Source of the DNA: Planctomycetota bacterium
GTDB taxonomy: Bacteria > Planctomycetota > UBA1135 > UBA2386
Direction of reading: 5' to 3'
NCBI GenBank assembly: GCA_016794035.1
Contig: JAEUHS010000011.1
Coordinates: 1-64,000 of the forward strand
DNA: 64,000 nucleotides
How positions within the stretch are numbered: the first letter of the stretch is position 1; the number at the start of each line of letters is the position of its first letter. The notes below the pieces were generated by a model that had not been told where the DNA came from, did no database searches, and was given only the letters and a program-made list of their open reading frames with translations. Below are positions 1 to 64,000 of the stretch, one piece after another. Both the position numbers and the translations under genes were made by a program.

Positions 1-2
1 CA

Positions 3-122
3 CGCGATCATGCGCGTCGCTCGCTCTGGCGTGTGGCCGCCAAGCGGGCGCTCCAACTCTGCCACATGCTCACCATTGAAGACCGTCGGTATCCCCAGTG
101 GTTTCCGCCCTCGGCCGCGTAA
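3..122 (+). CDS. Possible 3' end of an upstream gene (partial)
   Basis: The frame starting at base 3 is open from the left edge and ends at TAA 120-122. It reads like genuine coding sequence: arginine- and alanine-rich, ending R-Y-P-Q-W-F-P-P-S-A-A. Its GC-rich codons match the core of the window better than the lower-GC genes that follow. Only about 39 codons are visible, so no family can be named. It could equally be a chance open frame, and this is a weak call. Confidence 0.25.
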   Translation, partial: RDHARRSLWRVAAKRALQLCHMLTIEDRRYPQWFPPSAA

Positions 123-134
123 TTGGAAGGGACC

Positions 135-491
135 GTGTACATTACCATACCCGACCAGGCTCCGTGTGAGTGGAGCGCGCAATGGAATGGTACAAGCTTT
201 GTGAACCACACCTGCATCAAGGTTGGTGACTGTGACGGCTACTGCAGTGAAATTGTCCACAGTTCCCCGTGGACTTGGTGCGAATGCATCGGCGGCCAGA
301 ATGCCGCCAACTGCTTCGGCGGGTTGCAGATCGAGGAGCCCGAGCCGGGAATACAGATAGTCACCTTCGAGTGTCATTCAAGCATTTTCGGGTGCGATAA
401 TGGCAAGAAGTGTAAGGCGGCAAATGACGTGGGTGGTATGCAACTTATCCCGGGCGTCAATTACGTTGTTTGCGGTTGCTTCTCTTCTTGA
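135..491 (+). CDS. Cysteine-rich small protein of unknown function
   Basis: I do not recognise this protein. It has 12 cysteines in about 118 residues, several in close pairs (WCEC, CGC), plus clustered Trp and Gly, which suggests a disulfide-stabilised or metal-binding fold. No signal peptide is visible from this start. The frame opens directly after the TAA at 120-122. GTG 135 was chosen because GGAAGGG (125-131) lies just upstream; TTG 123 is the other option. The gene ends 8 bases before the start of the next one and shares its lower-GC composition. It may form a cassette with the envelope protein and the MauE-like redox membrane protein downstream. Confidence 0.55.
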   Translation: MYITIPDQAPCEWSAQWNGTSFVNHTCIKVGDCDGYCSEIVHSSPWTWCECIGGQNAANCFGGLQIEEPEPGIQIVTFECHSSIFGCDNGKKCKAANDVGGMQLIPGVNYVVCGCFSS

Positions 492-499
492 CTGCTAGA

Positions 500-2122
500 A
501 TGAGCAAGTACCCGCGCCGGTGGCCATGGCTCGTTGGGGGTGGGCTCATCCTTGCATGTTGGCTCCATCTGCTGCACAGCGCAGAGCCATGCGCGCCTGT
601 CGGCCCCGTTGAAGTCGCGACGTCCGCATCACCAAGTCAATCTCCGCCGTCTAATGACTTGCCGCCCACTCGCTCGGTAGTCGCAGGCCTGCATCTCGAC
701 GACCGTGCCGCCTGCGTCCGCGTGGTTGATTCGGGCGGAGTGCCGGTAGAGGGTGCCGCTGTGACGCCGATAAGCCCGGCAGGCGTTGGGACGTGTCAAG
801 GGGACCCGATTGGGGTGACTGATCAGGCAGGCATTGCGTGCATCAGCCCGCCTGACCTGCCGCTGTCGAAGAGTGTCATGATCTTCAAGAGGGGTTACTT
901 GCCCGCCGTGGCAGCTAACTTGATCGAAGGAGGCCTAGGCGAGGCTGTCCTGCGCCCTGGCTCTCGCCTTGACATTCGAGTGCAGACGTCAGATGGTCGT
1001 CCTGTTCCCGGGTTCGCGGTTCTCGTGGGCGATAGCGTTCCTTCCGAAGACGTGGCCTCTGTTGCACCAGGCAAACAGCATGTTCTTGCCCGGACCATTG
1101 ACGATGTTATGCAAGTTGCGCATATTGATACGACCGACGAGAGCGGCATGATCCGCTACGAGGGCTTGGCCTCTGGTCGGCATTTCTTGCATTGCAACAT
1201 AACTCAGCTACCCTTCTGCTTGGCGACGCCAGGAGAGCAGATCTTGGTCGATGTGCCGGGTCCAGAGAAACTCATTGTGATTGAGGAGCTCGTAGGCGCA
1301 GTTGTTGATTTTACGGGTGACCCCGTAGTCGTGACTAGTGTGGGTTCCGTGTGGGCATCGCCGTTTGCGCTGGTAACGGATCATCCCAACCTTCAGGCGA
1401 TTGCCCGCGCAAGGCGCGACCTCCAAGGGCGAGTGCCGGGAGACCAATGGTTCGTCGGTTGCCCCAAGGCAGATCGGGCCAAAGAACTTGCCCTTCACTG
1501 GTACTCCGAGACTTCGGGGTGGGGTAGTCGGCTTGTTCCCTTGCAAGCCATAAGCGCCATCGATATGCCCCAGCACATTGTAGTGCCGATTGCCGCGAGT
1601 GATGTGACTGCTCGAGTGCGCGCTCAGTTGACTACATCTGGAACTCCAGTCATGCCAGGTGGCTCCCAGATTTGTCTTGGCTGGCAACACGATGGTGTTC
1701 CCTTTCTGATACGGGCCAAACCCGGCGAGCAGGTGCGCGCGCCTGTCGGTGAATGCTACGTGTCGCCGGGCGGAACGCTTCCGTCGTCGGCTTTTCCTGG
1801 CCGCGTGATTACTCTGGCCCCTGGCAGCAACGATCTAAGTATTGCGCTAGAGCGGTGGCCGCGTGAATACTCAATTGATGTCCGCTTGCCGGAGGGCTGT
1901 GCGCCCGCTAATTTTGGACTCACCCTTCGTGGCAATGAGAGTAGAATGGTGAGTATTAGCGGGGGGATGTACTCCTTCGTGTCGTTCGAAGATTCGGTGG
2001 ATGTTGTTGTCAATGTTGCTGGCTTCCGGCCGGCTCAGCGGACCCTACGGTTAGGTGGCGGCGAGATCGGGGAGGGGCGCGAGGTGTTTGTCATTCGAAT
2101 GGAATACCCTGTGACCAAGTAG
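500..2122 (+). CDS. Membrane-anchored carboxypeptidase-regulatory-like domain protein
   Basis: The protein has about 540 residues. ATG 500 gives a basic N-terminus (MSKYPRRWPW) followed by a hydrophobic stretch (LVGGGLILACWLHLL), so it is probably exported or membrane-anchored. A proline/serine linker leads into beta-rich modules with the pattern of carboxypeptidase regulatory-like domains (VVDSGGVPVEGAAVTPIS, then a DQAG turn; later VQTSDGRPVPGFAVLVG). The ATG at 500 is preferred to the opening at 470, which would overlap the previous gene. Codons are less GC-rich than in the rest of the window. Family members are usually non-catalytic beta-sandwich proteins; no substrate can be inferred. 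Confidence 0.65.
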   Translation: MSKYPRRWPWLVGGGLILACWLHLLHSAEPCAPVGPVEVATSASPSQSPPSNDLPPTRSVVAGLHLDDRAACVRVVDSGGVPVEGAAVTPISPAGVGTCQGDPIGVTDQAGIACISPPDLPLSKSVMIFKRGYLPAVAANLIEGGLGEAVLRPGSRLDIRVQTSDGRPVPGFAVLVGDSVPSEDVASVAPGKQHVLARTIDDVMQVAHIDTTDESGMIRYEGLASGRHFLHCNITQLPFCLATPGEQILVDVPGPEKLIVIEELVGAVVDFTGDPVVVTSVGSVWASPFALVTDHPNLQAIARARRDLQGRVPGDQWFVGCPKADRAKELALHWYSETSGWGSRLVPLQAISAIDMPQHIVVPIAASDVTARVRAQLTTSGTPVMPGGSQICLGWQHDGVPFLIRAKPGEQVRAPVGECYVSPGGTLPSSAFPGRVITLAPGSNDLSIALERWPREYSIDVRLPEGCAPANFGLTLRGNESRMVSISGGMYSFVSFEDSVDVVVNVAGFRPAQRTLRLGGGEIGEGREVFVIRMEYPVTK

Positions 2123-2126
2123 CTCT

Positions 2127-2528
2127 ATGAGTTGGCGTCGGATTGTCTTGCTGGCGGTGTTTTGCCCGCTTGCTTTGAGTAAGGCTCTTACGCCCTACGA
2201 TACAAAGTACCTCATCTCGCCCACCGCCTACTACGCGGCTTTGTCAGTCGAGGTTTTCATCATTGCGCTGACAGTCGTGGGGCGCGTTAGGGCAGCGGCG
2301 TTATTGGGATGCCTATTCTTTGGAATAGCAATGATATATGCCGCCCTTGCTCTTGAAGGCGAGTGCGGTTGTCTTGGCCGAGTCTCGGCATTGTCCCGTC
2401 GTGTGAGATTCGTCGTGGCGGGCGGACTCGGCACTCTGTGTGCAGTGATGCTCTGGCTGGAAGCGAGAAGGTCAATATCGCCGCAATCTCGTGGTATCCG
2501 AAACAGCGCCGAGCCAGTTCGAGACTGA
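2127..2528 (+). CDS. MauE/DoxX-family redox-associated membrane protein
   Basis: This 133-residue protein has four hydrophobic segments (about residues 4-20, 36-54, 57-75 and 93-110). A CGC pair lies in ECGCLGRV between the third and fourth segment. That layout fits the MauE/DoxX membrane family, whose members help disulfide formation or electron transfer for exported proteins. ATG 2127 lies 4 bases after the previous stop, so co-translation is likely. A redox membrane protein two genes after a 12-cysteine protein suggests the two may work together, but this is inference from position. The C-terminal tail runs into the 44-bp repeats that start at 2492. Confidence 0.7.
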   Translation: MSWRRIVLLAVFCPLALSKALTPYDTKYLISPTAYYAALSVEVFIIALTVVGRVRAAALLGCLFFGIAMIYAALALEGECGCLGRVSALSRRVRFVVAGGLGTLCAVMLWLEARRSISPQSRGIRNSAEPVRD

Positions 2529-2625
2529 ATTGGCTTGGTATCCGAAAACAGCGCCGAGTCATTTCGAGACCGAATCGCGTGCTATCCGGAAACTCAGTCC
2601 AGCTAGTTCCGGCTCGAATTGGTCG
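2492..2625. repeat. Three imperfect tandem repeats of about 44 bp
   Basis: Units at 2492-2535, 2536-2579 and about 2580-2625 share the pattern TGGTATCCGAAA...CGCCGAG..A.TTCGAGAC.GAAT. Units 1 and 2 are very similar, while unit 3 has drifted. The array overlaps the 3' end of the MauE-like gene and lies where the lower-GC left segment gives way to GC-rich DNA and a truncated transposase. It could be a remnant of a mobile-element end or a variable-number repeat. Confidence 0.75.
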
Positions 2626-2732
2626 TTCGGATCCCGCCGCTGACCGAATCGATGGCGCTCGTTCGCGCCGACCGGGCAGACCGGTGGCCCGGAGCGAGGA
2701 TGTGCAACGGCGTTCCTCGATGGGTTTGGCCG

Positions 2733-3105
2733 TCAGGCCGACCGCCGGTAGCTGCGCAGCAGCCCGCCGATTCGTTCGTCAGCAACCACGTCGCCGTGCT
2801 TCAGTGGCTCGGAGGCGCTCGCGGTGAGCACCCTGTTGCCGAGTCCCTGGTGCGGGCGGTCGATGCGGTAGTGGGCGACGAACTCTTTCAGCGCGCGCCG
2901 CAAATGCCCAGGCCCGAACAGGATCAGCCGCTCCAGGCACTCGCGCTTGACCGACTGCACGAACCGCTCCGCGATCGCGTTCATGTTCGGCGCCCGGAAA
3001 GGCGGCCGCATGACGGCGACCCCGGCGTCCTCGAGGATGCTGCGGAACAGCGCGGTGAACTTGTTGTCGCGATCGAGGATCAGGAACTTGCGGTCGAAGA
3101 AGGCC
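2733..3105 (-). pseudogene. Truncated integrase-core (DDE) transposase
   Basis: The last ~120 codons of an rve-type integrase core transposase are present. FLILDRDNKF supplies the middle catalytic Asp, RAPNMNAIAERFVQS the catalytic Glu, and YRIDRPHQGLGNRV the usual C-terminal segment. The N-terminal half, with the first catalytic Asp and any DNA-binding domain, is missing. Upstream of about 3105 the frame runs into unrelated sequence leading to the 184-bp repeat. The copy cannot be active. It belongs to the scar zone between the lower-GC left segment and the core genes. Confidence 0.8.
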
Positions 3106-3183
3106 GCCCATGGTGCGCCAGGCAGACTACCGCCGGGACATGGGCGTGCGGGGAGGTCGGGCGGTGAGGGCGTGTTGCGACCG

Positions 3184-3367
3184 GAGTGTGCAATGCAGTG
3201 TGCAACGCCCTCGGTCACGACCCGGCACGCCGTGGCACAACCTGGCACGACCGCCGCTCGCAATGCTGCCACAAGCACCGCCGTGTGGCACACCTGGGCA
3301 CAACGTGACATCATCCGGCACGACCCGGCACAGCCGCGGCTCACGCTTCGAGTCCCTCAGGGCCTAC
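3184..3367 (+). repeat. 184-bp direct repeat, copy 1, ending in a tRNA 3' end
   Basis: This segment aligns without gaps to 5491-5674; by hand about 160 of 184 positions match. Its last part reads like the 3' end of a tRNA gene: T-loop TTCGAGT (3347-3353), T-stem strand CCCTC, acceptor strand AGGGCCT (3359-3365) and ACCA (3366-3369). The 5' partners are absent, so no complete tRNA exists here. Both copies stay open in the same + frame (ECAMQCAT...VTTRHAVA...VWHTWAQRDII), which may be the decayed C-terminal tail of a tyrosine recombinase. GGCAC recurs throughout. The likely origin is an integrative-element attachment scar. Confidence 0.75.
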
Positions 3368-3561
3368 CACACAGACTGCCGAGGATGGCCCCGAACTGCG
3401 GTTTCGGGGCCGTTCTCATCTTCGGGAGGCCGAGTGTGCTTCCAGACGGTGCGGGCGCCTACGCGAAGCAGGAAGGCCGCTTCGGGCACGGTCAGCAGCA
3501 GTTTCTGCGCAAGGTCGGCCGCGAAGCAGGCCGAGGAGCACAAGCAGAAGCTGCACGGCAA
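3364..3561 (-). pseudogene. Excisionase-like helix-turn-helix fragment
   Basis: The 65-codon frame contains KLLLTVPEAAFLLRVGARTV, the classic start of a MerR/excisionase-type helix-turn-helix domain (HTH_17 family). These proteins bind near attachment sites and steer recombination. After this motif the family pattern is lost and the frame ends inside the tRNA 3'-end remnant of the adjacent repeat. The domain is therefore cut short and probably non-functional. Its position beside an att-like sequence supports decay of an integrative element. Alternatively it is a very short functional DNA-binding protein. Confidence 0.55.
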
Positions 3562-3572
3562 CGGCTGATCGC

Positions 3573-3607
3573 CGCCGCAGCATGAGTTCGGTGCTCATGC
3601 TGCGGCG
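3573..3607. terminator. Perfect 14-bp inverted repeat, possible terminator
   Basis: Arms CGCCGCAGCATGAG (3573-3586) and CTCATGCTGCGGCG (3594-3607) are exactly complementary around a 7-base loop. The structure lies just downstream of the acyltransferase stop on the - strand. There is no run of T, so it may be a factor-dependent terminator, an RNA-stabilising hairpin or a mobile-element end. Confidence 0.5.
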
Positions 3608-3658
3608 CAGCACTTCGCGGGCGTCGCTTGGTTCGCCGCGGTGCTGCTGGCGGCCTGG

Positions 3659-4741
3659 TCAGTGGCCCGGCCCGCGCGGGCGGTCACGAAACCGTGCGGA
3701 CACCCTTTGGAGCGGCCGTTCCAGCGCGAACCAGGACAACGTCGCGGCCGCGAATGTCGCCCCGATGGCGACCAGCACATTGGCCCCGGTCGGCTGCGGA
3801 TAGAGCAGCCAGTGGAAGAGCGGCAGGTGGTAGAGGTAGACGGCGTAGCTGATGCGCCCGATCGCCCGCAGTGGCGCTACGGTCAGCAGGTTGCGTGGTG
3901 CGCGCAGATCCCACAGGATCGTCAGCAGCACGAGGCCGGTGCACAGCGACGCACTCTGGATCAGCCACAGCAGCGGTTCGTAGCGCCGGTCGACCCACGG
4001 TGCCTGTTCCTGCAGCATCGGCCGGAAGAACACCAGGTAGGGGTGCAGCACCACTGCCACCGTGACCAGACCCAGCGCCAGCAGCAGCGCGCGCCCGCGT
4101 GCTGCCTCGATGCCCCGTTCGTGGAAAGCCATGAGCGCGCCGGCACCCAGGCTCAGGAACCGGAACGGCGAGCCGTGCATCACGGTCACGAACGCCCGCT
4201 CGCCGGTCATGAACTCGCTCACCACGAAGGCGCCGACGATCGCGACCGGGAACACCACGAACACCAGGATGTGCCTCGCCCTCTGCAGCGGCAGGAACGC
4301 GACGGCGAGCGGCCAGAGCAGATAGAAGTGCTCCTCGATGCAGAGCGACCAGGTGTGCGCGATCGGCCAGTCGACGTGCGCGACGATCGACTTGAAGTTG
4401 GACAAGTAGAGCGCGCACCAGGCGATGTCGGCCGATGGTCGCACTACGAGCATGATGGCGAGCAGCAGGTAGTAGATCGGGAAGATGCGCAGGCAGCGCC
4501 GCAGCAGGAACCACTGCACGGGCACGGCGCGCTGTCGTTCGCTGATCAGGATGCGCGTGATCAGGAAACCGCTGAGCACGAAGAACAGCTCGACGCCGAA
4601 CCCGCCGGGTCCGACGAGGAAGTCCGCGATGCGCAGCCAGTCTGGATACCCGGGAACCTCCTTCGGCACGTGGCACCACAGCACCATGAGCACCGCGATC
4701 GCGCGCAGGCCGTCGAGCACGGGCAGTTGGCGAGGGGGCAT
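3659..4741 (-). CDS. Acyltransferase 3 family membrane protein (OafA/YrhL-like)
   Basis: The 360-residue product is an integral membrane acyltransferase of the family that O-acetylates or otherwise acylates surface polysaccharides, peptidoglycan or lipids. The N-terminus carries the signature LDGLRAIAVLMVLWCHV, with the conserved Arg and His, then FGVELFFVLSGFLITRIL. HTWSLCIEEHFYLLWP, with the conserved E-E-x-F/Y-Y-L-x-W-P block, lies mid-protein. About ten hydrophobic segments follow, ending YAVYLYHLP. Start ATG 4741 puts the signature at residue 8; the frame is open further upstream but looks non-coding there. The gene sits between the two 184-bp repeats, so it may have arrived with them. 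Confidence 0.85.
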   Translation of the reverse strand: MPPRQLPVLDGLRAIAVLMVLWCHVPKEVPGYPDWLRIADFLVGPGGFGVELFFVLSGFLITRILISERQRAVPVQWFLLRRCLRIFPIYYLLLAIMLVVRPSADIAWCALYLSNFKSIVAHVDWPIAHTWSLCIEEHFYLLWPLAVAFLPLQRARHILVFVVFPVAIVGAFVVSEFMTGERAFVTVMHGSPFRFLSLGAGALMAFHERGIEAARGRALLLALGLVTVAVVLHPYLVFFRPMLQEQAPWVDRRYEPLLWLIQSASLCTGLVLLTILWDLRAPRNLLTVAPLRAIGRISYAVYLYHLPLFHWLLYPQPTGANVLVAIGATFAAATLSWFALERPLQRVSARFRDRPRGPGH

Positions 4742-4859
4742 CGGCGCCAAGGCTAGTTGCGAGTGTGAATGCAGTCGAGGCGATGGCTCGCGGCGCTCGA
4801 GGCAACCGGCTGGTTGCGTCCGCCTTGTGGCCGCCGCGCGCACGGCACACGATCGAACG

Positions 4860-5301
4860 ATGCCCGCTCCGGCTCTGGGCCTCGTGCCGGTCGCGGCCTT
4901 GCTGCACGCGTCGTGGAACATCGTGGCCAAGCGCTACGGTGGCGGACCGCACTTCGCATGTCGAGCGCGCTCGCGATGGTCGTGATGTGGGCGCCGTTGG
5001 GTGTCACGCTGGCCTGGGACGCAGTGCCGCAGTGGGGCGTGCGCACCTGGGGCGCGCTGCTGGCGAGCGGCATCGTGCATCTCGTGTACTTCAACGTCCT
5101 GTTGGCGGGCTATCGCGTCGCCGACCCGACGGTCGTCTATCCGGTTGCGCGCGGCACGGGGCCCTTGCTCGCGGCGAGCGGCGCGGTCATGTGGCTCGAT
5201 GAAGGCGTGACCGTCGCCGGCGTCGGCTCGGCATCGCCTGGGGTAGCGCCACAGGTCTGACGATCGCGCTCTACACCCTGATCGACGGCTACACCGTGAA
5301 G
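4860..5301 (+). pseudogene. Broken EamA/DMT-family transporter
   Basis: Pieces of one drug/metabolite transporter lie in three frames. ATG 4860 begins LGLVPVAALLHASWNIVAKR. After a shift near 4955, the sequence continues as MVVMWAPLGVTLAW through YRVADPTVVYPVARGTGPLL. After a second shift near 5240, LTIALYTLIDGYTVK ends at about 5301. A functional EamA protein has about ten membrane helices and 280-300 residues; here roughly half is present and the second EamA repeat is missing. The gene is dead. Its right-hand break leads into the 184-bp repeat region, consistent with disruption by an insertion. Confidence 0.8.
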
Positions 5302-5490
5302 TTGCTCTTGGTCGCGCCGTGCCGCGGGTGGAGAAGGGGGAAGGTGAAGCCGCGGGCTGCCGCCATGGTGGGGTGGACGTGGCTGCGGGCGGCGAAGCAG
5401 CGGATCCGGTCGTCGAGCCAGCAGAACGCGATGCGGCGGATCGTCTCGCCCGCGGGTGGCCGGCACTCGCAGCTGCGCGAGCCGGCTACC
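5302..5490. other. Unassigned stretch between EamA remnant and repeat copy 2
   Basis: No convincing gene is present. Frames on both strands stay open, but none shows a recognisable motif or start. One - strand frame (about 5289-5621) reads through it without resembling a known family. The stretch separates the EamA break point from repeat copy 2 and probably belongs to the same inserted or decayed DNA. Confidence 0.4.
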
Positions 5491-5674
5491 GAGTGTGCAA
5501 TGCAGTGTGCAACGGCCGCGGTCACAACCCGGCACGCCGTGGCACGACCTGGCACGGCCACCAGCTCCGATGCTGCCACAAGCTCCGACGTGTGGCACAC
5601 CTGGGCACAACGTGACATCATCGGGAACGACCCGGCACAACCCGCGCACTCGCTTCGAGTCCCTCAGGGCCTAC
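5491..5674 (+). repeat. 184-bp direct repeat, copy 2, ending in a tRNA 3' end
   Basis: This is the partner of the repeat at 3184-3367, in the same orientation and with no gaps; about 22 substitutions were counted by hand. The tRNA-like end is T-loop TTCGAGT (5654-5660), CCCTC, AGGGCCT (5666-5672) and AC. Here the sequence diverges before the CCA that is present in copy 1. About 2.3 kb separates the starts of the copies. The core genome resumes within 60 bases, with the monophosphatase gene at 5729. Confidence 0.75.
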
Positions 5675-5728
5675 TCCTCCGTGGCGGCCCGTCCCGACGG
5701 TCCGGGTCGCAAGCACTGTCCTTCGAGC

Positions 5729-6727
5729 ATGCCGAGCCTCGACCACCATTCCCTCGCCAGCCGCCTGCGCACGATGCAGGCGGAACTGCGCGACGCCCTG
5801 CGCACGCACATGCAGGCCCAGGAGACGACAGTCTGGTCGCGCACCGTGCGCGACGACGCCGGCGACACGATCTTCGGCATCGATGCGGCGGTCGAGGAAC
5901 TGCTGCTCGCGCGCTGTGGCGAATGGGGTCGCGAGCAGCACTTCACGCTGCTGGCGGAAGGACTCGATCCGGCCGGCGTGACGTTCGGCCGCCCGGGGCT
6001 CGGCGGGCCGCCGTTCCGGCTGCTGGTCGATCCGATCGACGGCACGCGCGGGCTGATGTTCGACAAGCGCTCGGCGTGGTGTCTGATGGGCGTCGCACCC
6101 GACCGCGGTGCAGCGACCCGGCTCGGCGACGTCGAGGTCGCGGTGATGACGGAACTGCCGACGACGCGGCAGGCGACCAGCGACGTGCTGTGGGCGACGC
6201 CGAACCAGCGCACCGTCGGCGAACGCCACGATCTGATCCGCGGCACGAACCAGCCGCTGACGCCGGTGCCGAGCCAGGCGGTGACCTTGCGGCACGGCTT
6301 CGCGACGGTCGCCAACTTCTTCCAGGGCGGCAAGGAACTGCTCGCGCGGCTCGAGGAGGCGATCCTGCGGCGCACGCTCGGCGCGTGGAACCCCGAGAAG
6401 GCCGAGGTCTACACCGACCAGTACATCTGCTCGGGCGGCCAGCTCGCCGAGGTCGCGCTCGGCCGCGACCGGTTCGTGCTCGACGTGCGACCGCTCGTGC
6501 ACCGCAAGCTCGGCGTCTCCTCGTCGCTCGCGTGCCGGCCGTACGACCTGGTCACCTGGCGCATCGCCGCGGCCGCGGGCTGCGTGGTCGTCGATCCGTT
6601 CGGCGCGCCGCTCGACGCGCCCCTCGACGTCACCACGAACGTCGGCTTCGCCTGCTATGCGAACGAGCGACTCGCGGCGCAGATGATCCCGATCGTGCGC
6701 GACGAAGTGCTGCGTCACCTGGGCTGA
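5729..6727 (+). CDS. Inositol monophosphatase-family phosphatase
   Basis: The 332-residue protein has the metal-binding core of the family: the LAEG glutamate near residue 77 and LLVDPIDGTRG at about 99-109. Family enzymes hydrolyse phosphate monoesters such as inositol-1-phosphate, fructose-1,6-bisphosphate or 3'-phosphoadenosine nucleotides, using Mg2+. The usual third motif W-D-x-A-A-G reads W-R-I-A-A-A-A-G, so one metal ligand appears replaced or shifted; an Asp lies four residues earlier (PYDLVTW). Substrate is therefore uncertain. ATG 5729 was chosen because upstream sequence belongs to the repeat. The 3' end overlaps the convergent ApaH-like gene by 13 bases. Confidence 0.75.
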   Translation: MPSLDHHSLASRLRTMQAELRDALRTHMQAQETTVWSRTVRDDAGDTIFGIDAAVEELLLARCGEWGREQHFTLLAEGLDPAGVTFGRPGLGGPPFRLLVDPIDGTRGLMFDKRSAWCLMGVAPDRGAATRLGDVEVAVMTELPTTRQATSDVLWATPNQRTVGERHDLIRGTNQPLTPVPSQAVTLRHGFATVANFFQGGKELLARLEEAILRRTLGAWNPEKAEVYTDQYICSGGQLAEVALGRDRFVLDVRPLVHRKLGVSSSLACRPYDLVTWRIAAAAGCVVVDPFGAPLDAPLDVTTNVGFACYANERLAAQMIPIVRDEVLRHLG

Positions 6728-7350
6728 CGCCCGGCGTCGACCTGCACGATGCGATCGTCTTCGGCGATCCACGCCGACAGCTTGCCGCCGTAGACGCAGC
6801 CGGTGTCGAGACCGACGCAGTGCGGCCGCACGACGAGTCCGCGCCGCGCCCAGTGGCCGAACACCACGCGCTTGCTGCCGCGGTAGAAGTCGTCCCACGG
6901 CCGGTACGGCGGGCCCGGCGGTGGCCAGTCGGCGGCGGGTCGATGGCCGTCGGCGTCGCAGTAGCGCACGTTCACCGCGTAGTCGACCTCGGCCGGGCCG
7001 AGCTGCGCGAGGTGCGACTCGGTCCAGTGCGGGTGCAGGCCGCCGTGCACGAGGATCACGTCGTCGAGCACGCGCACGATCGGCACCGCGGCCAACCACG
7101 CGCGCTGCCGCGGGTCGACGACGCAGTCCCGCTTCAGCCAGTGCAGGTCGTGGTTGCCGAGCACCGGCTCGGCGCCGAGCCGCATCAGCAGCGCCAGCAC
7201 ACCGGGCGAATCGGGGCCCTTGTTGACGAGGTCGCCGACCGGCAGCAGGCGATCGCGGCCACGCACGAAGTCGACGGCGACGAGCAGCCGCTCGAGCGGT
7301 TCGAGGCAGCCTTGGATGTCTCCGACGAAGATGCGACGCGCGGTGGGCAT
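6715..7350 (-). CDS. ApaH-like metallophosphoesterase
   Basis: This 211-residue protein has the full metallophosphoesterase set: GDIQGC (residues 10-15), GDLVNKGP, GNHD, HGGLHP and GHW, ending LDTGCVYGG. That set is typical of symmetrical bis(5'-nucleosyl)-tetraphosphatase (ApaH), which cleaves Ap4A to two ADP and helps control stress-linked dinucleotides. It is shorter than typical ApaH (about 270-280 residues), so assignment to the family is firm but exact substrate is not. It converges on the monophosphatase gene with a 13-base overlap. MurJ is divergent on the other side. Confidence 0.8.
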   Translation of the reverse strand: MPTARRIFVGDIQGCLEPLERLLVAVDFVRGRDRLLPVGDLVNKGPDSPGVLALLMRLGAEPVLGNHDLHWLKRDCVVDPRQRAWLAAVPIVRVLDDVILVHGGLHPHWTESHLAQLGPAEVDYAVNVRYCDADGHRPAADWPPPGPPYRPWDDFYRGSKRVVFGHWARRGLVVRPHCVGLDTGCVYGGKLSAWIAEDDRIVQVDAGRQPR

Positions 7351-7448
7351 GAGATCTCGGGCCGGCGCTTGCGAGGCGCGAGCCTGCCGGCATTGTTCCG
7401 CATGTGCTTCGCGGCGGAAACGCCGAACTCGCTGGCCTCGCGCCTTCC

Positions 7449-9011
7449 ATGACCCGCCTGCTCCGCGCCGCCGGCTCGATCTCGATCTTCACGCTGCTGT
7501 CCCGCATCCTCGGGCTGGTGCGCGATCGGCTGATGGCGCAGACGCTCGGCGCCGGCTGGGTGCAGGGCACGTTCCTGCTGGCCTGGACGCTGCCGAACCT
7601 GATGCGGCGGCTGCTCGGCGAAGGCGCGCTGTCGGCGTCGCTGGTGCCCGCCTATGCGAAGGCGCGCCGCAGCGGCGATCCGGAGGCGGCGCGCGCGCTG
7701 CTGGCGCAGGTCACCGGCACCGTGACCACGCTGCTGCTGCCGTTGTGCCTGGGCGTCGCGGCGCTGAGCCTGGTGATGCCCGCCGAATGGCTGCCCGCAC
7801 CCGAGCAGGGCGGCGTCGAGGCGATGCGGCTGCTGCTCGGGCTCAATGCGGTGCTGTTCGCCTACGCGCTGCCGGTCTGCCTGACCGCGGTGTTCTCCGG
7901 CGCGCTGAACACGCTCGGCGTGTTCGCGCTGCCGGCGGCGGTGCCGATCGTGCTGAACGTGTTCTGGATCGTGGCGCTGCTGGTCGCCAGGCCGCTCGGC
8001 ATCGAGGTCGACGTCGAGGTCGCCAACTTCGCCGCCTGGTGCCTGTCGGTCGGCGGTGTGGCGCAGCTGCTGCTCGTCGTCGTGCCGCTGTGGCGCCTCG
8101 GCGAACTGCGCCGGCCCCGGCTGGGACTGCCGACGCGCGGCAGCGCGGCGTTCGGCGTGTTCGTGGCGATGGGGCCGACCGTCGTCGGCATGTCGCTGAA
8201 CCAGGTCAGCAGCCTGCTCGACCAGCTGATGGCCTACTTCCTGGTCGCGCCGGGCGCGGTCACCTACATCTACCTCGCCAACCGCCTGCTGCTGTTCCCG
8301 CACGCGCTGACGGCGATGTCGGTCGCGGTGGCCGTGTTCCCCAAGCTCGCGCACGAGGCGAACGACACCGATCGCAGCCAGCTGCGTCGCACGCTCGACC
8401 TCGCCGCGGCGGCGACGATCCTGGTCACGCTGCCGGCGTCGTGCGGCCTGATCGTGCTCGGCGACGACGTCGTGCGCGTGCTGTTCGCCGGCGGCAAGTT
8501 CGTCGAGGCCGATGTCTGGCCGACGGTGCTGACGACCTCGTGTCTGGTCGCCGGCCTGCCGTTCATCGGTCTCGCCCAGCTGTACGCGCGCGGCTTCTAC
8601 GCGGTCGGCGATCCGGGCACACCGGCGCGGCTCGCGGCGCGGCTCGTGATCACCAACGCCGCGCTCAATCTCGTGCTCGTGCTGTCGACGAACCTCGGCA
8701 CCGCGGCGCTGGCGCTGTCCAGCAGCCTGTCGTCGCTGGTGAACGCGATGCTGCTGGCGCGCCGCTTCCATGGCCACGCCGAACCAGGCCACGGCCTGCG
8801 CAGCGCCTGGCTGCGTTCGGGGCTCGCGACCGCGGCGATGTGCGCGGTGCTGCCGTACGTGCGCGTCGCGCCGGCCGGCGCGTCGCTGCTGTGGCGCGCG
8901 CTCGGCGACCTCGCCCTGCCGATGGTGGTCGGCATGCTGGTCTATCTGGCGGCGCACGTGCTGCTGCGCTCGCCCGAGCTGCGCGCGCTGCGACGGCGCC
9001 GCGCGCCGTGA
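7449..9011 (+). CDS. murJ: Lipid II flippase MurJ
   Basis: The 520-residue integral membrane protein belongs to the MviN/MurJ family, which moves the peptidoglycan precursor lipid II across the inner membrane. Typical features are the N-terminal SRILGLVRDRLMAQTLG, then about 14 hydrophobic helices, the VSSLLDQLMAYFL segment and a conserved block near ALTAMSVAVAVFPKLA. ATG 7449 places the first helix correctly; the frame upstream shows no coding character. Length matches the family. Presence of MurJ shows that the organism makes lipid-II-based cell wall or keeps that pathway. Confidence 0.92.
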   Translation: MTRLLRAAGSISIFTLLSRILGLVRDRLMAQTLGAGWVQGTFLLAWTLPNLMRRLLGEGALSASLVPAYAKARRSGDPEAARALLAQVTGTVTTLLLPLCLGVAALSLVMPAEWLPAPEQGGVEAMRLLLGLNAVLFAYALPVCLTAVFSGALNTLGVFALPAAVPIVLNVFWIVALLVARPLGIEVDVEVANFAAWCLSVGGVAQLLLVVVPLWRLGELRRPRLGLPTRGSAAFGVFVAMGPTVVGMSLNQVSSLLDQLMAYFLVAPGAVTYIYLANRLLLFPHALTAMSVAVAVFPKLAHEANDTDRSQLRRTLDLAAAATILVTLPASCGLIVLGDDVVRVLFAGGKFVEADVWPTVLTTSCLVAGLPFIGLAQLYARGFYAVGDPGTPARLAARLVITNAALNLVLVLSTNLGTAALALSSSLSSLVNAMLLARRFHGHAEPGHGLRSAWLRSGLATAAMCAVLPYVRVAPAGASLLWRALGDLALPMVVGMLVYLAAHVLLRSPELRALRRRRAP

Positions 9012-9018
9012 CGGCCGC

Positions 9019-9510
9019 TCACTCGACGCGTTCGAACTCGAGGTAGGTGTTCTCGCCCTGGTGGAGGCGCACGAGGCCACGCAGGCGCTCGAGCCGGCGC
9101 GTCTCGATCGTGCCGGCCTTCTCGAGGTGCACCTCGCCGTCGCCGTCGGTGTACCAGCCCATGCACACCGTGGTCTGCATCTTGTCGCCCTGCGCGGTCC
9201 ACGTGCGCACACCGGAGCGCAGCAGCGGCCGGTCCGGGTCCGGCCCGGGCGCCGCCAGGCTGACGAACAGATGGCGGTTGGTGATCGCCAGCCAGCCGGT
9301 GCTCGGCTGCGGGTCGACGACTCCAGCGGCGACGCGGCGGCGCAGTTCGTAGACACCCTCGAACGGGTGCGGCACGGGCCGCGCGAGCGACGTCGGCTCC
9401 TGCGGCGCGGGCTTCGGCTCCTGGTGGCCGGCGAAGAACGCGCCGGCGAGCGCCGCCGCGGGCAGGAGAAGACGCGTGGTGAAGGCAGCGAGCATGGGTG
9501 GGACGTTCAT
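9019..9510 (-). CDS. Exported protein of unknown function, 163 aa
   Basis: I do not recognise a family. An N-terminal hydrophobic segment (LLLPAAALAGAFFAG) followed by a Glu/Pro-rich linker (HQEPKPAPQEP) indicates export. The rest looks like a small beta-rich domain with YELRRR, GWLAITNRHLFVSL, MGWYTDGDGEVHLEKAGTIE and TYLEFERVE, reminiscent of lipocalin-like barrels, though this is only an impression. ATG 9510 overlaps the stop of the upstream gene as ATGA, so the two are co-translated. It ends 7 bases from the convergent murJ stop. Confidence 0.65.
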   Translation of the reverse strand: MNVPPMLAAFTTRLLLPAAALAGAFFAGHQEPKPAPQEPTSLARPVPHPFEGVYELRRRVAAGVVDPQPSTGWLAITNRHLFVSLAAPGPDPDRPLLRSGVRTWTAQGDKMQTTVCMGWYTDGDGEVHLEKAGTIETRRLERLRGLVRLHQGENTYLEFERVE

Positions 9511-10703
9511 TCGACGGGGACGACGACGTCGGTCAGGACCTCGCCGGCGCGCAGCAGCACGGGACAACTGCCGGTGCGCTCGACCCGGCGGCGGCGGTCG
9601 CGGAACTCGAACTTGGCGTCGAGGGTCGCCGGGCCGGGGGGCAGCTGCACGAGTTCGAAGCGGCCCGACGCGTCGGCGCGCACCGCGTGGTCGTCGCCGC
9701 AGAACACCAGCGCGCCGCCGAGCGCCGCCTCGGTCGTCGCGTCGACGACACGACCGCGCACGCTGGCCGCGGCGACCAGGTCGATGCGAACGTGCGGCCC
9801 GGCGCGCGCCGGCGCGTGGGCCAGCGTCGTCGGCAAGCCGTAGAGCACCAACCGCGGCCGCACGCCCGGCGGCACGTGTTCGAGCACGAAGCTGCCGTCC
9901 GCGGCCGGCACCGTCTCGATCCCCGGCAGCCCGCGCGCCAGCACGCGCAGGGTGCGCACGTCGAACGCGGGCGGCGCGACGATGCGTCCTCGCAGCGACG
10001 GCGCCCGCATCAGCCCGACGACCGTGGCCGCGGCTTCCGCAGCCGACGCGCGCGCCAGCGAGCGGTGTTCGATCGCGAACCCGGCCGCCCGGACGCGCAC
10101 GGCGAGACCGTCCAGCGCGCGGTCGAAGCCACCGACGAGGAACTCGCCGGCCGCATCGGTGCGCGCCGCGGCCAGTTCGACGCCGTGCTCGCCACCGCCC
10201 ATCACGACGACCTCGGCGTCGGCGACCGGTCGCAGCTCGGCGCAGCGCCAGCCGTAGCTCCACAGGGGGATCGGCTCGACGACGCGGCCGCGCACCGAAC
10301 CCGGCGCGCGCAGTTCGATCGGCGCCGGATCGGCGCCGAGCTGCACGTGGCGGTAGCCGGTGCCGACACCCTCGGCGGCGTAGCGCACCACGGCCTGGCC
10401 CGGAACCAGGTCGTCACCGACGGTCACCGCCGCGGCGGCGGCGAGCGCGAGCGTGCCGAGCGGCGGCGGCGGCGACGGCGCGGCGAACGCGAGCTGCTCG
10501 GGGAAGAACGTCAGCTCGACACCGGTGGCCGGCGCGTCGCGGAACGTCAGCGTCACCCGGTGCGCCTGCACGTACTGCCACAGCTGCCAGCCGCCGAGGC
10601 ACAGCCCGACCGCTGCGAACACCGCGGCGAGCGTTCGCCAGGTCCGGTGAGGTGAGGCGCGGCGACGGGTGCGGATGCGGCTCGAGGGCACGTGGGAAAC
10701 CAT
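9507..10703 (-). CDS. Membrane-anchored carboxypeptidase-regulatory-like protein
   Basis: The 398-residue protein has a basic N-terminus and one membrane segment at about 25-45 (LAAVFAAVGLCLGGWQLW), then a series of beta-sandwich modules. Module signatures are GSVRGRVVEPIPL, SLRGRIVAPPAFDVR and ASVRGRVVDATTEAALGGAL, each followed by a D(A)xGxF turn (TDAAGEFLVGGFD, AADGSFVLEHVPPG, DASGRFELVQLPPG). These are carboxypeptidase-regulatory-like or transthyretin-like domains, commonly extracellular and non-catalytic. ATG 10703 is preferred. The 3' end overlaps the next gene by 4 bases. It belongs to a group of similar proteins at 500, 11258 and 14884. Confidence 0.8.
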   Translation of the reverse strand: MVSHVPSSRIRTRRRASPHRTWRTLAAVFAAVGLCLGGWQLWQYVQAHRVTLTFRDAPATGVELTFFPEQLAFAAPSPPPPLGTLALAAAAAVTVGDDLVPGQAVVRYAAEGVGTGYRHVQLGADPAPIELRAPGSVRGRVVEPIPLWSYGWRCAELRPVADAEVVVMGGGEHGVELAAARTDAAGEFLVGGFDRALDGLAVRVRAAGFAIEHRSLARASAAEAAATVVGLMRAPSLRGRIVAPPAFDVRTLRVLARGLPGIETVPAADGSFVLEHVPPGVRPRLVLYGLPTTLAHAPARAGPHVRIDLVAAASVRGRVVDATTEAALGGALVFCGDDHAVRADASGRFELVQLPPGPATLDAKFEFRDRRRRVERTGSCPVLLRAGEVLTDVVVPVE

Positions 10704-10739
10704 ACCGGCGCGTCGCAGCGTGTGGTCGAATGCGACGCG

Positions 10740-11234
10740 ATGCACATCTACCTGCTGCGCCACGGCATTGCCGAGGACTCGGCCCCGGGCGGCGATGCCG
10801 AACGTGGACTGACCGACGAGGGCTGGAAGCGACTGCGGCGCGCGTCGACCGCGTGGCACGCGTCGCTGGAACCGCCGGCCGTGGTGTTCTGCAGCCCGCT
10901 GCGGCGCGCGCAGGAGACCGCCTCGGTGTTCGCGGAGGCCGTGCGATTCCGCGGCGAACTGCGCATCGAGTCGGCGCTGGTGCCCGACGCGCCGCCATCG
11001 CTCGCCGCCTCGCTGCTCGAGGCCGAAGCGCTGTCGGGCACGGCGTCGGTCGCGCTGGTCGGCCACCAGCCGCACCTCGGCTACCTGCTCGGCCTGCTGC
11101 TGACCGGCCACCCGCGGCAGCCGATCCCGCTGAAGAAGGGCATGCTGGTGGCCGTCGAGACCGCCTCGTCGGCGAGCCTGATCGCCAGTCTGCGGCTCGC
11201 GCTGACGCAGCGCGCCGCGGCGCGGCTCGGCTGA
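10740..11234 (+). CDS. sixA: Phosphohistidine phosphatase SixA
   Basis: This is a 164-residue member of the histidine phosphatase (phosphoglycerate-mutase-like) superfamily. The N-terminal LLRHGIAED carries the phosphoaccepting His8, CSPLRRAQETA is the second arginine motif, and GHQPHL holds the second catalytic His at about 109. Size and motifs match SixA, which removes phosphate from histidine in phosphotransfer domains of signalling proteins. ATG 10740 gives the expected start. It is divergent from the 398-residue gene, and the two share a short 36-bp promoter region. Confidence 0.85.
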   Translation: MHIYLLRHGIAEDSAPGGDAERGLTDEGWKRLRRASTAWHASLEPPAVVFCSPLRRAQETASVFAEAVRFRGELRIESALVPDAPPSLAASLLEAEALSGTASVALVGHQPHLGYLLGLLLTGHPRQPIPLKKGMLVAVETASSASLIASLRLALTQRAAARLG

Positions 11235-11257
11235 CCGACGGTCGGCGCCGTCAGCCG

Positions 11258-14245
11258 TCAGTCGGGCACGATCCGACCCGGCCGCACCTGCAGGTCGTCG
11301 AGGCCGGCCGGCGGCACGACGACGTCCATGCACTCGTACTGCTCGTCCGGGCGATCGCCGTCGTAGTGCACGTGCAGCCGCAGCCGGTACTGGCCCGGCG
11401 CCAGGTCCTCGGTCGAGAACGCGCCGTCGTCGAAGGCGACGCCCGCGCTGTCGGCGAAGTCGCCGAGTCCGAGCGCCGACCCGTCCTTGGGCATGCGATA
11501 GAAGCCGATCCAACCCCAGCGCGGCTGCTTCTGCGCGAACACCGACAGGTCGAGCCTGCCCTTCACCTGCATCGCCTTCTGCAGCTCGATGCGCAGCGAA
11601 TCGACCGGCATCGAACCGGTGACCTCCACCCCTTCGAGCGTGCCGCGCAACGGCTCGTCGCCGTTGCCTCGCACCTCGAACGAGTAGGTGCCCGCGGCGA
11701 CCTGCTTGAACTGGAAGGCGCCGGTCGCGTCGGTCGGCGTGCCGATCCAGACGTGGCCCCGGTCGCCGCCGGACTTCAGCATGCCCTGCGCCTGCACGTA
11801 GACGCCGGCCGCCGGCGACCCGTCGGGGCGGTAGCAGAAGCCGGCCACCGACGACGTGCTCAGTTCGATCGTCAGCTCGCGGACCTCGCCCGCCTTCAGC
11901 GTCAGGTTCGCGGACCACAGGTTGCCACCGCCACCGAGGAACATGCCGCTCTCGCCGAGGCTGTTGACGCTGACCCAGACCTCGCCGGCCGGCACCGTGC
12001 CGAGATCGAAGCGCCCGCGCTCGTCGACCTTGGCCGAGAAACGGCGGTCGTTCGCGTAGACCATCACGCCGTGGTCGACGCCGAGCCGGCCGTTGACGGT
12101 CAGGGACCCGGCGAGCGATGCGGTCGGTCCCTCGATCGGCTTCTCGCCGGCCTCGATGACGACCTCCTGCAGCTGTCCGGGCGCGATCTCGACCCGGACC
12201 TCGCTGCGGTCGCGCATCAGGAACGCGTTCTGCGCCAGCGCCATCACCCCGCCGGGGGAGTGCAGGGTGTCGATCGCGTCGAAGGCCTGCAGGTCGTAGC
12301 TGCCCGGCTGCAGCGCCTTGACCGCGAACGCGCCGTCGAGCCCCGGCGTCAGCAACCCGGGCACGGTGTCGAGCGGACCGCGCGGGCCGTCGCCGCGGCG
12401 GCGCACACACGCGATCGAGAACTTGCCGGGCGGCGGCGGCTTGCCGTTCTCGAACAGGAAGCCGCGCAACGAGCCGGGCTGCAGCATCTGCAGCCGCAGC
12501 TCTTCGCCGGGCTTGGTCTCGCCGTGCACGACCCCCCAGCGCGGATGCTCGGCGCTGACGCGCAGCGACTCGCCCTGCAGCTCGTCGATGTCGATGCGGC
12601 CGTCGGCGCCGGTGCGACCGCAGTTGACCGGCATCTCGACCAGCCGCTTGCCGCGCGCCTCGGCGAACACCGTCGCGTTGCGCACCGGCCGGTTGTCGGG
12701 ATCGACGACGACCACGTGGAACACGTTCGGCGCCGACAGCTGCAGCGCCACGGCGACGTCGGCGGTCGCGATCTCGAAGGGCGCGAACGCGGTCGCGTGG
12801 CCCGGCGCGTCGGCGACCAGCGTGTAGACGCCCGGCTGCAGGTTGTCGATGCGCCACTGGCCGTCGGCCAACGGCTGCTGGCGGGCGGTCAGGTCGATCG
12901 GCGGCACGAAGCCGAGCATGTGCATCTCCGCGGCGCCGTCGCCGGCCTTGCCCTGCAGCACGCGCATGCGCGGCGCCGTCGCCGGCTTGCCGTCGGCCAG
13001 CGTGATCGTGGCGGTGACCGCGAACGTCGCCGGCAGCGTGACCGTGACCTCGCCGAACACCGGCTGCGGCTCCGCCAGCACCCACGGGTGCCCCTTGCCG
13101 CGCCGCGCCGCGACCGTCACCTTGCCGGGCGCGAAGCCGTGGCCGCCGAACCGACCCTCGGCATCGGCGGGTTCGAGCCGCTGCGCGAGGTCGACCGGCC
13201 CCATCGCGATCGTCGAGCCGGCGAGGATCTCGGCCCCGGCGACCGGCTTGCCGGCGGTGTCGAGCACGCGGCCGCTGAGCTCTTCGCCGCGCTTGAGCCG
13301 GATCCTGCCGACGTCCTTCACCTGCCCCGCGCGCACCTGGATGCTCGGCTTCATGTCCGACAGGAACCCGCGCTGCGTCGTCGCCAGCAGGTTGCTGCCG
13401 GGCGTGACGCCGACCAGCCGGAAGGCGCCGTCGCTGCCGGTCACGGTGCTCGGGATCGGCAGCTGCTCGAACGCGGGCTCGACCCAGCTCGGCATCTCGA
13501 CGACGTGCACCGGCGCGTTCGACTCGCGCAGCAGCACCGCGCCCTGCGGATCGAAGCGCTCGATCGGGAAGAACGCCGCCAGCGACCCGGGCAGGTCGGC
13601 GGCGCGCACCAGCGCGCCCGGCAGCGGGTCGCCGTTGTCGTCGAGCACGATGCCGGTGATCACCCCGGCGTCCGGCAGTTCGATGTCGCCGAGATCGACG
13701 ACCTCGCCCGGCGACGGCAGGCGCGTCACGATCTGGTGCATCGGCGCGTCGGTGCCGATGCCGGCGAACAGCAGGTAGAAGCCCTGCGGCCGTACGTGGG
13801 TGATCAGGAACGTGCCGTCGCCGGCGGTGCGCGTCTCGCCGGCGATGTACTGCGGCGAAAACGCCTGCTCGTCGGCGAACAGGTCGAGACCCTCCGGCAG
13901 CACCGAATCGAGCGCGCCGCGATACATGCGCACGCCGCAGTCGGCGACCGGTGCCTTGCCGTGGTCGATCACGCGGCCCTTGAAGCCGGTCAGACCGGCG
14001 ACGAACTCGGGGTCGTCGAGCAGCGAGGCCTGCTTGGCGGCGATCATCTCGCGCACCACGTGGTGATCGGCGGCGGCGCGGCCAGCGGCCAGGGGGCCGG
14101 TCTGGACTTCCGTCGCGTTCGTCGTGGCGGTCGGCGGCGCCGCGGGCGGCGCGGGTGGGGCCGTGTCGCCGCGCCAGAGCAGCCAGAGGCCGCCGACGAC
14201 GGCGGCGAGCAGCAGGACGAGAGCGAAGGCGAGCGAACGGTGCAT
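11258..14245 (-). CDS. Large membrane-anchored multi-domain carboxypeptidase-regulatory-like protein
   Basis: The 995-residue protein begins with a membrane segment (about residues 5-24, ending in a Trp-rich GGLWLLWRGD) and is then almost entirely built of beta-sandwich repeats. Clear module starts are FKGRVIDHGKAPVADCGVRM near 67, GVITGIVLDDNGDPLPGALV, LSGRVLDTAGKPVAGAEILA and FCYRPDGSPAAGVYV. Typical turns are DAEGRFGGHGFAPG and DERGRFDLGTVPAGEV. It is probably an external scaffold or binding protein; no catalytic motif was found. It converges on sixA with a 23-bp gap and lies 81 bp from the Nudix gene. Confidence 0.85.
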   Translation of the reverse strand: MHRSLAFALVLLLAAVVGGLWLLWRGDTAPPAPPAAPPTATTNATEVQTGPLAAGRAAADHHVVREMIAAKQASLLDDPEFVAGLTGFKGRVIDHGKAPVADCGVRMYRGALDSVLPEGLDLFADEQAFSPQYIAGETRTAGDGTFLITHVRPQGFYLLFAGIGTDAPMHQIVTRLPSPGEVVDLGDIELPDAGVITGIVLDDNGDPLPGALVRAADLPGSLAAFFPIERFDPQGAVLLRESNAPVHVVEMPSWVEPAFEQLPIPSTVTGSDGAFRLVGVTPGSNLLATTQRGFLSDMKPSIQVRAGQVKDVGRIRLKRGEELSGRVLDTAGKPVAGAEILAGSTIAMGPVDLAQRLEPADAEGRFGGHGFAPGKVTVAARRGKGHPWVLAEPQPVFGEVTVTLPATFAVTATITLADGKPATAPRMRVLQGKAGDGAAEMHMLGFVPPIDLTARQQPLADGQWRIDNLQPGVYTLVADAPGHATAFAPFEIATADVAVALQLSAPNVFHVVVVDPDNRPVRNATVFAEARGKRLVEMPVNCGRTGADGRIDIDELQGESLRVSAEHPRWGVVHGETKPGEELRLQMLQPGSLRGFLFENGKPPPPGKFSIACVRRRGDGPRGPLDTVPGLLTPGLDGAFAVKALQPGSYDLQAFDAIDTLHSPGGVMALAQNAFLMRDRSEVRVEIAPGQLQEVVIEAGEKPIEGPTASLAGSLTVNGRLGVDHGVMVYANDRRFSAKVDERGRFDLGTVPAGEVWVSVNSLGESGMFLGGGGNLWSANLTLKAGEVRELTIELSTSSVAGFCYRPDGSPAAGVYVQAQGMLKSGGDRGHVWIGTPTDATGAFQFKQVAAGTYSFEVRGNGDEPLRGTLEGVEVTGSMPVDSLRIELQKAMQVKGRLDLSVFAQKQPRWGWIGFYRMPKDGSALGLGDFADSAGVAFDDGAFSTEDLAPGQYRLRLHVHYDGDRPDEQYECMDVVVPPAGLDDLQVRPGRIVPD

Positions 14246-14326
14246 TGGCGGGGTCTCCGGCGAGCGAGGACCCCGTTGTAGCCGATCGGCCGCGTCATCT
14301 GCCGGCCCGGCGCCGCCCCCGCGGGA

Positions 14327-14887
14327 TCAGGCCCGCTTCGGCCCCGGCGGCCGGGCCCGCCAGAACGCGATCGTCGCCAGCACGATCGCGTGGTCGATCT
14401 CGCCGCGGCAGAGCAGGGCGTCGAGTTCGGCGACCGGCACCGTCACCACCTCGATGTCCTCGCCAGGGTCCATGCGCAGGTCGCCGACGCGGCGGCAGCC
14501 GGTCGCCAGGTAGGCGAAGCAGCGGTTGGTCATCATCGCCGGGTTCGGCGACATGACGCCGATCGGCTCGATGTGCTCGGCCTCGAAGCCGGTCTCCTCG
14601 CGCAGTTCCCGCCGGGCCGCCTCGATCGGGTCCCGTTCGTGCGGGTCGATCAGGCCGCCGGGGATCTCCAGCGAGACGCGATCGGTGCCGTGCCGGAACT
14701 GGCGGATCATCACGATCTGGCCGTCGCTCGTCAGCGGCAGCACGTTGACCCAGTCCGGCGTGTCGAGCAGGAAGAAGCCGATCTCGTGGCCGGTGCGCGG
14801 CGAACGGCGCCGCGAACGGCGCGCGCGGAACACCTTGTAGCTCATCAGCGTCTCGTCGCCGAGCCGCTCCCAGTCGCTGATCGTCAT
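14327..14887 (-). CDS. Nudix hydrolase (ADP-ribose pyrophosphatase-like)
   Basis: The 186-residue protein has the Nudix box in PGGLIDPHERDPIEAARREL followed by REETGF. Compared with the consensus G-x5-E-x7-R-E-x-x-E-E-x-G there appears to be one extra residue between the first Glu and the R-E pair. VIMIRQFRHGTDRVSLEIPGG upstream matches ADP-ribose or NDP-sugar pyrophosphatases. Such enzymes cleave nucleoside diphosphates linked to another group, with Mg2+. The N-terminal ATG overlaps the stop of the upstream gene (ATGA, 14884-14887), indicating co-translation with an unrelated envelope protein. Confidence 0.85.
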   Translation of the reverse strand: MTISDWERLGDETLMSYKVFRARRSRRRSPRTGHEIGFFLLDTPDWVNVLPLTSDGQIVMIRQFRHGTDRVSLEIPGGLIDPHERDPIEAARRELREETGFEAEHIEPIGVMSPNPAMMTNRCFAYLATGCRRVGDLRMDPGEDIEVVTVPVAELDALLCRGEIDHAIVLATIAFWRARPPGPKRA

Positions 14888-16584
14888 CGTCGCAGGCGGA
14901 GTCCGTTGGTGGTCGCACCGGCGATGGCTTCCACCGCGACGCTGGCGCCGGTCGTGTCACCGACGTCGGCGACGTCGGCGAGCGTCAGCCTACCCGGACC
15001 GAGTTGCGCCGTCTCGAGGGCGAACGAACCGTCCGCGGCGGTCGTCGTCACCGGCGGCAGGTCCAGCGCACCGCCTTCGAGCACGCGACGGCCCGGCACG
15101 CCGGCCGGCGCCGGCGTGCGCGCCGGATGCCAGCGCACGGGCACGCCCGCCTGTGGACTGCCGTCGGCGCCGAAGACCGCACCGGCGAGCACGGCGGTCA
15201 ACTTCTTGTCGAGTCGCAGCGGGCGCGTTCCCGGCCAGACGTCGTAGTCGGCGAACGGCGAACCCGGCGTCACCAGTTCGGCATAGGTGCGGCAGGAGGG
15301 AGCCTGGATCGCCAGTCGCGCCGCGGCCGTGCCGGTCGCGCGCAGCAGGAACGTGCCGTCGGCGGCGGTCGTCGTCGCCACCGCCGTGGCGCCGTTCGGT
15401 TGCCAGGCGACGACGGCGCCGGCCACCGGCGTCAGGTCGGGCCGCATGCGAACGCGCCCGCGCAGCACCGTCCGTGGCAGCGGCTGCAGGTCGATGCGCA
15501 CGTTCGCGGCGGGCGCCTGCACCTCGACGGCGCGCGGTTCGTGCTCGCCGTGCCGCACGTGCAACGTCACGTTGCCGGGCCACAGCGGGCCGAGGCGGAA
15601 CGCGCCGTCGGCGCCGGTCGTGGCGACCAGCCCGAGCGGGTCGCTGTCCTGCAGCACGATCTCGGCGCCGGCGATCGCCGCGCCGCTCGCGCCCTCGACC
15701 ACGCTGCCGGCGACGTCGATGCCCGGCGTCATCGGCACCGAAACCTCGATCGGCGCGCCGCGGGCCTGCGCCGGCACGAGCATCTGCTGGCGGCCGACGA
15801 GCCCGCCCATGGTCGCCGCCTCGACGGTGTAGGCACCCGGCACGACGAAACGCACCTCGGCACCGTCGCCGAGCCGATGCACTCGATCGGGTGCGAACCC
15901 GCCGAGTTCGATCGCGACGTCGCCGCAGACCGGGCGGCCGGCGAGCATCGTGTGCTCGGTCCAGGCGCGCTGCAGCACGACGTCGTCGGCCGGCACCGGC
16001 ACCGTGGCGCCGGCCGGCGGCGGCGCCGCTTCGGCGCGGCGGAAGCGCACCAGCGCCTCGGCGATGCGGACCTCGCCGGGGCCGCGCAACCGCAGCCGTA
16101 CGCGCGGCGACCAGGTGTCGGCGACCAGCCGGACCTGCTGCGGCTCGGCCTCGGTCGAACCCGGCCGCGTCGGCGCCAGCCGCAGCAGATAGCCGTCGGC
16201 GACCACGGCGAGCTGCTCGAAGCCGCGCAGCGCGACCGCCGCGAGCCCCCGTTCGTCGGTGAACGCGACCTCGGCGCCGTCGCGCACGCGGCGCACCGCG
16301 GCGAAGGCCACCGGCTGCTCGCTGCCGTGGTCGACGACCTGCAGGCAGGCGGTCGGTTCGTCGGCGAGGTCGTCGGCAGGGACCGGCTCGCGCCCGGTGT
16401 GCGTCGCGATCGTCCCCGACGGCAACGCCGACGGCGCCTCGGGCGGCGGTCCGGCAGCGGCGGAGCCGGCCGGTCCGCCGCCGGGTGGCGGGGGCGCGAC
16501 GGTGCCGAGATCGCCGAGCCAGCGCGCGACCACCAGCGCGGCGACCAGCACCAGCAGCACACCGGCTACGACCAGGATCCGCAT
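14884..16584 (-). CDS. Membrane-anchored carboxypeptidase-regulatory-like protein, 566 aa
   Basis: The N-terminus MRILVVAGVLLVLVAALVVA is a clear membrane anchor or uncleaved signal. A Gly/Pro/Ala-rich linker follows, then several beta-sandwich modules: CLQVVDHGSEQPVAFAAVRR, IDVAGSVVEGASGAAIAGAE, VLRGRVRMRPDLTPVAGAVV and LAGAVFGADGSPQAGVPVRW. Typical turns are TDERGLAAVALRG and TAADGSFALETAQLG. The domain type is often found in surface proteins and in peptidase or receptor accessory regions; no active site is present. It is first in a two-gene unit with the Nudix hydrolase and divergent from the photolyase gene. Confidence 0.8.
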   Translation of the reverse strand: MRILVVAGVLLVLVAALVVARWLGDLGTVAPPPPGGGPAGSAAAGPPPEAPSALPSGTIATHTGREPVPADDLADEPTACLQVVDHGSEQPVAFAAVRRVRDGAEVAFTDERGLAAVALRGFEQLAVVADGYLLRLAPTRPGSTEAEPQQVRLVADTWSPRVRLRLRGPGEVRIAEALVRFRRAEAAPPPAGATVPVPADDVVLQRAWTEHTMLAGRPVCGDVAIELGGFAPDRVHRLGDGAEVRFVVPGAYTVEAATMGGLVGRQQMLVPAQARGAPIEVSVPMTPGIDVAGSVVEGASGAAIAGAEIVLQDSDPLGLVATTGADGAFRLGPLWPGNVTLHVRHGEHEPRAVEVQAPAANVRIDLQPLPRTVLRGRVRMRPDLTPVAGAVVAWQPNGATAVATTTAADGTFLLRATGTAAARLAIQAPSCRTYAELVTPGSPFADYDVWPGTRPLRLDKKLTAVLAGAVFGADGSPQAGVPVRWHPARTPAPAGVPGRRVLEGGALDLPPVTTTAADGSFALETAQLGPGRLTLADVADVGDTTGASVAVEAIAGATTNGLRLRR

Positions 16585-16622
16585 CGCGGCGCCCGAGCAT
16601 AGCGCGCCCTATGCTCGGCGAT

Positions 16623-16658
16623 CCGTCCGACATGCTGCCTCCGTCCGACATGCTGCCT
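16623..16658. repeat. Two perfect 18-bp tandem repeats
   Basis: CCGTCCGACATGCTGCCT occurs twice back to back (16623-16640, 16641-16658) in the divergent region between the 566-residue envelope gene and the photolyase gene. It may be a replication-slippage duplication or a doubled binding site. Confidence 0.85.
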
Positions 16659-16705
16659 CCGCTGTCCCGCACCGCGCCGCCGCAGGACGGCTGGCGGCGG
16701 CGCCC

Positions 16706-18274
16706 GTGACCGCGTTCGGCGATCGGCTGCGCGCCGCGAATCCGCGCCGCGCCCGCGCGCGGCGCTGGCTGTTCGTGCCCTACGACCAGCTGCACGACGG
16801 CATCGGCCCGCTCGCGCACGAGCCGGCGCACGAACTCGGCATCGTGCTGGTCGAGAGCCGCGGCAAGGCGCAGCGGCGGCCCTACCACCGGCAGAAGCTG
16901 GCGCTGGTGCTGAGCAACCTGCGGCACTTCGCGCTCGAACAGGCGGCGCGCGGCGTCGCCGTGCGGCATGTCGCCACCGACGACGACTACGCGGCTGCCC
17001 TGCTGCCGCTGGCACGGGAACTCGGACCGATGCGCCTGCAGCGGCCGGCCGAACGCGAGCTGCGCACCGAACTGCATCCGCTGGTGGCGACCGGCGCGCT
17101 GGTCGAAGTGCCGCACGCAGGCTGGCTGACGACCACCGACGACTTCGCGGCGATCGGCGGTCCGCCGTGGCGCATGGACACGTTCTACCGCCAGGTGCGG
17201 CGGCGCAGCGGCATCCTGATGGCGGGCGGCAAGCCCACCGGCGGCAAGTGGAGTTTCGACGCCGAGAACCGCAGGCCGTGGCGCGGCACCCCGGCGGCGC
17301 CGGCGCCGCCGACCTTCGCGGTCGACGACGTGACGCGCGAGGTCGGCGATCTGGTCGGGCGCACGTTCGCCTCGCACCCGGGCACGCTGCGCCTCGAGCA
17401 CCTGCCCGCGACCGCCGCCGACGCCGAGCGCCTGTGGCAATGGGCGCTGCGCGAGTGCCTGCCGCACTTCGGTCCGTTCGAGGATGCGATGGCCGTGAGC
17501 TCCAGCGGGCTGTTCCACACGCGCATCGCGCCGCTGCTGAACCTGCATCGCCTGCTGCCCGCACGCGTCGTCGCCGACGTGCTGGCGACCTCGCTGCCGC
17601 TGCCGAGCCAGGAGGGCTTCGTGCGGCAGATCCTCGGCTGGCGCGAGTTCGTTCGCCACGTGCACGAGGCGACCGACGGCCTGCGTGTCGCCGCCGGCCT
17701 GACGATCGACCAGAACGTGCTGCGCGGCGACCTCGACCTGCCGCCGGCGTTCTGGGGCACCGAGTCGGGACTGCACTGCCTCGACCACATCGTGCGCGAC
17801 GTCTGGAACGAGGCGTACGGCCACCACATCACGCGGCTGATGGTGCTCGGCAACCTCGCGACCCTGATCGGCGTCTCGCCGCGGCAGCTGACCGACTGGT
17901 TCTGGGTCGCCTACGCCGACGCCTACGACTGGGTCGTCGAACCGAACGTGCTGGCGATGGCGAGCTACGGCGTCGGTGGCCTGATGACGACCAAGCCCTA
18001 CGTCGCCGGCGCGGCCTACATCGACCGCATGAGCGACTACTGCCGCGACTGCGCGTTCGACCCGAAGACGACGTGCCCGGTGACGCGGCTCTACTGGCAG
18101 TTCCTGGCCCACAACGAGGAACGGCTCGCCGGCAACCAGCGGCTGGCGATGCCGTTGCGCAGCGTGGCGAAGCGGCCCGCGGCACAGCGCCGGCTCGACG
18201 CGGCCACGGCGCGCTGGGTGCGCGCGACGCTGGCCAAGGGCGAGCGGCTGACGCCCGAGCACCGACCCGACTGA
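16706..18274 (+). CDS. FeS-type photolyase/cryptochrome (PhrB/CryB family)
   Basis: The 522-residue product belongs to the bacterial cryptochrome/(6-4) photolyase family that carries FAD and a 4Fe-4S cluster and repairs UV lesions. The N-terminus WLFVPYDQLHDGIGPL is the family's opening motif. Later come GWREFVRHVH, the FAD-pocket NEAYGHHITRLMVLGN, DWVVEPNVLAMASYG and the cysteine motif DYCRDCAFDPKTTC. The last three cysteines are spaced C-x2-C-x7-C, tighter than I recall for well-known members. GTG 16706 was chosen because the frame is open far upstream but overlaps the opposite-strand gene and lacks ATG near the family start. Confidence 0.88.
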   Translation: MTAFGDRLRAANPRRARARRWLFVPYDQLHDGIGPLAHEPAHELGIVLVESRGKAQRRPYHRQKLALVLSNLRHFALEQAARGVAVRHVATDDDYAAALLPLARELGPMRLQRPAERELRTELHPLVATGALVEVPHAGWLTTTDDFAAIGGPPWRMDTFYRQVRRRSGILMAGGKPTGGKWSFDAENRRPWRGTPAAPAPPTFAVDDVTREVGDLVGRTFASHPGTLRLEHLPATAADAERLWQWALRECLPHFGPFEDAMAVSSSGLFHTRIAPLLNLHRLLPARVVADVLATSLPLPSQEGFVRQILGWREFVRHVHEATDGLRVAAGLTIDQNVLRGDLDLPPAFWGTESGLHCLDHIVRDVWNEAYGHHITRLMVLGNLATLIGVSPRQLTDWFWVAYADAYDWVVEPNVLAMASYGVGGLMTTKPYVAGAAYIDRMSDYCRDCAFDPKTTCPVTRLYWQFLAHNEERLAGNQRLAMPLRSVAKRPAAQRRLDAATARWVRATLAKGERLTPEHRPD

Positions 18275-18323
18275 ACGGATTTTCGACACCGCGCTCAGGT
18301 CGGCGCGCGATCCGGCCGATGCC

Positions 18324-19280
18324 ATGGGCATGTCGGCCCTGCTGCAAGCGTCCCGTTCGTGGTGCGCGGCCCTGGTCCTGGTCGTCACCGCTCTCGCCCA
18401 GGAGCCCGAGTCCACGCCGGATCCGCTGCGCGCGATGCAGCGCGAGCTGGACGCGGCGCGGGCCGAACTGAGGGCGCTGCGCGCCGCGCTCGAGGCGCCG
18501 GCGATCGTGCACGGCGCGCTCGGCGTCACCTTCACCAACGAATACCTGTTCCGCGGCATCCCCCAGGAGGACCGCGGCGCGATCGCCCAGCCGTGGGTCG
18601 AACTAGGCTTCCGCCTGCACCCCGGCCAGCCGGGCGACCTGATGCGCAACGTCGAACTCACGACCGGCATCTGGAACAGCCTGCACGACGGACCGACCGG
18701 CAGCGCCGGCGGCGGCACCGCCTGGTACGAGGCCGACGTCTACGCCGGTCTGTCCGTCCAGCTCGGCGACCGCTGGACCGTCGGCGCCCTCTACACCGTC
18801 TACCACAGCCCGAACGGCCGGTTCGGCACCGTCGAGGAGGTCGGCGGCTCGCTCGCCTTCGACGACAGCGAGCTGTGGTCGCCGATCGCGCTGCAGCCGT
18901 CGCTGCTGGTGGCGTTCGAGGTCGACGGCCAGGCCGACGCGGGACGGCATACGGGCATCTACGCCGAGATCGCGGTCGAGCCGCGCGTCGCGCTCGGCGG
19001 CGTCGACGGCTTCGAGTTCGAACTGCTGCTGCCGCTGAAGGTCGGCCTCAGCGTGCGCGACTACTACGAGCGACCAGCCGGCGGCGGCGACAAGGCGTTC
19101 GGCTACTTCGATGCGGGGCTCGTGCTCGCGGCGACGCTGTCCGGACTGCCCGACCCCGGCCGGCCATGGACGGTCGAGGTCGGCATGCACTACCTCGTGC
19201 TCGGCGACACCAACGAGACGCGCAACAGCGGCGACGACCATGAACTGCTGGCGACGCTGACGCTCGGCACGACGTTCTAG
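18324..19280 (+). CDS. Outer-membrane beta-barrel, TorF-like putative porin
   Basis: The 318-residue protein begins with a signal peptide (SWCAALVLVVTALAQ), then a short coiled-coil (about residues 32-55) and an alternating beta-strand pattern. TFTNEYLFRGIPQ is close to the opening strand of the TorF/Gcw_chp family of putative porins. Aromatic residues and WTVGALYTVYHSP-type strands recur, and the chain ends in Phe (TLGTTF), as outer-membrane barrels often do. The coiled-coil may tether it to the cell wall. It lies 49 bp after the photolyase and converges on the yqeY gene. Confidence 0.7.
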   Translation: MGMSALLQASRSWCAALVLVVTALAQEPESTPDPLRAMQRELDAARAELRALRAALEAPAIVHGALGVTFTNEYLFRGIPQEDRGAIAQPWVELGFRLHPGQPGDLMRNVELTTGIWNSLHDGPTGSAGGGTAWYEADVYAGLSVQLGDRWTVGALYTVYHSPNGRFGTVEEVGGSLAFDDSELWSPIALQPSLLVAFEVDGQADAGRHTGIYAEIAVEPRVALGGVDGFEFELLLPLKVGLSVRDYYERPAGGGDKAFGYFDAGLVLAATLSGLPDPGRPWTVEVGMHYLVLGDTNETRNSGDDHELLATLTLGTTF

Positions 19281-19292
19281 GAGCCTGCGCCG

Positions 19293-19307
19293 GTTCGCCG
19301 GGCGAAC
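19293..19307. terminator. 15-base palindrome between convergent genes
   Basis: GTTCGCC-G-GGCGAAC lies in the 44-bp gap between the stop of the porin-like gene and the stop of yqeY. It could form a small hairpin serving as a weak bidirectional terminator. There is no T-run. Confidence 0.3.
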
Positions 19308-19324
19308 AGCGGGCGCGATCGCGT

Positions 19325-19771
19325 TCAGCCCAGCGACTTCAACGCTTCCTGGACCAGCTTGCCGTCGGCGAGGCCCTTGTACTTCGCCATCCACTCTTTC
19401 ATGAAACGGCCGGTGTCCTTGCCGCCCTGGTAGCCGATCGCCGCGGCGACCTCCCTGACCTTGGCCGCGACCTCGTCGGGCGACATCTGCTGCGGCAGGT
19501 AGGCCTGGATGATGCCGATCTCGAACTGCTCGCGCGCGGCGATCTCGTCGCGGCCGGCGGCGGTGGCCTGCGCCACCGAGTCGGCGCGGGTCTTGACCGC
19601 CTTCTGCAGGATCGCGACCTCCTCGTCGTCGGGCAGCGTGTCGACCTGCGTGTCGATCGCCTTCTTCTTCAGGTCGCTGATCAACATGCGCAGCACCTCG
19701 AGGCGCGGCTTGTCGCCGCCCCTCATCGCCGTCTTCATGTCCTCGGTCAGCTTCGCGAGGTGCTTGCTCAC
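19325..19771 (-). CDS. yqeY: GatB/YqeY-domain protein
   Basis: The 148-residue protein matches the stand-alone YqeY family: LTEDMKTAMRGGDKPRLEVL at the start, the variable LPDDEEVAILQKAVKTR helix region, YLPQQMSPDEV in the middle and KDTGRFMKEWMAKYKGLADG near the end. The YqeY domain is related to the tail of GatB, a tRNA-dependent amidotransferase subunit; the role of the free protein is not well settled. GTG 19771 overlaps the gyrA stop (GTGA), so it is translated directly after gyrase subunit A. Confidence 0.88.
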   Translation of the reverse strand: MSKHLAKLTEDMKTAMRGGDKPRLEVLRMLISDLKKKAIDTQVDTLPDDEEVAILQKAVKTRADSVAQATAAGRDEIAAREQFEIGIIQAYLPQQMSPDEVAAKVREVAAAIGYQGGKDTGRFMKEWMAKYKGLADGKLVQEALKSLG

Positions 19772-22272
19772 GACTTGCCCTCCGTCGGCTTGGGGCCGGC
19801 ATCGGCGCCGGACGGCTCGGCCTCTGCCTCGGGCTCTTCGTTCGGGATGCGCGCGACCGAGACCAGCTTGTCGCCTTCGTTCAGCGCGATGCAGCGCACG
19901 CCCTGGGTGTTGCGGCCGATGACGCTGATCTCCGACGCCTTGGTGCGCACGATCTGGCCGTCCTTGGTGATCATCATCACCTCGTCCTCGTCGCTGACCG
20001 CGAGCAGGTTGACGACCTTGCCGTTCCGGTCGGTGGTCTTGATGTCGATGATGCCCTTGCCGCCGCGGCCCTGCAGGCGGTACTCCTCGACCGGCGTGCG
20101 CTTGCCGTAGCCGTTCTCGCAGACGGTCAGCAGCGTGCCGGTGCCGTCGGTGACGACCATGTCGCAGACCGCGTCGCCGTCGTCGAGGCGGATGCCCCAG
20201 ACGCCGACGGCGCTGCGCCCCATCGCGCGGGCTTCGGCCTCGTCGAAGCGGATCGACATGCCCGCGCGCGTGCCGAGCACGATCGTCTGGCCGGCGCGGC
20301 ACAGGTTGACGCCGACCAGGCTGTCCCCCTCGTCGAGACCGACCGCGATGATGCCGCCGGCGCGGCGCCGGCTGTAGGCCTCGAGCGGCGTCTTCTTGAT
20401 CAGGCCGTTGCGCGTCGCCGTGACCAGGAAGCGATCGTCGAACGACTCGACGCGCAGGATCGCGGTGATCTGCTCCTCGGGCTGCGTCTCGACGACGTTG
20501 GCGAGCGCGCGACCCTTGGCGGTGCGGCCGTAGCTCGGCAGTTCGAACACCTTCTTCCAGTAGACGCGCCCCTTGTCGGTGAAGAACAGCAGATGGTCGT
20601 GCGTGCTGGCGATGAACAGGTTCCAGAGGAAGTCGCCCTCCTTGGTCTCCGCACCGCTGACGCCCTTGCCGCCGCGGCCCTGGGTCCGGTACTGATCGAG
20701 CGCCGTGCGCTTGATGTAGCCCTCGTGCGTGACCGTCACGCACATCATCTCGACCGGGATCAGGTCCTCGGCGACGAAGCTGCCGACCTCCTCGTCGCTG
20801 ATCTCGGTCCGGCGCGCGTCGCCGTACTGCTCGACCATCTCCTGCAGGTCCTTCTTCATCAGGCCGATCAGCACGCTGCGGTCGTTCAGGATCGTCTTGT
20901 AGTAGGTGATCCTGTCGCTGACCTCCTTGTGCTCCTCCTCGAGCTTCTCGATCTCGAGGCCGGTCAGGCGCGCGAGGCGCATGTCGAGGATCGCGCGGGC
21001 CTGGATCTCCGACAGCTCGAACCGCTCGATCAGTCGCTGCCGCGCGTCGTCGGTGTTGGCCGACTTCTTGATGATGTCGATGACCTCGTCGATGTTCTGC
21101 ACCGCGAGGCGCAGACCGTCGAGGATGTGCAGCCGCTCCTCGGCCTTGCGCAGCAGGAAGCGCGTGCGGCGGCGGATCACGTCCTGGCGGTGATCGCGGT
21201 AGCACTCGAGCATCTGCTTGAAGCCGAGCGTGCGCGGGCGGCCGTCGAGGATCGCCAGGTTGATGATCGAGAACGTGCTCTGCAGCGGCGACAGCTTGAA
21301 CAGCTGGTTGACCGTCACGATCTCGTCCTCGACGCTCTTCTTCAGCTCGACGACCAGCCGCAGGCCGACGCGGTCGTTGGTCTCGTCGTTGGCGTCGGCG
21401 ATCGAGTCGATCTGGCCGCTCTTCACCAGGTGGTCGATGCGCTCCAGGATCGTCGTCGTCTTGATCTGGTACGGGACCTCAGTGAACACGAGCGACTTGC
21501 GGCCCTTCTTCTCCTCGACGTGGTACTTGGCGCGGCACACGACCGAGCCGCGGCCGCTGGCGTAGGCGTTGCGGATGCCGCTGCGGCCCATGATGGTGCC
21601 GCCGGTCGGAAAGTCGGGGCCCTGCACGATCTCGAGCAGCTCGTCGAGCGTGACGTCGGGCTTGTCGAGCAGCCGGACGATCGCCGCCGCGACCTCACGC
21701 AGGTTGTGCGGCGGCAGGCTCGCCGCCATGCCGACCGCGATGCCGGTCGAGCCGTTGCAGATCAGGTTCGGGAACCGGGCCGGCAGCACGACCGGCTGCA
21801 TGCGCGTGTCGTCGTAGTTCGGCGCCTCGTCGACGGTCTCCTTGTCGAGGTCCTCGAGCAGGTGCATCGCCGGGTAGCCGAGCCGGGCTTCGGTGTACCG
21901 CATCGCCGCCGGCGGGCTGCCGTCGATGGCGCCGAAGTTGCCCTGGCTGTCGACCAGCTGGTAGCGGGTCGTGAACGGCTGCGCCATGCCGACCAACGTC
22001 GGGTAGACGACCGACTCACCGTGCGGGTGGTAGTTGCCCGACGTGTCACCGCAGATCTTCGCGCACTTCCTGTGCTTGCTGCGCGGCCCGAGGTTGAGGT
22101 CGTTCATCGCCACCAGCACGCGGCGCTGGCTTGGCTTCAGGCCGTCGCGAGCGTCGGGCAGAGCGCGACTCAGGATCACGCTCATCGAGTAGTTGAGGTA
22201 GCTCTCCCGCATCTCCCGTTCGAGCTGGAGATCGGTGATGCGGCCGCCGGTCGGCGGAGTCGGATCGGTCAT
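19768..22272 (-). CDS. gyrA: DNA gyrase subunit A
   Basis: The 834-residue protein is a type IIA topoisomerase cleavage subunit. The catalytic tyrosine is Tyr126 in [10 protein letters not shown]. The gate region is [18 protein letters not shown]. The GyrA-box QGRGGKG is present ([17 protein letters not shown], with a second QGRGGKG later), which favours gyrase over topoisomerase IV. In the quinolone-contact stretch, Ser87 matches E. coli Ser83, while the position of Asp87 is Pro91. The C-terminal beta-pinwheel is followed by an acidic tail ([18 protein letters not shown]). Start ATG 22272. GyrB is not in the window. Confidence 0.95.
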
Positions 22273-22348
22273 GTGCGCAGGGGGGCCGGGCGTTGGGCAG
22301 AGTCGTCGAAAGGACCATTCTTCCGGGGCTGCCTGGACGCTTCAACAT

Positions 22349-22367
22349 TGCTACCGATCCTGTAGCA
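22349..22367. promoter_or_regulatory. Inverted repeat in the gyrA/cinA divergent promoter region
   Basis: TGCTAC-N7-GTAGCA (22349-22354 and 22362-22367) lies in the 159-bp region between the divergent gyrA and CinA-type genes. On the + strand TTCAAC (22341-22346) and TAGCAT (22363-22368) resemble a -35/-10 pair spaced 16 bp, about 70 bp before the TTG start. The palindrome would overlap that -10 and could be an operator. Inferred from pattern only. Confidence 0.35.
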
Positions 22368-22431
22368 TGCTTCCGCGCGCGTCGGCCCGGATGCCACGCA
22401 GGCCCCCGTCCACTGCCCGCCCGAGGTTTCC

Positions 22432-23261
22432 TTGTTCGACAAGAGTGTCATCCTCCTGGTCGTCTCCCGCGAGATCCTCGAAGGGTCCGTGGTCGACCGC
22501 AACGCCGCGTTCATCGCCAGCCGCATCGACGACATCGGCTACCGGGTGCGCACCATCCAGGTGGTCGACCGGGTCGAGAGCGAGATGGTCGCGACGCTGA
22601 AGTGGGCCATCGAACAGAAGCCGACCTTCGTGATCATGACCGGCGGCATGGGGCCGAACTGGGACGACAACGCCAGGCACTGCCTGTCGCAGGCGACCGG
22701 CCTGCGGCTCGAGGAGAACCCGCAGGCGGTCGAGTTCGTGCAGAACTCGTATCGACGCCTGCACGCCAAGGACCTCGTCGGCAGTCCGGACCTCAACGAG
22801 AGCCGGCGCGGCATGGCGAGCCTGCCGAAGGGCGCGATCTGCTACGAGAACATGGTCGGCACCGCGCCCGCCGTGCAGCTCCGCGTCGGCGACACGACGG
22901 TGTTCCTGCTGCCCGGCGTACCCGCGGAGATGCAGCAGTTCTTCACCACCAACGTGCTGCCGGTGATGAACGCCGAGGGCCCGGACACGATCCGCGGCGA
23001 ACGCGTCGTCGACTACCACGGCTACGACCTGTCTTCGATCAGCCGCGCGCTGGCCGACGTCGCCAAGAAGCACCCGAACGTGCAGATCCGTACGCGCACG
23101 CAGGGCTTCGACCGCACGCGCGTGATCCGCATCATGCTGGTCAGCGAGCACGAGGATCAGGCCAGGCTCGACAAGATCCTCTACCAGGCCGAGAAGGACA
23201 TGCGCGAGCGCCTCGGTGTCGAGATCGAGCCGCGGCCGACCGACGCCAGCACGATCGGCGA

Positions 23262-23265
<4 letters not shown>
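22432..23265 (+). CDS. CinA-type molybdopterin-binding domain protein
   Basis: The 277-residue protein contains the MoCF-binding fold shared by MogA/MoaB and the N-terminal half of CinA. Markers are GSVVDRNAAFIASRIDDIGY near the start, VIMTGGMGPNWDDNARHCLS (the T-G-G-x-G-P-x-x-D-D motif) and LLPGVPAEMQQFF, the CinA-type closing motif. It lacks the CinA C-terminal deamidase domain. Related proteins act on NMN/ADP-ribose or have unknown roles. TTG 22432 is the start that best fits; the stop overlaps the mutY start (TTGA), so the two are co-translated. Confidence 0.8.
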
Positions 23266-24329
<1,064 letters not shown>

Positions 24330-24393
24330 TCCCGGCGGCCGCGGCGCTATCGTGCCGGGCTACGCACCCGACGAAGCAAAGCGAGGAACACCG

Positions 24394-25167
24394 ATGGGTC
24401 TGATGACCGGCAAGCACGTGGCGATCTTCGGCATCGCCAACAAGCGCTCGATCGCATGGGGCATCGCGCAGGCGCTGCACCGCGAGGGCGCGCGCCTGGC
24501 GCTGAACTTCCAGAACGACCGCATGGAGGAGCCCGTGCGCAAGCTGGCGGCGGAGCTGCCCGGTGACACCTTCATCGCACCCTGCGACGTGACCGTGCCC
24601 GGCGACATCGACCGCTACTTCGCCGCGCTCGGCAAGCAGGCCGGCCCGCTCGACGGCCTCGTGCACTCGATCGCCTTCGCCAAGCGCGAGGAGCTCGGCG
24701 GCAACTTCGTCGACACCTCGTGGGAGGGCTACCAGCTCGCGCAGCACGTCAGCGCCTGGTCGCTGATCGGACTGGCGAAGGGTGCCATGCCGCTGATGGA
24801 GGGTCGCGACGCCGGCGTCGTCTGTCTCAGCTACTACGGCGCCGAGAAGGTCGTGCCGAACTACAACGTCATGGGCGTGGCCAAGGCGGCGCTCGAGGCG
24901 AGCACGCGCTACCTCGCCAGCGACCTCGGCCCGCACGGCGTACGCGTCAACGCGATCTCGGCCGGGCCGATCAAGACGGTCTCGGCGATGGGCGTCGCGG
25001 ACTTCGGCTCGCTGCTCGACACCATGGCGCAGAAGTCGCCGCTGCGGCGCAACGTCGACCAGGCCGACGTCGGCAACACGGCGCTGTTCCTGCTGTCGAG
25101 CCTGGCGCGCGGGATCACCGGCCAGACGATCTACGTCGACGCCGGCTACAGCATCATGGGGGCGTAG
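24394..25167 (+). CDS. fabI: Enoyl-[acyl-carrier-protein] reductase FabI
   Basis: The 257-residue protein catalyses the last step of each fatty-acid elongation cycle, using NADH. The modified nucleotide-binding motif is IFGIANKRSIAWGIAQ. The catalytic residues match the E. coli numbering plus one: Tyr147 and Tyr157 with Lys164 in LSYYGAEKVVPNYNVMGVAK. AISAGPIKTVSAMGV forms the substrate-binding loop. ATG 24394 is preceded by GCGAGGA (24381-24387), a good ribosome-binding site. The 3' end overlaps the convergent TPR gene by 14 bases. Confidence 0.95.
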   Translation: MGLMTGKHVAIFGIANKRSIAWGIAQALHREGARLALNFQNDRMEEPVRKLAAELPGDTFIAPCDVTVPGDIDRYFAALGKQAGPLDGLVHSIAFAKREELGGNFVDTSWEGYQLAQHVSAWSLIGLAKGAMPLMEGRDAGVVCLSYYGAEKVVPNYNVMGVAKAALEASTRYLASDLGPHGVRVNAISAGPIKTVSAMGVADFGSLLDTMAQKSPLRRNVDQADVGNTALFLLSSLARGITGQTIYVDAGYSIMGA

Positions 25168-26314
25168 CGCCGCCGGCCGGCGGCTCCAACCGCGCCAGGA
25201 TGCGGCTGCGTTCGGCGACGCTCAACGCGCCGCGGCGGCCATCGGCGGCGATCGCGCGCCGCAGCAGTTCGCGCACGGCGTCTTCGGCGCCCGCCTCGTG
25301 CTCCGCGATCGCCGCCAGGTTCAGCAGGCTGCCGAGGTGCTCCGGATCGCGCGCCAGCGCCTGGGTGTAGGCCTCGCGCGCCGTCTGCTGCTCGCCACCC
25401 GCCTCGGCCACGACGCCGACCCGGAACAGGGCCTCGGCACTGCCGGGAAAACGGTCGGCGACGGCCCGGAACTGCTGCAGGGCCTGCTGCCGCCGGTCGT
25501 CGCGCGCCGCGGTGTCGCGGCGCTGCTCGGCCAGTTCGGCGGCGCGCAGCAGCGCTGCGCCGACGGCGAGCGCGACGTCCTCGTCGCCGGGCACCAGCTC
25601 CGCGCCGCGACGAAACGCCGCCGCCGCGGCTTCGGCCTGGCCCTGCGCCACGACCAGCGAATTGGGCTTCGGCCCCGACGGCAGCCCGGCCAGGCGCAGC
25701 AGGCAGTAGCCGAGCCGGAACCGCGCCGTCGCGTCGTCCGGGCGCAGGGCGACGTAGGCCTGCAGGTGCGGCAACGCCGCACGCTCCTCGCCGAGCTCGT
25801 AGCGATACGTGCCGGCGACGCCGAGCAACGCCGCGCGTTCGTTCGCCGGCGCCGCCTCGGTCCGGCCCAGCGCGGCCTCGGCGGTCGCCGCCGCGGCCGT
25901 CATGTGACCCGCCTCGGCCAGCATCACCGCGTGCATCCAGCCGACGAACGGATCGGCGGGCGCGAGCTGCTCGGCCAGGATCAGGTCGGCTTCGCCGGCG
26001 TGGGCGAGGAACAGGTCCGGTGGGTCGGCCAGCGTCGACCGCTGGAACAGGACCATGCCGAGCACCGCGCGCGCCCGGGCCCGGCGCGGATCGATGTCCA
26101 GTGCCTGCCGCGCCTGCCGTTCGGCCGCCGCGTAGTGTCGGCGCATCACCGCCTCGATCGCGGCATCGACGTGGCGCCCGAGCTCGCGCTCGGTGTCGGC
26201 CGACAGCGCCACGACCGGCAGCGAGTCCGCGCGCACCGCCTCGGGCCGCACGGAGACACCTGCGCACGCGCTGCAGACGGCGAGGAACAGGACGGCGCGG
26301 TGCGTCGGAGGCAT
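25154..26314 (-). CDS. Exported TPR-repeat protein
   Basis: The 386-residue protein starts with a signal-like segment (RAVLFLAVCSACAGV); two cysteines at its end make a lipoprotein possible, though the lipobox is not canonical. The rest is helical repeats with tetratricopeptide character, for example MRRHYAAAERQARQALDIDP, ARARAVLGMVLFQR, ALFRVGVVAEAGGEQQTARE and AYTQALARDPEHLGSLLNLA. TPR proteins act as docking scaffolds; no partner is evident. Start ATG 26314 lies 51 bp from the divergent cysteine-synthase-like gene. Confidence 0.75.
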   Translation of the reverse strand: MPPTHRAVLFLAVCSACAGVSVRPEAVRADSLPVVALSADTERELGRHVDAAIEAVMRRHYAAAERQARQALDIDPRRARARAVLGMVLFQRSTLADPPDLFLAHAGEADLILAEQLAPADPFVGWMHAVMLAEAGHMTAAAATAEAALGRTEAAPANERAALLGVAGTYRYELGEERAALPHLQAYVALRPDDATARFRLGYCLLRLAGLPSGPKPNSLVVAQGQAEAAAAAFRRGAELVPGDEDVALAVGAALLRAAELAEQRRDTAARDDRRQQALQQFRAVADRFPGSAEALFRVGVVAEAGGEQQTAREAYTQALARDPEHLGSLLNLAAIAEHEAGAEDAVRELLRRAIAADGRRGALSVAERSRILARLEPPAGGATPP

Positions 26315-26365
26315 CGGCGCGCATCATCGTCTGGTCTGCTCTGCGGGCCAAGCTACGCTTCCGCG

Positions 26366-27288
26366 ATGGCTCGGATCGCCACCGACATCACCTGGCTCGT
26401 GGGCCGCACGCCGCTCGTCGAGCTGGCGCGGCTGTCCCCGCCGGGATGTCGTGTGCTCGGCAAGCTGGAGAGCTGGAACCCCTCGGGCAGCAACAAGGAC
26501 CGCGCGGTCCTGGGCATGATCCGCCACGCCGAGCGCAGCGGCTTCCTGCGCCCCGGCGGCGCCATCGTCGAATGCAGCAGCGGCGACCTCGGCCTGGCCC
26601 TGGCGACGATCGGCGCGCGGCTCGGCTACCGCGTGGTGTTGACGATGCCGGCCGGCGCCGCCGGTCCACGCCGCAGCCTGCTGCTCGCGCTCGGCGCCAC
26701 GGTGGTCGACACGCCCGCGAGCGAAGGCATGCGCGGCGCCATGGCGCGCGCCGATCAGCTCGCCAGGCAGACGCCCGGCGCCGTCTGCCTGCAGGCGTTC
26801 ACCAACCGCGCCAACGCGCGCGCACACGCGGACACGACGGCGCGCGAGATCTGGGAGGACACCGATGGACGGGTCGACCTCGTCGTGGTGCCGGTCGGCA
26901 CGGGCGGCACGGCGGCAGGCTGTGCGCAGTTCTTCCGCGAACTCGGCGTCGGGGTCGTCGCGGTGGAGCCGGCCGGCAGCCGCGTGCTCGCCGGCGGTGC
27001 GGCCGGAGCGCACGACATCCCGGGCCTCGGCGCGGGCTTCGTGCCGGACATCCTGAGGCCAGCGGACGTCAGCGAAATGATCGGCGTCGACGACCGCGAC
27101 GCGGTCGCTGGCGCGCGGGCACTGGCGCGCGAGGAGGCCCTGCTGTTGGGCCCCGCCAGCGGCGCGGTGCTGCACGCCGCGCTGACCCTGGCCCGGCGGC
27201 CGACGAGCCACGGCAAGACGGTCGTCGCCGTGCTGCCGGACCGCGCCGAGCGCTACCTCGATCACACTCTGCTGGAATCGGAGACCTG

Positions 27289-27289
<1 letters not shown>
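26366..27289 (+). CDS. PLP-dependent cysteine-synthase-like enzyme
   Basis: The 307-residue protein is a fold-type II PLP enzyme. NPSGSNKDRAV carries the cofactor lysine (Lys44), and VVPVGTGGTAAG is the phosphate-binding loop. LLGPASGAVLHAAL near the end is the usual S-S/A-G segment. The substrate loop of cysteine synthase, S-G-N-T-G, reads S-S-G-D-L-G here, so the conserved Asn is replaced by Asp. That change may shift substrate use away from O-acetylserine; cystathionine-beta-synthase-like or other amino-acid chemistry is possible. ATG 26366. Its stop overlaps the moxR start (TGATG), so the two are coupled. Confidence 0.8.
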
Positions 27290-28281
<992 letters not shown>

Positions 28282-28404
28282 ACCAAGATCGCCATGGTGC
28301 GTTCTTCACGGCGCATTGACGAGCCGCTGACGAACGAGGGCCGCGCGCAAAAATCTGCTGCTGCTTGGAAAGTTTCGCCCGCTGCTGCGTCTACAGAAGC
28401 GCAT

Positions 28405-28539
28405 GGGACGAGTGGTCCCGGCCGCGTGGTCTGGAACCCGCAAGGAGTTCCAGGCCGATTCGAGAGGGCATTTTTGAATCGCGACCCGGACCCACCGTGG
28501 CCGGCAGTCCAGGGAGAGGATTGCCGGCCACTCTTTTTT
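28405..28539 (+). ncRNA. Candidate structured RNA: consecutive hairpins with terminator
   Basis: The 338-bp gap between moxR and the frataxin gene has no protein gene. It holds three hairpins in a row on the + strand. The first is GGGAC-GAGTG-GTCCC (28405-28419). The second is a 12-bp stem with a bulged A and a GCAA tetraloop (GGTCTGGAACCC 28428-28439, GGAGTTCCAGGCC 28444-28456). The third is the terminator stem at 28497-28531. TTGACG at 28316-28321 could be a -35 element, but no good -10 follows. It may be an independent small RNA, a leader for the frataxin gene or a processed moxR 3' UTR. I could not match it to a known RNA family. Confidence 0.45.
28497..28539 (+). terminator. Intrinsic terminator
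   Basis: Arms GTGGCCGGCAGTCC (28497-28510) and GGATTGCCGGCCAC (28518-28531) pair over 14 positions with one G-T, around the loop AGGGAGA. TCTTTTTTC follows directly. This is the clearest rho-independent terminator seen in the window. It ends the moxR transcript or the candidate RNA. Confidence 0.85.
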
Positions 28540-28619
28540 CTGCAAGCCCTCTCGCCAGCCGACCGACGGGCAGAAGCCCGCTTGCCCCACGCGCGGCGCG
28601 GTGCATCATCGGCAGTGAC

Positions 28620-28949
28620 ATGTCTGGCAGCACCGACTCCCACTACCTGCAGCAGGCCGAGCGCTGCCTGACCGATCTCCTGGCGCGCCTCGACACGTTC
28701 GACCCGGACGAACTCGAAGCGGACCTGGCCGGCGGCGTGCTGAAGATCAGCTTTCCTGACGGCCGCAATTGCATCCTGAACCGGCAGGCGCCGGCGCAGC
28801 AGATCTGGATGGCCGAGGGGGCAACCGCCTGGCACTTCGCGCTCGAAGCGGGTCGCGACGCCTGGATCGACACCAAGGGCCGCGGCGAACTGCGCCAGAT
28901 CCTCGCGACCGTACTGAGCCGCCGGCTCGGCCGCCCGATCGAGTTGTAG
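28620..28949 (+). CDS. cyaY: Frataxin-like iron-sulfur assembly protein CyaY
   Basis: The 109-residue protein matches the CyaY/frataxin family: an acidic first helix region (LARLDTFDPDELEADLAGG), VLKISFPDGRNCILNRQAPA in the strand region, then QQIWMAEGATAWHF with the conserved I-W-x-A block. Frataxins bind iron and modulate the IscS/IscU iron-sulfur assembly machinery. Length is typical (about 105-110). ATG 28620 gives the right N-terminus. It lies 80 bp downstream of a strong terminator, so it has its own promoter or uses read-through. It converges on the histidine kinase gene. Confidence 0.88.
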   Translation: MSGSTDSHYLQQAERCLTDLLARLDTFDPDELEADLAGGVLKISFPDGRNCILNRQAPAQQIWMAEGATAWHFALEAGRDAWIDTKGRGELRQILATVLSRRLGRPIEL

Positions 28950-28958
28950 CCGGATCGG

Positions 28959-30290
28959 TCAGGCGCTGCGCACGCGACCGGCACCGTCACCCTGCGGAAA
29001 CCGCATGCGGAACGTCGTGCCGGACCCGGCCTGGCTGTCGACCTGGATCAGGCCGTTGCTGCCGCGCACGAAGCGCGCCACCGCCGTCAGGCCGAGGCCG
29101 GTGCCCTGGCCTGGCGGCTTGGTCGTGAAATAGGGATCGAAGATGCGCTCCTGCACCTCGCGCGTCATGCCGACCCCGGTGTCCTGGACCTCGAGCCACA
29201 CCTGATGCCGATCCTCGCCGCAGCGAAGCGTGATCACACCTTCCCCCGTGATCGCCTGGCGCGCGTTGATGACCAGGTTCCACAGCGCGTGCACGAGACC
29301 GCGCGCGTTCATCAGCACCGGCGGCAGGGTCGCCGGTATCTCATCGTGCAGTTGCACGGTGGCGGGCAGCACCCGGCGCGCCTGCGACACGAACTGGCGC
29401 AGCACATCGGCGACGTCACAGGGCTCCGTCGTGCCCTCGTCGGGGTGCGCCATCGACATCAGCTGGTCCAGCAGCGGTCGCGACTGTTCCAGCGTCTCTT
29501 CGATCAACGACAGCCGGCGGATCCGTTCGGCGTCGCTGGCCATCTCCCCCATCGTCACGTGCCCCATCAGCACCTGGAAGGTGTTGCGCAGCTGATGGCA
29601 GACCATGCCGGCGAGGTCGCCGATGGTCTCGACGCGCAGCGCATGGCGCAGCAGCTTCTCGCGATGACGCAGAGCGCGGCTCGACTCGAAGTTCTTCCGC
29701 CGCTGCGCTTCGGCGGTCAGCAGGGCCATGAACAGCAGTCGGTTGACGATCGCACCCGCGAGCGCCGACGCGAGCGCGACCGCCGCGAGACTGGTGACGT
29801 GCACCCACAGCTCCGGCAGGACCACGTCGGGCACGCCTTCGCCGGGCCACACGACCGCGCCGACCAGCAGGGCGCTGACGGCGACCAGCGTCAGGCTGAG
29901 GCCGGGGATCACGCCGAGGCAGATCGTCGCCAGCAGGCAGAGCACCGGGTGCAGGTACCACGCCGGGCTGAAGCCGCCGCGCGGCAGGTTGGCGAGGATC
30001 GAGACGGTGAACAGCGCGACGAACAACCAGCTCGCCGCGCGCTGCAAGCGCTTGTGCCGCCAGTTCGTCCAGGCGACGAGGAACATCGGCGCGGCGGCCA
30101 GCGACGGCAGCGCGCCCGACCAGGGCAACTCCGCCGTCCAGAACCCGCCGGCGTGGAACAGGCAGGTGACGCCGTAGGCGACGCCGGCGACGGCCATGCC
30201 GAGCGACAGCCAACGGATGACCATCGACAGGCTCGAGACCACTGGCAGCCGCGTGCTGGTCAGGAAGCCGAACAGCGACTCCTGCGTCAT
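28959..30290 (-). CDS. Membrane sensor histidine kinase
   Basis: The 443-residue protein has about six hydrophobic segments in residues 20-190, a linker helix, then the kinase core. The phospho-acceptor box is AGMVCHQLRNTFQVL. The ATPase motifs follow: NARGLVHALWNLVINARQAI (N box), EVQDTGVGM (G1), IFDPYFTTKPPGQGTGLGL (F and G2) and SGTTFRMRFP. The layout resembles NtrB/ZraS-type kinases that partner AAA+ response regulators. An AAA+/Fis regulator lies two genes upstream on the same strand and is the likely partner. ATG 30290 is preferred over an upstream start. Confidence 0.88.
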   Translation of the reverse strand: MTQESLFGFLTSTRLPVVSSLSMVIRWLSLGMAVAGVAYGVTCLFHAGGFWTAELPWSGALPSLAAAPMFLVAWTNWRHKRLQRAASWLFVALFTVSILANLPRGGFSPAWYLHPVLCLLATICLGVIPGLSLTLVAVSALLVGAVVWPGEGVPDVVLPELWVHVTSLAAVALASALAGAIVNRLLFMALLTAEAQRRKNFESSRALRHREKLLRHALRVETIGDLAGMVCHQLRNTFQVLMGHVTMGEMASDAERIRRLSLIEETLEQSRPLLDQLMSMAHPDEGTTEPCDVADVLRQFVSQARRVLPATVQLHDEIPATLPPVLMNARGLVHALWNLVINARQAITGEGVITLRCGEDRHQVWLEVQDTGVGMTREVQERIFDPYFTTKPPGQGTGLGLTAVARFVRGSNGLIQVDSQAGSGTTFRMRFPQGDGAGRVRSA

Positions 30291-30369
30291 CCGGATCGGG
30301 ACTCGCAAGCGGGCGGATTCTAGTCCTGCCCGGGCGGTCCTCGCCACAGTCGTCGACGAGCGGCGACGG

Positions 30370-31011
30370 TCACGGAACGCGCAGTTCGGCCTCGGACGGC
30401 TCGACGCGGACCGACACTTCGACGCCGGTGACCGGGTGCACGAAACGCAGCTGCCACGAGTGCAGCATCACGCGCGGGAAGCGCTCACCGGCGCGGGCAC
30501 GGAACCCGTACTTGCGGTCGCCGGCCAGCGGGCAACCGAGCGCCGCCAGATGGGCCCGGATCTGGTTGCGGCGCCCGGTCTCGAGCCGACATCGCACCAG
30601 CGTGCACCGTTCGCGGCGGCAGACGGTCTCGTAGTCGGTCACGGCGCGCTGGCCACCGCGAGCGACGACCCGGACCACGCCGGACGCATCCTCGAGCAGG
30701 TGCGATTCGATGCGACCGGCCGGCGGCGACGGCGCCGCCGAAGTCAGCGCCAGATACTCGCGCGCCACCGCGTGGGCCCGGAACAGCCCCTCCATGCCGC
30801 TGCGCCCGGCGTCGGTGCGCGCCAGCACGATGGCGCCCGTGGTCTCTTCGTCGAGTCGATGCACGGCCTGCACGCGCTCGCCGAGCTGCTGGGACACACG
30901 GTCGACCAGCGTCGGCTCCTTGCGGCCCGGGGCCGACACCACCAGCACGCCCGCGGGCTTGTCGACGACGACCAGGTGCTCGTCCTGGTGCAGAACCTCC
31001 AGCCTGTGCAT
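30370..31011 (-). CDS. RluA-family pseudouridine synthase
   Basis: This 213-residue enzyme isomerises uridine to pseudouridine in RNA. AVHRLDEETTG holds the catalytic Asp54, VVDKPAGVLV and LETGRRNQIRAHLAALG are the other family motifs, and CPLAGDRKYG closes the site. There is no N-terminal S4 domain, so it resembles the short RluA/TruC-like forms; the target base cannot be told. It lies between the AAA+ regulator (40 bp) and the histidine kinase (79 bp), all on the - strand, so it may share their transcript. Confidence 0.88.
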   Translation of the reverse strand: MHRLEVLHQDEHLVVVDKPAGVLVVSAPGRKEPTLVDRVSQQLGERVQAVHRLDEETTGAIVLARTDAGRSGMEGLFRAHAVAREYLALTSAAPSPPAGRIESHLLEDASGVVRVVARGGQRAVTDYETVCRRERCTLVRCRLETGRRNQIRAHLAALGCPLAGDRKYGFRARAGERFPRVMLHSWQLRFVHPVTGVEVSVRVEPSEAELRVP

Positions 31012-31051
31012 GCCGGCAGGATACGCACCGCGGCACCCGCCGCGGCAACGT

Positions 31052-32368
31052 CTACTGCAGGCGCAGCTTGTACTGCTGGATCTTCCGGTACAGAGTCGCG
31101 CGGCCGATGCCGAGCAGCTGGGCGGCCCGGCGGACATTGCCCTTCGTGGCGCGCAGTGCGCGCGAGAGGATCGTCTGCTCCTCCTCGTCGAACGGCCGGA
31201 TCGCGTCTTCGTCGATCGCCGTGTCCACCTCGTCCGATCGGCGCGTGGCGCCGCCGGTGACGCCCGCCGAAGGCAGCGGCGCCGTCGGCGGTGCGGCGAG
31301 CAGGTGTTCGCGGTCGATGGCGGCGCCGCCGGCCAACAGATACGCCCGGCGCACCGTCGACTCGAGCTGTGCGACGTTGCCCGGCCACTGCATGCCCTCG
31401 AGCAGCGCCAGCGCCGCCGGCGTGAACCCGTTGTGCGGGCGACCAGAAGGCAATGCGGCGGCATCCAGGATCGCTTCGGCGATCATGACCACGTCCTCGG
31501 CACGCTCCCGCAGCGCGGGAACGACCACCGGAAACGCGTGCAGGCGGTAGAAGAGGTCTTCGCGGAAGGCGCCCTTCGCCACCAGTTCGGGCAGGTGCGC
31601 CGCGGTGGTCGAGATCAACCGCGGCACCGTGCCGAGCTGAGACGGATTGCGCTCCTTGAGGTGGCGGACGAGCACGGACTGGGCCGGCGCCGGCAGGCGA
31701 TCGACGTCCTCGAGCACCAGCGTCGTGTCACGTGCAGCGCTCAGCGCCCGCGTCAGGGACTCGGCGTCCTCCTGTTCGCAGGCGAGGACTTCGAGTCGCC
31801 GGTCCGAGCGACGGCTCTTGCAGTGCACGATGCGCGCGGCGAGCGACTTGCCCGCACCGCGCGGACCTTCGATCAGCACGGTGGCGTCCGTGTCTGCCGC
31901 CCGACTCAACGACGAGTGCAGACGGCGCGTGACGACGCTGCGACCCACCAGAGCCGAACCGCTGCGAACGCCCTCGACGAGCTGCTCGAGCTCCCGGCAA
32001 CGGATCATCGAGCCGCGCAGCTCGTTGGCGATCCGCAGCAACGGCTCGAGCGCCGCTTCGAACGCAGCGGGTGGCAGGCAACCCAGGCTGGACGTCGGCG
32101 CCTTCGCGGCGCGGTCACCGACCTGCACCGACGGCACCGACAGGTCGCGCGGCAGCCCGAGCGCCTGCTCGTGGTCGAACAGGATCAGGTCCATCGTCGA
32201 CTCGACGGCGGCGTCTACGAACGCATTCCAGTCTTCGAACTCGACCAACTCGTGGCCCGAGCGGGCGACCGAAGCCGCCACATCGACCTTCGTGCTGCTC
32301 TTGGAGATGAGGGCCACGCGGGCCTTCAGCTCCACACTTCCCCGGTTTCCGATCAGTGCAGTTGTCAT
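31052..32368 (-). CDS. AAA+/Fis regulator of the NtrC class without GAFTGA
   Basis: The 438-residue protein starts with a degenerate receiver-like domain (VALISKSSTKVDVAASVARS, LILFDHE; the acidic pair is missing). The AAA+ module has Walker A LIEGPRGAGKSLAAR and Walker B TLVLEDVDRLP. KGAFREDLFYRLHAFPVVVP and LRERAEDV follow. The C-terminus is a Fis-type helix-turn-helix (RRAAQLLGIGRATLYRKIQQ). The GAFTGA loop that contacts sigma-54 is absent; the region between Walker A and B is short. It may bind DNA without activating sigma-54 in the usual way. The start is ATG 32368. Confidence 0.85.
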   Translation of the reverse strand: MTTALIGNRGSVELKARVALISKSSTKVDVAASVARSGHELVEFEDWNAFVDAAVESTMDLILFDHEQALGLPRDLSVPSVQVGDRAAKAPTSSLGCLPPAAFEAALEPLLRIANELRGSMIRCRELEQLVEGVRSGSALVGRSVVTRRLHSSLSRAADTDATVLIEGPRGAGKSLAARIVHCKSRRSDRRLEVLACEQEDAESLTRALSAARDTTLVLEDVDRLPAPAQSVLVRHLKERNPSQLGTVPRLISTTAAHLPELVAKGAFREDLFYRLHAFPVVVPALRERAEDVVMIAEAILDAAALPSGRPHNGFTPAALALLEGMQWPGNVAQLESTVRRAYLLAGGAAIDREHLLAAPPTAPLPSAGVTGGATRRSDEVDTAIDEDAIRPFDEEEQTILSRALRATKGNVRRAAQLLGIGRATLYRKIQQYKLRLQ

Positions 32369-32552
32369 GCCGTTCCCATTCCTGGATCGGCATTCGTGTT
32401 CGGCTCGGTGAAGCCGGGAACGGCGCCGACGCGCGGGTTCCGGCGCATCGGGCACTCGGTGCGCAGCCGACGCGTCGCGGAAGATCCCACATCAACGGTG
32501 CGACCCGGTCACGACCGCGCGGCGGCCGCGATCGACGAGGGTCGGCAGGAAA

Positions 32553-32975
32553 TCAGAGTTCCGACAGGCGCCGGGCCAGCTCGTCGAAGTCGATGCTCTG
32601 CAGTTCGTCCTTCGCGATCGGTTCCATGTTCCGGAACTTGCGGTATTCGTCGATGCTGCTGAGCTCGACGTAGTCCCGCGCCGTCATGTTCGCCTTGTCG
32701 TCGCCGCGCACGCCGATCGCCTTCTTGCCGCCGCCCGTGCGATCGAGGGTCTGCTTGGCCCGATGACAGATCGCGAGGGTGTTCTCCAGGTTGCTGCGGA
32801 TCTTCAGCAGGCGCTCCTCGTTGGCGCCGGGCAGATCCATGCTCTTGGAGATCTTGGCGATGGCGACCTCGAGAACGGCGATGAGGCAGTTCAGCTTCGT
32901 CGTCAGTCGGGCGCGATACTCGGCCGAGCTGAGGGCCTCGGGGAGCTGTGATTTGTCGTTCTTGTCGGCGTCCAT
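32553..32975 (-). CDS. Conserved-looking protein of unknown function, 140 aa
   Basis: I do not recognise this protein. It is hydrophilic and mostly helical (EYRARLTTKLNCLIAVLEVA, EERLLKIRSNLENTLAICHR), with a basic middle (TGGGKKAIGVRGDDKANMTA) and an acidic C-terminus ending LARRLSEL. No signal peptide or membrane segment is present, so it should be cytoplasmic. ATG 32975 gives a compact product; the frame is open upstream but looks non-coding. It lies 184 bp upstream of the AAA+ regulator on the same strand. Confidence 0.6.
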   Translation of the reverse strand: MDADKNDKSQLPEALSSAEYRARLTTKLNCLIAVLEVAIAKISKSMDLPGANEERLLKIRSNLENTLAICHRAKQTLDRTGGGKKAIGVRGDDKANMTARDYVELSSIDEYRKFRNMEPIAKDELQSIDFDELARRLSEL

Positions 32976-33195
32976 GGGAGTGTTGTCGGGAAACGGAGCA
33001 CTCCACATGCCAAGCGCCGCCGGCTCCCGCACGGCCCGATGGCATGACGCGTTCCCGCACGACCGGGTCCCGCGCAGAGTCGCGCGAGCCGGACTCCTGG
33101 CGTCTGGGCGCCGCGACGGTGTCGCCGGCGGCGGACCCCGGCGGCTGCCGGGCACTCCCGTTCGCTGCCGCTCGGACCCGGGCAGGGGACGCGGA

Positions 33196-34314
33196 TCAGT
33201 GCGTCGACAGCGCCTGCAGATAGAGCTGCTTGGCGGCGCTGTCCAGGCGCGTCAGCGATCCGCGGCCGGCGACCTGGAACGACACCCCGTCGTCCCAGAA
33301 CAGCAGCACGCGCAGCGACGCGTCGTGGAAGCGGGCGATCGTGTGACCCGTGCTGCCGCCGGTCTTGCCCTTCGCGGGCGGCACCAGGCTCGCGAACACG
33401 TCGGTGGTCCCCGGCACCTGGACCACGACGAACTCGTCGACCCCGTCGCCGTAGGTCGTCACCAGCTTCTGCTGGCCGTTCAGCGGATCGTCCCGGGTCT
33501 CGATCGAAGTGACGCCGTAGTTCACCAGCGCCACGGGCAGATCGACGATGCCCGGCGGATCACCGAGGAACGTCTTCGCGCTCGCGAAGTCGGCATGCTG
33601 GACCGAACCGGCTGGCGCCGGCCCGGGCAGCAGCTGCGCAGGCACCGAATCGGTGAACGTGACGGCTTCGACCTCGGAGAGCAGTTGGAATTGGAAGTCG
33701 TACTCGGCCCAGTACAGCGGCACCATCGTCGTCGCATCGACGTCGACGACCCAGATCGACTTGTCCGATGCCTGCGGAAACACGACCGTGCGGACTGCCG
33801 TCCGGTTGGCGCGCACGACCGAGCCGAACTCGTGCAGCGTGTAGTTCTGCTGGATGCTTCCCAGGTCACGGACGCTGAAGGAGCCGTGCTTGTGGAACAG
33901 GACCCCGTCGCGGAGGTAGGTCTGCTGCCACTTCGTCCAGACCGGCGATCCCGGCAGCTCACCCTCGACGCCGAGGAAGGTCAGATCGATGGCCGGCGCG
34001 CCCGCGCCGGTGGCGTCGACCACCAGCTTCTCACGCACGGTGACCACCTGGCCCTGCCCGTCGGGGAAGCGGCGCAGCTGCACGACGGTGTAGTCCTGCT
34101 GCTGTGCGGCCTGCGACATGCCCGCGAACGTGACCGCAGCCGATGGAGTGCTCGCCGCAGCCGACGACTGCGGGGCAGCCTTCGCCGAACGCCCAGCACC
34201 CGGGGAAACCTGCTGCGCCCTCGCCGCGCCGGTCCAACCCAGCAGGCACAGCGTTGCCGCCGACGACACGGCGACGCTGCGCAGGCAACTGGTGACGACC
34301 TGGGAGAGGTGCAT
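33196..34314 (-). CDS. Exported protein in a sigma/anti-sigma locus, possible RseB-like regulator
   Basis: The 372-residue protein begins with a signal peptide (LRSVAVSSAATLCLLGW, ending AARAQQ) and a low-complexity Ser/Ala linker. A long beta-rich domain follows (YTVVQLRRFPDGQGQVVTVR, EFGSVVRANRTAVRTVVFP, DVDATTMVPLYWAEYDF). The gene is 70 bp downstream of the anti-sigma factor and on the same strand as the ECF sigma factor. In other bacteria RseB/MucB, a periplasmic LolA-like protein, occupies this place and guards the anti-sigma factor. The beta pattern would fit, but the similarity is by position and fold impression only. Confidence 0.6.
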   Translation of the reverse strand: MHLSQVVTSCLRSVAVSSAATLCLLGWTGAARAQQVSPGAGRSAKAAPQSSAAASTPSAAVTFAGMSQAAQQQDYTVVQLRRFPDGQGQVVTVREKLVVDATGAGAPAIDLTFLGVEGELPGSPVWTKWQQTYLRDGVLFHKHGSFSVRDLGSIQQNYTLHEFGSVVRANRTAVRTVVFPQASDKSIWVVDVDATTMVPLYWAEYDFQFQLLSEVEAVTFTDSVPAQLLPGPAPAGSVQHADFASAKTFLGDPPGIVDLPVALVNYGVTSIETRDDPLNGQQKLVTTYGDGVDEFVVVQVPGTTDVFASLVPPAKGKTGGSTGHTIARFHDASLRVLLFWDDGVSFQVAGRGSLTRLDSAAKQLYLQALSTH

Positions 34315-34384
34315 GGCGAACTCGGTGAGGTCTATTCGAAGCAGATGCAGCGGGGAAGGTGCGGGGACAAAAGAGGATCCGGTA

Positions 34385-35059
34385 TCACCGTGTCGCGCCG
34401 CGCCGGACCACGGCGAAGTCGACCGATGGAATGGAGGCACCAACCGGCAGATCGGCGATGTCCTGGAAGGTGATCGAGGGGGGAGTGGGACGTTGCTGCT
34501 GCACCACCACCAGCACGATGCCGGCCGCGACAGCGGTCCCCAGAAGTCCGATCCACCAGTGGTGTCGGGTCGCGCGGCGCTGGCCACCGGCCACCTCGTC
34601 GAGAATCGATTCCCTCACGCGCGTCCACGCGGTGGACGCCACCGCCGGCGGCGCAACCGCAGCCTGTCGCGCGATCCTGGACTCGAGCAGCGCCTCGGGC
34701 CACCCCGCCGGCTCGCCGCTCGCGGCATCCGGGTGGTCGGACGACGCCACTGCCGACGGCAGCGGCAGGGCGCCCGCGAGCATCCGCCCGAGCGGTCCGT
34801 TCTCGGCCCGCTCGACGATGCGTTCACAGACGCCGATCGTCGATCGCGTGGTCGCGTCGGCCGATCCCGCAGGCAACTCGGGCCGCCGCCGCAGCAATGG
34901 CACCAGACGGTCGCGAGCCCGCACCCGTGCGGCGCAGAACGCGCAGGTCTCGACGTGCGCGCGCAACGTCGCCTCGAGTGGCCCCGTCGTGGTCAGGGCT
35001 TCGCGCAAGACGGCGCGGCAGGCAAAGCGGCTCGTCGGTTCTTCGTTCGGGTTGTTCAT
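34385..35059 (-). CDS. Zinc-finger anti-sigma factor
   Basis: The 224-residue protein has the anti-sigma zinc motif H-x3-C-x2-C near residue 35 (AHVETCAFCAARVRARDRL). After a long linker comes one membrane helix (WWIGLLGTAVAAGIVLVVV) near residue 175. The N-terminal domain would hold the sigma factor in the cytoplasm, and the C-terminal ~35 residues face the periplasm. Its ATG overlaps the sigma stop (ATGA, 35056-35059), the usual arrangement for a sigma/anti-sigma pair. Confidence 0.85.
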   Translation of the reverse strand: MNNPNEEPTSRFACRAVLREALTTTGPLEATLRAHVETCAFCAARVRARDRLVPLLRRRPELPAGSADATTRSTIGVCERIVERAENGPLGRMLAGALPLPSAVASSDHPDAASGEPAGWPEALLESRIARQAAVAPPAVASTAWTRVRESILDEVAGGQRRATRHHWWIGLLGTAVAAGIVLVVVQQQRPTPPSITFQDIADLPVGASIPSVDFAVVRRGATR

Positions 35060-35682
35060 CCGACACCACCGAGGGAATCAGGGGACGAGTCACCGATGTC
35101 GAGCTGCGGGAAGCGCGTGCGGACCACGTGCTCGAGGGCGAGATGGGCGCGCGCCAGACGGGACTTCACGGTGCCGAGAGAGAGACTGAGCGTCGCGGCA
35201 AGCTCCTCGTACGACATGTCCTCGAGGTATCGCAGCGCGAGGATGACCCGGAGCTTGGGGCTCAGGAACGAGATCGCCTGCTGGACCTGATCACCGAGTT
35301 CCCGCGTGGCGGCGCGCTCGCGCGGATCGGGCCCCCGATCGACGGGTTCGCCGATGCCGCCATCGGTGCTCAGCAGCGGCGCTTCAGACCGTTGCCCGGC
35401 CCGGCGGCGCTGATCGATGCTGCAGTTGACGACGATGCGGAACAGCCAGGTGCTGAACAGCGACCCACCACGGAACGCCGCGAGCTTGCGGAAGACGAGC
35501 GCGAAGCTGTCCTGCACGACGTCCAGCGCGTCGACGGCGGTTCCGGTGATGCGGAAGGCGATCGCGTAGGTCCGTTCGCGATACTTCAGGAACAGCGCCT
35601 CGAAGGCCCTTTCGAACCCGTCGCTGTCGGGCAGCCGGCAGGCCGCCACCAGATCGGCATCGGGATCGCGAAGCAGTTCCAC
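35056..35682 (-). CDS. ECF-type RNA polymerase sigma factor
   Basis: The 208-residue protein has sigma region 2 (FLKYRERTYAIAFRITGTAV, DALDVVQDSFALVFRKL, STWLFRIVVNCSIDQRRR) and region 4 (LSPKLRVILALRYLEDMSYE, then ELAATLSLSLGTVKSRLARA). Size and two-domain layout fit extracytoplasmic-function sigma factors. Its activity should be controlled by the membrane-bound zinc anti-sigma factor translated right after it, and possibly by the exported protein downstream. The likely signal is envelope state. No target promoters were identified. Confidence 0.93.
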   Translation of the reverse strand: MELLRDPDADLVAACRLPDSDGFERAFEALFLKYRERTYAIAFRITGTAVDALDVVQDSFALVFRKLAAFRGGSLFSTWLFRIVVNCSIDQRRRAGQRSEAPLLSTDGGIGEPVDRGPDPRERAATRELGDQVQQAISFLSPKLRVILALRYLEDMSYEELAATLSLSLGTVKSRLARAHLALEHVVRTRFPQLDIGDSSPDSLGGVG

Positions 35683-35860
35683 GGGTTACAGACGACGGGA
35701 AGGCCTGCTGTTGTTCCCTGAAGCCCGGTTTGGGCCGGAAACACCCCCCTGGAACCCCGGCAAATGCCCGCGGCGGCCCACCGGGAGGCGCCACGGCGGG
35801 CCATCCGCACCGCGGCCACGGTTCACGCCCGTCCTCCTCCGGAGCGGTCGCGGCGGGGGT

Positions 35861-36751
35861 TCAGTTCCCGCGCAGGGCTGCCTGGCCACCGGGAACCGTC
35901 AGGATCCACCCCACCGACTGGGAGCAACTGACGCCGCATTCGAGTTCGTTGGCGTCCTCGCAGTCGGCATCGACGATCTCGTAGACCACGCCCCCCGGCC
36001 CCGAACCGACCTCCTGCAGGTCGAGCACACAGACCTTGTTGGTGGCGGCGGCCATGGTCACCGGCGGCGCGATCGACTGGAACGCATACCGGCCCTGGCT
36101 GCGCGGGCCGAACGGGACGATGCAGGCGGTCGTGCCCTGCACGTCGAGCAGGCAGACACCGGTCTCGAGGTGCTCGCCCCCGACCACGGCTTCGGCGTAG
36201 ATGCCGAACGGCAGCAGCGTCTGCAGGAGCGCGGCATCGACGAGCGGCGCCGACGCCAGGACCCAGAGTCCGTCTTCGGGCGTGACGCGCTGCGAGAACA
36301 CACCCCCGGCGAACAGGCTGCCCAGCGGCAGGCGCACGCCCGGCGCCCACGGCGTTTCGAACCAGACATCGAGCGCGTCGACCTGCGGAGCCGCGGTCGC
36401 GAAGCGCACCAGCAGATGCAGCCACGCGGTCTGATCGGCGGCGCCGACCGACGGCGCCGTGACCACCACCCGCACTTCGTGATCGAGGGCGATCGGGTAG
36501 TCGGTGCAGCGCGGCGAACCATGCTGCACGACCTCGACGAAGTCCGGGATGCCGTCGCTGTCCGTGTCGGGGCTGTTCGAGTTCGTCGTGACGGCCCACT
36601 CGACGACATCCGGCAGAAAGTCACCGTCGGTGTCGTCCAGGACGCCCGGCGTGGTCGCCCCGACGGCGAGAGGCTTCGCCGAGCCGAAGCACCACATCAC
36701 CAGCGGAGCGGCGCCGAGCGCCATCATCACGGCTGTCAGTTTTCCGACCAT
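35861..36751 (-). CDS. Exported protein with thrombospondin-type-3-like Ca-binding repeats
   Basis: The 296-residue protein starts with a hydrophobic segment (LTAVMMALGAAPLVMWCFG) for export. Near residue 40 are two Asp-rich loops, DDTDGDFLPDVVEWA and DTDSDGIPDFVEVV, typical calcium-binding thrombospondin type 3 repeats common in planctomycete surface proteins. The rest is beta-rich without a recognised domain; the C-terminus has several cysteines (ADCEDANELECGVSC). ATG 36751 places the export segment at the start. It lies 178 bp upstream of the sigma gene on the same strand and may be co-regulated. Confidence 0.7.
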   Translation of the reverse strand: MVGKLTAVMMALGAAPLVMWCFGSAKPLAVGATTPGVLDDTDGDFLPDVVEWAVTTNSNSPDTDSDGIPDFVEVVQHGSPRCTDYPIALDHEVRVVVTAPSVGAADQTAWLHLLVRFATAAPQVDALDVWFETPWAPGVRLPLGSLFAGGVFSQRVTPEDGLWVLASAPLVDAALLQTLLPFGIYAEAVVGGEHLETGVCLLDVQGTTACIVPFGPRSQGRYAFQSIAPPVTMAAATNKVCVLDLQEVGSGPGGVVYEIVDADCEDANELECGVSCSQSVGWILTVPGGQAALRGN

Positions 36752-37014
36752 CGGGACGCGCGAAACGGACACCACAACTAGCCGCAACCGACGAGGGGGT
36801 TTCGGTTCGGCCCAAAACGCTGAGAGGATTGGATCACGACAACGACCGGGAGGCAACCGCCCTCAGCGAGGAGCCGGACGGCGGACCGTTGGCGGCGAGA
36901 CCCGCAACGGGGACGGTCCGACTGCTGAGACCTCTGGCCGTGCCCGCGTGGCGCCAGACCCCGGTGCCGTGGTTGTGTTTCCCCACCGCCCTCGCTAAGA
37001 CCCCTAGCCGCTGC

Positions 37015-37091
37015 GCGCCCGTAGCTCAGTTGGATAGAGCGACGGCCTCCGAAGCCGTAGGTCAGAGGTTCGACTCCTCTCGGGCGTACCA
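37015..37091 (+). tRNA. tRNA-Arg (anticodon CCG)
   Basis: A complete cloverleaf can be drawn. The acceptor stem pairs GCGCCCG (37015-37021) with CGGGCGT (37081-37087). The D-arm is GCTC/GAGC and the anticodon stem ACGGC/GCCGT, with loop CTCCGAA and anticodon CCG (37049-37051). The T-arm is AGAGG-TTCGACT-CCTCT. ACCA follows at 37088-37091, so CCA is encoded. The tRNA reads CGG arginine codons. It is intact, with no sign of integration next to it. Confidence 0.97.
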
Positions 37092-37172
37092 TTTCCTCCC
37101 GGACGGATTCGGGCGAACGCCCCGCACTCGCCCGCGGCCCCGGACTCGCGACGCGGGCCGAACCCGACCACG

Positions 37173-38963
37173 GTGCTCCTCGACTACCGCATCGACGCCA
37201 GCCGCCCCGAGTTGCGCGAGCTCGCAGTGACCCTGGAGTTCGCACTGGCAGCCGGCCGCCCCGGCGGCGCCGGACAGTCGCTGTTCCTCGCCACGTGGAC
37301 ACCGGGTAGCTACCTGATCCGCGAGTATGCGCGGCACCTGGGGCCGGTGACGGCGTGCGATGCGGCAACCGGTGCGGCCCTGGCCTGCCGCAAGACCAGC
37401 AAGAACCGGTTCGAAGTCGCGACCGCCGTCACGACGCAGCGCATCCGGGTCCACTATCGCGTCTACGCTCATGAGCTGACCGTGCGAACGGCGGACGTGA
37501 CCGCGGAACACGCTTTCTGGAACCACGCCTGCACGCTGCTGTGGCCGGTCGGCGAACCCGAGCGACCGGCCCGACTTCGCATCGAGCATCCGGCGCACTG
37601 GCAGCTGGCGTGCAGCCTCCCGGTCGTGGCCGATGCGACGGACACGGCGGGCACCGGCAACCGCGCGCAGACGGCCACGACGACGCTGCAAGCCGACGAC
37701 CTGGATCGTGCGCTCGATGCACCGTGCCTGCTCGGCACCTTGGTACGCCGGGAGTGGGACGTCGATGGCGTGCCGCACGCGATCGTGTTCGACGGACTCG
37801 CGGGCGTGCAGCCGCCAGCGACGCTGGGCGACGACCTGCGTCGCATCGTGACCAGCGCCCGCGCCGTGTTCGACGGTCCGCTGCCGTATGCGAGCTACGT
37901 GTTCCTGTGCTTGTGCAGCGCCGATGGCCACGGCGGGCTCGAACACGCCGACTCGAGCACGCTGCTCGTCTCGCGCACCGCGTTCGCGAGCGACAAGGGC
38001 TACCGCGAGTTCCTCGGCCTCGCCGCGCACGAACTGTTCCATGCCTGGAACGTGAAGCGCATGCGGCCGGAGGAGTTCTGGCGCTACGACTACGAGCACG
38101 AGAACCACACCGAGCTGCTGTGGCTGATCGAAGGGTGGACCGCCTACTACGACGACCTGATCTGCCGCCGCGCGGGGCTGTTGCGGCGCGAGGACTACCT
38201 GGCGCTGCTGGCCAAGAACATCGACACCCTGCGGGCGACGCCGGGCCGGTTCCAACTCAGTCTCGGCGCCTCGAGCTTCGATGCCTGGATCCGGCTCTAC
38301 CGGCCCGACGAGAACACCCGCAACTCGTCGCAGAACTACTACCTGAACGGTTCCCTGGCCGCCCTGTGCCTCGATCTGCTCCTGCGCGGCGGTTCGGCCG
38401 GAATCGGTCTCGACGAGGTCGTGCGACGGCTCTACCGGCGCAGCCATGACCAGGGTCGCGGCTACACGCGCGCCGACGTCGACGCGGTGCTGCTCGAGGT
38501 GGGCGGCCCGGACGCCGTGCGGCGGCTCGCCGAACTGGTGGACGGTCCGCTCGATCCGGACTTCGGTGCGGCCCTGGCCGCGGTGGGAATCCGTCTGGTC
38601 GACAAGGAACGCGAACGCCCGCAGCTCGGCGTGACCTTCGCCCCCGGTGGCACGACGATCGCGGCGGTCGAGGCTGGCTCGCCGGCCTACGAGGCCGCAC
38701 TGGCCCCGGGCGACGAGGTGCTCGCCATCGAACAGTTGCGCGTCGATGCGGGGCGTTGGCAGGAGGTCTGGAAGACGGTCGCGCACGTCGACACGCCGGT
38801 CGAGATCCTGGTCGCCCGCCGCGGCGTGATCACCCGGTGCACGGCGCGGCCGCAGCGCGGGCGCGGCAACGCGTCGCTCGAGTTGGACCCCGACGCGACG
38901 CCGGAGCAACGACGGGCGCGCGACGCGTGGCTGGATCCACACGGCTACGACGCCGCCCCCTGA
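37173..38963 (+). CDS. M61-family glycyl aminopeptidase with PDZ domain
   Basis: The 596-residue protein matches the M61 metallopeptidases. An N-terminal beta domain contains TWTPGSYLIREYARH. The zinc site HELFHAWN has His286, Glu287 and His290, with the third ligand Glu near 319 (LLWLIEGWTAYYDD). A C-terminal PDZ domain follows (QLGVTFAPGGTTIAAVEAGS, ALAPGDEVLAIEQLRVD). M61 enzymes remove N-terminal Gly or Ala residues. No signal peptide is visible, suggesting a cytoplasmic form. GTG 37173 gives a complete N-terminal domain. Confidence 0.88.
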   Translation: MLLDYRIDASRPELRELAVTLEFALAAGRPGGAGQSLFLATWTPGSYLIREYARHLGPVTACDAATGAALACRKTSKNRFEVATAVTTQRIRVHYRVYAHELTVRTADVTAEHAFWNHACTLLWPVGEPERPARLRIEHPAHWQLACSLPVVADATDTAGTGNRAQTATTTLQADDLDRALDAPCLLGTLVRREWDVDGVPHAIVFDGLAGVQPPATLGDDLRRIVTSARAVFDGPLPYASYVFLCLCSADGHGGLEHADSSTLLVSRTAFASDKGYREFLGLAAHELFHAWNVKRMRPEEFWRYDYEHENHTELLWLIEGWTAYYDDLICRRAGLLRREDYLALLAKNIDTLRATPGRFQLSLGASSFDAWIRLYRPDENTRNSSQNYYLNGSLAALCLDLLLRGGSAGIGLDEVVRRLYRRSHDQGRGYTRADVDAVLLEVGGPDAVRRLAELVDGPLDPDFGAALAAVGIRLVDKERERPQLGVTFAPGGTTIAAVEAGSPAYEAALAPGDEVLAIEQLRVDAGRWQEVWKTVAHVDTPVEILVARRGVITRCTARPQRGRGNASLELDPDATPEQRRARDAWLDPHGYDAAP

Positions 38964-38990
38964 CCGGCTGGTGCGCGAGGCGCGTCGCCG

Positions 38991-39230
38991 TCACAGGCGA
39001 CCATGCGACCCGTCGCAGAACGGCGGGTTGCCGGTGGAGCCGCACGCGCACCAGACCACCGTGGTCGGCTTGTCGAGCACGATCTTCACCGGCGACACGT
39101 CGGACCCGCGATGGGTCCCGTCGCAGTACGGGTAGGTGGCACTGCCGCCACATCGGCACCACGCATGCTTGCCAGCGGCGCAGTCGTCGACGAACGGCCC
39201 GCGCTGTTTTCGCCCCGGTGGAGTCCGCAT
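38991..39230 (-). CDS. CDGSH iron-sulfur domain protein
   Basis: The 79-residue protein has two CDGSH motifs: CRCGGSATYPYCDGTH and CACGSTGNPPFCDGSH. Each provides the three Cys and one His that bind a 2Fe-2S cluster, as in mitoNEET-like proteins involved in redox or iron-sulfur trafficking. ATG 39230 is 22 bp after the lexA stop on the same strand, so it may be co-transcribed with lexA and come under SOS control. It converges on the M61 peptidase. Confidence 0.88.
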   Translation of the reverse strand: MRTPPGRKQRGPFVDDCAAGKHAWCRCGGSATYPYCDGTHRGSDVSPVKIVLDKPTTVVWCACGSTGNPPFCDGSHGRL

Positions 39231-39252
39231 GACGAGCCGACGCCTCGGACGG

Positions 39253-39876
39253 TCAACGGAAACGGCGGATGACGCCGCGCACGACGCCGCGTACCTGGAC
39301 CCGCGTCGTGTAGATCGGCTCCATGCTCGAGTTCGCCGGTTGCAGCCGGATGCTGCCGTTGCGTTCCCGGTAGAAGCGCTTGAGCGTCGCCTCTTCGCCA
39401 TCGAGGATCGCCACCACGATGTCGCCGTCGTTGGCGACCTCACGCCGTTCGACCACGACCAGGTCGCCGTCGTCGATGTGGTCTTCGATCATCGACTTGC
39501 CGCGGACCTTGAGCAGGTAGATGCGATCGCCGGTCGGCACCAGTTCGGTCAGGCTCATGTCCTGCCGCTCCTCCAGCGCCTCGATCGGGCGACCGGCCGC
39601 GATCATGCCCACGAGCGGCACCGTCGGCACCGCACCCGAGGCGAGGTCGTCACTGGCATCGGGGTCGTGCAGGATGGCGACCGCGCGCGCCTTGGCCCGA
39701 TCGCGATGGATCGCGCCCTTGCGGGTCAGTTGGTTGAGGTGTTCGTGGATCGTGATCTTGCTGACCCCGAGCGCCTGTGCCGCCTCGTCGAGAGTCGGGG
39801 CAATCCCCTTGTCGCGCCGGTAGTCGCGGAAGTAACGCAACACACGAATCTGCTTCTCCGTAAGCATCAGCTTCAT
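39253..39876 (-). CDS. lexA: SOS repressor LexA
   Basis: The 207-residue protein has an N-terminal winged helix (ALGVSKITIHEHLNQLTRKG). The C-terminal S24 peptidase domain has the self-cleavage site Ala94-Gly95 (GMIAAGRPIEA), catalytic Ser128 (VRGKSMIED) and Lys166 (EEATLKRFYR). LexA represses DNA-damage genes until RecA triggers self-cleavage. An exact CGAAC-N4-GTTCG palindrome lies upstream of the preceding small gene, so lexA is probably autoregulated through that promoter. A small inverted repeat covers its ribosome-binding site. ATG 39876. Confidence 0.93.
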   Translation of the reverse strand: MKLMLTEKQIRVLRYFRDYRRDKGIAPTLDEAAQALGVSKITIHEHLNQLTRKGAIHRDRAKARAVAILHDPDASDDLASGAVPTVPLVGMIAAGRPIEALEERQDMSLTELVPTGDRIYLLKVRGKSMIEDHIDDGDLVVVERREVANDGDIVVAILDGEEATLKRFYRERNGSIRLQPANSSMEPIYTTRVQVRGVVRGVIRRFR

Positions 39877-39881
39877 CGGTA

Positions 39882-39897
39882 GAACCCTCCCAGGTTC
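39882..39897 (-). promoter_or_regulatory. Hairpin over the lexA ribosome-binding site
   Basis: On the - strand GAACC (39897-39893) and GGTTC (39886-39882) are complementary around TGGGAG. The purine-rich GGGAGGG inside this hairpin is the only good ribosome-binding site before the lexA ATG, spaced 8 bases. If folded, the hairpin would mask it and lower lexA translation. The half-sites also resemble LexA operator arms, but the spacing differs from the box at 40254. Confidence 0.4.
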
Positions 39898-40000
39898 GTT
39901 CGGTCGCGATGTTCGACGACTGTTCGCGTCGCCGTCCACCACGTTCGGGTGTGACTTCGGGGTCGACCAGCATCGGCTGCCGAGACACGTGCTGGCAGGT

Positions 40001-40252
40001 TCATGCCAGCAGCGCCAGCAGCAGGAACATGGCCAGCATGATACAGGCGCCTGCCACCTCGACAGCATGCTCGATTCGCTTTCGTCCAAAGGACTTGCCC
40101 CCGAACGTCTCCCGCTGCGGCCGGTGTCCGGCGAACGCTGGCGCGGCGGCGACCGCCAGCGGACGCCGGCGATGGGCGGCGGCGGCGCGATCGCGGCAGC
40201 CGCGGTGGGAGGAGAGGGAGGTCGGGAGAGCGGTACGGGAGACGAACTTCAT
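40001..40252 (-). CDS. SOS-controlled small tail-anchored membrane protein
   Basis: The 83-residue product is not a family I recognise. The first ~60 residues are basic and Ala-rich; the C-terminus is a single hydrophobic helix (AVEVAGACIMLAMFLLLALL), predicting a tail-anchored inner-membrane protein. ATG 40252 lies 1 base after the palindrome CGAACCTCGGTTCG (40254-40267), and a consensus-like promoter lies just upstream. lexA follows 124 bp downstream on the same strand. Small SOS-induced membrane proteins in other bacteria (SidA, YneA) block cell division. That role is possible here but unproven. The frame could also be chance in GC-rich DNA. Confidence 0.5.
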   Translation of the reverse strand: MKFVSRTALPTSLSSHRGCRDRAAAAHRRRPLAVAAAPAFAGHRPQRETFGGKSFGRKRIEHAVEVAGACIMLAMFLLLALLA

Positions 40253-40253
40253 G

Positions 40254-40267
40254 CGAACCTCGGTTCG
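40254..40267. promoter_or_regulatory. LexA operator (SOS box, CGAAC-N4-GTTCG type)
   Basis: CGAACCTCGGTTCG has 6-bp complementary arms around TC and fits the Gram-positive SOS consensus CGAAC-N4-GTTCG exactly. On the - strand it lies about 10-23 bases past the likely transcription start and ends 1 base before the ATG at 40252. Its GAGG could double as ribosome-binding site. A further half-site (GGTTCG at 40273-40278) lies close by. Confidence 0.7.
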
Positions 40268-40282
40268 TTGCAGGTTCGCCGC

Positions 40283-40310
40283 ACGTTAGCACTTTGTTTG
40301 GTCCTGTCAA
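40283..40310 (-). promoter_or_regulatory. Sigma-70-type promoter for the SOS/lexA unit
   Basis: On the - strand TTGACA (40310-40305) is a perfect -35 element. After 16 bases TAACGT (40288-40283) follows, preceded by TG one base upstream (TGCTAACGT), an extended -10 pattern. Transcription would start near 40276, so the SOS box is just downstream, well placed for repression. The local AT content is higher than in flanking DNA. Confidence 0.6.
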
Positions 40311-40458
40311 CTGCTGGTCGGGATTCCGTGCCCGGGCGCCTCGGCGGGCTGCGGCGGGGCAAACGGTAGTAGACCGAAATCCCACCTGGGCGGCCGCAGT
40401 TGACCCGCACATCATGCACGGGCCCCCCTCCCCCAGGCACGCCCCTCGAACCCACCGG

Positions 40459-41007
40459 ATGCAACGACCCACCGATACCCTGCGCGGGGATCATGCGATC
40501 ACGTCGCGGGGCATCGAGGTGCTGCGCGCCATCGCCACCCACGTGCGCGGTGGCGGTGAGTTCCCGACCGAGGATGCCGCGACCCTGCTGCGGTTCCTGC
40601 GCGAGTTCCTGCTCGCCGTGCACCTGCGCAAGGAGAGCGAAGTTCTCTGCCCGGCGGTGGCGATGGGTGGCGACGAGCGCGCGGCGGCCCTGGTCGGCGA
40701 TCTCGTGCGCATGCACGAAGAAGTCGGGGAACTGCTGCACACGCTGGTGCTGTTCTGGGAACCGGTCGGCGAGCTGACTACCGACGAACAGCAGGGCTTC
40801 GCGGACACGGCGACGACGTTCGCGTCGCTGGTCGCGCGCATGCAGGGCATCGAGGAGGAGCGCCTGTTCCCGGCCTGCGACGCCACGGTGCCGGCCGACG
40901 ATCAGCTGAGCTGGAACGAGCAGTTCGCGCAGTTCGATCGCGACCCGGCGGCCATCGCCGCCTGGCGCGCCCGGCTCGACGTCCTGGCCGCGCGCTGGCT
41001 GGCCTGA
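40459..41007 (+). CDS. Hemerythrin-domain protein
   Basis: The 182-residue protein is a four-helix bundle with hemerythrin HHE-type iron ligands: RGDHAITSRGIEVLR, LLAVHLRKESEVLCPA, MHEEVGELLHTLV and EEERLFPACD. These di-iron proteins sense or handle oxygen, iron or nitric oxide in bacteria. ATG 40459 begins MQRPTDTLRGDH, with the first ligand helix directly after. It is divergent from the lexA unit. A stand-alone hemerythrin is usually cytoplasmic. Confidence 0.8.
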   Translation: MQRPTDTLRGDHAITSRGIEVLRAIATHVRGGGEFPTEDAATLLRFLREFLLAVHLRKESEVLCPAVAMGGDERAAALVGDLVRMHEEVGELLHTLVLFWEPVGELTTDEQQGFADTATTFASLVARMQGIEEERLFPACDATVPADDQLSWNEQFAQFDRDPAAIAAWRARLDVLAARWLA

Positions 41008-41113
41008 AGCCAGGCCTTGTGCCGCAGGGGCGAGGCCGCAGAATGGCGGGTGGTGGCACCGCCGCAACGGTCGACGAGCCGGTCAGCTCGCGCGGCACGT
41101 GGAACCCTCGCCG

Positions 41114-41809
41114 ATGATCCTGCAACTCACTCGTCCGCTCGTCTTCCTCGACTTCGAATCCACCGGTCTCGACACGGCGAGCGATCGCATCATCGAGCTC
41201 GCGTTCGTCCGCCTGCTGCCCGACGGCACGCGGGAATCGCTGGTGCGGCCGGTCAACCCGGGCGTGGCGGCGATGAGCAAGGGCGCGACCAGGGTCACCG
41301 GCATCCACACCAGCGACGCCTGCGGCCTGTTCGGCGACGGCGGCAAGAAGCCCGCGCAGCCGCTGCGCAAGCTCGGTCCCGAACTGCTCGCCTTCCTGGG
41401 CGACAGCGACCTCGCCGGCTTCAACCAGATCGCCTACGACATCCCGCTGTGGCTGGCCGAGTGCCGCCGGCACGGCATCGACTTCGACCTCGCGGGCCGG
41501 CGCCAGGTCGACGTGAAGGTGCTGTTCAACGTCTGCGAGAAGACCTGGGACCGGTTCCTGATGGGGCCGCGCAACCTGAGCGCCGCGGTGCGCCACTACT
41601 GCGGCCGCGAACTCGAAGGAGCGCACTCCGCCGAGGCGGACACGCACGCGACCGTCGACGTGCTGCTGGCGCAGCTGCGGCGGCACCCCGAGCTGCCGCG
41701 CGACGTCGCCGGCCTCAGCGAGTTCTGCCTGCGCAACAGCGAGCGCAATCGCGACGAGGACCCGGCGCCGATTCCGCCGAGCGGCGCCTCGCGCAGCACG
41801 TCGGCATGA
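41114..41809 (+). CDS. DnaQ-like 3'-5' exonuclease
   Basis: The 231-residue protein belongs to the DEDDh exonuclease family (DNA polymerase III epsilon-like). Motif I is VFLDFESTGLD, motif II FNQIAYDIPLW, and motif III AHSAEADTHATVDVLL with the catalytic His and last Asp. Such enzymes degrade single-stranded DNA or RNA ends or proofread. No polymerase domain is attached. ATG 41114 was chosen over GTG 41099. Its stop overlaps the thioesterase start (ATGA). Confidence 0.85.
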   Translation: MILQLTRPLVFLDFESTGLDTASDRIIELAFVRLLPDGTRESLVRPVNPGVAAMSKGATRVTGIHTSDACGLFGDGGKKPAQPLRKLGPELLAFLGDSDLAGFNQIAYDIPLWLAECRRHGIDFDLAGRRQVDVKVLFNVCEKTWDRFLMGPRNLSAAVRHYCGRELEGAHSAEADTHATVDVLLAQLRRHPELPRDVAGLSEFCLRNSERNRDEDPAPIPPSGASRSTSA

Positions 41810-42246
41810 CGTTCCGCACCCGGCTGCGCTACCGCTTCGGCGACATCGACGACGCCGGGATCGCCTACTACCCGAAGCTGCTGCACTACTTCCACTGCGC
41901 CTTCGAGGACTGGTGGAGCGATGGCCTCGGCCGGCCCTACCCGAAGCTGCTGCACGACGACAAGCTCGGGCTGCCGGCGGTGAAGCTCGAGGCGGAGTTC
42001 TTCGCGCCGGTGCGCTACGGCGACGAGCCGCACGTGCACCTCGGCGTGCTGCGCATCGGCGACTCGTCGGTCGAGTTCGGCTTCTGGATGACGCGCGACG
42101 ACGACAGCAAGCCGCTGTGCCGCGCGCGTGTGGTGACGGCGACGGTCGACATGGTCTCGCTGCAGAAGTGCCGGCTGCCGGACGTCTGGCGGCAACGCTT
42201 CCAGGAGTTCGCGCTGCGGGAGGAGGACTTCCCGCGCGGGCGCTGA
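41806..42246 (+). CDS. Hotdog-fold acyl-CoA thioesterase (4HBT-like)
   Basis: The 146-residue protein has the YbgC/4-hydroxybenzoyl-CoA thioesterase pattern. RYRFGDIDDAGIAYYPKLLH carries the Asp of the D-x-x-G motif; FEDWWSDGLG and VKLEAEFFAPVRYGDEPHVH follow. It probably hydrolyses a short or aromatic acyl-CoA. The usual D-x-D-x-x-G-H-V is altered to D-I-D-D-A-G-I-A, so the substrate is uncertain. Its ATG overlaps the exonuclease stop, and the protease gene starts 1 base after its stop. Confidence 0.82.
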   Translation: MTFRTRLRYRFGDIDDAGIAYYPKLLHYFHCAFEDWWSDGLGRPYPKLLHDDKLGLPAVKLEAEFFAPVRYGDEPHVHLGVLRIGDSSVEFGFWMTRDDDSKPLCRARVVTATVDMVSLQKCRLPDVWRQRFQEFALREEDFPRGR

Positions 42247-42247
42247 C

Positions 42248-43027
42248 ATGTCGGCCGAACCAGCGACACCGGCGGCCCGCGACCGCCGCTGGATCGTGGC
42301 GGTGGCCGGCATGCTCGCGGTGTTGGTGTTCGCACGGCTGCGCAGCGAGGTCCCGCTCTACGTCGAACTTCACCGCTGGCTCGATGCCCGCGACGTGCCG
42401 GCGAGCCTGCGCCACCTCGACGGCTCGCTGCTGATCGCGGGCGCCGCCCTGTTCGCCGCCCGCCTCGCCTGGGGCCGCGGCGGAGCCTGTCGCGGGCTCG
42501 GCCTTCGCGCCCCGTTGCCGGTGGCCCTGTGGTTCGCCCTGGTGTCCGGCCTGCCGATGCTGCTGCAGGCGATGCTGGCCAGCGACGGCGTGCGTTGGGA
42601 TTGGCAAGTCGTTCGCGGTGTGGTGCTGGCGCCCCTGGTCGAAGAGGCCTCCTTCCGCGCCGTGCTCGTCGGCATCACGGTCCGCCTCGGCGGCCGGAGG
42701 TTCTGGCCCACCGCGGTGCTCGCAGCCGCGCTGTTCGGCTCGATGCACGTGCCGTGGTCGGCGGCGTTCCACAGTGGACACCTCGGTATCCTGGCCGCGA
42801 CGATCGCTGGTGGCGTCTGGTACGCATGGATCCTGCGCGCCCACGACTGGAACCTGTGGACGACCATCCTGCTGCACGCGGTCATGAACGGCGCCTGGAT
42901 GGTGTTCGGCGCCGCGGACGACGCCGCTGGCGGCCTGTGGCCCAACGTCGGCCGCGGCTTGACGATCGTCGTCGGCACCGTGCTGACGATCCGCCGGTTG
43001 CGGCGCCGACGCGCAGCGGACGCCTAG
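42248..43027 (+). CDS. CPBP-family intramembrane metalloprotease
   Basis: The 259-residue membrane protein has the CAAX-protease/Rce1-like motifs: LVEEASFRAVLVG (E-E-x3-R), FGSMHVPW and LLHAVMNGAW. About seven hydrophobic segments are visible. Family members cleave within the membrane or mature small peptides. It is last in a co-translated run with the exonuclease and thioesterase. Its 3' end overlaps the stop of the convergent ABC ATPase gene by 4 bases. Confidence 0.85.
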   Translation: MSAEPATPAARDRRWIVAVAGMLAVLVFARLRSEVPLYVELHRWLDARDVPASLRHLDGSLLIAGAALFAARLAWGRGGACRGLGLRAPLPVALWFALVSGLPMLLQAMLASDGVRWDWQVVRGVVLAPLVEEASFRAVLVGITVRLGGRRFWPTAVLAAALFGSMHVPWSAAFHSGHLGILAATIAGGVWYAWILRAHDWNLWTTILLHAVMNGAWMVFGAADDAAGGLWPNVGRGLTIVVGTVLTIRRLRRRRAADA

Positions 43028-43785
43028 AGTCGGAACTCGCGCGGGAAGTACCCGGTCGGCGCAGCGGACTGCACGCCGAACACGGCGGCGACGTTCGCCG
43101 GCGAAAGCCCCGCCTCGGCGGGTGCGTCGGCGAACACCTTGCCCTCGTGCAGCAGCACGACGCGGCTGCAGTACGGCGCCAGCAGGTTGAGGTCGTGCGA
43201 GGCGATCAGCACGCCGCGGCCGGCGGCCGCCAGCTGCCGCAGCAGCACGGCGAGCCGCAGCGCGTGCTCCAGGTCGAGGTTGCTGGTCGGTTCGTCGAGC
43301 AGCAGCAGCGGCGCCTCGGTCGCCAGCGCGCGCGCGACCGAGATGCGCCGCAGTTCGCCGCCGGACAACGTCGTCACGCGGCGGTCGGCGAACGCGGCGG
43401 CGTCGACCGCGGCCAGCGCGCGTGCGACCGCAGCGAGGTCGTCGGGCTGCAGCGGTGCGCCGCGGCGGCGGTGCGGATGGCGGCCCATCGTCACCAGTTC
43501 GCGGCCGGTGAATTCGAACGCGTTCTCGGCCTCCTGCGGCACGAACGCCAGCTCGCGCGCGCGCGCCAGCCCGGGCCAGTCGTGCACCGAGCGCGCGTGC
43601 AGCTGCACCTCGCCGGCGTCGGGTCGCGTGGCGCCGATCAGCAACCGCATCAGGGTGCTCTTGCCGGCGCCGTTGCGCCCGGCGAGCAGCACGACCTCGC
43701 CGGGGTGCAACGCGAACGTGACGCCGTCGAGCACCTGGCGGTCACCGAGCCGCAGCCGCAGGTCGCGCGCGTGCAGGCCGTTCAC
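43024..43785 (-). CDS. FecE/BtuD-type ABC transporter ATPase
   Basis: The 253-residue protein has Walker A LLAGRNGAGKSTLMRLL, the signature TLSGGELRRISVARALA, Walker B LLLLDEPTSNLDLEHAL and the switch His in ASHDLNLL. It energises import by the adjacent FecCD-like permease. Such systems take up ferric siderophores, haem or vitamin B12. The GTG start (43785) overlaps the permease stop (GTGA), so the subunits are co-translated. This is the last gene of the long - strand run. Confidence 0.93.
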   Translation of the reverse strand: MNGLHARDLRLRLGDRQVLDGVTFALHPGEVVLLAGRNGAGKSTLMRLLIGATRPDAGEVQLHARSVHDWPGLARARELAFVPQEAENAFEFTGRELVTMGRHPHRRRGAPLQPDDLAAVARALAAVDAAAFADRRVTTLSGGELRRISVARALATEAPLLLLDEPTSNLDLEHALRLAVLLRQLAAAGRGVLIASHDLNLLAPYCSRVVLLHEGKVFADAPAEAGLSPANVAAVFGVQSAAPTGYFPREFRL

Positions 43786-44807
43786 AGCGCCTCGCCGCGG
43801 CGGTGCCGCGCCAGCAGGAACAGGAAGTAGGGCGCGCCGAGGATCGCGGTGACGACGCCGAGCCGCAGGTTCGCGTCGGGGGGCGCCAGCCGGCAGACGA
43901 GGTCGCTGCCGACCAGCAGCAGCGCGCCGAGCAGCGCCGAGACCGGCAGCAGCGCCGCGTGGGCCGGCCCGACCAGCAGGCGCGCGAGGTGCGGCACGAC
44001 GAGGCCGACGAACGCGATGCCGCCGGTGTTCGACACGGTCGTGGCGGTCAGGCCACACGCCAGCCACAGCAGCACGCGGCGCGTGCGCTGGGCATCGAGG
44101 CCGAGGCTGTGGGCGCTGTCGTCGCGCAGCGTCAGCAGGTCGAGCTGTCGCACCTTCGGCACCACGAATGCCGCGAACAGCAGGAAGCCGCCGGCCGTGA
44201 TCGACGCGTGTTCCCACGTCCGCCCCTCGAGCCCACCCATCAGCCAGAACAGCACCTGTGAACTCGCCGAGTAGTTGCTGAACGTGAACGTGACCACGAA
44301 CGCGGTCAGCGCGCCGACCAGGGTGTTGAGCGCGACGCCGGCGAGCAGCAGACCGGCCACCGAGAAGCGCCCGTGCGCTCCGGCCAGCACGAACACCAGG
44401 CTGGTCACGGCCACCGCGCCGAGCAGCGACAGCGCCGGCACGACGATCACGGCCAGCGCCGCGAGGTGAAACACGATCGCCAGCGCGCCGCCGAACGCCG
44501 CGCCCGCCGCGGTGCCGACCAGGTCGGGCGACGCGAGCGGGTTGCGGAAGCACGCCTGCATCACCGCGCCGGCGATCGCCAGCGCGGCGCCGGCGAACGC
44601 CGCGACCAGCAGGCGCGGCAGCCGGATGTCGGTGAACACGAACCGGTCCAGCACGGCGTCGGCGTCGGTCGCCGAGAACCCGTGGGCGACGAGTCGCAGC
44701 AGTTCGGCAAGGCCCGGCCCTTCGCGAGCGAGCACCAGGTAGAGCAGCGCCGTGGCGGGCAACGCCAGCGACAGCAGCACCACGAGCGGGCGACGGCGCG
44801 GCGTCAT
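43782..44807 (-). CDS. FecCD/BtuC-family ABC permease
   Basis: The 341-residue protein has about ten membrane helices and the family hallmarks RLPRLLVAAFAGAALAIAGA, QACFRNPLASPDLVGTAAGA, and TVSNTGGIAFVGLVVPHLAR followed by LLV near the coupling helix. It forms the channel of a siderophore/cobalamin-type importer, probably as a homodimer. ATG 44807 overlaps the stop of the binding-protein gene (ATGA); its own stop overlaps the ATPase gene. All three import genes are thus translationally linked. Confidence 0.93.
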   Translation of the reverse strand: MTPRRRPLVVLLSLALPATALLYLVLAREGPGLAELLRLVAHGFSATDADAVLDRFVFTDIRLPRLLVAAFAGAALAIAGAVMQACFRNPLASPDLVGTAAGAAFGGALAIVFHLAALAVIVVPALSLLGAVAVTSLVFVLAGAHGRFSVAGLLLAGVALNTLVGALTAFVVTFTFSNYSASSQVLFWLMGGLEGRTWEHASITAGGFLLFAAFVVPKVRQLDLLTLRDDSAHSLGLDAQRTRRVLLWLACGLTATTVSNTGGIAFVGLVVPHLARLLVGPAHAALLPVSALLGALLLVGSDLVCRLAPPDANLRLGVVTAILGAPYFLFLLARHRRGEAL

Positions 44808-45688
44808 GGCCGGCCCCAGCCGCGCAACGTGCGCTGTACGAACGCGGCGGTCTCGACCAGGCGCGGCGAGGTCGTGCCCAAGAGCGGCGCCGGGATCGCC
44901 AGCAGCCGTTCGTGCTGCACACACGGCAAGAGACGCAGGCCCGGATGCTGGCGCAGCCAGTCGCCCATGCGCGCGGTCGCATCCGGCGGTGCTGCGATCA
45001 CCAGCGCGTCGGGTCGCCACGCGAGCACGGCCTCGGCGTCGAGCCGGCGGAACGGTCCGACGCCGTGCTCGGCAGCCACGTTCGTCGCGCCGGCGACCGT
45101 CAGTACGGCGTCGAACAGGGAGCCGCGGCCGTAGGTGTGCAGGGCACCGTCGAGGCTGCACAGGCGCCAGCTCCCGGCGTCGGCCGCACCCGGGCGCAGC
45201 GCGCGCAACGCCGCGTCCATGCGCGCGACGACCGCGTCCGCGGCGGCATCGAGGTGGCACACGCGGCCGATGCGGCGCACGTTCGAAGCGATGTCGTCGA
45301 AGCCGGCGGCGTCGATCGTGCGCACGACCGGCACGCCGGCCTGGCGCAGCAGCGCCAGCGTCTCGGCGCGCGTGAACGCATCGACGATCACCAGGTCCGG
45401 CCGCGCGGCGAGCAACTGTTCGGGGGCCGCGGCCACGGTCGGCAGACCCGCGACCTCGGCGGTGACCAGCGAGTAGCGCGGGTCCGCCGCCAGTTCGTGC
45501 ACCGCGGCGATGCGGTCGCGCGGCGCGATCTCGAGCAGCACCTCGGTGGCGAGGATCGACGCGGCGACGATGCGCTGCGGCGGCTGTGCGGGCCGCCAGT
45601 CGGGCCGGTCCCACGGCGCGTCGCCGCGGCACGCCGCGATCAGCAGCAGGGCGGCGGGCAGCAGCGGGCGGAACGAGTGGCGAGGCAC
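44804..45688 (-). CDS. Periplasmic substrate-binding lipoprotein (BtuF/FecB-like)
   Basis: The 294-residue protein starts with a lipoprotein signal (LLPAALLLIAAC, lipobox Cys near 20). The periplasmic-binding domain follows: QRIVAASILATEVLLEIAPR, VAAAPEQLLAARPDLVIVDA and VLAWRPDALVIAAPP, typical of the class III (BtuF/FecB/TroA-like) fold with a helical backbone. It delivers a siderophore, haem or cobalamin to the permease encoded next. GTG 45688 lies 7 bp after the dead-HtrA gene stop, so the importer continues the same run. Confidence 0.88.
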   Translation of the reverse strand: MPRHSFRPLLPAALLLIAACRGDAPWDRPDWRPAQPPQRIVAASILATEVLLEIAPRDRIAAVHELAADPRYSLVTAEVAGLPTVAAAPEQLLAARPDLVIVDAFTRAETLALLRQAGVPVVRTIDAAGFDDIASNVRRIGRVCHLDAAADAVVARMDAALRALRPGAADAGSWRLCSLDGALHTYGRGSLFDAVLTVAGATNVAAEHGVGPFRRLDAEAVLAWRPDALVIAAPPDATARMGDWLRQHPGLRLLPCVQHERLLAIPAPLLGTTSPRLVETAAFVQRTLRGWGRP

Positions 45689-45695
45689 CGGCGCA

Positions 45696-46931
45696 TCATC
45701 GCCCTTCCTGCTTCTCCGGCAACGGGAAGGATGCGGGCAAGTCGGCGCTCTTGTCCTGGGCCTGCTCGGACCACGGTGTGTCGAGCAATTCGATCGGCGG
45801 CAGGGTCAGGCGCTCGCCTGCGCCCTTCTTCAGCACGGTCAGCGTCACGCGATCACCGCCGAGCCGCGAGCTGACGAGCATCTGGAAGTGCGGTCCGTTC
45901 TGCACCTCGACGCCGTCGACCGCGACGATGACGTCGCCCTTGCGCAGGTGGGCCCTGGCCGCGGCGCCGTCCTTCGGCGTGCCGGCGATCTTCGCGCCCG
46001 GACCGAGGTGCGCCAGTTCGAGCTGCACGCCGAGCCAGCCGCGCTGCAGCACGTGGCCCTGCTGCATGCGCGCGAGCAGGTCTCGGATGTCGGCGATCGT
46101 CACCGCGAAGCCGATGCCGGAGTCGTACCACTCGACGCCGGCGTTGCGGCCCGACGGCGACAGCGGCACCGCGATGCCGAGCACGCGGCCATGCACGTCG
46201 ACGACAGCGCCGCCGTAGTTGGCCGGCGAGGTGTAGGCGTCGATCTGCAGCGCGCGGCCGAACAGCCGGTTCTTGGCGCTGACGATGCCGATGTGCACGG
46301 TCGGCTCGTCGGCGGCGAACGTGCGACCGAGCGCGAACGCCCATTGGCCGACGCGTACCTCGTCGGGCGGCACGAACGTCGCCACCGGCAGGCCCTCGGC
46401 GTCGATCTTCACCAGCGCGATGCCGCGGCTGGTGTCTTCGCCGGCGCGCTCGGCGTGGAACGTGCCGCGCCCCGGAACGACGACCAGCACCGTGGTCGGG
46501 TCGAAGTTCAGCGCGAAGCGCGACACGAGGATCCAGCCGTCGCTGGTCAGCACGACGCCGGTCGTGCGGCCGCGCGTCTGCTGGAAGCCCTCGGGCACCA
46601 GCGGCAGCTTCGGCTTCGGCTTCTCGTCGGGTGCATCGTCCGGCTTCGGCGCGTCCGGCTGCGGCTCCCCGTCGGGCGCCGGCTCGGGCTTCGCCTTCGG
46701 CGCCGGCCGCGGCCGCGGCGGTCCGTCGCCGTCGACGGGTCCATCGGCGCCGAGCGTGCGCCGAGTGCCACCGAACGTCTCGATGGTGACCACGAACGGG
46801 GCCGCGGTGGCGATCGCGCGCTGCAGCACCGGCTCGAGGTGCAGGAATTCGTCGGGATCGACCGGGCGCTGGGCGTTCGCCGAAATCGCCGCGAGCAGGA
46901 TCACCGCGCCGCCAACGCCGGACGACCTCAT
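45696..46931 (-). CDS. Catalytically dead HtrA-like protein with PDZ domain
   Basis: The 411-residue exported protein (signal ending ISANAQR) has a Pro/Lys/Asp-rich linker and then a trypsin-like fold with a C-terminal PDZ domain (LRKGDVIVAVDGVEVQNGPH). The triad is gone: the usual T-N-x-H-V reads LVSRFALNFDP, and G-N-S-G-G reads A-N-Y-G-G, replacing the Ser with Tyr. It should not cleave peptides; it may bind misfolded proteins or regulate the active HtrA made from the same transcript. ATG 46931 overlaps the preceding stop (ATGA). Confidence 0.82.
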   Translation of the reverse strand: MRSSGVGGAVILLAAISANAQRPVDPDEFLHLEPVLQRAIATAAPFVVTIETFGGTRRTLGADGPVDGDGPPRPRPAPKAKPEPAPDGEPQPDAPKPDDAPDEKPKPKLPLVPEGFQQTRGRTTGVVLTSDGWILVSRFALNFDPTTVLVVVPGRGTFHAERAGEDTSRGIALVKIDAEGLPVATFVPPDEVRVGQWAFALGRTFAADEPTVHIGIVSAKNRLFGRALQIDAYTSPANYGGAVVDVHGRVLGIAVPLSPSGRNAGVEWYDSGIGFAVTIADIRDLLARMQQGHVLQRGWLGVQLELAHLGPGAKIAGTPKDGAAARAHLRKGDVIVAVDGVEVQNGPHFQMLVSSRLGGDRVTLTVLKKGAGERLTLPPIELLDTPWSEQAQDKSADLPASFPLPEKQEGR

Positions 46932-47971
46932 CGCGGCTCCTCCGCGAGCAGCAGGTCGCCGTCGAGCACGCGCGTGCCGCGCTTCCAGGTGACCTTGATC
47001 GTCTGGCCCGCGCTGAAGCGCGCGAGCACGTCGCGGAACTCGACGCAGCTGCGCACCGAGTAGTCGTCGAGACGCACGATCAGGTCGTCGGGCCGGAGCC
47101 CGAGCTTCGCCGCCGGCGAATCCGGTCGCACGCGTTCGACGTAGGCCGGCGGCGACTGGCGCCCTGCCTGTTCGAACAGCACGACGCCGGTCCACGCCGG
47201 CGTCTTCTCGACGACGGGCTGCTGGCGCCGCTTGCCGAGCACGTACTCGTCGAGGTACGGCAGCAGGTCGCGCGTCGGGATCGCCGCCGACAGCATGGTG
47301 TTGGTCTCCTTGCTGTCGAGCAGCCGCAGGTTGAGGCCGATCCACGTGCCGTCGAGCGTGAACAGCCCACCGCCGAACTGACCCGGATTGTTGCAGGCGT
47401 CGGTGAGGATCAGATCGCCGTCGTAGTCGACGTCGGCCATGCGGTAGCGCAGCGCGGTGTTGGCGCGGCCGACGACGACGCCGAACGTCGCACTGACCTT
47501 CTCCGAGAACTCGGCGAGCCGGAAGCTGTTGCCGACCGACACGACGAACTGGCCGGTGCGGAACGCGGCGCGTTCGGGCTCGGGTGGCCACAGCGGCTGC
47601 AGTTCGCCCTGCACCTCGGACGGGTCGATCTTCAGCAGCCGAACGCCGAGCTCGGCATCGCCGGGCAGCAGCAGCGCATCGTGCACCGAACCGTCGTAGA
47701 GCACGACGCGCGTGCGGCCCTTCTGGATCATGATCTGGTCCAGGGTCAGGATGTGGCCGCGCGTGCTGACGACGATGCCGGTCGCGTAGGCGTTGATGGT
47801 CGCGAGGCCCGACGCCCCGTGCACCTTGACGATGCTCGGCAGCACGCGGTCGATCGCGACCTCGACGCGCGTCTTCGGCCGGCGCTCGGCGAACGAATAG
47901 GCCTTGCCGAAGTCGGCGGTCTGCGCGGACAGCGCGGCGGCGAGCAGGACGACGACGAACAGCGCGCGCAT
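46928..47971 (-). CDS. Second HtrA-like protein lacking the serine
   Basis: The 347-residue exported protein (signal MRALFVVVLLAAALSAQ) has a trypsin-like domain and a PDZ domain (SPAAKLGLRPDDLIVRLDDY). The His segment reads ILTLDQIMIQKG in place of T-N-x-H-V. The serine motif reads P-G-Q-F-G-G-G, so the nucleophile is lost. The fold looks intact (TGIVVSTRGHILTL, RTGQFVVSVGNSF, LILTDACNNP), so loss of catalysis is selective. ATG 47971 overlaps the stop of the active HtrA gene by 1 base. Confidence 0.82.
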   Translation of the reverse strand: MRALFVVVLLAAALSAQTADFGKAYSFAERRPKTRVEVAIDRVLPSIVKVHGASGLATINAYATGIVVSTRGHILTLDQIMIQKGRTRVVLYDGSVHDALLLPGDAELGVRLLKIDPSEVQGELQPLWPPEPERAAFRTGQFVVSVGNSFRLAEFSEKVSATFGVVVGRANTALRYRMADVDYDGDLILTDACNNPGQFGGGLFTLDGTWIGLNLRLLDSKETNTMLSAAIPTRDLLPYLDEYVLGKRRQQPVVEKTPAWTGVVLFEQAGRQSPPAYVERVRPDSPAAKLGLRPDDLIVRLDDYSVRSCVEFRDVLARFSAGQTIKVTWKRGTRVLDGDLLLAEEPR

Positions 47972-49752
47972 CAGGGCCTCCGGAACCAGGTCTCGTCGAC
48001 GTCGCCGGCGGTCGGCTCGCTGCCGGTCCATCCGGGCTCGAGCCTGCCGTCGACGACGACCCGCAGCTCCGCACCGCGCACGTGCCACTCGACCTTGGCC
48101 CGCCGCAACGGGTCGCGGAACGCGCAGCCCGCCGGGGTGCCGTCGGCGAACCGCCACGCTTCGCATTCCCCGTCGCCGGGCAAGAGGAAGCGGTAGGCCG
48201 GCGCGCCGAAGACGTGCGCGCCACCGACCAGTTCGGCGTCGTCGAGACCGCTGTCCTGCCGCAGCATCGTGCTGCACAGCCACTCGCGCCGCAGGCGTTC
48301 CGATTCTTCGGCCGTCAGCTCGCGCGGCCCCGCGTCCGCGCCGCGCAGCAGGGCGTAGCCAGCTTCGGGGCCGAGCCGGACCAGCACGAGGTCACCGATC
48401 TCCAGCCGCAACCGCTCGCCGTGGCGGACCGAGCGCGTCGTCGTGCCGTCGGGTGACGTGCGACTCCACGACGTCGCCCGGCCGCTTCCAGCGTCGTCGA
48501 CCCGACGCGGCAGCAGGGCCCGCGCGGCGAGGCGGCGATCGTTGCGGCTCGCGAGGCGGCCGCCGGCGCCATCCCGGCTCGACCCGGTGTCCAGCGTCGC
48601 CAGTCGCACGACCACGCGGCGTTCCTCCCCGAACACACCCTCGCCCTGCAGCGGCCGATGCCACACCGATACGAACGTGCCGGCCGGCAGGACGCCGACC
48701 AGCGTCGCCAGCTGGTTGGCCGAGCGCACGTCGATGCCGTTGAAGCGCGTGATCTCGTCGCCGAGGCCGATGCCGGCCGCGGCGGCGACCGAGTCCTTGA
48801 ACATCTGCTGCACGAACACGCCGCGGCGCCGCGCTTCGCCGCTGCCGGAGTTCATGAACCACGCGCTCAGGTCGAGCGTGCCGTGTTCGGCGTGACGGCC
48901 GGCCATCAGGTCGCCGAGGAAGTTCCGGATCTGGTTGCTGGCGATCGCGAAGCCGACGCCGACGTTGACGCGGCCGCGGTCGCCGATCGAGATGCGGCCG
49001 TTGATGCCGACGACCTCGCCGCGTTCGTTGAACAACGGCCCGCCGGAGTTGCCCGGGTTGACCGGCGCGTCGACCTGGATGCAGTCCGGGTAGACCAGCA
49101 TGCGGTTGCCCTGGCCCTCCTGGTAGCGATGCGTGCCCGAGACGATGCCGAACGTCACCGTCGGCGTGAAGTCGGTCGCCAGCAGGAACGGGTTGCCCAT
49201 CGCGAACACCGTCTCGCCGACCAGTAGCTGGTCGCTGTCGCCGAAGTTGCAGAACGGCCACTGCTGGCCGTCGTGCTTCGGCAGCAGGCGCAGCACGGCG
49301 AGGTCGCTGCCGGGGTCGATGCCGAGCACGACACCTTCGTAGAGCTTGCCGTCGGGCAGACCGACCTTCTTGTTGCGGTAGTGCGATGCACCGCGCGGCA
49401 GGTTGTCCTCGCGCCACTGCTGCTGCCACTTGCTGACGAACTCCGCTTCCTCGTCGCCGCCGCCCGACGTGCGGCGGCGCCACTGCTCGAGCACGGCCGC
49501 GGGTGGCTCGGGCGCCGGCGGCAGTTCGTAGCCCTCGTCGGGTGCGCCGACGACGTGGTAGTTCGTCAGCACGAAGCCGTTCGGGTCGAACACCACGCCG
49601 CTGCCGCCGCCCGGCTGGTCCATCGACATCACCGAGCACACCGCGGCGGCGCACGTCGCCATCACCTCGGTGCGGCGCGCCTCGCTGGCGAGCACCGCGG
49701 CCAGGTCAGGGTCCTGTGCGACACCGACGGCGAGCAGGACGGCGAGCATCAT
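47971..49752 (-). CDS. HtrA/DegP-like serine protease (active)
   Basis: The 593-residue exported protein keeps the full triad: His in GFVLTNYHVVG, Asp in DPGSDLAVLRL and Ser in PVNPGNSGGPLFNERG. A PDZ domain follows (AAAAGIGLGDEITRFNGIDV), and then about 200 extra C-terminal residues without a recognised domain. An insertion of Gln/Trp/Arg-rich sequence (about 85-115) lies between the His and Asp motifs. HtrA proteases degrade or hold damaged envelope proteins. It leads a set of three HtrA-like genes. Of two adjacent ATGs, 49752 and 49749, the first is used. Confidence 0.88.
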   Translation of the reverse strand: MMLAVLLAVGVAQDPDLAAVLASEARRTEVMATCAAAVCSVMSMDQPGGGSGVVFDPNGFVLTNYHVVGAPDEGYELPPAPEPPAAVLEQWRRRTSGGGDEEAEFVSKWQQQWREDNLPRGASHYRNKKVGLPDGKLYEGVVLGIDPGSDLAVLRLLPKHDGQQWPFCNFGDSDQLLVGETVFAMGNPFLLATDFTPTVTFGIVSGTHRYQEGQGNRMLVYPDCIQVDAPVNPGNSGGPLFNERGEVVGINGRISIGDRGRVNVGVGFAIASNQIRNFLGDLMAGRHAEHGTLDLSAWFMNSGSGEARRRGVFVQQMFKDSVAAAAGIGLGDEITRFNGIDVRSANQLATLVGVLPAGTFVSVWHRPLQGEGVFGEERRVVVRLATLDTGSSRDGAGGRLASRNDRRLAARALLPRRVDDAGSGRATSWSRTSPDGTTTRSVRHGERLRLEIGDLVLVRLGPEAGYALLRGADAGPRELTAEESERLRREWLCSTMLRQDSGLDDAELVGGAHVFGAPAYRFLLPGDGECEAWRFADGTPAGCAFRDPLRRAKVEWHVRGAELRVVVDGRLEPGWTGSEPTAGDVDETWFRRP

Positions 49753-49759
49753 CGCGATG

Positions 49760-50992
49760 CTACCTCTGCACCACGCGCGCGTCGGCGAACGCGCAGAAGT
49801 CGCCAAGGTCGTAGTTCTTGCCGAAGTCGACCTCGATCGCGAGTTGCTGGCAGTGCGCGAGCTCGACGGACACCGGCGTCGCCGCCTCGCCGAGCACCTT
49901 GGGCGCCGACTCGAAGGCGACGCGGCCGTCGACCAGCACGCGGAAGATCGCATGCGCGGCCGGGCCACCGCGGTCGTCGATGCCGATGCTCGCCTCGAAC
50001 ACGTCGAACCTGCGGCCGAGCTCGTAGGTCAGGCGCGTGCGCGGCACCATGCCGACGCCGCGCTCGTAGGTGACGCCGGCGATCACGAGGCCGGGACCGG
50101 CGGGACAGCGGTCGTTGCCCCACGGCCACACCCGGTCGAACGCCGGCGTCTGCTCCACCTTCGGCGACAGCTCCGACAGCCAGACGAGGCGGTCGCTGGC
50201 GACGCGCAGCTGGAATACCGACGTCAGCGGCACCGTCACCTCGGCGCCTTCGTCGAGCCGCAGCCGCAGGTCGCCGGCGAGCCCGAGCAGGCGGCCTTCG
50301 AGCCGTTCGCCGGTCGTCAGGTCGACGCTCGTGCGCGGCCGCGGCTGGCGGTCGGGCGCGAAACCGGTGTTGCGGCCGAAGACGATGCCGGTGACCGCGG
50401 CCAGCGGAAAGTCGTAGGCGGTGCCGCGCAGCACGAACTCGACGCGGTCCGGCGAGAGGCCGGTGATCGTGACCTGCGAACGGTGCGACTGGCCGTCCTT
50501 CTGCACGAACAGGATGTCGTCGTTGTCGGCCGGCTCGGTGAGGTCGCGCGCGAACAGCGCTGGCTCGGGTCGCTCGGAGCCGCCGTGGCGGACCGCGCGC
50601 ACGAAACCGAGCGGCAGGTCGACGACGATGCCGGACGGCAGCTCGGCGACGAACGCCGCCGGCCGACCGTCGGCGGCGGCGCGGCCGTGCAGCGACCTGA
50701 CCGGCAGCTCCGTTCCCGAGCGCAGCCAGACGCGATCCGGCATCGCCAACGGCACGCGCGAGACGTCGAGCGGCTCGAACGAGACGATCTCGTCGAGTCG
50801 CACGGTGACCGGGCCGGCGTCGCGCGACACCGTCGCGAGCCCGCCGGCCGCGACGGTCAGCGTGCCGGACAGCGCGCGATCGTCGACGGTGCGCAGTTCG
50901 CCGCGCAGTCCCTGGCCCGCGAGGCCCGGCGCCGCGACCAGCAGCGCCAGTGCGATCCAGCCACACCGGATCCTCCGACCGCAGCGGCTCAC
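49760..50992 (-). CDS. Exported protein with C-terminal NPCBM domain
   Basis: The 410-residue protein has a signal peptide (CGWIALALLVAAPGLAGQG) and beta-rich N-terminal repeats (LRGELRTVDDRALSGTLTVA; TSVDLTTGERLEGRLLGLA). The C-terminal domain, from about residue 290, matches the NPCBM fold: GVTYERGVGMVPRTRLTYEL, then FEASIGIDDRG and FRVLVDGRVAFES. NPCBM domains bind carbohydrate and are common in planctomycete surface proteins. GTG 50992 overlaps the TPR gene stop (GTGA). Confidence 0.85.
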   Translation of the reverse strand: MSRCGRRIRCGWIALALLVAAPGLAGQGLRGELRTVDDRALSGTLTVAAGGLATVSRDAGPVTVRLDEIVSFEPLDVSRVPLAMPDRVWLRSGTELPVRSLHGRAAADGRPAAFVAELPSGIVVDLPLGFVRAVRHGGSERPEPALFARDLTEPADNDDILFVQKDGQSHRSQVTITGLSPDRVEFVLRGTAYDFPLAAVTGIVFGRNTGFAPDRQPRPRTSVDLTTGERLEGRLLGLAGDLRLRLDEGAEVTVPLTSVFQLRVASDRLVWLSELSPKVEQTPAFDRVWPWGNDRCPAGPGLVIAGVTYERGVGMVPRTRLTYELGRRFDVFEASIGIDDRGGPAAHAIFRVLVDGRVAFESAPKVLGEAATPVSVELAHCQQLAIEVDFGKNYDLGDFCAFADARVVQR

Positions 50993-51993
50993 TGATTGCC
51001 CTGCGCCTTGCCGAGCTTCTCGTAGTAGTCCTCGAGCATCTTCTGGTACTGCGCCGGCAGACCCTGCTGGACCGCTGCCTCGATCTTCTTGCGGTCCTCG
51101 TCCCGCATCGGGCCCCAGCGATCGGCCAGCGTGCCGCGCTTCTCGAGGTTGCCGACCGAGCCGTCGCCTTCGGGCAGCGCGGACTTCGCGGCCGGATTCG
51201 ACGACGGGCCGGTGCCGGAGGCCGCGCCCGCCGACTGGTTCTCCATCTCCTCGAACATCTCGATCAGCTCGTCGAGCTGCTCGATGTAGCGCTTCTGGTC
51301 CAGCTGCACGGGATCGTCGGTCTTCTGCTTGCGCAGGTCGCGCGTGGTCTTCTTCATGCCGTCGGCGAGCTGGTGCAGCGGGTTCTCCTGCTGCCGTTCC
51401 AGCTCGAGCATGCGCTGGTGCGCGGCCGCGCGGAAGCGTTCGCTGGCGTCGGGAAACCACTGCAGGAAGGCCCGGAAGCGCGGGATCGCCAGCTCGGCCA
51501 GCGGGATCTCGGCCAGCGACTGTGCATAGAAGAACGCCGCCTCGCCGTCGAGCGGCGACAGGTTGATGTTGTGGCGCAGGTAGTCGGTCAGCACCTCGAC
51601 GGCGTGCTCGGGGTCGTCGCTGTCGAGGAACACGCGCGCCAGGTGGTAGCGCACGTGCGCCTGCAGCAGCAGGTCCTGGGTCGCGGCCAGCACCTGGGTC
51701 AGCTGCAGCGCCGCCGCCGGATCGCCGGCCTCGTGGCTCCTGACCGCGGCGTCGAACGTCGGCACCGCCGCGCGCAGCAGATCGTCGGCCGCGCGTGCGA
51801 GGCCGTACTCGTCGATGCGCGATCCGAACGTCTGCAGCATCGGCTCGGTGGCGCCGAGCTTCTGCGCCAGCGCTTCGAACCTGGCGCGGTCGAACGGCCG
51901 GAACGGGCTCTGCACGCCAGGCGTCTGCTGGGTCGGGGCGAACGTCGCGGCGACCAGCATCGCCGCGAGCAGGCGCGGGGCGCAGCGGTTCAT
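50989..51993 (-). CDS. Exported TPR-like protein
   Basis: The 334-residue protein has a signal peptide (RLLAAMLVAATFAPTQQ) and helical repeats of TPR character (LLLQAHVRYHLARVFLDSDD; AAFFYAQSLAEIPLAELAIP). A Glu/Lys-rich coiled segment follows (RYIEQLDELIEMFEEMENQ), and a C-terminal region with MRDEDRKKIEAAVQQGLPAQ. It is probably a periplasmic scaffold for the VWA-type proteins encoded upstream. It overlaps the coiled-coil gene by 4 bases (ATGA) and the NPCBM gene by 4 (GTGA). Confidence 0.75.
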   Translation of the reverse strand: MNRCAPRLLAAMLVAATFAPTQQTPGVQSPFRPFDRARFEALAQKLGATEPMLQTFGSRIDEYGLARAADDLLRAAVPTFDAAVRSHEAGDPAAALQLTQVLAATQDLLLQAHVRYHLARVFLDSDDPEHAVEVLTDYLRHNINLSPLDGEAAFFYAQSLAEIPLAELAIPRFRAFLQWFPDASERFRAAAHQRMLELERQQENPLHQLADGMKKTTRDLRKQKTDDPVQLDQKRYIEQLDELIEMFEEMENQSAGAASGTGPSSNPAAKSALPEGDGSVGNLEKRGTLADRWGPMRDEDRKKIEAAVQQGLPAQYQKMLEDYYEKLGKAQGNQ

Positions 51994-53897
51994 CGGCCCT
52001 CCTCGCTGTGGTTCTCCTTGCCCAGCTTCACCGCGAGGCGCCGCATCAGGTCGCGCACGCGGCCCTGCTTGTCCGACAGCTTGTCGGACTCGGCCTTGCC
52101 GGCCTCGGTCGTCTTGGTGTCGGCGGCCTTGCCCTCGAAGTCCACGGTCGCCTTGTTCACGCGCTCCTGCAGGAAGCGCAGCATCTTCAGCTCGGCGGAC
52201 ACGGGCACCAGCGGCGGCTGGCCGCCGCCGCCCTGGCACTCGCCGCCCTCCTTGCGCTCGATCGTGCGCCGCAGCGCGTTGATCAGCAGTTCGAGCAGGT
52301 CCTCGACCTCGCGCTGCGCTGCCTGCACCGGCGCGCCGGTCTGCTGGGCGCGGCAGCGGTCGGCGACGCCGTGCAGATCGTCGCGCAACTGCTCGACCAG
52401 CGGCGGGAACACCGCCGTCGTGCCGTCCTCCTCGAGCAGCTTCAGCGCGTCCGAGGCCTCGATCTCGAGGTCGCTCTCGCCGTTCGCGACCAGCACGATC
52501 TTCTCGGCCAGCGCCGCCGGCAGCGCGCCGCTGGCGGTCAGCGCGTTCTGCCGCGTCGTGTCGAGCGTCTTGGTCTGCACCGACAGCTCGCGCTGCGCGT
52601 GCAGCATCGCCGTGAACCGCTCCTCGAGCGCGCGCAGCACCTCGTCCTGCAGCTGCTGGCGCAGCTGCGCCAGCGCCTCGTCGAGTTCGTTCTTGGCCGC
52701 CTCGAGGTCGTCCTTGGCGTCCTGCTGCTTCTGCTTCGCCGGCTTGTACTCCTTGAGCTGGCCCGCGGCGGCGCGCTGCTTGGGCACCGCCTGCTGCACG
52801 CGCTTGCGCCCGGGCGCCGGCTTGCCGTCGGCGTCGTCGCCCTCCTGCTCGGACTGCTCCATGTCCTTCGACAGGGTGTCGGTCGCGTTCTGGGTCTTCT
52901 CCTGCTGCTTGGCGAGCAGCTCGAACGGCAGCTTCAGCAGTTCGCGGCGCGCCTGCTCGGCCATGGCCTCGAGCTCCTCGACGGTCCGCTTCAGGTTCTC
53001 GATCGCCTGCTCCTGGTCCTTCAGCGACGGCTCGGGCCGGTTGTCGCCGAGCTGCTGCTGCGCCTTGCCCATCGACTGCGCGGCCTGGCCGGCCTTCGCC
53101 GCGCTCTTGCCGCCGTTGCCGGGCTTGCCGGCCTCGGGCGGTTTGCCGTCGGCCGGCGTGTCGCCCGGCTTGCCGGCCTCGGCCTTCAGGGCCTGGTCGT
53201 CGCGCTCGAGGGCTGCGAGGTCCTTCGCCAGCTGCTCGGTGTCCTTCTGCAGCTGGGCCTCCTTGTCCGCGAGCGGTTTCGTCGCCTCGGCGGCGCCACC
53301 CACGCCGAGCCGGTTGGTCTGCTCGCGCAGCGCCTGCTGTTGCTCCATCAGGGCCATCGCGCGCTGCTTCTGCGCCTCGATCGCGGCCAGATGCCGCTGC
53401 AGGTCCTCGAGCCGCGCCGAGTCGTTCTTCTCCTCGCCCTGCTCCTTCGCCAGCTGGTCGACGCGATCGCGGAACGCCTGCAGCTTCTGGATCTCCTCCA
53501 TCAGCTTGCGCAGGTCGACGTTGCGGTTCTGCAGCAGCTCGTAGAGCCGGCCGAGGTCCTTGCGCAGCTCGGTCATCACCGCCAGCGCGTCGTCCCAACG
53601 CTCCTGCTGCATCAGCGAACCGGCGTGCTCGAGCCGCGTGTGCAGCTTCTTCTCCTGCACGAACGTCAGGCCCACCGAGATGATCTTGCTGTCCTCGGGC
53701 TCCGACTTCTGCAGCACGACCATCAGCTTCTGCATGCGGTCGGTCAGGTCGCGGAACTTGGACCGCGCGAGATCCTGCTTGGCGGCCGCACCGAGTTCCA
53801 CCGGCGCCGGCGCCGGCACCTGGGCGCGAGGTCGTGCCAGCGGCAGGACGGCGGTGAACACCAGCGTCAGGAGAACGACCATGCCTCGTGCGATCAT
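51990..53897 (-). CDS. Exported coiled-coil protein, 635 aa
   Basis: The protein has a signal peptide (MVVLLTLVFTAVLPLARPRA) and is then almost wholly helical and highly charged, with long runs of Gln, Glu, Lys and Ala. Examples are RDLTDRMQKLMVVLQKSEPE, EEIQKLQAFRDRVDQLAKEQ and DDLEAAKNELDEALAQLRQQ. A Pro/Gly/Lys-rich stretch (KPGDTPADGKPPEAGKPGNG) divides the coiled coils. No enzymatic motif is visible. It is probably an elongated periplasmic structural protein. Ends overlap or nearly touch both neighbours. Confidence 0.75.
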   Translation of the reverse strand: MIARGMVVLLTLVFTAVLPLARPRAQVPAPAPVELGAAAKQDLARSKFRDLTDRMQKLMVVLQKSEPEDSKIISVGLTFVQEKKLHTRLEHAGSLMQQERWDDALAVMTELRKDLGRLYELLQNRNVDLRKLMEEIQKLQAFRDRVDQLAKEQGEEKNDSARLEDLQRHLAAIEAQKQRAMALMEQQQALREQTNRLGVGGAAEATKPLADKEAQLQKDTEQLAKDLAALERDDQALKAEAGKPGDTPADGKPPEAGKPGNGGKSAAKAGQAAQSMGKAQQQLGDNRPEPSLKDQEQAIENLKRTVEELEAMAEQARRELLKLPFELLAKQQEKTQNATDTLSKDMEQSEQEGDDADGKPAPGRKRVQQAVPKQRAAAGQLKEYKPAKQKQQDAKDDLEAAKNELDEALAQLRQQLQDEVLRALEERFTAMLHAQRELSVQTKTLDTTRQNALTASGALPAALAEKIVLVANGESDLEIEASDALKLLEEDGTTAVFPPLVEQLRDDLHGVADRCRAQQTGAPVQAAQREVEDLLELLINALRRTIERKEGGECQGGGGQPPLVPVSAELKMLRFLQERVNKATVDFEGKAADTKTTEAGKAESDKLSDKQGRVRDLMRRLAVKLGKENHSEEGR

Positions 53898-53900
53898 CGG

Positions 53901-56138
53901 CTACCTCGGTTGCTGCGGGTCCTTGCCCGGACCGAACAGGTCCTGCTCGCGTTCCTTGACCCGCCTTTCGACGTCCCGGATCGCGGACTCCTCTATCTTT
54001 ATCACGTTGCGAAGTTCCTCCAGCAGCGCCGCCAGGTTCTCGGCCTGCTCCATCTGCGCGAGCACGGCCAACAGCCGCCGCTGGATGTCCGCGTAACCAT
54101 CGGTCGCCGCCGTCCTTGTCGCCTCGTCGGCGCTGCTCGCGAAACCCTCCACGAGCCGGCTCGTGGCCGGGAAAGCCTCCTTGGCAAGGTCGGCCAGCGG
54201 CGCCGTGATCAGGCTCTCGATCTGGCGCACCTTGTTGGCCTCGATCAGGCGATTGTTCTCGTACTCCCAGAGGATGCGCTGGTACGACTCGCCGACGAAC
54301 GCGACGCGTCGGCCGAGCGTCTGCTGGCGCCGCGCCAGCGCGCGCAGGCGCCCCTCGACGCGCGGCCGATCGTCGCCGGCCAGCGGCGGCAGCTCGGCGA
54401 GTTCGCCGGCGGCCAGGCGCTCCTCGTCGGTGATGCGCTCGAGCTCCTGCCGCTGCTCGACCTGACGGCGCCGCAGGTCCTCGACCAGCTTCTCGCGCGT
54501 GACGACGCGGAACGTCATCGTCTCGCCCAGCCCTTCGTGCGGCTCGCCCGGGCCGAAGTTGTCCTTCGCGGTGAAGCGCAGCGAGAACAACATGCCGGGC
54601 CGGATCCGGTTCTGCGCCGCGTTCTCGTCGGCGACCCGGTTCCACTGCGTCAGGTCGACCATCGCGGTGGTCTCGTAGCGCACCGCGCTGCGCGCCAGCG
54701 GCTCGCCGAACGTCGCCGCCGCCGACTCGAACGGCGGCTCGCCGGGCGCGGGGTCGGTGCCGTTCGGCGGCGTGTCCGCGGTCCGATCGTCACCGACGCG
54801 GATCGCGGCGCCGACCTCGCGCAGGCCGAAGTCGTCCTTGACCTTCAGCTCGCCGGGGATGCGCGCGTGGGCCGTGATCGCCGAGCCGATGCCGCGCAGG
54901 CGGAAGTCGAGCGCGGGGCTCTTGTCGTCGCCGACCCGCAGCAGCAGCTTCGGCGGCGCGCCGGCGCCGAGACGGTCGCGGTCGACGACGTCGACCACCA
55001 GCAGCCCCGACGCCGTCGGCAGGAAGCCGCCGCGGAACGAACGGCCGTCGGCGTCGCGTTCGAGCGCCACCTTCTGGTCGCTGCCGAACAGCAGGAACGC
55101 CTCGTCGATCGGCTTGTGGCTGCGGCCCTCGACGTCGAGCCGCGCGCCCTTCGGCAGCCGCAGTTCGCCTTCGGTCGGCGGCACCAGGAATGGCTCGCGC
55201 TCCATGTAGTCGGGGAACGTGACGCGCACGGCCAGGTCCTCGAGCCGCGGCCGCTCGACGATGTGCACGGCCAGCTCGACCGGCAGCGAGTCGCCACCCT
55301 GCGCGCGCAGCACGACGTCGCCGAGCACGGTGTCCATCGTCCAGGTGAACTCGGCCTCGCCGGTGCGGCTCATCGGCTCCGCGCCGTGCTCGCCGCCGGC
55401 GAACCGGTAGTCGAGGAACACCTGATCGGGCATCGGCCCCTGCACGGTCACGCGCACCGTCAGCGCGTCGCCCTGCGGCAGCCGCACCTCGCCGTCGACG
55501 TCGCCGAACGCGAGGGTCGTGTAGCGCGGCCACTCGGTGTTGGTGAGCAGCAGGTTGCGGCGCGCCCAGATCGACAGCGACTCCGGCAGAAGACCCGCCC
55601 AGCCGCCGAACAACAGCAGCACGCCGCCGATCGCGGCAGCGAAGCGCCTGATGCGACCCGCGTCGATCGCCCGGCCGAACGGGATCGTCGCCAGCCGCCG
55701 GCGCACGTCGGCGACCACGCTGGCCTTCAGCTGTGGCGACTCGACGGCGGCGGCGCCGCTGCGCAGTTCGCGCTCGAACTGCATGGAGCTGATCAGCGCC
55801 TGCTTGACGTCGGGCGACGTGCGCTCGACCGCGAGCGCCAGCTCCTCCTCGGTCAGCGGCACCGCCAGCGGCTGCAGCAGGCGGCGGCGCACGACGCGCG
55901 CGACGACACACAGGAAGCTCGCCAGCAGCAGGCAGCGGAAGATCCACTCGAGGCGCAGGCTGCGATCGGTCAGCAGCGTCGGCAGCGTGTAGGCGACCAG
56001 CAGCAGCGCGACGACGCCGAGGGTCTCGATCCAGATGCCCGCGCGCGCGCGGCGGCGCAGGCGCAGCAGTTCGGCCGGCGCCACGCCGGGGGAGGCCGTG
56101 GTGTCGCTGGCTCGCATCGCTGGGCTGGTCGAGGTCAT
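53901..56138 (-). CDS. Large membrane protein with two N-terminal helices (DUF4175-like)
   Basis: The 745-residue protein has two membrane helices near residues 35-50 and 70-85 (ETLGVVALLLVAYTLPTLL, FRCLLLASFLCVVARVV) and a third near 175 (FAAAIGGVLLLFGGWAG). A long periplasmic part with beta-sandwich segments follows (PRYTTLAFGDVDGEVRLPQG, LPVELAVHIVERPRLEDLAV), then a charged coiled-coil C-terminus (EDLRRRQVEQRQELERITDE). The layout resembles DUF4175-type proteins found beside MoxR/VWA genes. ATG 56138 overlaps the preceding stop (ATGA). Confidence 0.72.
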   Translation of the reverse strand: MTSTSPAMRASDTTASPGVAPAELLRLRRRARAGIWIETLGVVALLLVAYTLPTLLTDRSLRLEWIFRCLLLASFLCVVARVVRRRLLQPLAVPLTEEELALAVERTSPDVKQALISSMQFERELRSGAAAVESPQLKASVVADVRRRLATIPFGRAIDAGRIRRFAAAIGGVLLLFGGWAGLLPESLSIWARRNLLLTNTEWPRYTTLAFGDVDGEVRLPQGDALTVRVTVQGPMPDQVFLDYRFAGGEHGAEPMSRTGEAEFTWTMDTVLGDVVLRAQGGDSLPVELAVHIVERPRLEDLAVRVTFPDYMEREPFLVPPTEGELRLPKGARLDVEGRSHKPIDEAFLLFGSDQKVALERDADGRSFRGGFLPTASGLLVVDVVDRDRLGAGAPPKLLLRVGDDKSPALDFRLRGIGSAITAHARIPGELKVKDDFGLREVGAAIRVGDDRTADTPPNGTDPAPGEPPFESAAATFGEPLARSAVRYETTAMVDLTQWNRVADENAAQNRIRPGMLFSLRFTAKDNFGPGEPHEGLGETMTFRVVTREKLVEDLRRRQVEQRQELERITDEERLAAGELAELPPLAGDDRPRVEGRLRALARRQQTLGRRVAFVGESYQRILWEYENNRLIEANKVRQIESLITAPLADLAKEAFPATSRLVEGFASSADEATRTAATDGYADIQRRLLAVLAQMEQAENLAALLEELRNVIKIEESAIRDVERRVKEREQDLFGPGKDPQQPR

Positions 56139-58612
56139 AGCAGGTTGAACCGCTTGCGCAGCAGCCACTCGAGGGACAACACCAGCAGCACGAACGCGAT
56201 CGTCGGCCATCCGTCCCACATCGCGTGTGGCGTGCGGAACGTGTCGGTCGCCGATCGCGACGGGATCCTGTCGGCCGCGGCCAGCAGCGCCTGCGGCGTC
56301 GCGCACAGTTCGCCGCCGACCGCGCCGGCGATCGCCGCCAGTTCGGCGCGGTCCATCGGCCCCTGGCGTTCGATCTGCGCGGCGACCACCTGGAAGTCGA
56401 CCTCGGTGTTCTTGCCGATCTTCTGCGCCGGCCGCACGCGGTAGCTGCCCAGCTGGGTCGGGCGCCAGCGCAGCGAGTAGCTGCCGGGCGCGGCCTCGAC
56501 CGGGATCAGCTGCAGCGTCTCGCCGGCCTCGCCGTCGCGCTCGACGACGACCGCGAAGGTCTCGTCGACGAACGGCTGCAGCGCCTCGTCCTTGACGTCG
56601 GCGGTCAGCTCGATCGCGTCGCCGAGGTCGATCTTCTCGTCGCTGGCCGTCAGTCGCAGGCGGCTGTTGCCGGCCTGGATGCGGCCCTCGAACAGGTAGC
56701 GCACGCCGTTGATCCAGAAGCGGTTGTAGGCGTCCTCGTACAGCGACCGCCACCGGTAGGTCTCGTCGGTGCCGGTGTAGAGCACGCGCCCGGCGCCGAC
56801 GTTCTGCATCGCGATCATCGGCATCGCGCGCCCGCCGCGGCCGAACTCGGGATTGGGGTGCTCGGCGATCGGGATCGCGATCGGCTTCAGCCGCAGCGCC
56901 GGGAACCAGAAGTGGAAGCCCGGCAGGCGGCCCCACAGCAGCCGGCTCTGGTCCTTGGTCTCGGCGATGCGCGTGATCTTGGCGCCGACGCCCTCTTCGC
57001 CCTCGGCCGCGAGCCGGTAGGGGCTCGGGTACTTGAAGGCGACGCCGAAGCCGATGATCTTGCGCTCGGCATACTCGATGTCGGGCACGATCGGCAGCAG
57101 CTCGGCGAGCGGGCGCGTCACGGCATCGGGCCGCATCGCGTCGAGCGAGTACTTCTCGCCGCAGACCCACCACAGGCCGCAGCCGCCCTCGACGACGTGC
57201 TGCTGCAGCGCCTCGCAGAAGCGCGGCGTCAGCTTCTCCGCGTTCGGATCGATCAGCACGACGACGTCGTACGGATCGAGCTCCTGCCGACCCTGCGGCA
57301 GCGCCTCGATGCGCACCTCCTCGTCGCCGTCCTGCGGGAACTTCTCGTCGGCGCTCTGCAGCCAGCACGACACGTCGATCGTCTTGTCGCGGATGAACAG
57401 GTTGCGCAGGATCTGGAACTCGTGGCTCGGCGCGCCGGCGAGCAGCAACAGGCGCAGCCGTTCGCCGAGCACCTCGACCGCGGCGACCTTGCTGTGCCGT
57501 TCGGCGACGATCGGCTCGCCGTCGGGCGGCTGGATCTCGGCGCGATAGAGGAAGCGCCCCGGCGCGTCGGCGGTCAGGTTCTGCCACTCGACGTCGATCT
57601 CGCTGCGGTCGCCGCCGATCGGCACCTGCTGCGTGGCGACCACCTGCTCGGCGCCCTTGTCGTCGATGCGCACCAGCCGGGCCAGCACCGACGTCGCCTC
57701 GTAGCCCTCGACCCCGATCACCGACTTCATCGCGAACGGATCGCGCTGGAACACCTTCTCCGGCGCCTCGAGCCGCAGCAGCGCGACCGTCTGCGTCGCC
57801 GACGGATCGCCGACGCCGAGCACGAGCACGAGCGGGATCTTGCGCTGATTCAGCAGCCGCACGATCTCGGCGGCCTGCGGGCCGGCGTTGCGACGCCCGT
57901 CGCTGAGCAGCACGACGGCGGCGATCTCGGCGGTGCGGCTGCGATCGAGCGCGGTGCGCAGGGCGCCGCCGAGGTTCGTCGAGCGGCCCTCGGCGACCAG
58001 CTGGTCGAGCGCGAGGCGCGGCGGCGGCGGCGCCGGCGGCGGACCCTCGGCCGACGGCACCGGGCCCGGCACCAGCGGCAGTTGTTCGAGGTTGCCGGCG
58101 AAGCCGTAGAGCTGCGCCTGGTTGTGCGCGGCGAGCTCGCGCACCAGTTCGCCGTCGCCGTGCGCCAGCAGCGCGCGCACCAGCTGCAGGCGCGTCGCCG
58201 CGGCGAGGTCCGCGATGCCGAGCGCGCGCCAGCCGGCGGCCTGCGCCTGCACCGACTCGCGGCGCCAGGCATCCTGGTGCGTCATCGACTGCGACGTGTC
58301 GACCAGCAGGATCGTGTGCCCGGGCCGGGTCTCGTGGCGCACGGTGACGAGGTTGGGCTCGAGCAGCAGCAGGATCACCGCCAGCACGGCCAGTGCACGC
58401 AGTCCGGCGAGCACGCCGCGCTGGAAGCGCGTCAGGTTCCTGCCGTCGCGGCGATACAGCAGCGCGACGAACAGCACCGCCAGCGCGCAGCCCATCAGCA
58501 CGAGCATGCCGAAGCCGCCGCTCGGGAAGTTGCCGAGCTCGAACTTCAGCTCTTCGCCGGGCTCGACGGCGATGCCCTTCCAACCCGCGAGCCACTGCAG
58601 CAGTTCGTCCAT
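56135..58612 (-). CDS. VWA-domain membrane protein with glutamine-amidotransferase-like fold
   Basis: The 825-residue protein begins with two membrane helices (GMLVLMGCALAVLFVALLY; GLRALAVLAVILLLLE). A von Willebrand A domain follows, with MIDAS motif D-T-S-Q-S (LLVDTSQSMTHQD) and STNLGGALRTALDRS. The middle shows a class I glutamine-amidotransferase-like region, where RLLLLAGAPSHEFQILRNLF and GCGLWWVCGEKYS take the place of a catalytic site. The C-terminus ends in one more helix (FVLLVLSLEWLLRKRF). VWA proteins of this type assemble with BatA-like partners and MoxR ATPases. ATG 58612 fits best. Confidence 0.82.
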   Translation of the reverse strand: MDELLQWLAGWKGIAVEPGEELKFELGNFPSGGFGMLVLMGCALAVLFVALLYRRDGRNLTRFQRGVLAGLRALAVLAVILLLLEPNLVTVRHETRPGHTILLVDTSQSMTHQDAWRRESVQAQAAGWRALGIADLAAATRLQLVRALLAHGDGELVRELAAHNQAQLYGFAGNLEQLPLVPGPVPSAEGPPPAPPPPRLALDQLVAEGRSTNLGGALRTALDRSRTAEIAAVVLLSDGRRNAGPQAAEIVRLLNQRKIPLVLVLGVGDPSATQTVALLRLEAPEKVFQRDPFAMKSVIGVEGYEATSVLARLVRIDDKGAEQVVATQQVPIGGDRSEIDVEWQNLTADAPGRFLYRAEIQPPDGEPIVAERHSKVAAVEVLGERLRLLLLAGAPSHEFQILRNLFIRDKTIDVSCWLQSADEKFPQDGDEEVRIEALPQGRQELDPYDVVVLIDPNAEKLTPRFCEALQQHVVEGGCGLWWVCGEKYSLDAMRPDAVTRPLAELLPIVPDIEYAERKIIGFGVAFKYPSPYRLAAEGEEGVGAKITRIAETKDQSRLLWGRLPGFHFWFPALRLKPIAIPIAEHPNPEFGRGGRAMPMIAMQNVGAGRVLYTGTDETYRWRSLYEDAYNRFWINGVRYLFEGRIQAGNSRLRLTASDEKIDLGDAIELTADVKDEALQPFVDETFAVVVERDGEAGETLQLIPVEAAPGSYSLRWRPTQLGSYRVRPAQKIGKNTEVDFQVVAAQIERQGPMDRAELAAIAGAVGGELCATPQALLAAADRIPSRSATDTFRTPHAMWDGWPTIAFVLLVLSLEWLLRKRFNLL

Positions 58613-58628
58613 GTGCGTTCCCGGGCGC

Positions 58629-60842
58629 TCAGCGGCGGCCGAACCTCCACGCCAGCAACGACTCGGCGAGCAGCCCGAACAACAACGCGGCGGCCAGCAG
58701 CTGCCAGAGTTCGCCCTCGCCGCCGGCGGCGCCGAGGCCGCTGTCGGCGCCGACGAAGTCGACGTGCGGCTGCACCTCGGGCGGGTAGAGGCGCGCGAAC
58801 GCCGCATCCGTGAGGCCGAGCAGCCGGCTCTCCGCGATCGGCGGATTGCGGGCGAACAGCCGCGTGTCGGGTCCGCCGTCGTGCCGCGTCAGGTCGACCT
58901 CGTAGGCGCCGAGCTGCCGCAGTTCGGCCATCGGGATCGTCAGCGTCAGGCGCTGCGTGCCGGCCGCGGATTCGGCGCCGTCGGCGGCATCGGGCTGCGC
59001 CGCGACCGCGGTGAACGTGCGTTCGTCGCCGGCCTCGACCAGCGCCCGAACGGTGACGTCGGCGCGATGCGTGCCGGGATCGAGTTCGAGCCGGTAGGAG
59101 CCGTCCGGCGTCAGGTTCTGGCCGCTGAGGTCGCGGCGGCGCGCGCCGAAGCGGTGGATCTGGTTGACCAGCACGACGAACAGGTCGGTGCTCGGCAAGT
59201 TGGACCAGAAGCGATCCGCGGCCACCGCCAACAGCACCACCTCGCCGCCGTCGCCGAACGTGCGCGTGACCAGCAGCGGCGGTCCCTCGGCGTCGTGGAT
59301 GCGGGCGACGATCGACGCCTCGTGGTCGGGGACCTCCTCGATCGTGAGCCAGCGCTTGACCAGCAGCACGTTGCCGACCAGCAGATCGAGCACCTCGCCG
59401 ACGCGGTCGCAGATCGGGTGGTCCTTCGCCACCAGCGTCGCCGACTCCGGCCGGTCGGGATCGCCGGCGACGTCGCCGAGCGGCAGCGGCAGCGGACCCT
59501 GGCCATCGCGCCACAACAGCTCGTCGTAGCGTCTGGCGTCGACCTGGTTGCCGCAGGCGATGCCGAGCCCGCCGCCGGCGGCGACGAACTGCTCGATGCG
59601 CCGGCTGGTCGCGGCGGACGGCGCCTGCACGTTGCACAGCCAGACGAAGTCGAACGGATCGAGGTCGGTCTCCTCGAGCGCGAGATCGGTGACGACCTGC
59701 GGCTCGATGCCGGTCTCGACCATCTCCATCGCCGCCTGCAGGTAGAACGTCTCGCCCTCGCGTTCGTCGGGTTGGCCGTCGACCAGCAGCACGCGGCTCT
59801 TGTCGCGCACGTCGAGCGCCAGCGTGCGGCGATCGTCGATCAGGTACGGTTCGGTGGCTTCGAGCGAGGCTTCGACGCGATGGAAGCCGGCCTGATGGAA
59901 CGTGTGCTCGATCGGCAGCGCGACGCGTTCGCCGGGCAGCAGCGCCGGCACCGCCTGCACGACGCGGCTCCTGCCGTCGACTTCGACCGCGACCGAGGTC
60001 GGCGTGGTCGGGTCGAGGCCGAAGTTCTGCACCACCACCGACAGCGTCGTCGGCACGGCGGCGACCGCGAGCCGGTCGTCGAGCCGCACGTCGACGACGG
60101 CCAGGTTCGGCGGCTGGCCGCCGACACCGAACACGGTCAGGTGCTCCTCGTCCCCCATCGACGACAGCGCCGCCAGCAGCGCCGGCCGCGGCTTGTCGTC
60201 GTCGGTGGCCCAGTCGCGCGCACGGCGATCGCCGACCACGTAGTACTCGGTGCGCGCGGCGTCCTGGACCTCTGCCGCGCGCCGCATGGTGGCCTGCAGC
60301 ACGAGCCCGAGGTCCGGCGACCCGTCGCCGACGCTCATCTCCTTCAACATCACCGCCGTGCGGCGACCGACGTCGGGGCCGACGCGCTGCCCCCACAGGT
60401 CGGGCTGCAGCGGCCGGCTGGTGCGCACGATCGACAGCAGATCGCCGCTGCGCCGCTGCGCCAGATCGTCGACCAGCAGGCGGATGCGGTCCTGGGCACG
60501 TTCGAACAGCTGCGTGCTGCCGCTGCGCTGGGTCATCGACGCGCTGTCGTCGAGCACGACGACGTGGTGCGTGCGCGAACCGAGCAGGGCGCCGCCGGAC
60601 AGCTGCGGCCGGCTGACCAGCGCCACCAGCAGCAGCACCGCCAGCGTGCGCAGCAACAGCACGAGCCACTGCTCCATGCGCAACCGCTTGCGGTTGCGCT
60701 TCATCGCCGCCAGCAGGTATTCCATCGCCGCCCATGGCACCTGCCGGAACCGCCGGCGGTTCAGCAGGTGGATGACGATCGGGATCGCGCACAACGGCAG
60801 CGCGACCAGCAGCAGGGGGTTCAGGAAGGCGAGCGCCAGCAT
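58629..60842 (-). CDS. BatA/VWA-domain membrane protein
   Basis: The 737-residue protein opens with the BatA N-terminal pattern: FLNPLLLVALPLCAIPIVIH followed by LLNRRRFRQVPWAAMEYLL. A membrane helix (LLLRTLAVLLLVALVSRPQL) and a VWA domain come next, with MIDAS D-D-S-A-S (VVVLDDSASM). A long C-terminal region follows, with a ThuA-like/amidotransferase-like segment (AGGGLGIACGNQVDARRY), and a final helix (LLAAALLFGLLAESLLAWRF). It is the likely partner of the VWA protein encoded 16 bp downstream. Confidence 0.85.
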   Translation of the reverse strand: MLALAFLNPLLLVALPLCAIPIVIHLLNRRRFRQVPWAAMEYLLAAMKRNRKRLRMEQWLVLLLRTLAVLLLVALVSRPQLSGGALLGSRTHHVVVLDDSASMTQRSGSTQLFERAQDRIRLLVDDLAQRRSGDLLSIVRTSRPLQPDLWGQRVGPDVGRRTAVMLKEMSVGDGSPDLGLVLQATMRRAAEVQDAARTEYYVVGDRRARDWATDDDKPRPALLAALSSMGDEEHLTVFGVGGQPPNLAVVDVRLDDRLAVAAVPTTLSVVVQNFGLDPTTPTSVAVEVDGRSRVVQAVPALLPGERVALPIEHTFHQAGFHRVEASLEATEPYLIDDRRTLALDVRDKSRVLLVDGQPDEREGETFYLQAAMEMVETGIEPQVVTDLALEETDLDPFDFVWLCNVQAPSAATSRRIEQFVAAGGGLGIACGNQVDARRYDELLWRDGQGPLPLPLGDVAGDPDRPESATLVAKDHPICDRVGEVLDLLVGNVLLVKRWLTIEEVPDHEASIVARIHDAEGPPLLVTRTFGDGGEVVLLAVAADRFWSNLPSTDLFVVLVNQIHRFGARRRDLSGQNLTPDGSYRLELDPGTHRADVTVRALVEAGDERTFTAVAAQPDAADGAESAAGTQRLTLTIPMAELRQLGAYEVDLTRHDGGPDTRLFARNPPIAESRLLGLTDAAFARLYPPEVQPHVDFVGADSGLGAAGGEGELWQLLAAALLFGLLAESLLAWRFGRR

Positions 60843-60852
60843 CGACGAGGCT

Positions 60853-61890
60853 TCAGCGTTGGTAGATCGGAGCCAGGGCGTAGGGCAGCTGCAGCACGAT
60901 CACCGCGATCGCGGTGCCGTAGACCGTGCCGACGCCGTCGCCGTCCCAGCTGCCGTCCTTCTTCTGTTGCTTCAGCAGCCACTTGGACATCTTCGCGTAG
61001 TAGTCCACCCAGTCGTCGCCGCCGCGCTGGTAGAGCGCCTGCGACCAGTACAGATGCGTGTAGTAGTGGTGGCCCGTGTTGTCGACCGAGATCTGGATGT
61101 GCTTCTTGCAGTACTGCACCGCCTTGTCGACGAACGGCTGGTCGTCGTAGACGCCGGCGTTGTAGAGCACGGCGACGCCGGCCGCGGTGATCGCCGGCCG
61201 CCCGCCGCCGCCGGAGCCGAGGCTGTAGCGGATGCTGCCGTCGGCGTTCTGGCAGCGCCTGATGTAGTCGATCGCCTTGTCGACGGTCTTCTTGTCGACC
61301 ACGATGCCGGCCATGCGGCACGCGCGCAGCGCCTGCACCTGCGTGACGGTGACGCTGCCCTCGTCGCTGTTGGAGTCGGGCGTGTAGATCCAGCCGCCGG
61401 CGGTCGACTGCGCGCTGGTGATCAGCCCGCAGGCCTTGTCCAGCACGCGCTTGAGCTTCTCCTGCTTGCGCAGGTCCTCCTCCATGCCGAACACCGACGC
61501 CAGGAACAGCGTCGCGAAGCCGTGGCCGTACATCGACCGGCCCTCCTCCTGCGGCACCGAGATGACGCCGTTGTTCGGATCGGCGTGCTTGAGCAGGAAG
61601 TCCACCGACTGCCGCACCTCGCGCCAGTACTGGCCGCGCGTCGGCGTCGAGCCGCCGGCGATGAACGCCATGCCGGCGAGCCCCGTCATCGCGGCGGGGT
61701 AGCTGCCGTAGCCGCCGGAGTTGCGCCAGCTGCCGTCGTTGCCCTGGTTGCGCGACAGCCACGACAGACCGCGCTGGATCGCCTGCTGGATCTCCTGGTC
61801 GACTCCCGGCGGATAGACCTCCTGCGCGGCGGCCGGACCCAGCACTAGAGCGGCCGCGAACGCACATCGAACGAGCCTCGTCGGCTTCAT
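60853..61890 (-). CDS. Exported squalene-cyclase/prenyltransferase-repeat protein
   Basis: The 345-residue protein has a signal peptide (LVRCAFAAALVLGPAAAQ) and alpha/alpha-barrel repeats. The QW-type motif appears as WLSRNQGNDGSWRNSGGYGS, GLITSAQSTAGGWIYTP, IRRCQNADGSIRYSL and LLKQQKKDGSWDG. Exported proteins with this fold are numerous in planctomycetes and lack the cyclase D-x-D-D motif, so enzyme activity is doubtful; peptide or terpenoid binding is possible. Start ATG 61890 overlaps the stop of the propeller gene (ATGA). Confidence 0.85.
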   Translation of the reverse strand: MKPTRLVRCAFAAALVLGPAAAQEVYPPGVDQEIQQAIQRGLSWLSRNQGNDGSWRNSGGYGSYPAAMTGLAGMAFIAGGSTPTRGQYWREVRQSVDFLLKHADPNNGVISVPQEEGRSMYGHGFATLFLASVFGMEEDLRKQEKLKRVLDKACGLITSAQSTAGGWIYTPDSNSDEGSVTVTQVQALRACRMAGIVVDKKTVDKAIDYIRRCQNADGSIRYSLGSGGGGRPAITAAGVAVLYNAGVYDDQPFVDKAVQYCKKHIQISVDNTGHHYYTHLYWSQALYQRGGDDWVDYYAKMSKWLLKQQKKDGSWDGDGVGTVYGTAIAVIVLQLPYALAPIYQR

Positions 61891-64000
61891 CGCCTTCCCT
61901 CCATGTAGTCGTAGAGCCGCTGCTGTTCGCGTTCGTGCGCGCGCAGGTCGCCGGCCTCGCCGCAGATGTCGAGCCGCGCCAGATGCCATTCGAGCCGCCG
62001 CTGGCGCTGCGGCAGCAGGTCGGCGATGCCGTCGAGCGCCGCCAGCCCCGCCGTCAGCTGACCCGATCGCGCCAGCTGGTCGGCCCGCGCGCGCACGAGC
62101 TGCAGCAGTTCCGCCGTCAGCGCCTCGCGGCGCGGCGCGGCGAGGTCGTCGCGCTGCAGCGCCTCCGTCAGCACCGCCTCCGCCGCGGCGCGCTCGCCGG
62201 CCAGCACCAGCAGGTTGGCGCGGCGCGATGCGTCGGTCACGGTCGCGGCGAGACGGCGCAGCGCCGGGCGCGAACTCAGCACCTCGACGCCGCCCTGGTA
62301 GCCGACGGCGAGCAGCGGCCCGTCGGTGGTGATGTCGAACGAGCCGTCCAACGGATCGCGGCTCGGATCGAACGGCGGCAGCGGAATCCGCCGCGTCGCC
62401 AGCTCGCCGTGCGCGTCGAAGGCGAAGATCTCGCGATCGCCCGGGACCAGCACCTGGTCGCCGACGACGGTGCCGCGCCCCCGCCCCACCGACTTGCGGC
62501 TCGTCGACGCCGGCAGGTCGCGCGCCCACTTCACCAGACCGCCGCGCAGCTCGATGCAGACCAGCGCCTTGTCGGCGACGAAGTAGAGCTCGGTGGCGGT
62601 CGCGCCGACCAGTTCGCGCAGCTTGCCGTACGGCGCGTGGCGCGTCGTCCCGTCGAGCATCCAGACCGGCTCGCCCGACGCGCTGTCGAGGCACAGCAGC
62701 AGGTCGGAATCGCACGCGGCGAGCACGACGAGCCCGTCGGCGACGACGAGGGGATTGGGCGCGAACCCCGGCAGGTCGGCCTGCAGGAACTGCTCGCCGA
62801 ATCGCATCTGGCCGTCACCATCCGCCCGCTTGTTGCGCCGGAACGAGCGCAGCGGGTCGCTGCGTTCGTAGCGACGGATCCACCGCAGGTCGCCGGTGAA
62901 CGCGTCGATCGCGGCGACGCAGCCCGCGTTGGTGGCGACGAAGGCGACGCCGCCGCGCACCACGACCGGCGCGCCGGGCGCCTTGAAGAACGGCGTGCCG
63001 CCGGCGTGGATCGGCGCGAACCACAGCGGTCGACCGGTACGGCGGTCGAGGCAGCGCAGTTCGTAGACGTCGCGCCGCAGCGCCGGCAGCAGCAGTCGTT
63101 CGCCGAACACCGCCGGCGCCGCGAGGAACGTCACGTCGCGCAGACCGTCGTCGCCGTCGTGCCATTGCGCCGACGACCAGGCGCGCTGCAGCGAGCCGCG
63201 CTCGTAGGCGACCAGCTCGCTCGACTTCAGGGACTCGACGCTCGAGGTGGTGTTGCGGCTGTGACCGAGCACGGCATAGAGCCGCGTGTCGTCGCACACC
63301 GGCCGCAGCAGGGCGAAGTCGCTGGCGGCGATGCGCACGCGCGGGTGGTTCTCGCGCGGCATCGGCGGCCGATCCACGCCGTCGCCTTCGGCCAGCAGCA
63401 GCCCCGACTCGGCGGCGGCTACGCGCAGTCGATAGTGTTCCAGGAACACCGCGCGCGGCTCGGTCGACAGGTCGTCGGCACCGTGGCCGGGCGCCGGCAC
63501 GAACGTCACCCAGGTCGCCGGGCCGTAGCGCGACGCGTGCGGCATCGTCGTCGCACGCATGCCGTCGTCGACGAAGATCACGCGGTTGCCGCCGTTCGCC
63601 GCCTTCGGTTCGCGGTACGGCTCCGGATCGGCGAAGCGGTACTGCCACACCGGCACCAGCTCGTCGGTGCCGGCGTCGAGGCAGCTGATCGTCGGCGCCG
63701 TCGACGCCGGCCCCACGAGGTCGAGCACGACGTCGGCGAACACCTCGCTGGTCGGCAGGTCCCTGACGGCCTGCAGCTCGCCGAGCAGGCGCAGCGTCGC
63801 GTCGGGGTGGCGCGCGGCCAGGCCCTCGGCCTCGCTGCGCGCGGCGCCGGCGTCACCGGCGAGGCGCAGGCACAGCGCGATCTTGAACCCGCACCACACG
63901 TCGTCGATGCCCAGCCGGCGGCGGCTGGCGACCGGATACACCTGCACGAGGTCGCGCAGCACCTGCACCGCGGCCCGGTAGCGCCCCTCGTGCATCAGCC
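61887..64000 (-). CDS. PQQ-type beta-propeller protein (5' end outside the window)
   Basis: About 700 residues are visible. The N-terminal part looks like a TPR helix (EGRYRAAVQVLRDLVQVYP), so the true start lies beyond the right edge. Propeller blades follow, with typical PQQ-like repeat ends: LRCLDRRTGRPLWFAPIHAG, VAAIDAFTGDLRWIRRYERS, LLCLDSASGEPVWMLDG and VCIELRGGLVKWARDLPAS. A helical C-terminal region follows. No dehydrogenase motif is seen, so it probably acts as an exported binding scaffold, comparable to BamB-like propellers. Its stop overlaps the next gene by 4 bases. Confidence 0.82.
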   Translation of the reverse strand, partial: LMHEGRYRAAVQVLRDLVQVYPVASRRRLGIDDVWCGFKIALCLRLAGDAGAARSEAEGLAARHPDATLRLLGELQAVRDLPTSEVFADVVLDLVGPASTAPTISCLDAGTDELVPVWQYRFADPEPYREPKAANGGNRVIFVDDGMRATTMPHASRYGPATWVTFVPAPGHGADDLSTEPRAVFLEHYRLRVAAAESGLLLAEGDGVDRPPMPRENHPRVRIAASDFALLRPVCDDTRLYAVLGHSRNTTSSVESLKSSELVAYERGSLQRAWSSAQWHDGDDGLRDVTFLAAPAVFGERLLLPALRRDVYELRCLDRRTGRPLWFAPIHAGGTPFFKAPGAPVVVRGGVAFVATNAGCVAAIDAFTGDLRWIRRYERSDPLRSFRRNKRADGDGQMRFGEQFLQADLPGFAPNPLVVADGLVVLAACDSDLLLCLDSASGEPVWMLDGTTRHAPYGKLRELVGATATELYFVADKALVCIELRGGLVKWARDLPASTSRKSVGRGRGTVVGDQVLVPGDREIFAFDAHGELATRRIPLPPFDPSRDPLDGSFDITTDGPLLAVGYQGGVEVLSSRPALRRLAATVTDASRRANLLVLAGERAAAEAVLTEALQRDDLAAPRREALTAELLQLVRARADQLARSGQLTAGLAALDGIADLLPQRQRRLEWHLARLDICGEAGDLRAHEREQQRLYDYMEGRR

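Follow-up and report, generated by a model that had tools for sequence, protein, structure and literature searches.

Organization of the lexA locus

The window, by which we mean the whole stretch of 64,000 nucleotides analysed here (Planctomycetota bacterium, assembly GCA_016794035.1, contig JAEUHS010000011.1, positions 1 to 64,000), carries on its minus strand a small gene that is followed by lexA. The small gene has 83 codons (40001..40252, the ATG being at 40252 and the stop ending at 40001). Its promoter can be read from the sequence, with the -35 hexamer TTGACA (40305..40310) and, after a spacer of 16 bp, the extended -10 TGC-TAACGT (40283..40291, of which TAACGT is 40288-40283). Relatives have a similar promoter, and GCTAACNT is kept at the place of the extended -10 in many members of the family. 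Two direct repeats on the same strand face each other downstream of the -10. The first, CGAAC-N6-CGAAC (40278-40263), overlies the expected transcription start and is our candidate LexA operator 1, proposed from its sequence and from spacing statistics; the opposed one, GTTCG-N6-GTTCG (40258-40243), spans the start codon and is candidate operator 2. The palindrome CGAAC-CGAG-GTTCG (CGAACCGAGGTTCG, 40254..40267) lies across the two, one base separating its end from the ATG, and a Shine-Dalgarno-like GAGG (40258..40261) is kept in most members of f1, the family of the window. A CAAAC half-site is also found at 40296-40300 on the minus strand, inside the -35/-10 spacer and 22 bp, that is two 11-bp periods, upstream of operator 1.

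The lexA gene itself (39253..39876, minus strand) is preceded by a third candidate operator, again CGAAC-N6-CGAAC (39911..39926, minus strand), and relatives show the same layout. Its product has both LexA domains according to Pfam (LexA_DNA_bind, PF01726, E 2e-13; Peptidase_S24, PF00717, E 5e-29). Self-cleavage looks intact because an Ala-Gly pair is read at the usual cleavage place and the Ser and Lys are in their usual motifs (GKSM and ATLKR). After lexA, on the same strand, comes a gene for a CDGSH iron-sulphur protein (PF09360, 38991-39248), while a hemerythrin-domain gene (PF01814, 40402-41007, plus strand) is divergent from the small gene. An earlier note on this DNA had described the promoter and palindrome, the 83-codon ORF and the lexA gene that follows it, and the sequence check found each of them where the note had placed it.

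A tail-anchored microprotein conserved upstream of lexA

The product of the small gene is closed by a membrane helix (about residues 62-83, 40004..40069 on the minus strand) with no C-terminal tail after it, as read from the upstream scan, AlphaFold and the distribution of charges. The single C-terminal helix announced by the earlier note is borne out by AlphaFold, which gives one confident helix over residues 54-82 (pLDDT about 90-97) after a low-confidence N-terminus. The last 18 residues are without charge in f1 and carry few charges in f8, and an acidic residue close to the membrane boundary is a recurrent feature of f1, f8 and f5. Pfam and NCBIfam assign the microprotein to no known family at meaningful scores, and Pfam finds no LysM domain in it, the protein ending at its helix.

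The conservation of this arrangement was examined by scanning the 900 bp that precede lexA in each of 71 genomes, which represent seven families of the order (f1, f2, f4, f5, f6, f7 and f8) together with Saltatorellus ferox Poly30. A co-directional ORF ending in a tail-less membrane helix is present in 70 of the 71. A strict test limited to 420 bp was positive in 64/71 upstream of lexA; the controls gave 0/29 for recA upstreams, 1/30 for dinB upstreams and 0/355 for shuffled sequences, so that the small tail-anchored protein which the note had placed beside lexA turns out to be conserved in relatives. When the 83-residue protein was used in tblastn against 101 related genomes, homologues from genus g1 were recovered directly upstream of lexA (E 4e-16 and 6e-11), and weaker matches with the same terminal helix, also upstream of lexA, were found in many members of f1. 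In f8 and f5 the ORFs are mostly 27-34 residues long, 28 being the commonest length (for instance MAQMFDRARREGPTFLFFLGLIAFTFLV). The conserved core thus amounts to about 28 residues, corresponding to about the last 30, and f1 has an added disordered N-terminal extension that is poorly conserved and of variable length. The distance to lexA varies as well, from overlap to several hundred bp, and in f5 the stop of the microprotein gene can overlap the lexA start. The kinship of the f1 proteins with those of f8 and f5 is suggested by position and architecture rather than by sequence scores.

Substitution patterns indicate that the core is under purifying selection. The pair G047/G053 has a pN of 0.034 against a pS of 0.335, and the pair G064/G066 a dN of 0.12 against a dS of 1.12; in genus g1 constraint is seen over the last 35 codons (G000, the genome of the window, against G002: dN 0.105, dS 0.38) and the N-terminal part is rich in indels. 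The weak N-terminal conservation and variable length in f1 are what one would expect if the ORF were spurious or encoded a leader peptide serving lexA, but such a reading is barely credible next to a core dN/dS well below 1 in most close pairs, a contrast that is reduced or reversed in the shifted frame of gap-free pairs, and a strict test that is positive in 64/71 genomes and almost never in the controls. We regard it as practically certain that the 83-codon ORF is a real gene, and its reality, its conservation, its tail-anchored architecture and its linkage to lexA are all strongly supported by the computations.

A direct repeat as the predicted LexA operator

When pairs of GTTYG/CRAAC half-sites were counted by spacer, the dominant peak was a direct repeat with a spacer of exactly 6 bp, the second peak being at a spacer of 17, the distance that also separates the CAAAC half-site of the window from operator 1. 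The N6 direct repeats number 45 in the lexA upstreams of f1 (0.3 expected), 14 in those of the other families (0.1 expected) and 21 in the recA upstreams (0.1 expected), even if the pattern used finds the box upstream of lexA in only 40 of the 71 genomes. In the recA promoters, TGTTTGGCTTTTGTTCGGGTC (consensus of 21) stands immediately before the -10. The promoters of a second Y-family polymerase have GTTCG-N6-GTTAG in 16/20 cases and GTTAG-N6-GTTAG in three more, and none of the 30 dinB promoters has a direct repeat.

Pattern searches also gave the genome-wide counts in the genome of the window, where 14 GTTYG-N6-GTTCGG sites occur, only two of them intergenic by a GC3-based gene call. One belongs to recA and the other is some 50 bp ahead of a gene for a DEAD/Hrq1-type helicase, so that DNA-repair genes were recovered without any targeted look. 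This last repeat (GTTTGGCGTTCGTTCGG, G000:C33:36269-36285, locus L246) is of the SOS type and has the same layout relative to the -10 as that of recA, so that the helicase gene (TIGR03817) is probably a further SOS gene.

The earlier note had taken the palindrome CGAAC-N4-GTTCG as the SOS operator and had proposed scanning the genome for it. The scan returns 86 exact sites, and of the 15 that were examined, 14 fall within predicted coding sequence. Among the lexA upstreams read in the family, the exact palindrome is found only in G000 and G002, and N4 palindromic pairs are counted 4 times in the f1 lexA upstreams and once in the recA upstreams, where the direct repeats number 45 and 21, respectively. 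A palindrome of the Gram-positive LexA type, with the direct repeat as a secondary feature, would fit the identical GAAC/GTTC half-site and the exact copy at the start codon of these two genomes, but the pair counts at lexA, the failure to recur at recA and the mostly coding genome copies make it very improbable, and we rejected it as the main operator. The palindrome arises where the two opposed direct repeats meet, and relatives outside genus g1 do not keep it; alone, it does not exceed chance, whereas the direct repeat that overlaps it does.

The direct repeat GTTYG-N6-GTTCG, with its 11-bp period, is therefore strongly supported as the conserved predicted LexA operator. SOS control of the microprotein gene, as claimed in the note, is upheld by the repeat that it has in common with recA, the second Y-family polymerase and the Hrq1-like helicase, but not by way of the palindrome. 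This control is very probable, with LexA binding and induction by damage as predictions.

We also looked for a UmuDC operon with a simple motif search, but next to the second Y-family polymerase no UmuD-like partner turned up. In some members of the family, a second, shorter-scoring LexA-like gene lies beside matches to RecA/ImuA-like proteins and Y-family polymerases (G003:C28, G013:C511, G014:C145 and G007:C173), a neighbourhood that resembles a lexA2-imuA-imuB cassette.

Our literature searches, conducted in open-access papers, found no description of a planctomycete LexA box, and, according to one paper, the E. coli box is not recognised by the LexA of planctomycetes (PMC3108266). The alphaproteobacterial LexA box is GTTC-N7-GTTC (PMC8565304). 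It has the same half-site core as the repeat described here, in the same direct orientation and with the same 11-bp period at SOS genes; it differs in that the Planctomycetota half-sites are GTTYG and GTTHG, sometimes opposed or in multiple copies. The planctomycete box thus looks like a second case of an operator in the alphaproteobacterial style, probably a convergent one.

Distribution beyond the order

The microprotein is more general than the earlier note supposed, since it is order-wide and extends to several other families. Reading 58 further LexA loci across the phylum, we found tail-anchored ORFs before lexA in f15, f21, f27, f33, f35, f47 and f54; they have about 25 residues or somewhat more (for instance MIREILAKESLTVATMLMMLLAFLYI), and the direct repeat is also found in three members of f15 and in the member of f27. 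In the same set, no tail-anchored ORF was seen at the loci with the LexA HTH type of f32, f55 and f49. A claim for the whole phylum was dropped because the gene is missing from many planctomycete families. In the cultured Saltatorellus ferox Poly30, two tandem direct repeats (L161:2121-2170, at 2121-2136 and 2155-2170) stand ahead of a lexA-linked ORF of 162 codons, which ends in a membrane helix and stops about 285 bp short of lexA. In one genome of family f42 (G138, L406), GTTCG-N6-GTTCG lies 41 bp before the lexA coding region with no tail-anchored ORF, and since the box is here without the ORF, the direct repeat may be more widespread than the microprotein. According to one paper, binary fission is the mode of division in the classes other than Planctomycetia (PMC12288469), and one could hypothesise that the presence of the microprotein tracks it.

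Possible functions in a host without detectable FtsZ

The known SOS division inhibitors of Gram-positives are single-helix proteins, many of them encoded beside lexA (PMC6851548). The planctomycete protein resembles YneA, ChiZ, DivS and SosA in its gene being beside lexA (70/71 here), in its predicted SOS control and in its one membrane helix (PMC6851548), but these proteins have an extracellular C-terminal part, often with LysM, whereas the planctomycete protein ends with its helix and has no LysM. SidA of Caulobacter crescentus, of 29 residues, acts on FtsW (PMC4211646). It is likewise tiny, under LexA control (predicted in our case), built on a single membrane helix and associated with a box of the direct-repeat type; on the other hand, it is not known beside lexA, its host has FtsZ, and its FtsW target is demonstrated, while an FtsW-like target would here be drawn from analogy. 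In YneA it is the helix that binds FtsW, and the authors of that study suggest that inhibiting FtsW is a strategy common in SOS responses (PMC13396833).

The host background is different in one respect. FtsZ was undetected in all 34 genomes of the family, and the 101 genomes of the order gave one weak match, control genomes giving matches in both searches; this supports, for the present family, the note's point that many planctomycetes divide without FtsZ. The sole FtsZ-like match of the order (G087:C70:2388-3428) is below the family cut-off and could be contamination or a divergent tubulin-like gene. Proteins of the FtsW/RodA type are found in 101/101 genomes of the order, mostly in two copies. 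A SulA-type cytosolic inhibitor of FtsZ was discarded as a candidate, the microprotein being a membrane protein and FtsZ being undetected in the 34 family genomes.

The explanation we retain is the following. LexA would repress both the microprotein gene and lexA through direct repeats GTTYG-N6-GTTCG placed over the promoter and the start codon, and its RecA-triggered self-cleavage would free the two genes. The microprotein would then enter the membrane as one helix, N-terminus inside, and halt division until repair is done. As the usual early target FtsZ is missing, its most likely contact would be the membrane-embedded septal wall machinery, namely an FtsW-type SEDS polymerase or a partner of it. 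Planctopirus limnophila is, however, reported not to need FtsI, FtsW or MreB for viability (PMC12288469); the target may therefore not be FtsW, and the microprotein may act on something else. We lean slightly towards this account as a whole, that is, a family of lexA-linked, SOS-induced, tail-anchored microproteins under direct-repeat LexA control that pause division. Division arrest as such, suggested by analogy with SidA, YneA, SosA, ChiZ and DivS, is likewise somewhat favoured. For an FtsZ-free checkpoint in which the lexA-adjacent microprotein, governed by the direct-repeat LexA box, directly inhibits the septation machinery, we see the chances as even.

Two other functions deserve to be weighed. 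TisB and DinQ are SOS membrane peptides of E. coli, and the microprotein could be of their kind, lowering the membrane potential and slowing growth with no division protein as target. It is, as they are, small, membrane-inserted and, by prediction, SOS-induced, and the core of about 28 residues fits. Its helix, though, is uncharged over the last 18 residues in f1, with few charges in f8, unlike an amphipathic pore peptide, and its gene keeps one place beside lexA throughout an order, unlike mobile toxin genes; both points make such an activity unlikely. The near-constant linkage to lexA and the stop/start overlap in f5 could otherwise point to a protein that serves the SOS circuit itself from the membrane, such as a modulator of LexA or RecA, or a device that couples envelope stress to LexA. 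This we find doubtful, given a distance to lexA that goes from overlap to several hundred bp, the lack of a soluble interaction domain and the poor conservation of the N-terminal part in f1.

Significance for planctomycete division and SOS biology

With the direct-repeat LexA box, one can predict the SOS regulon of this clade. Beyond this, how planctomycetes divide without FtsZ is an unsolved problem, for which a conserved, damage-controlled inhibitor of division would be a genetic handle. Suppressors of SidA reportedly mapped to FtsW and FtsI. If the checkpoint reading is true, suppressors of microprotein overproduction should likewise map to the division machinery, and the microprotein could then be used to fish out the septation machinery of planctomycetes.
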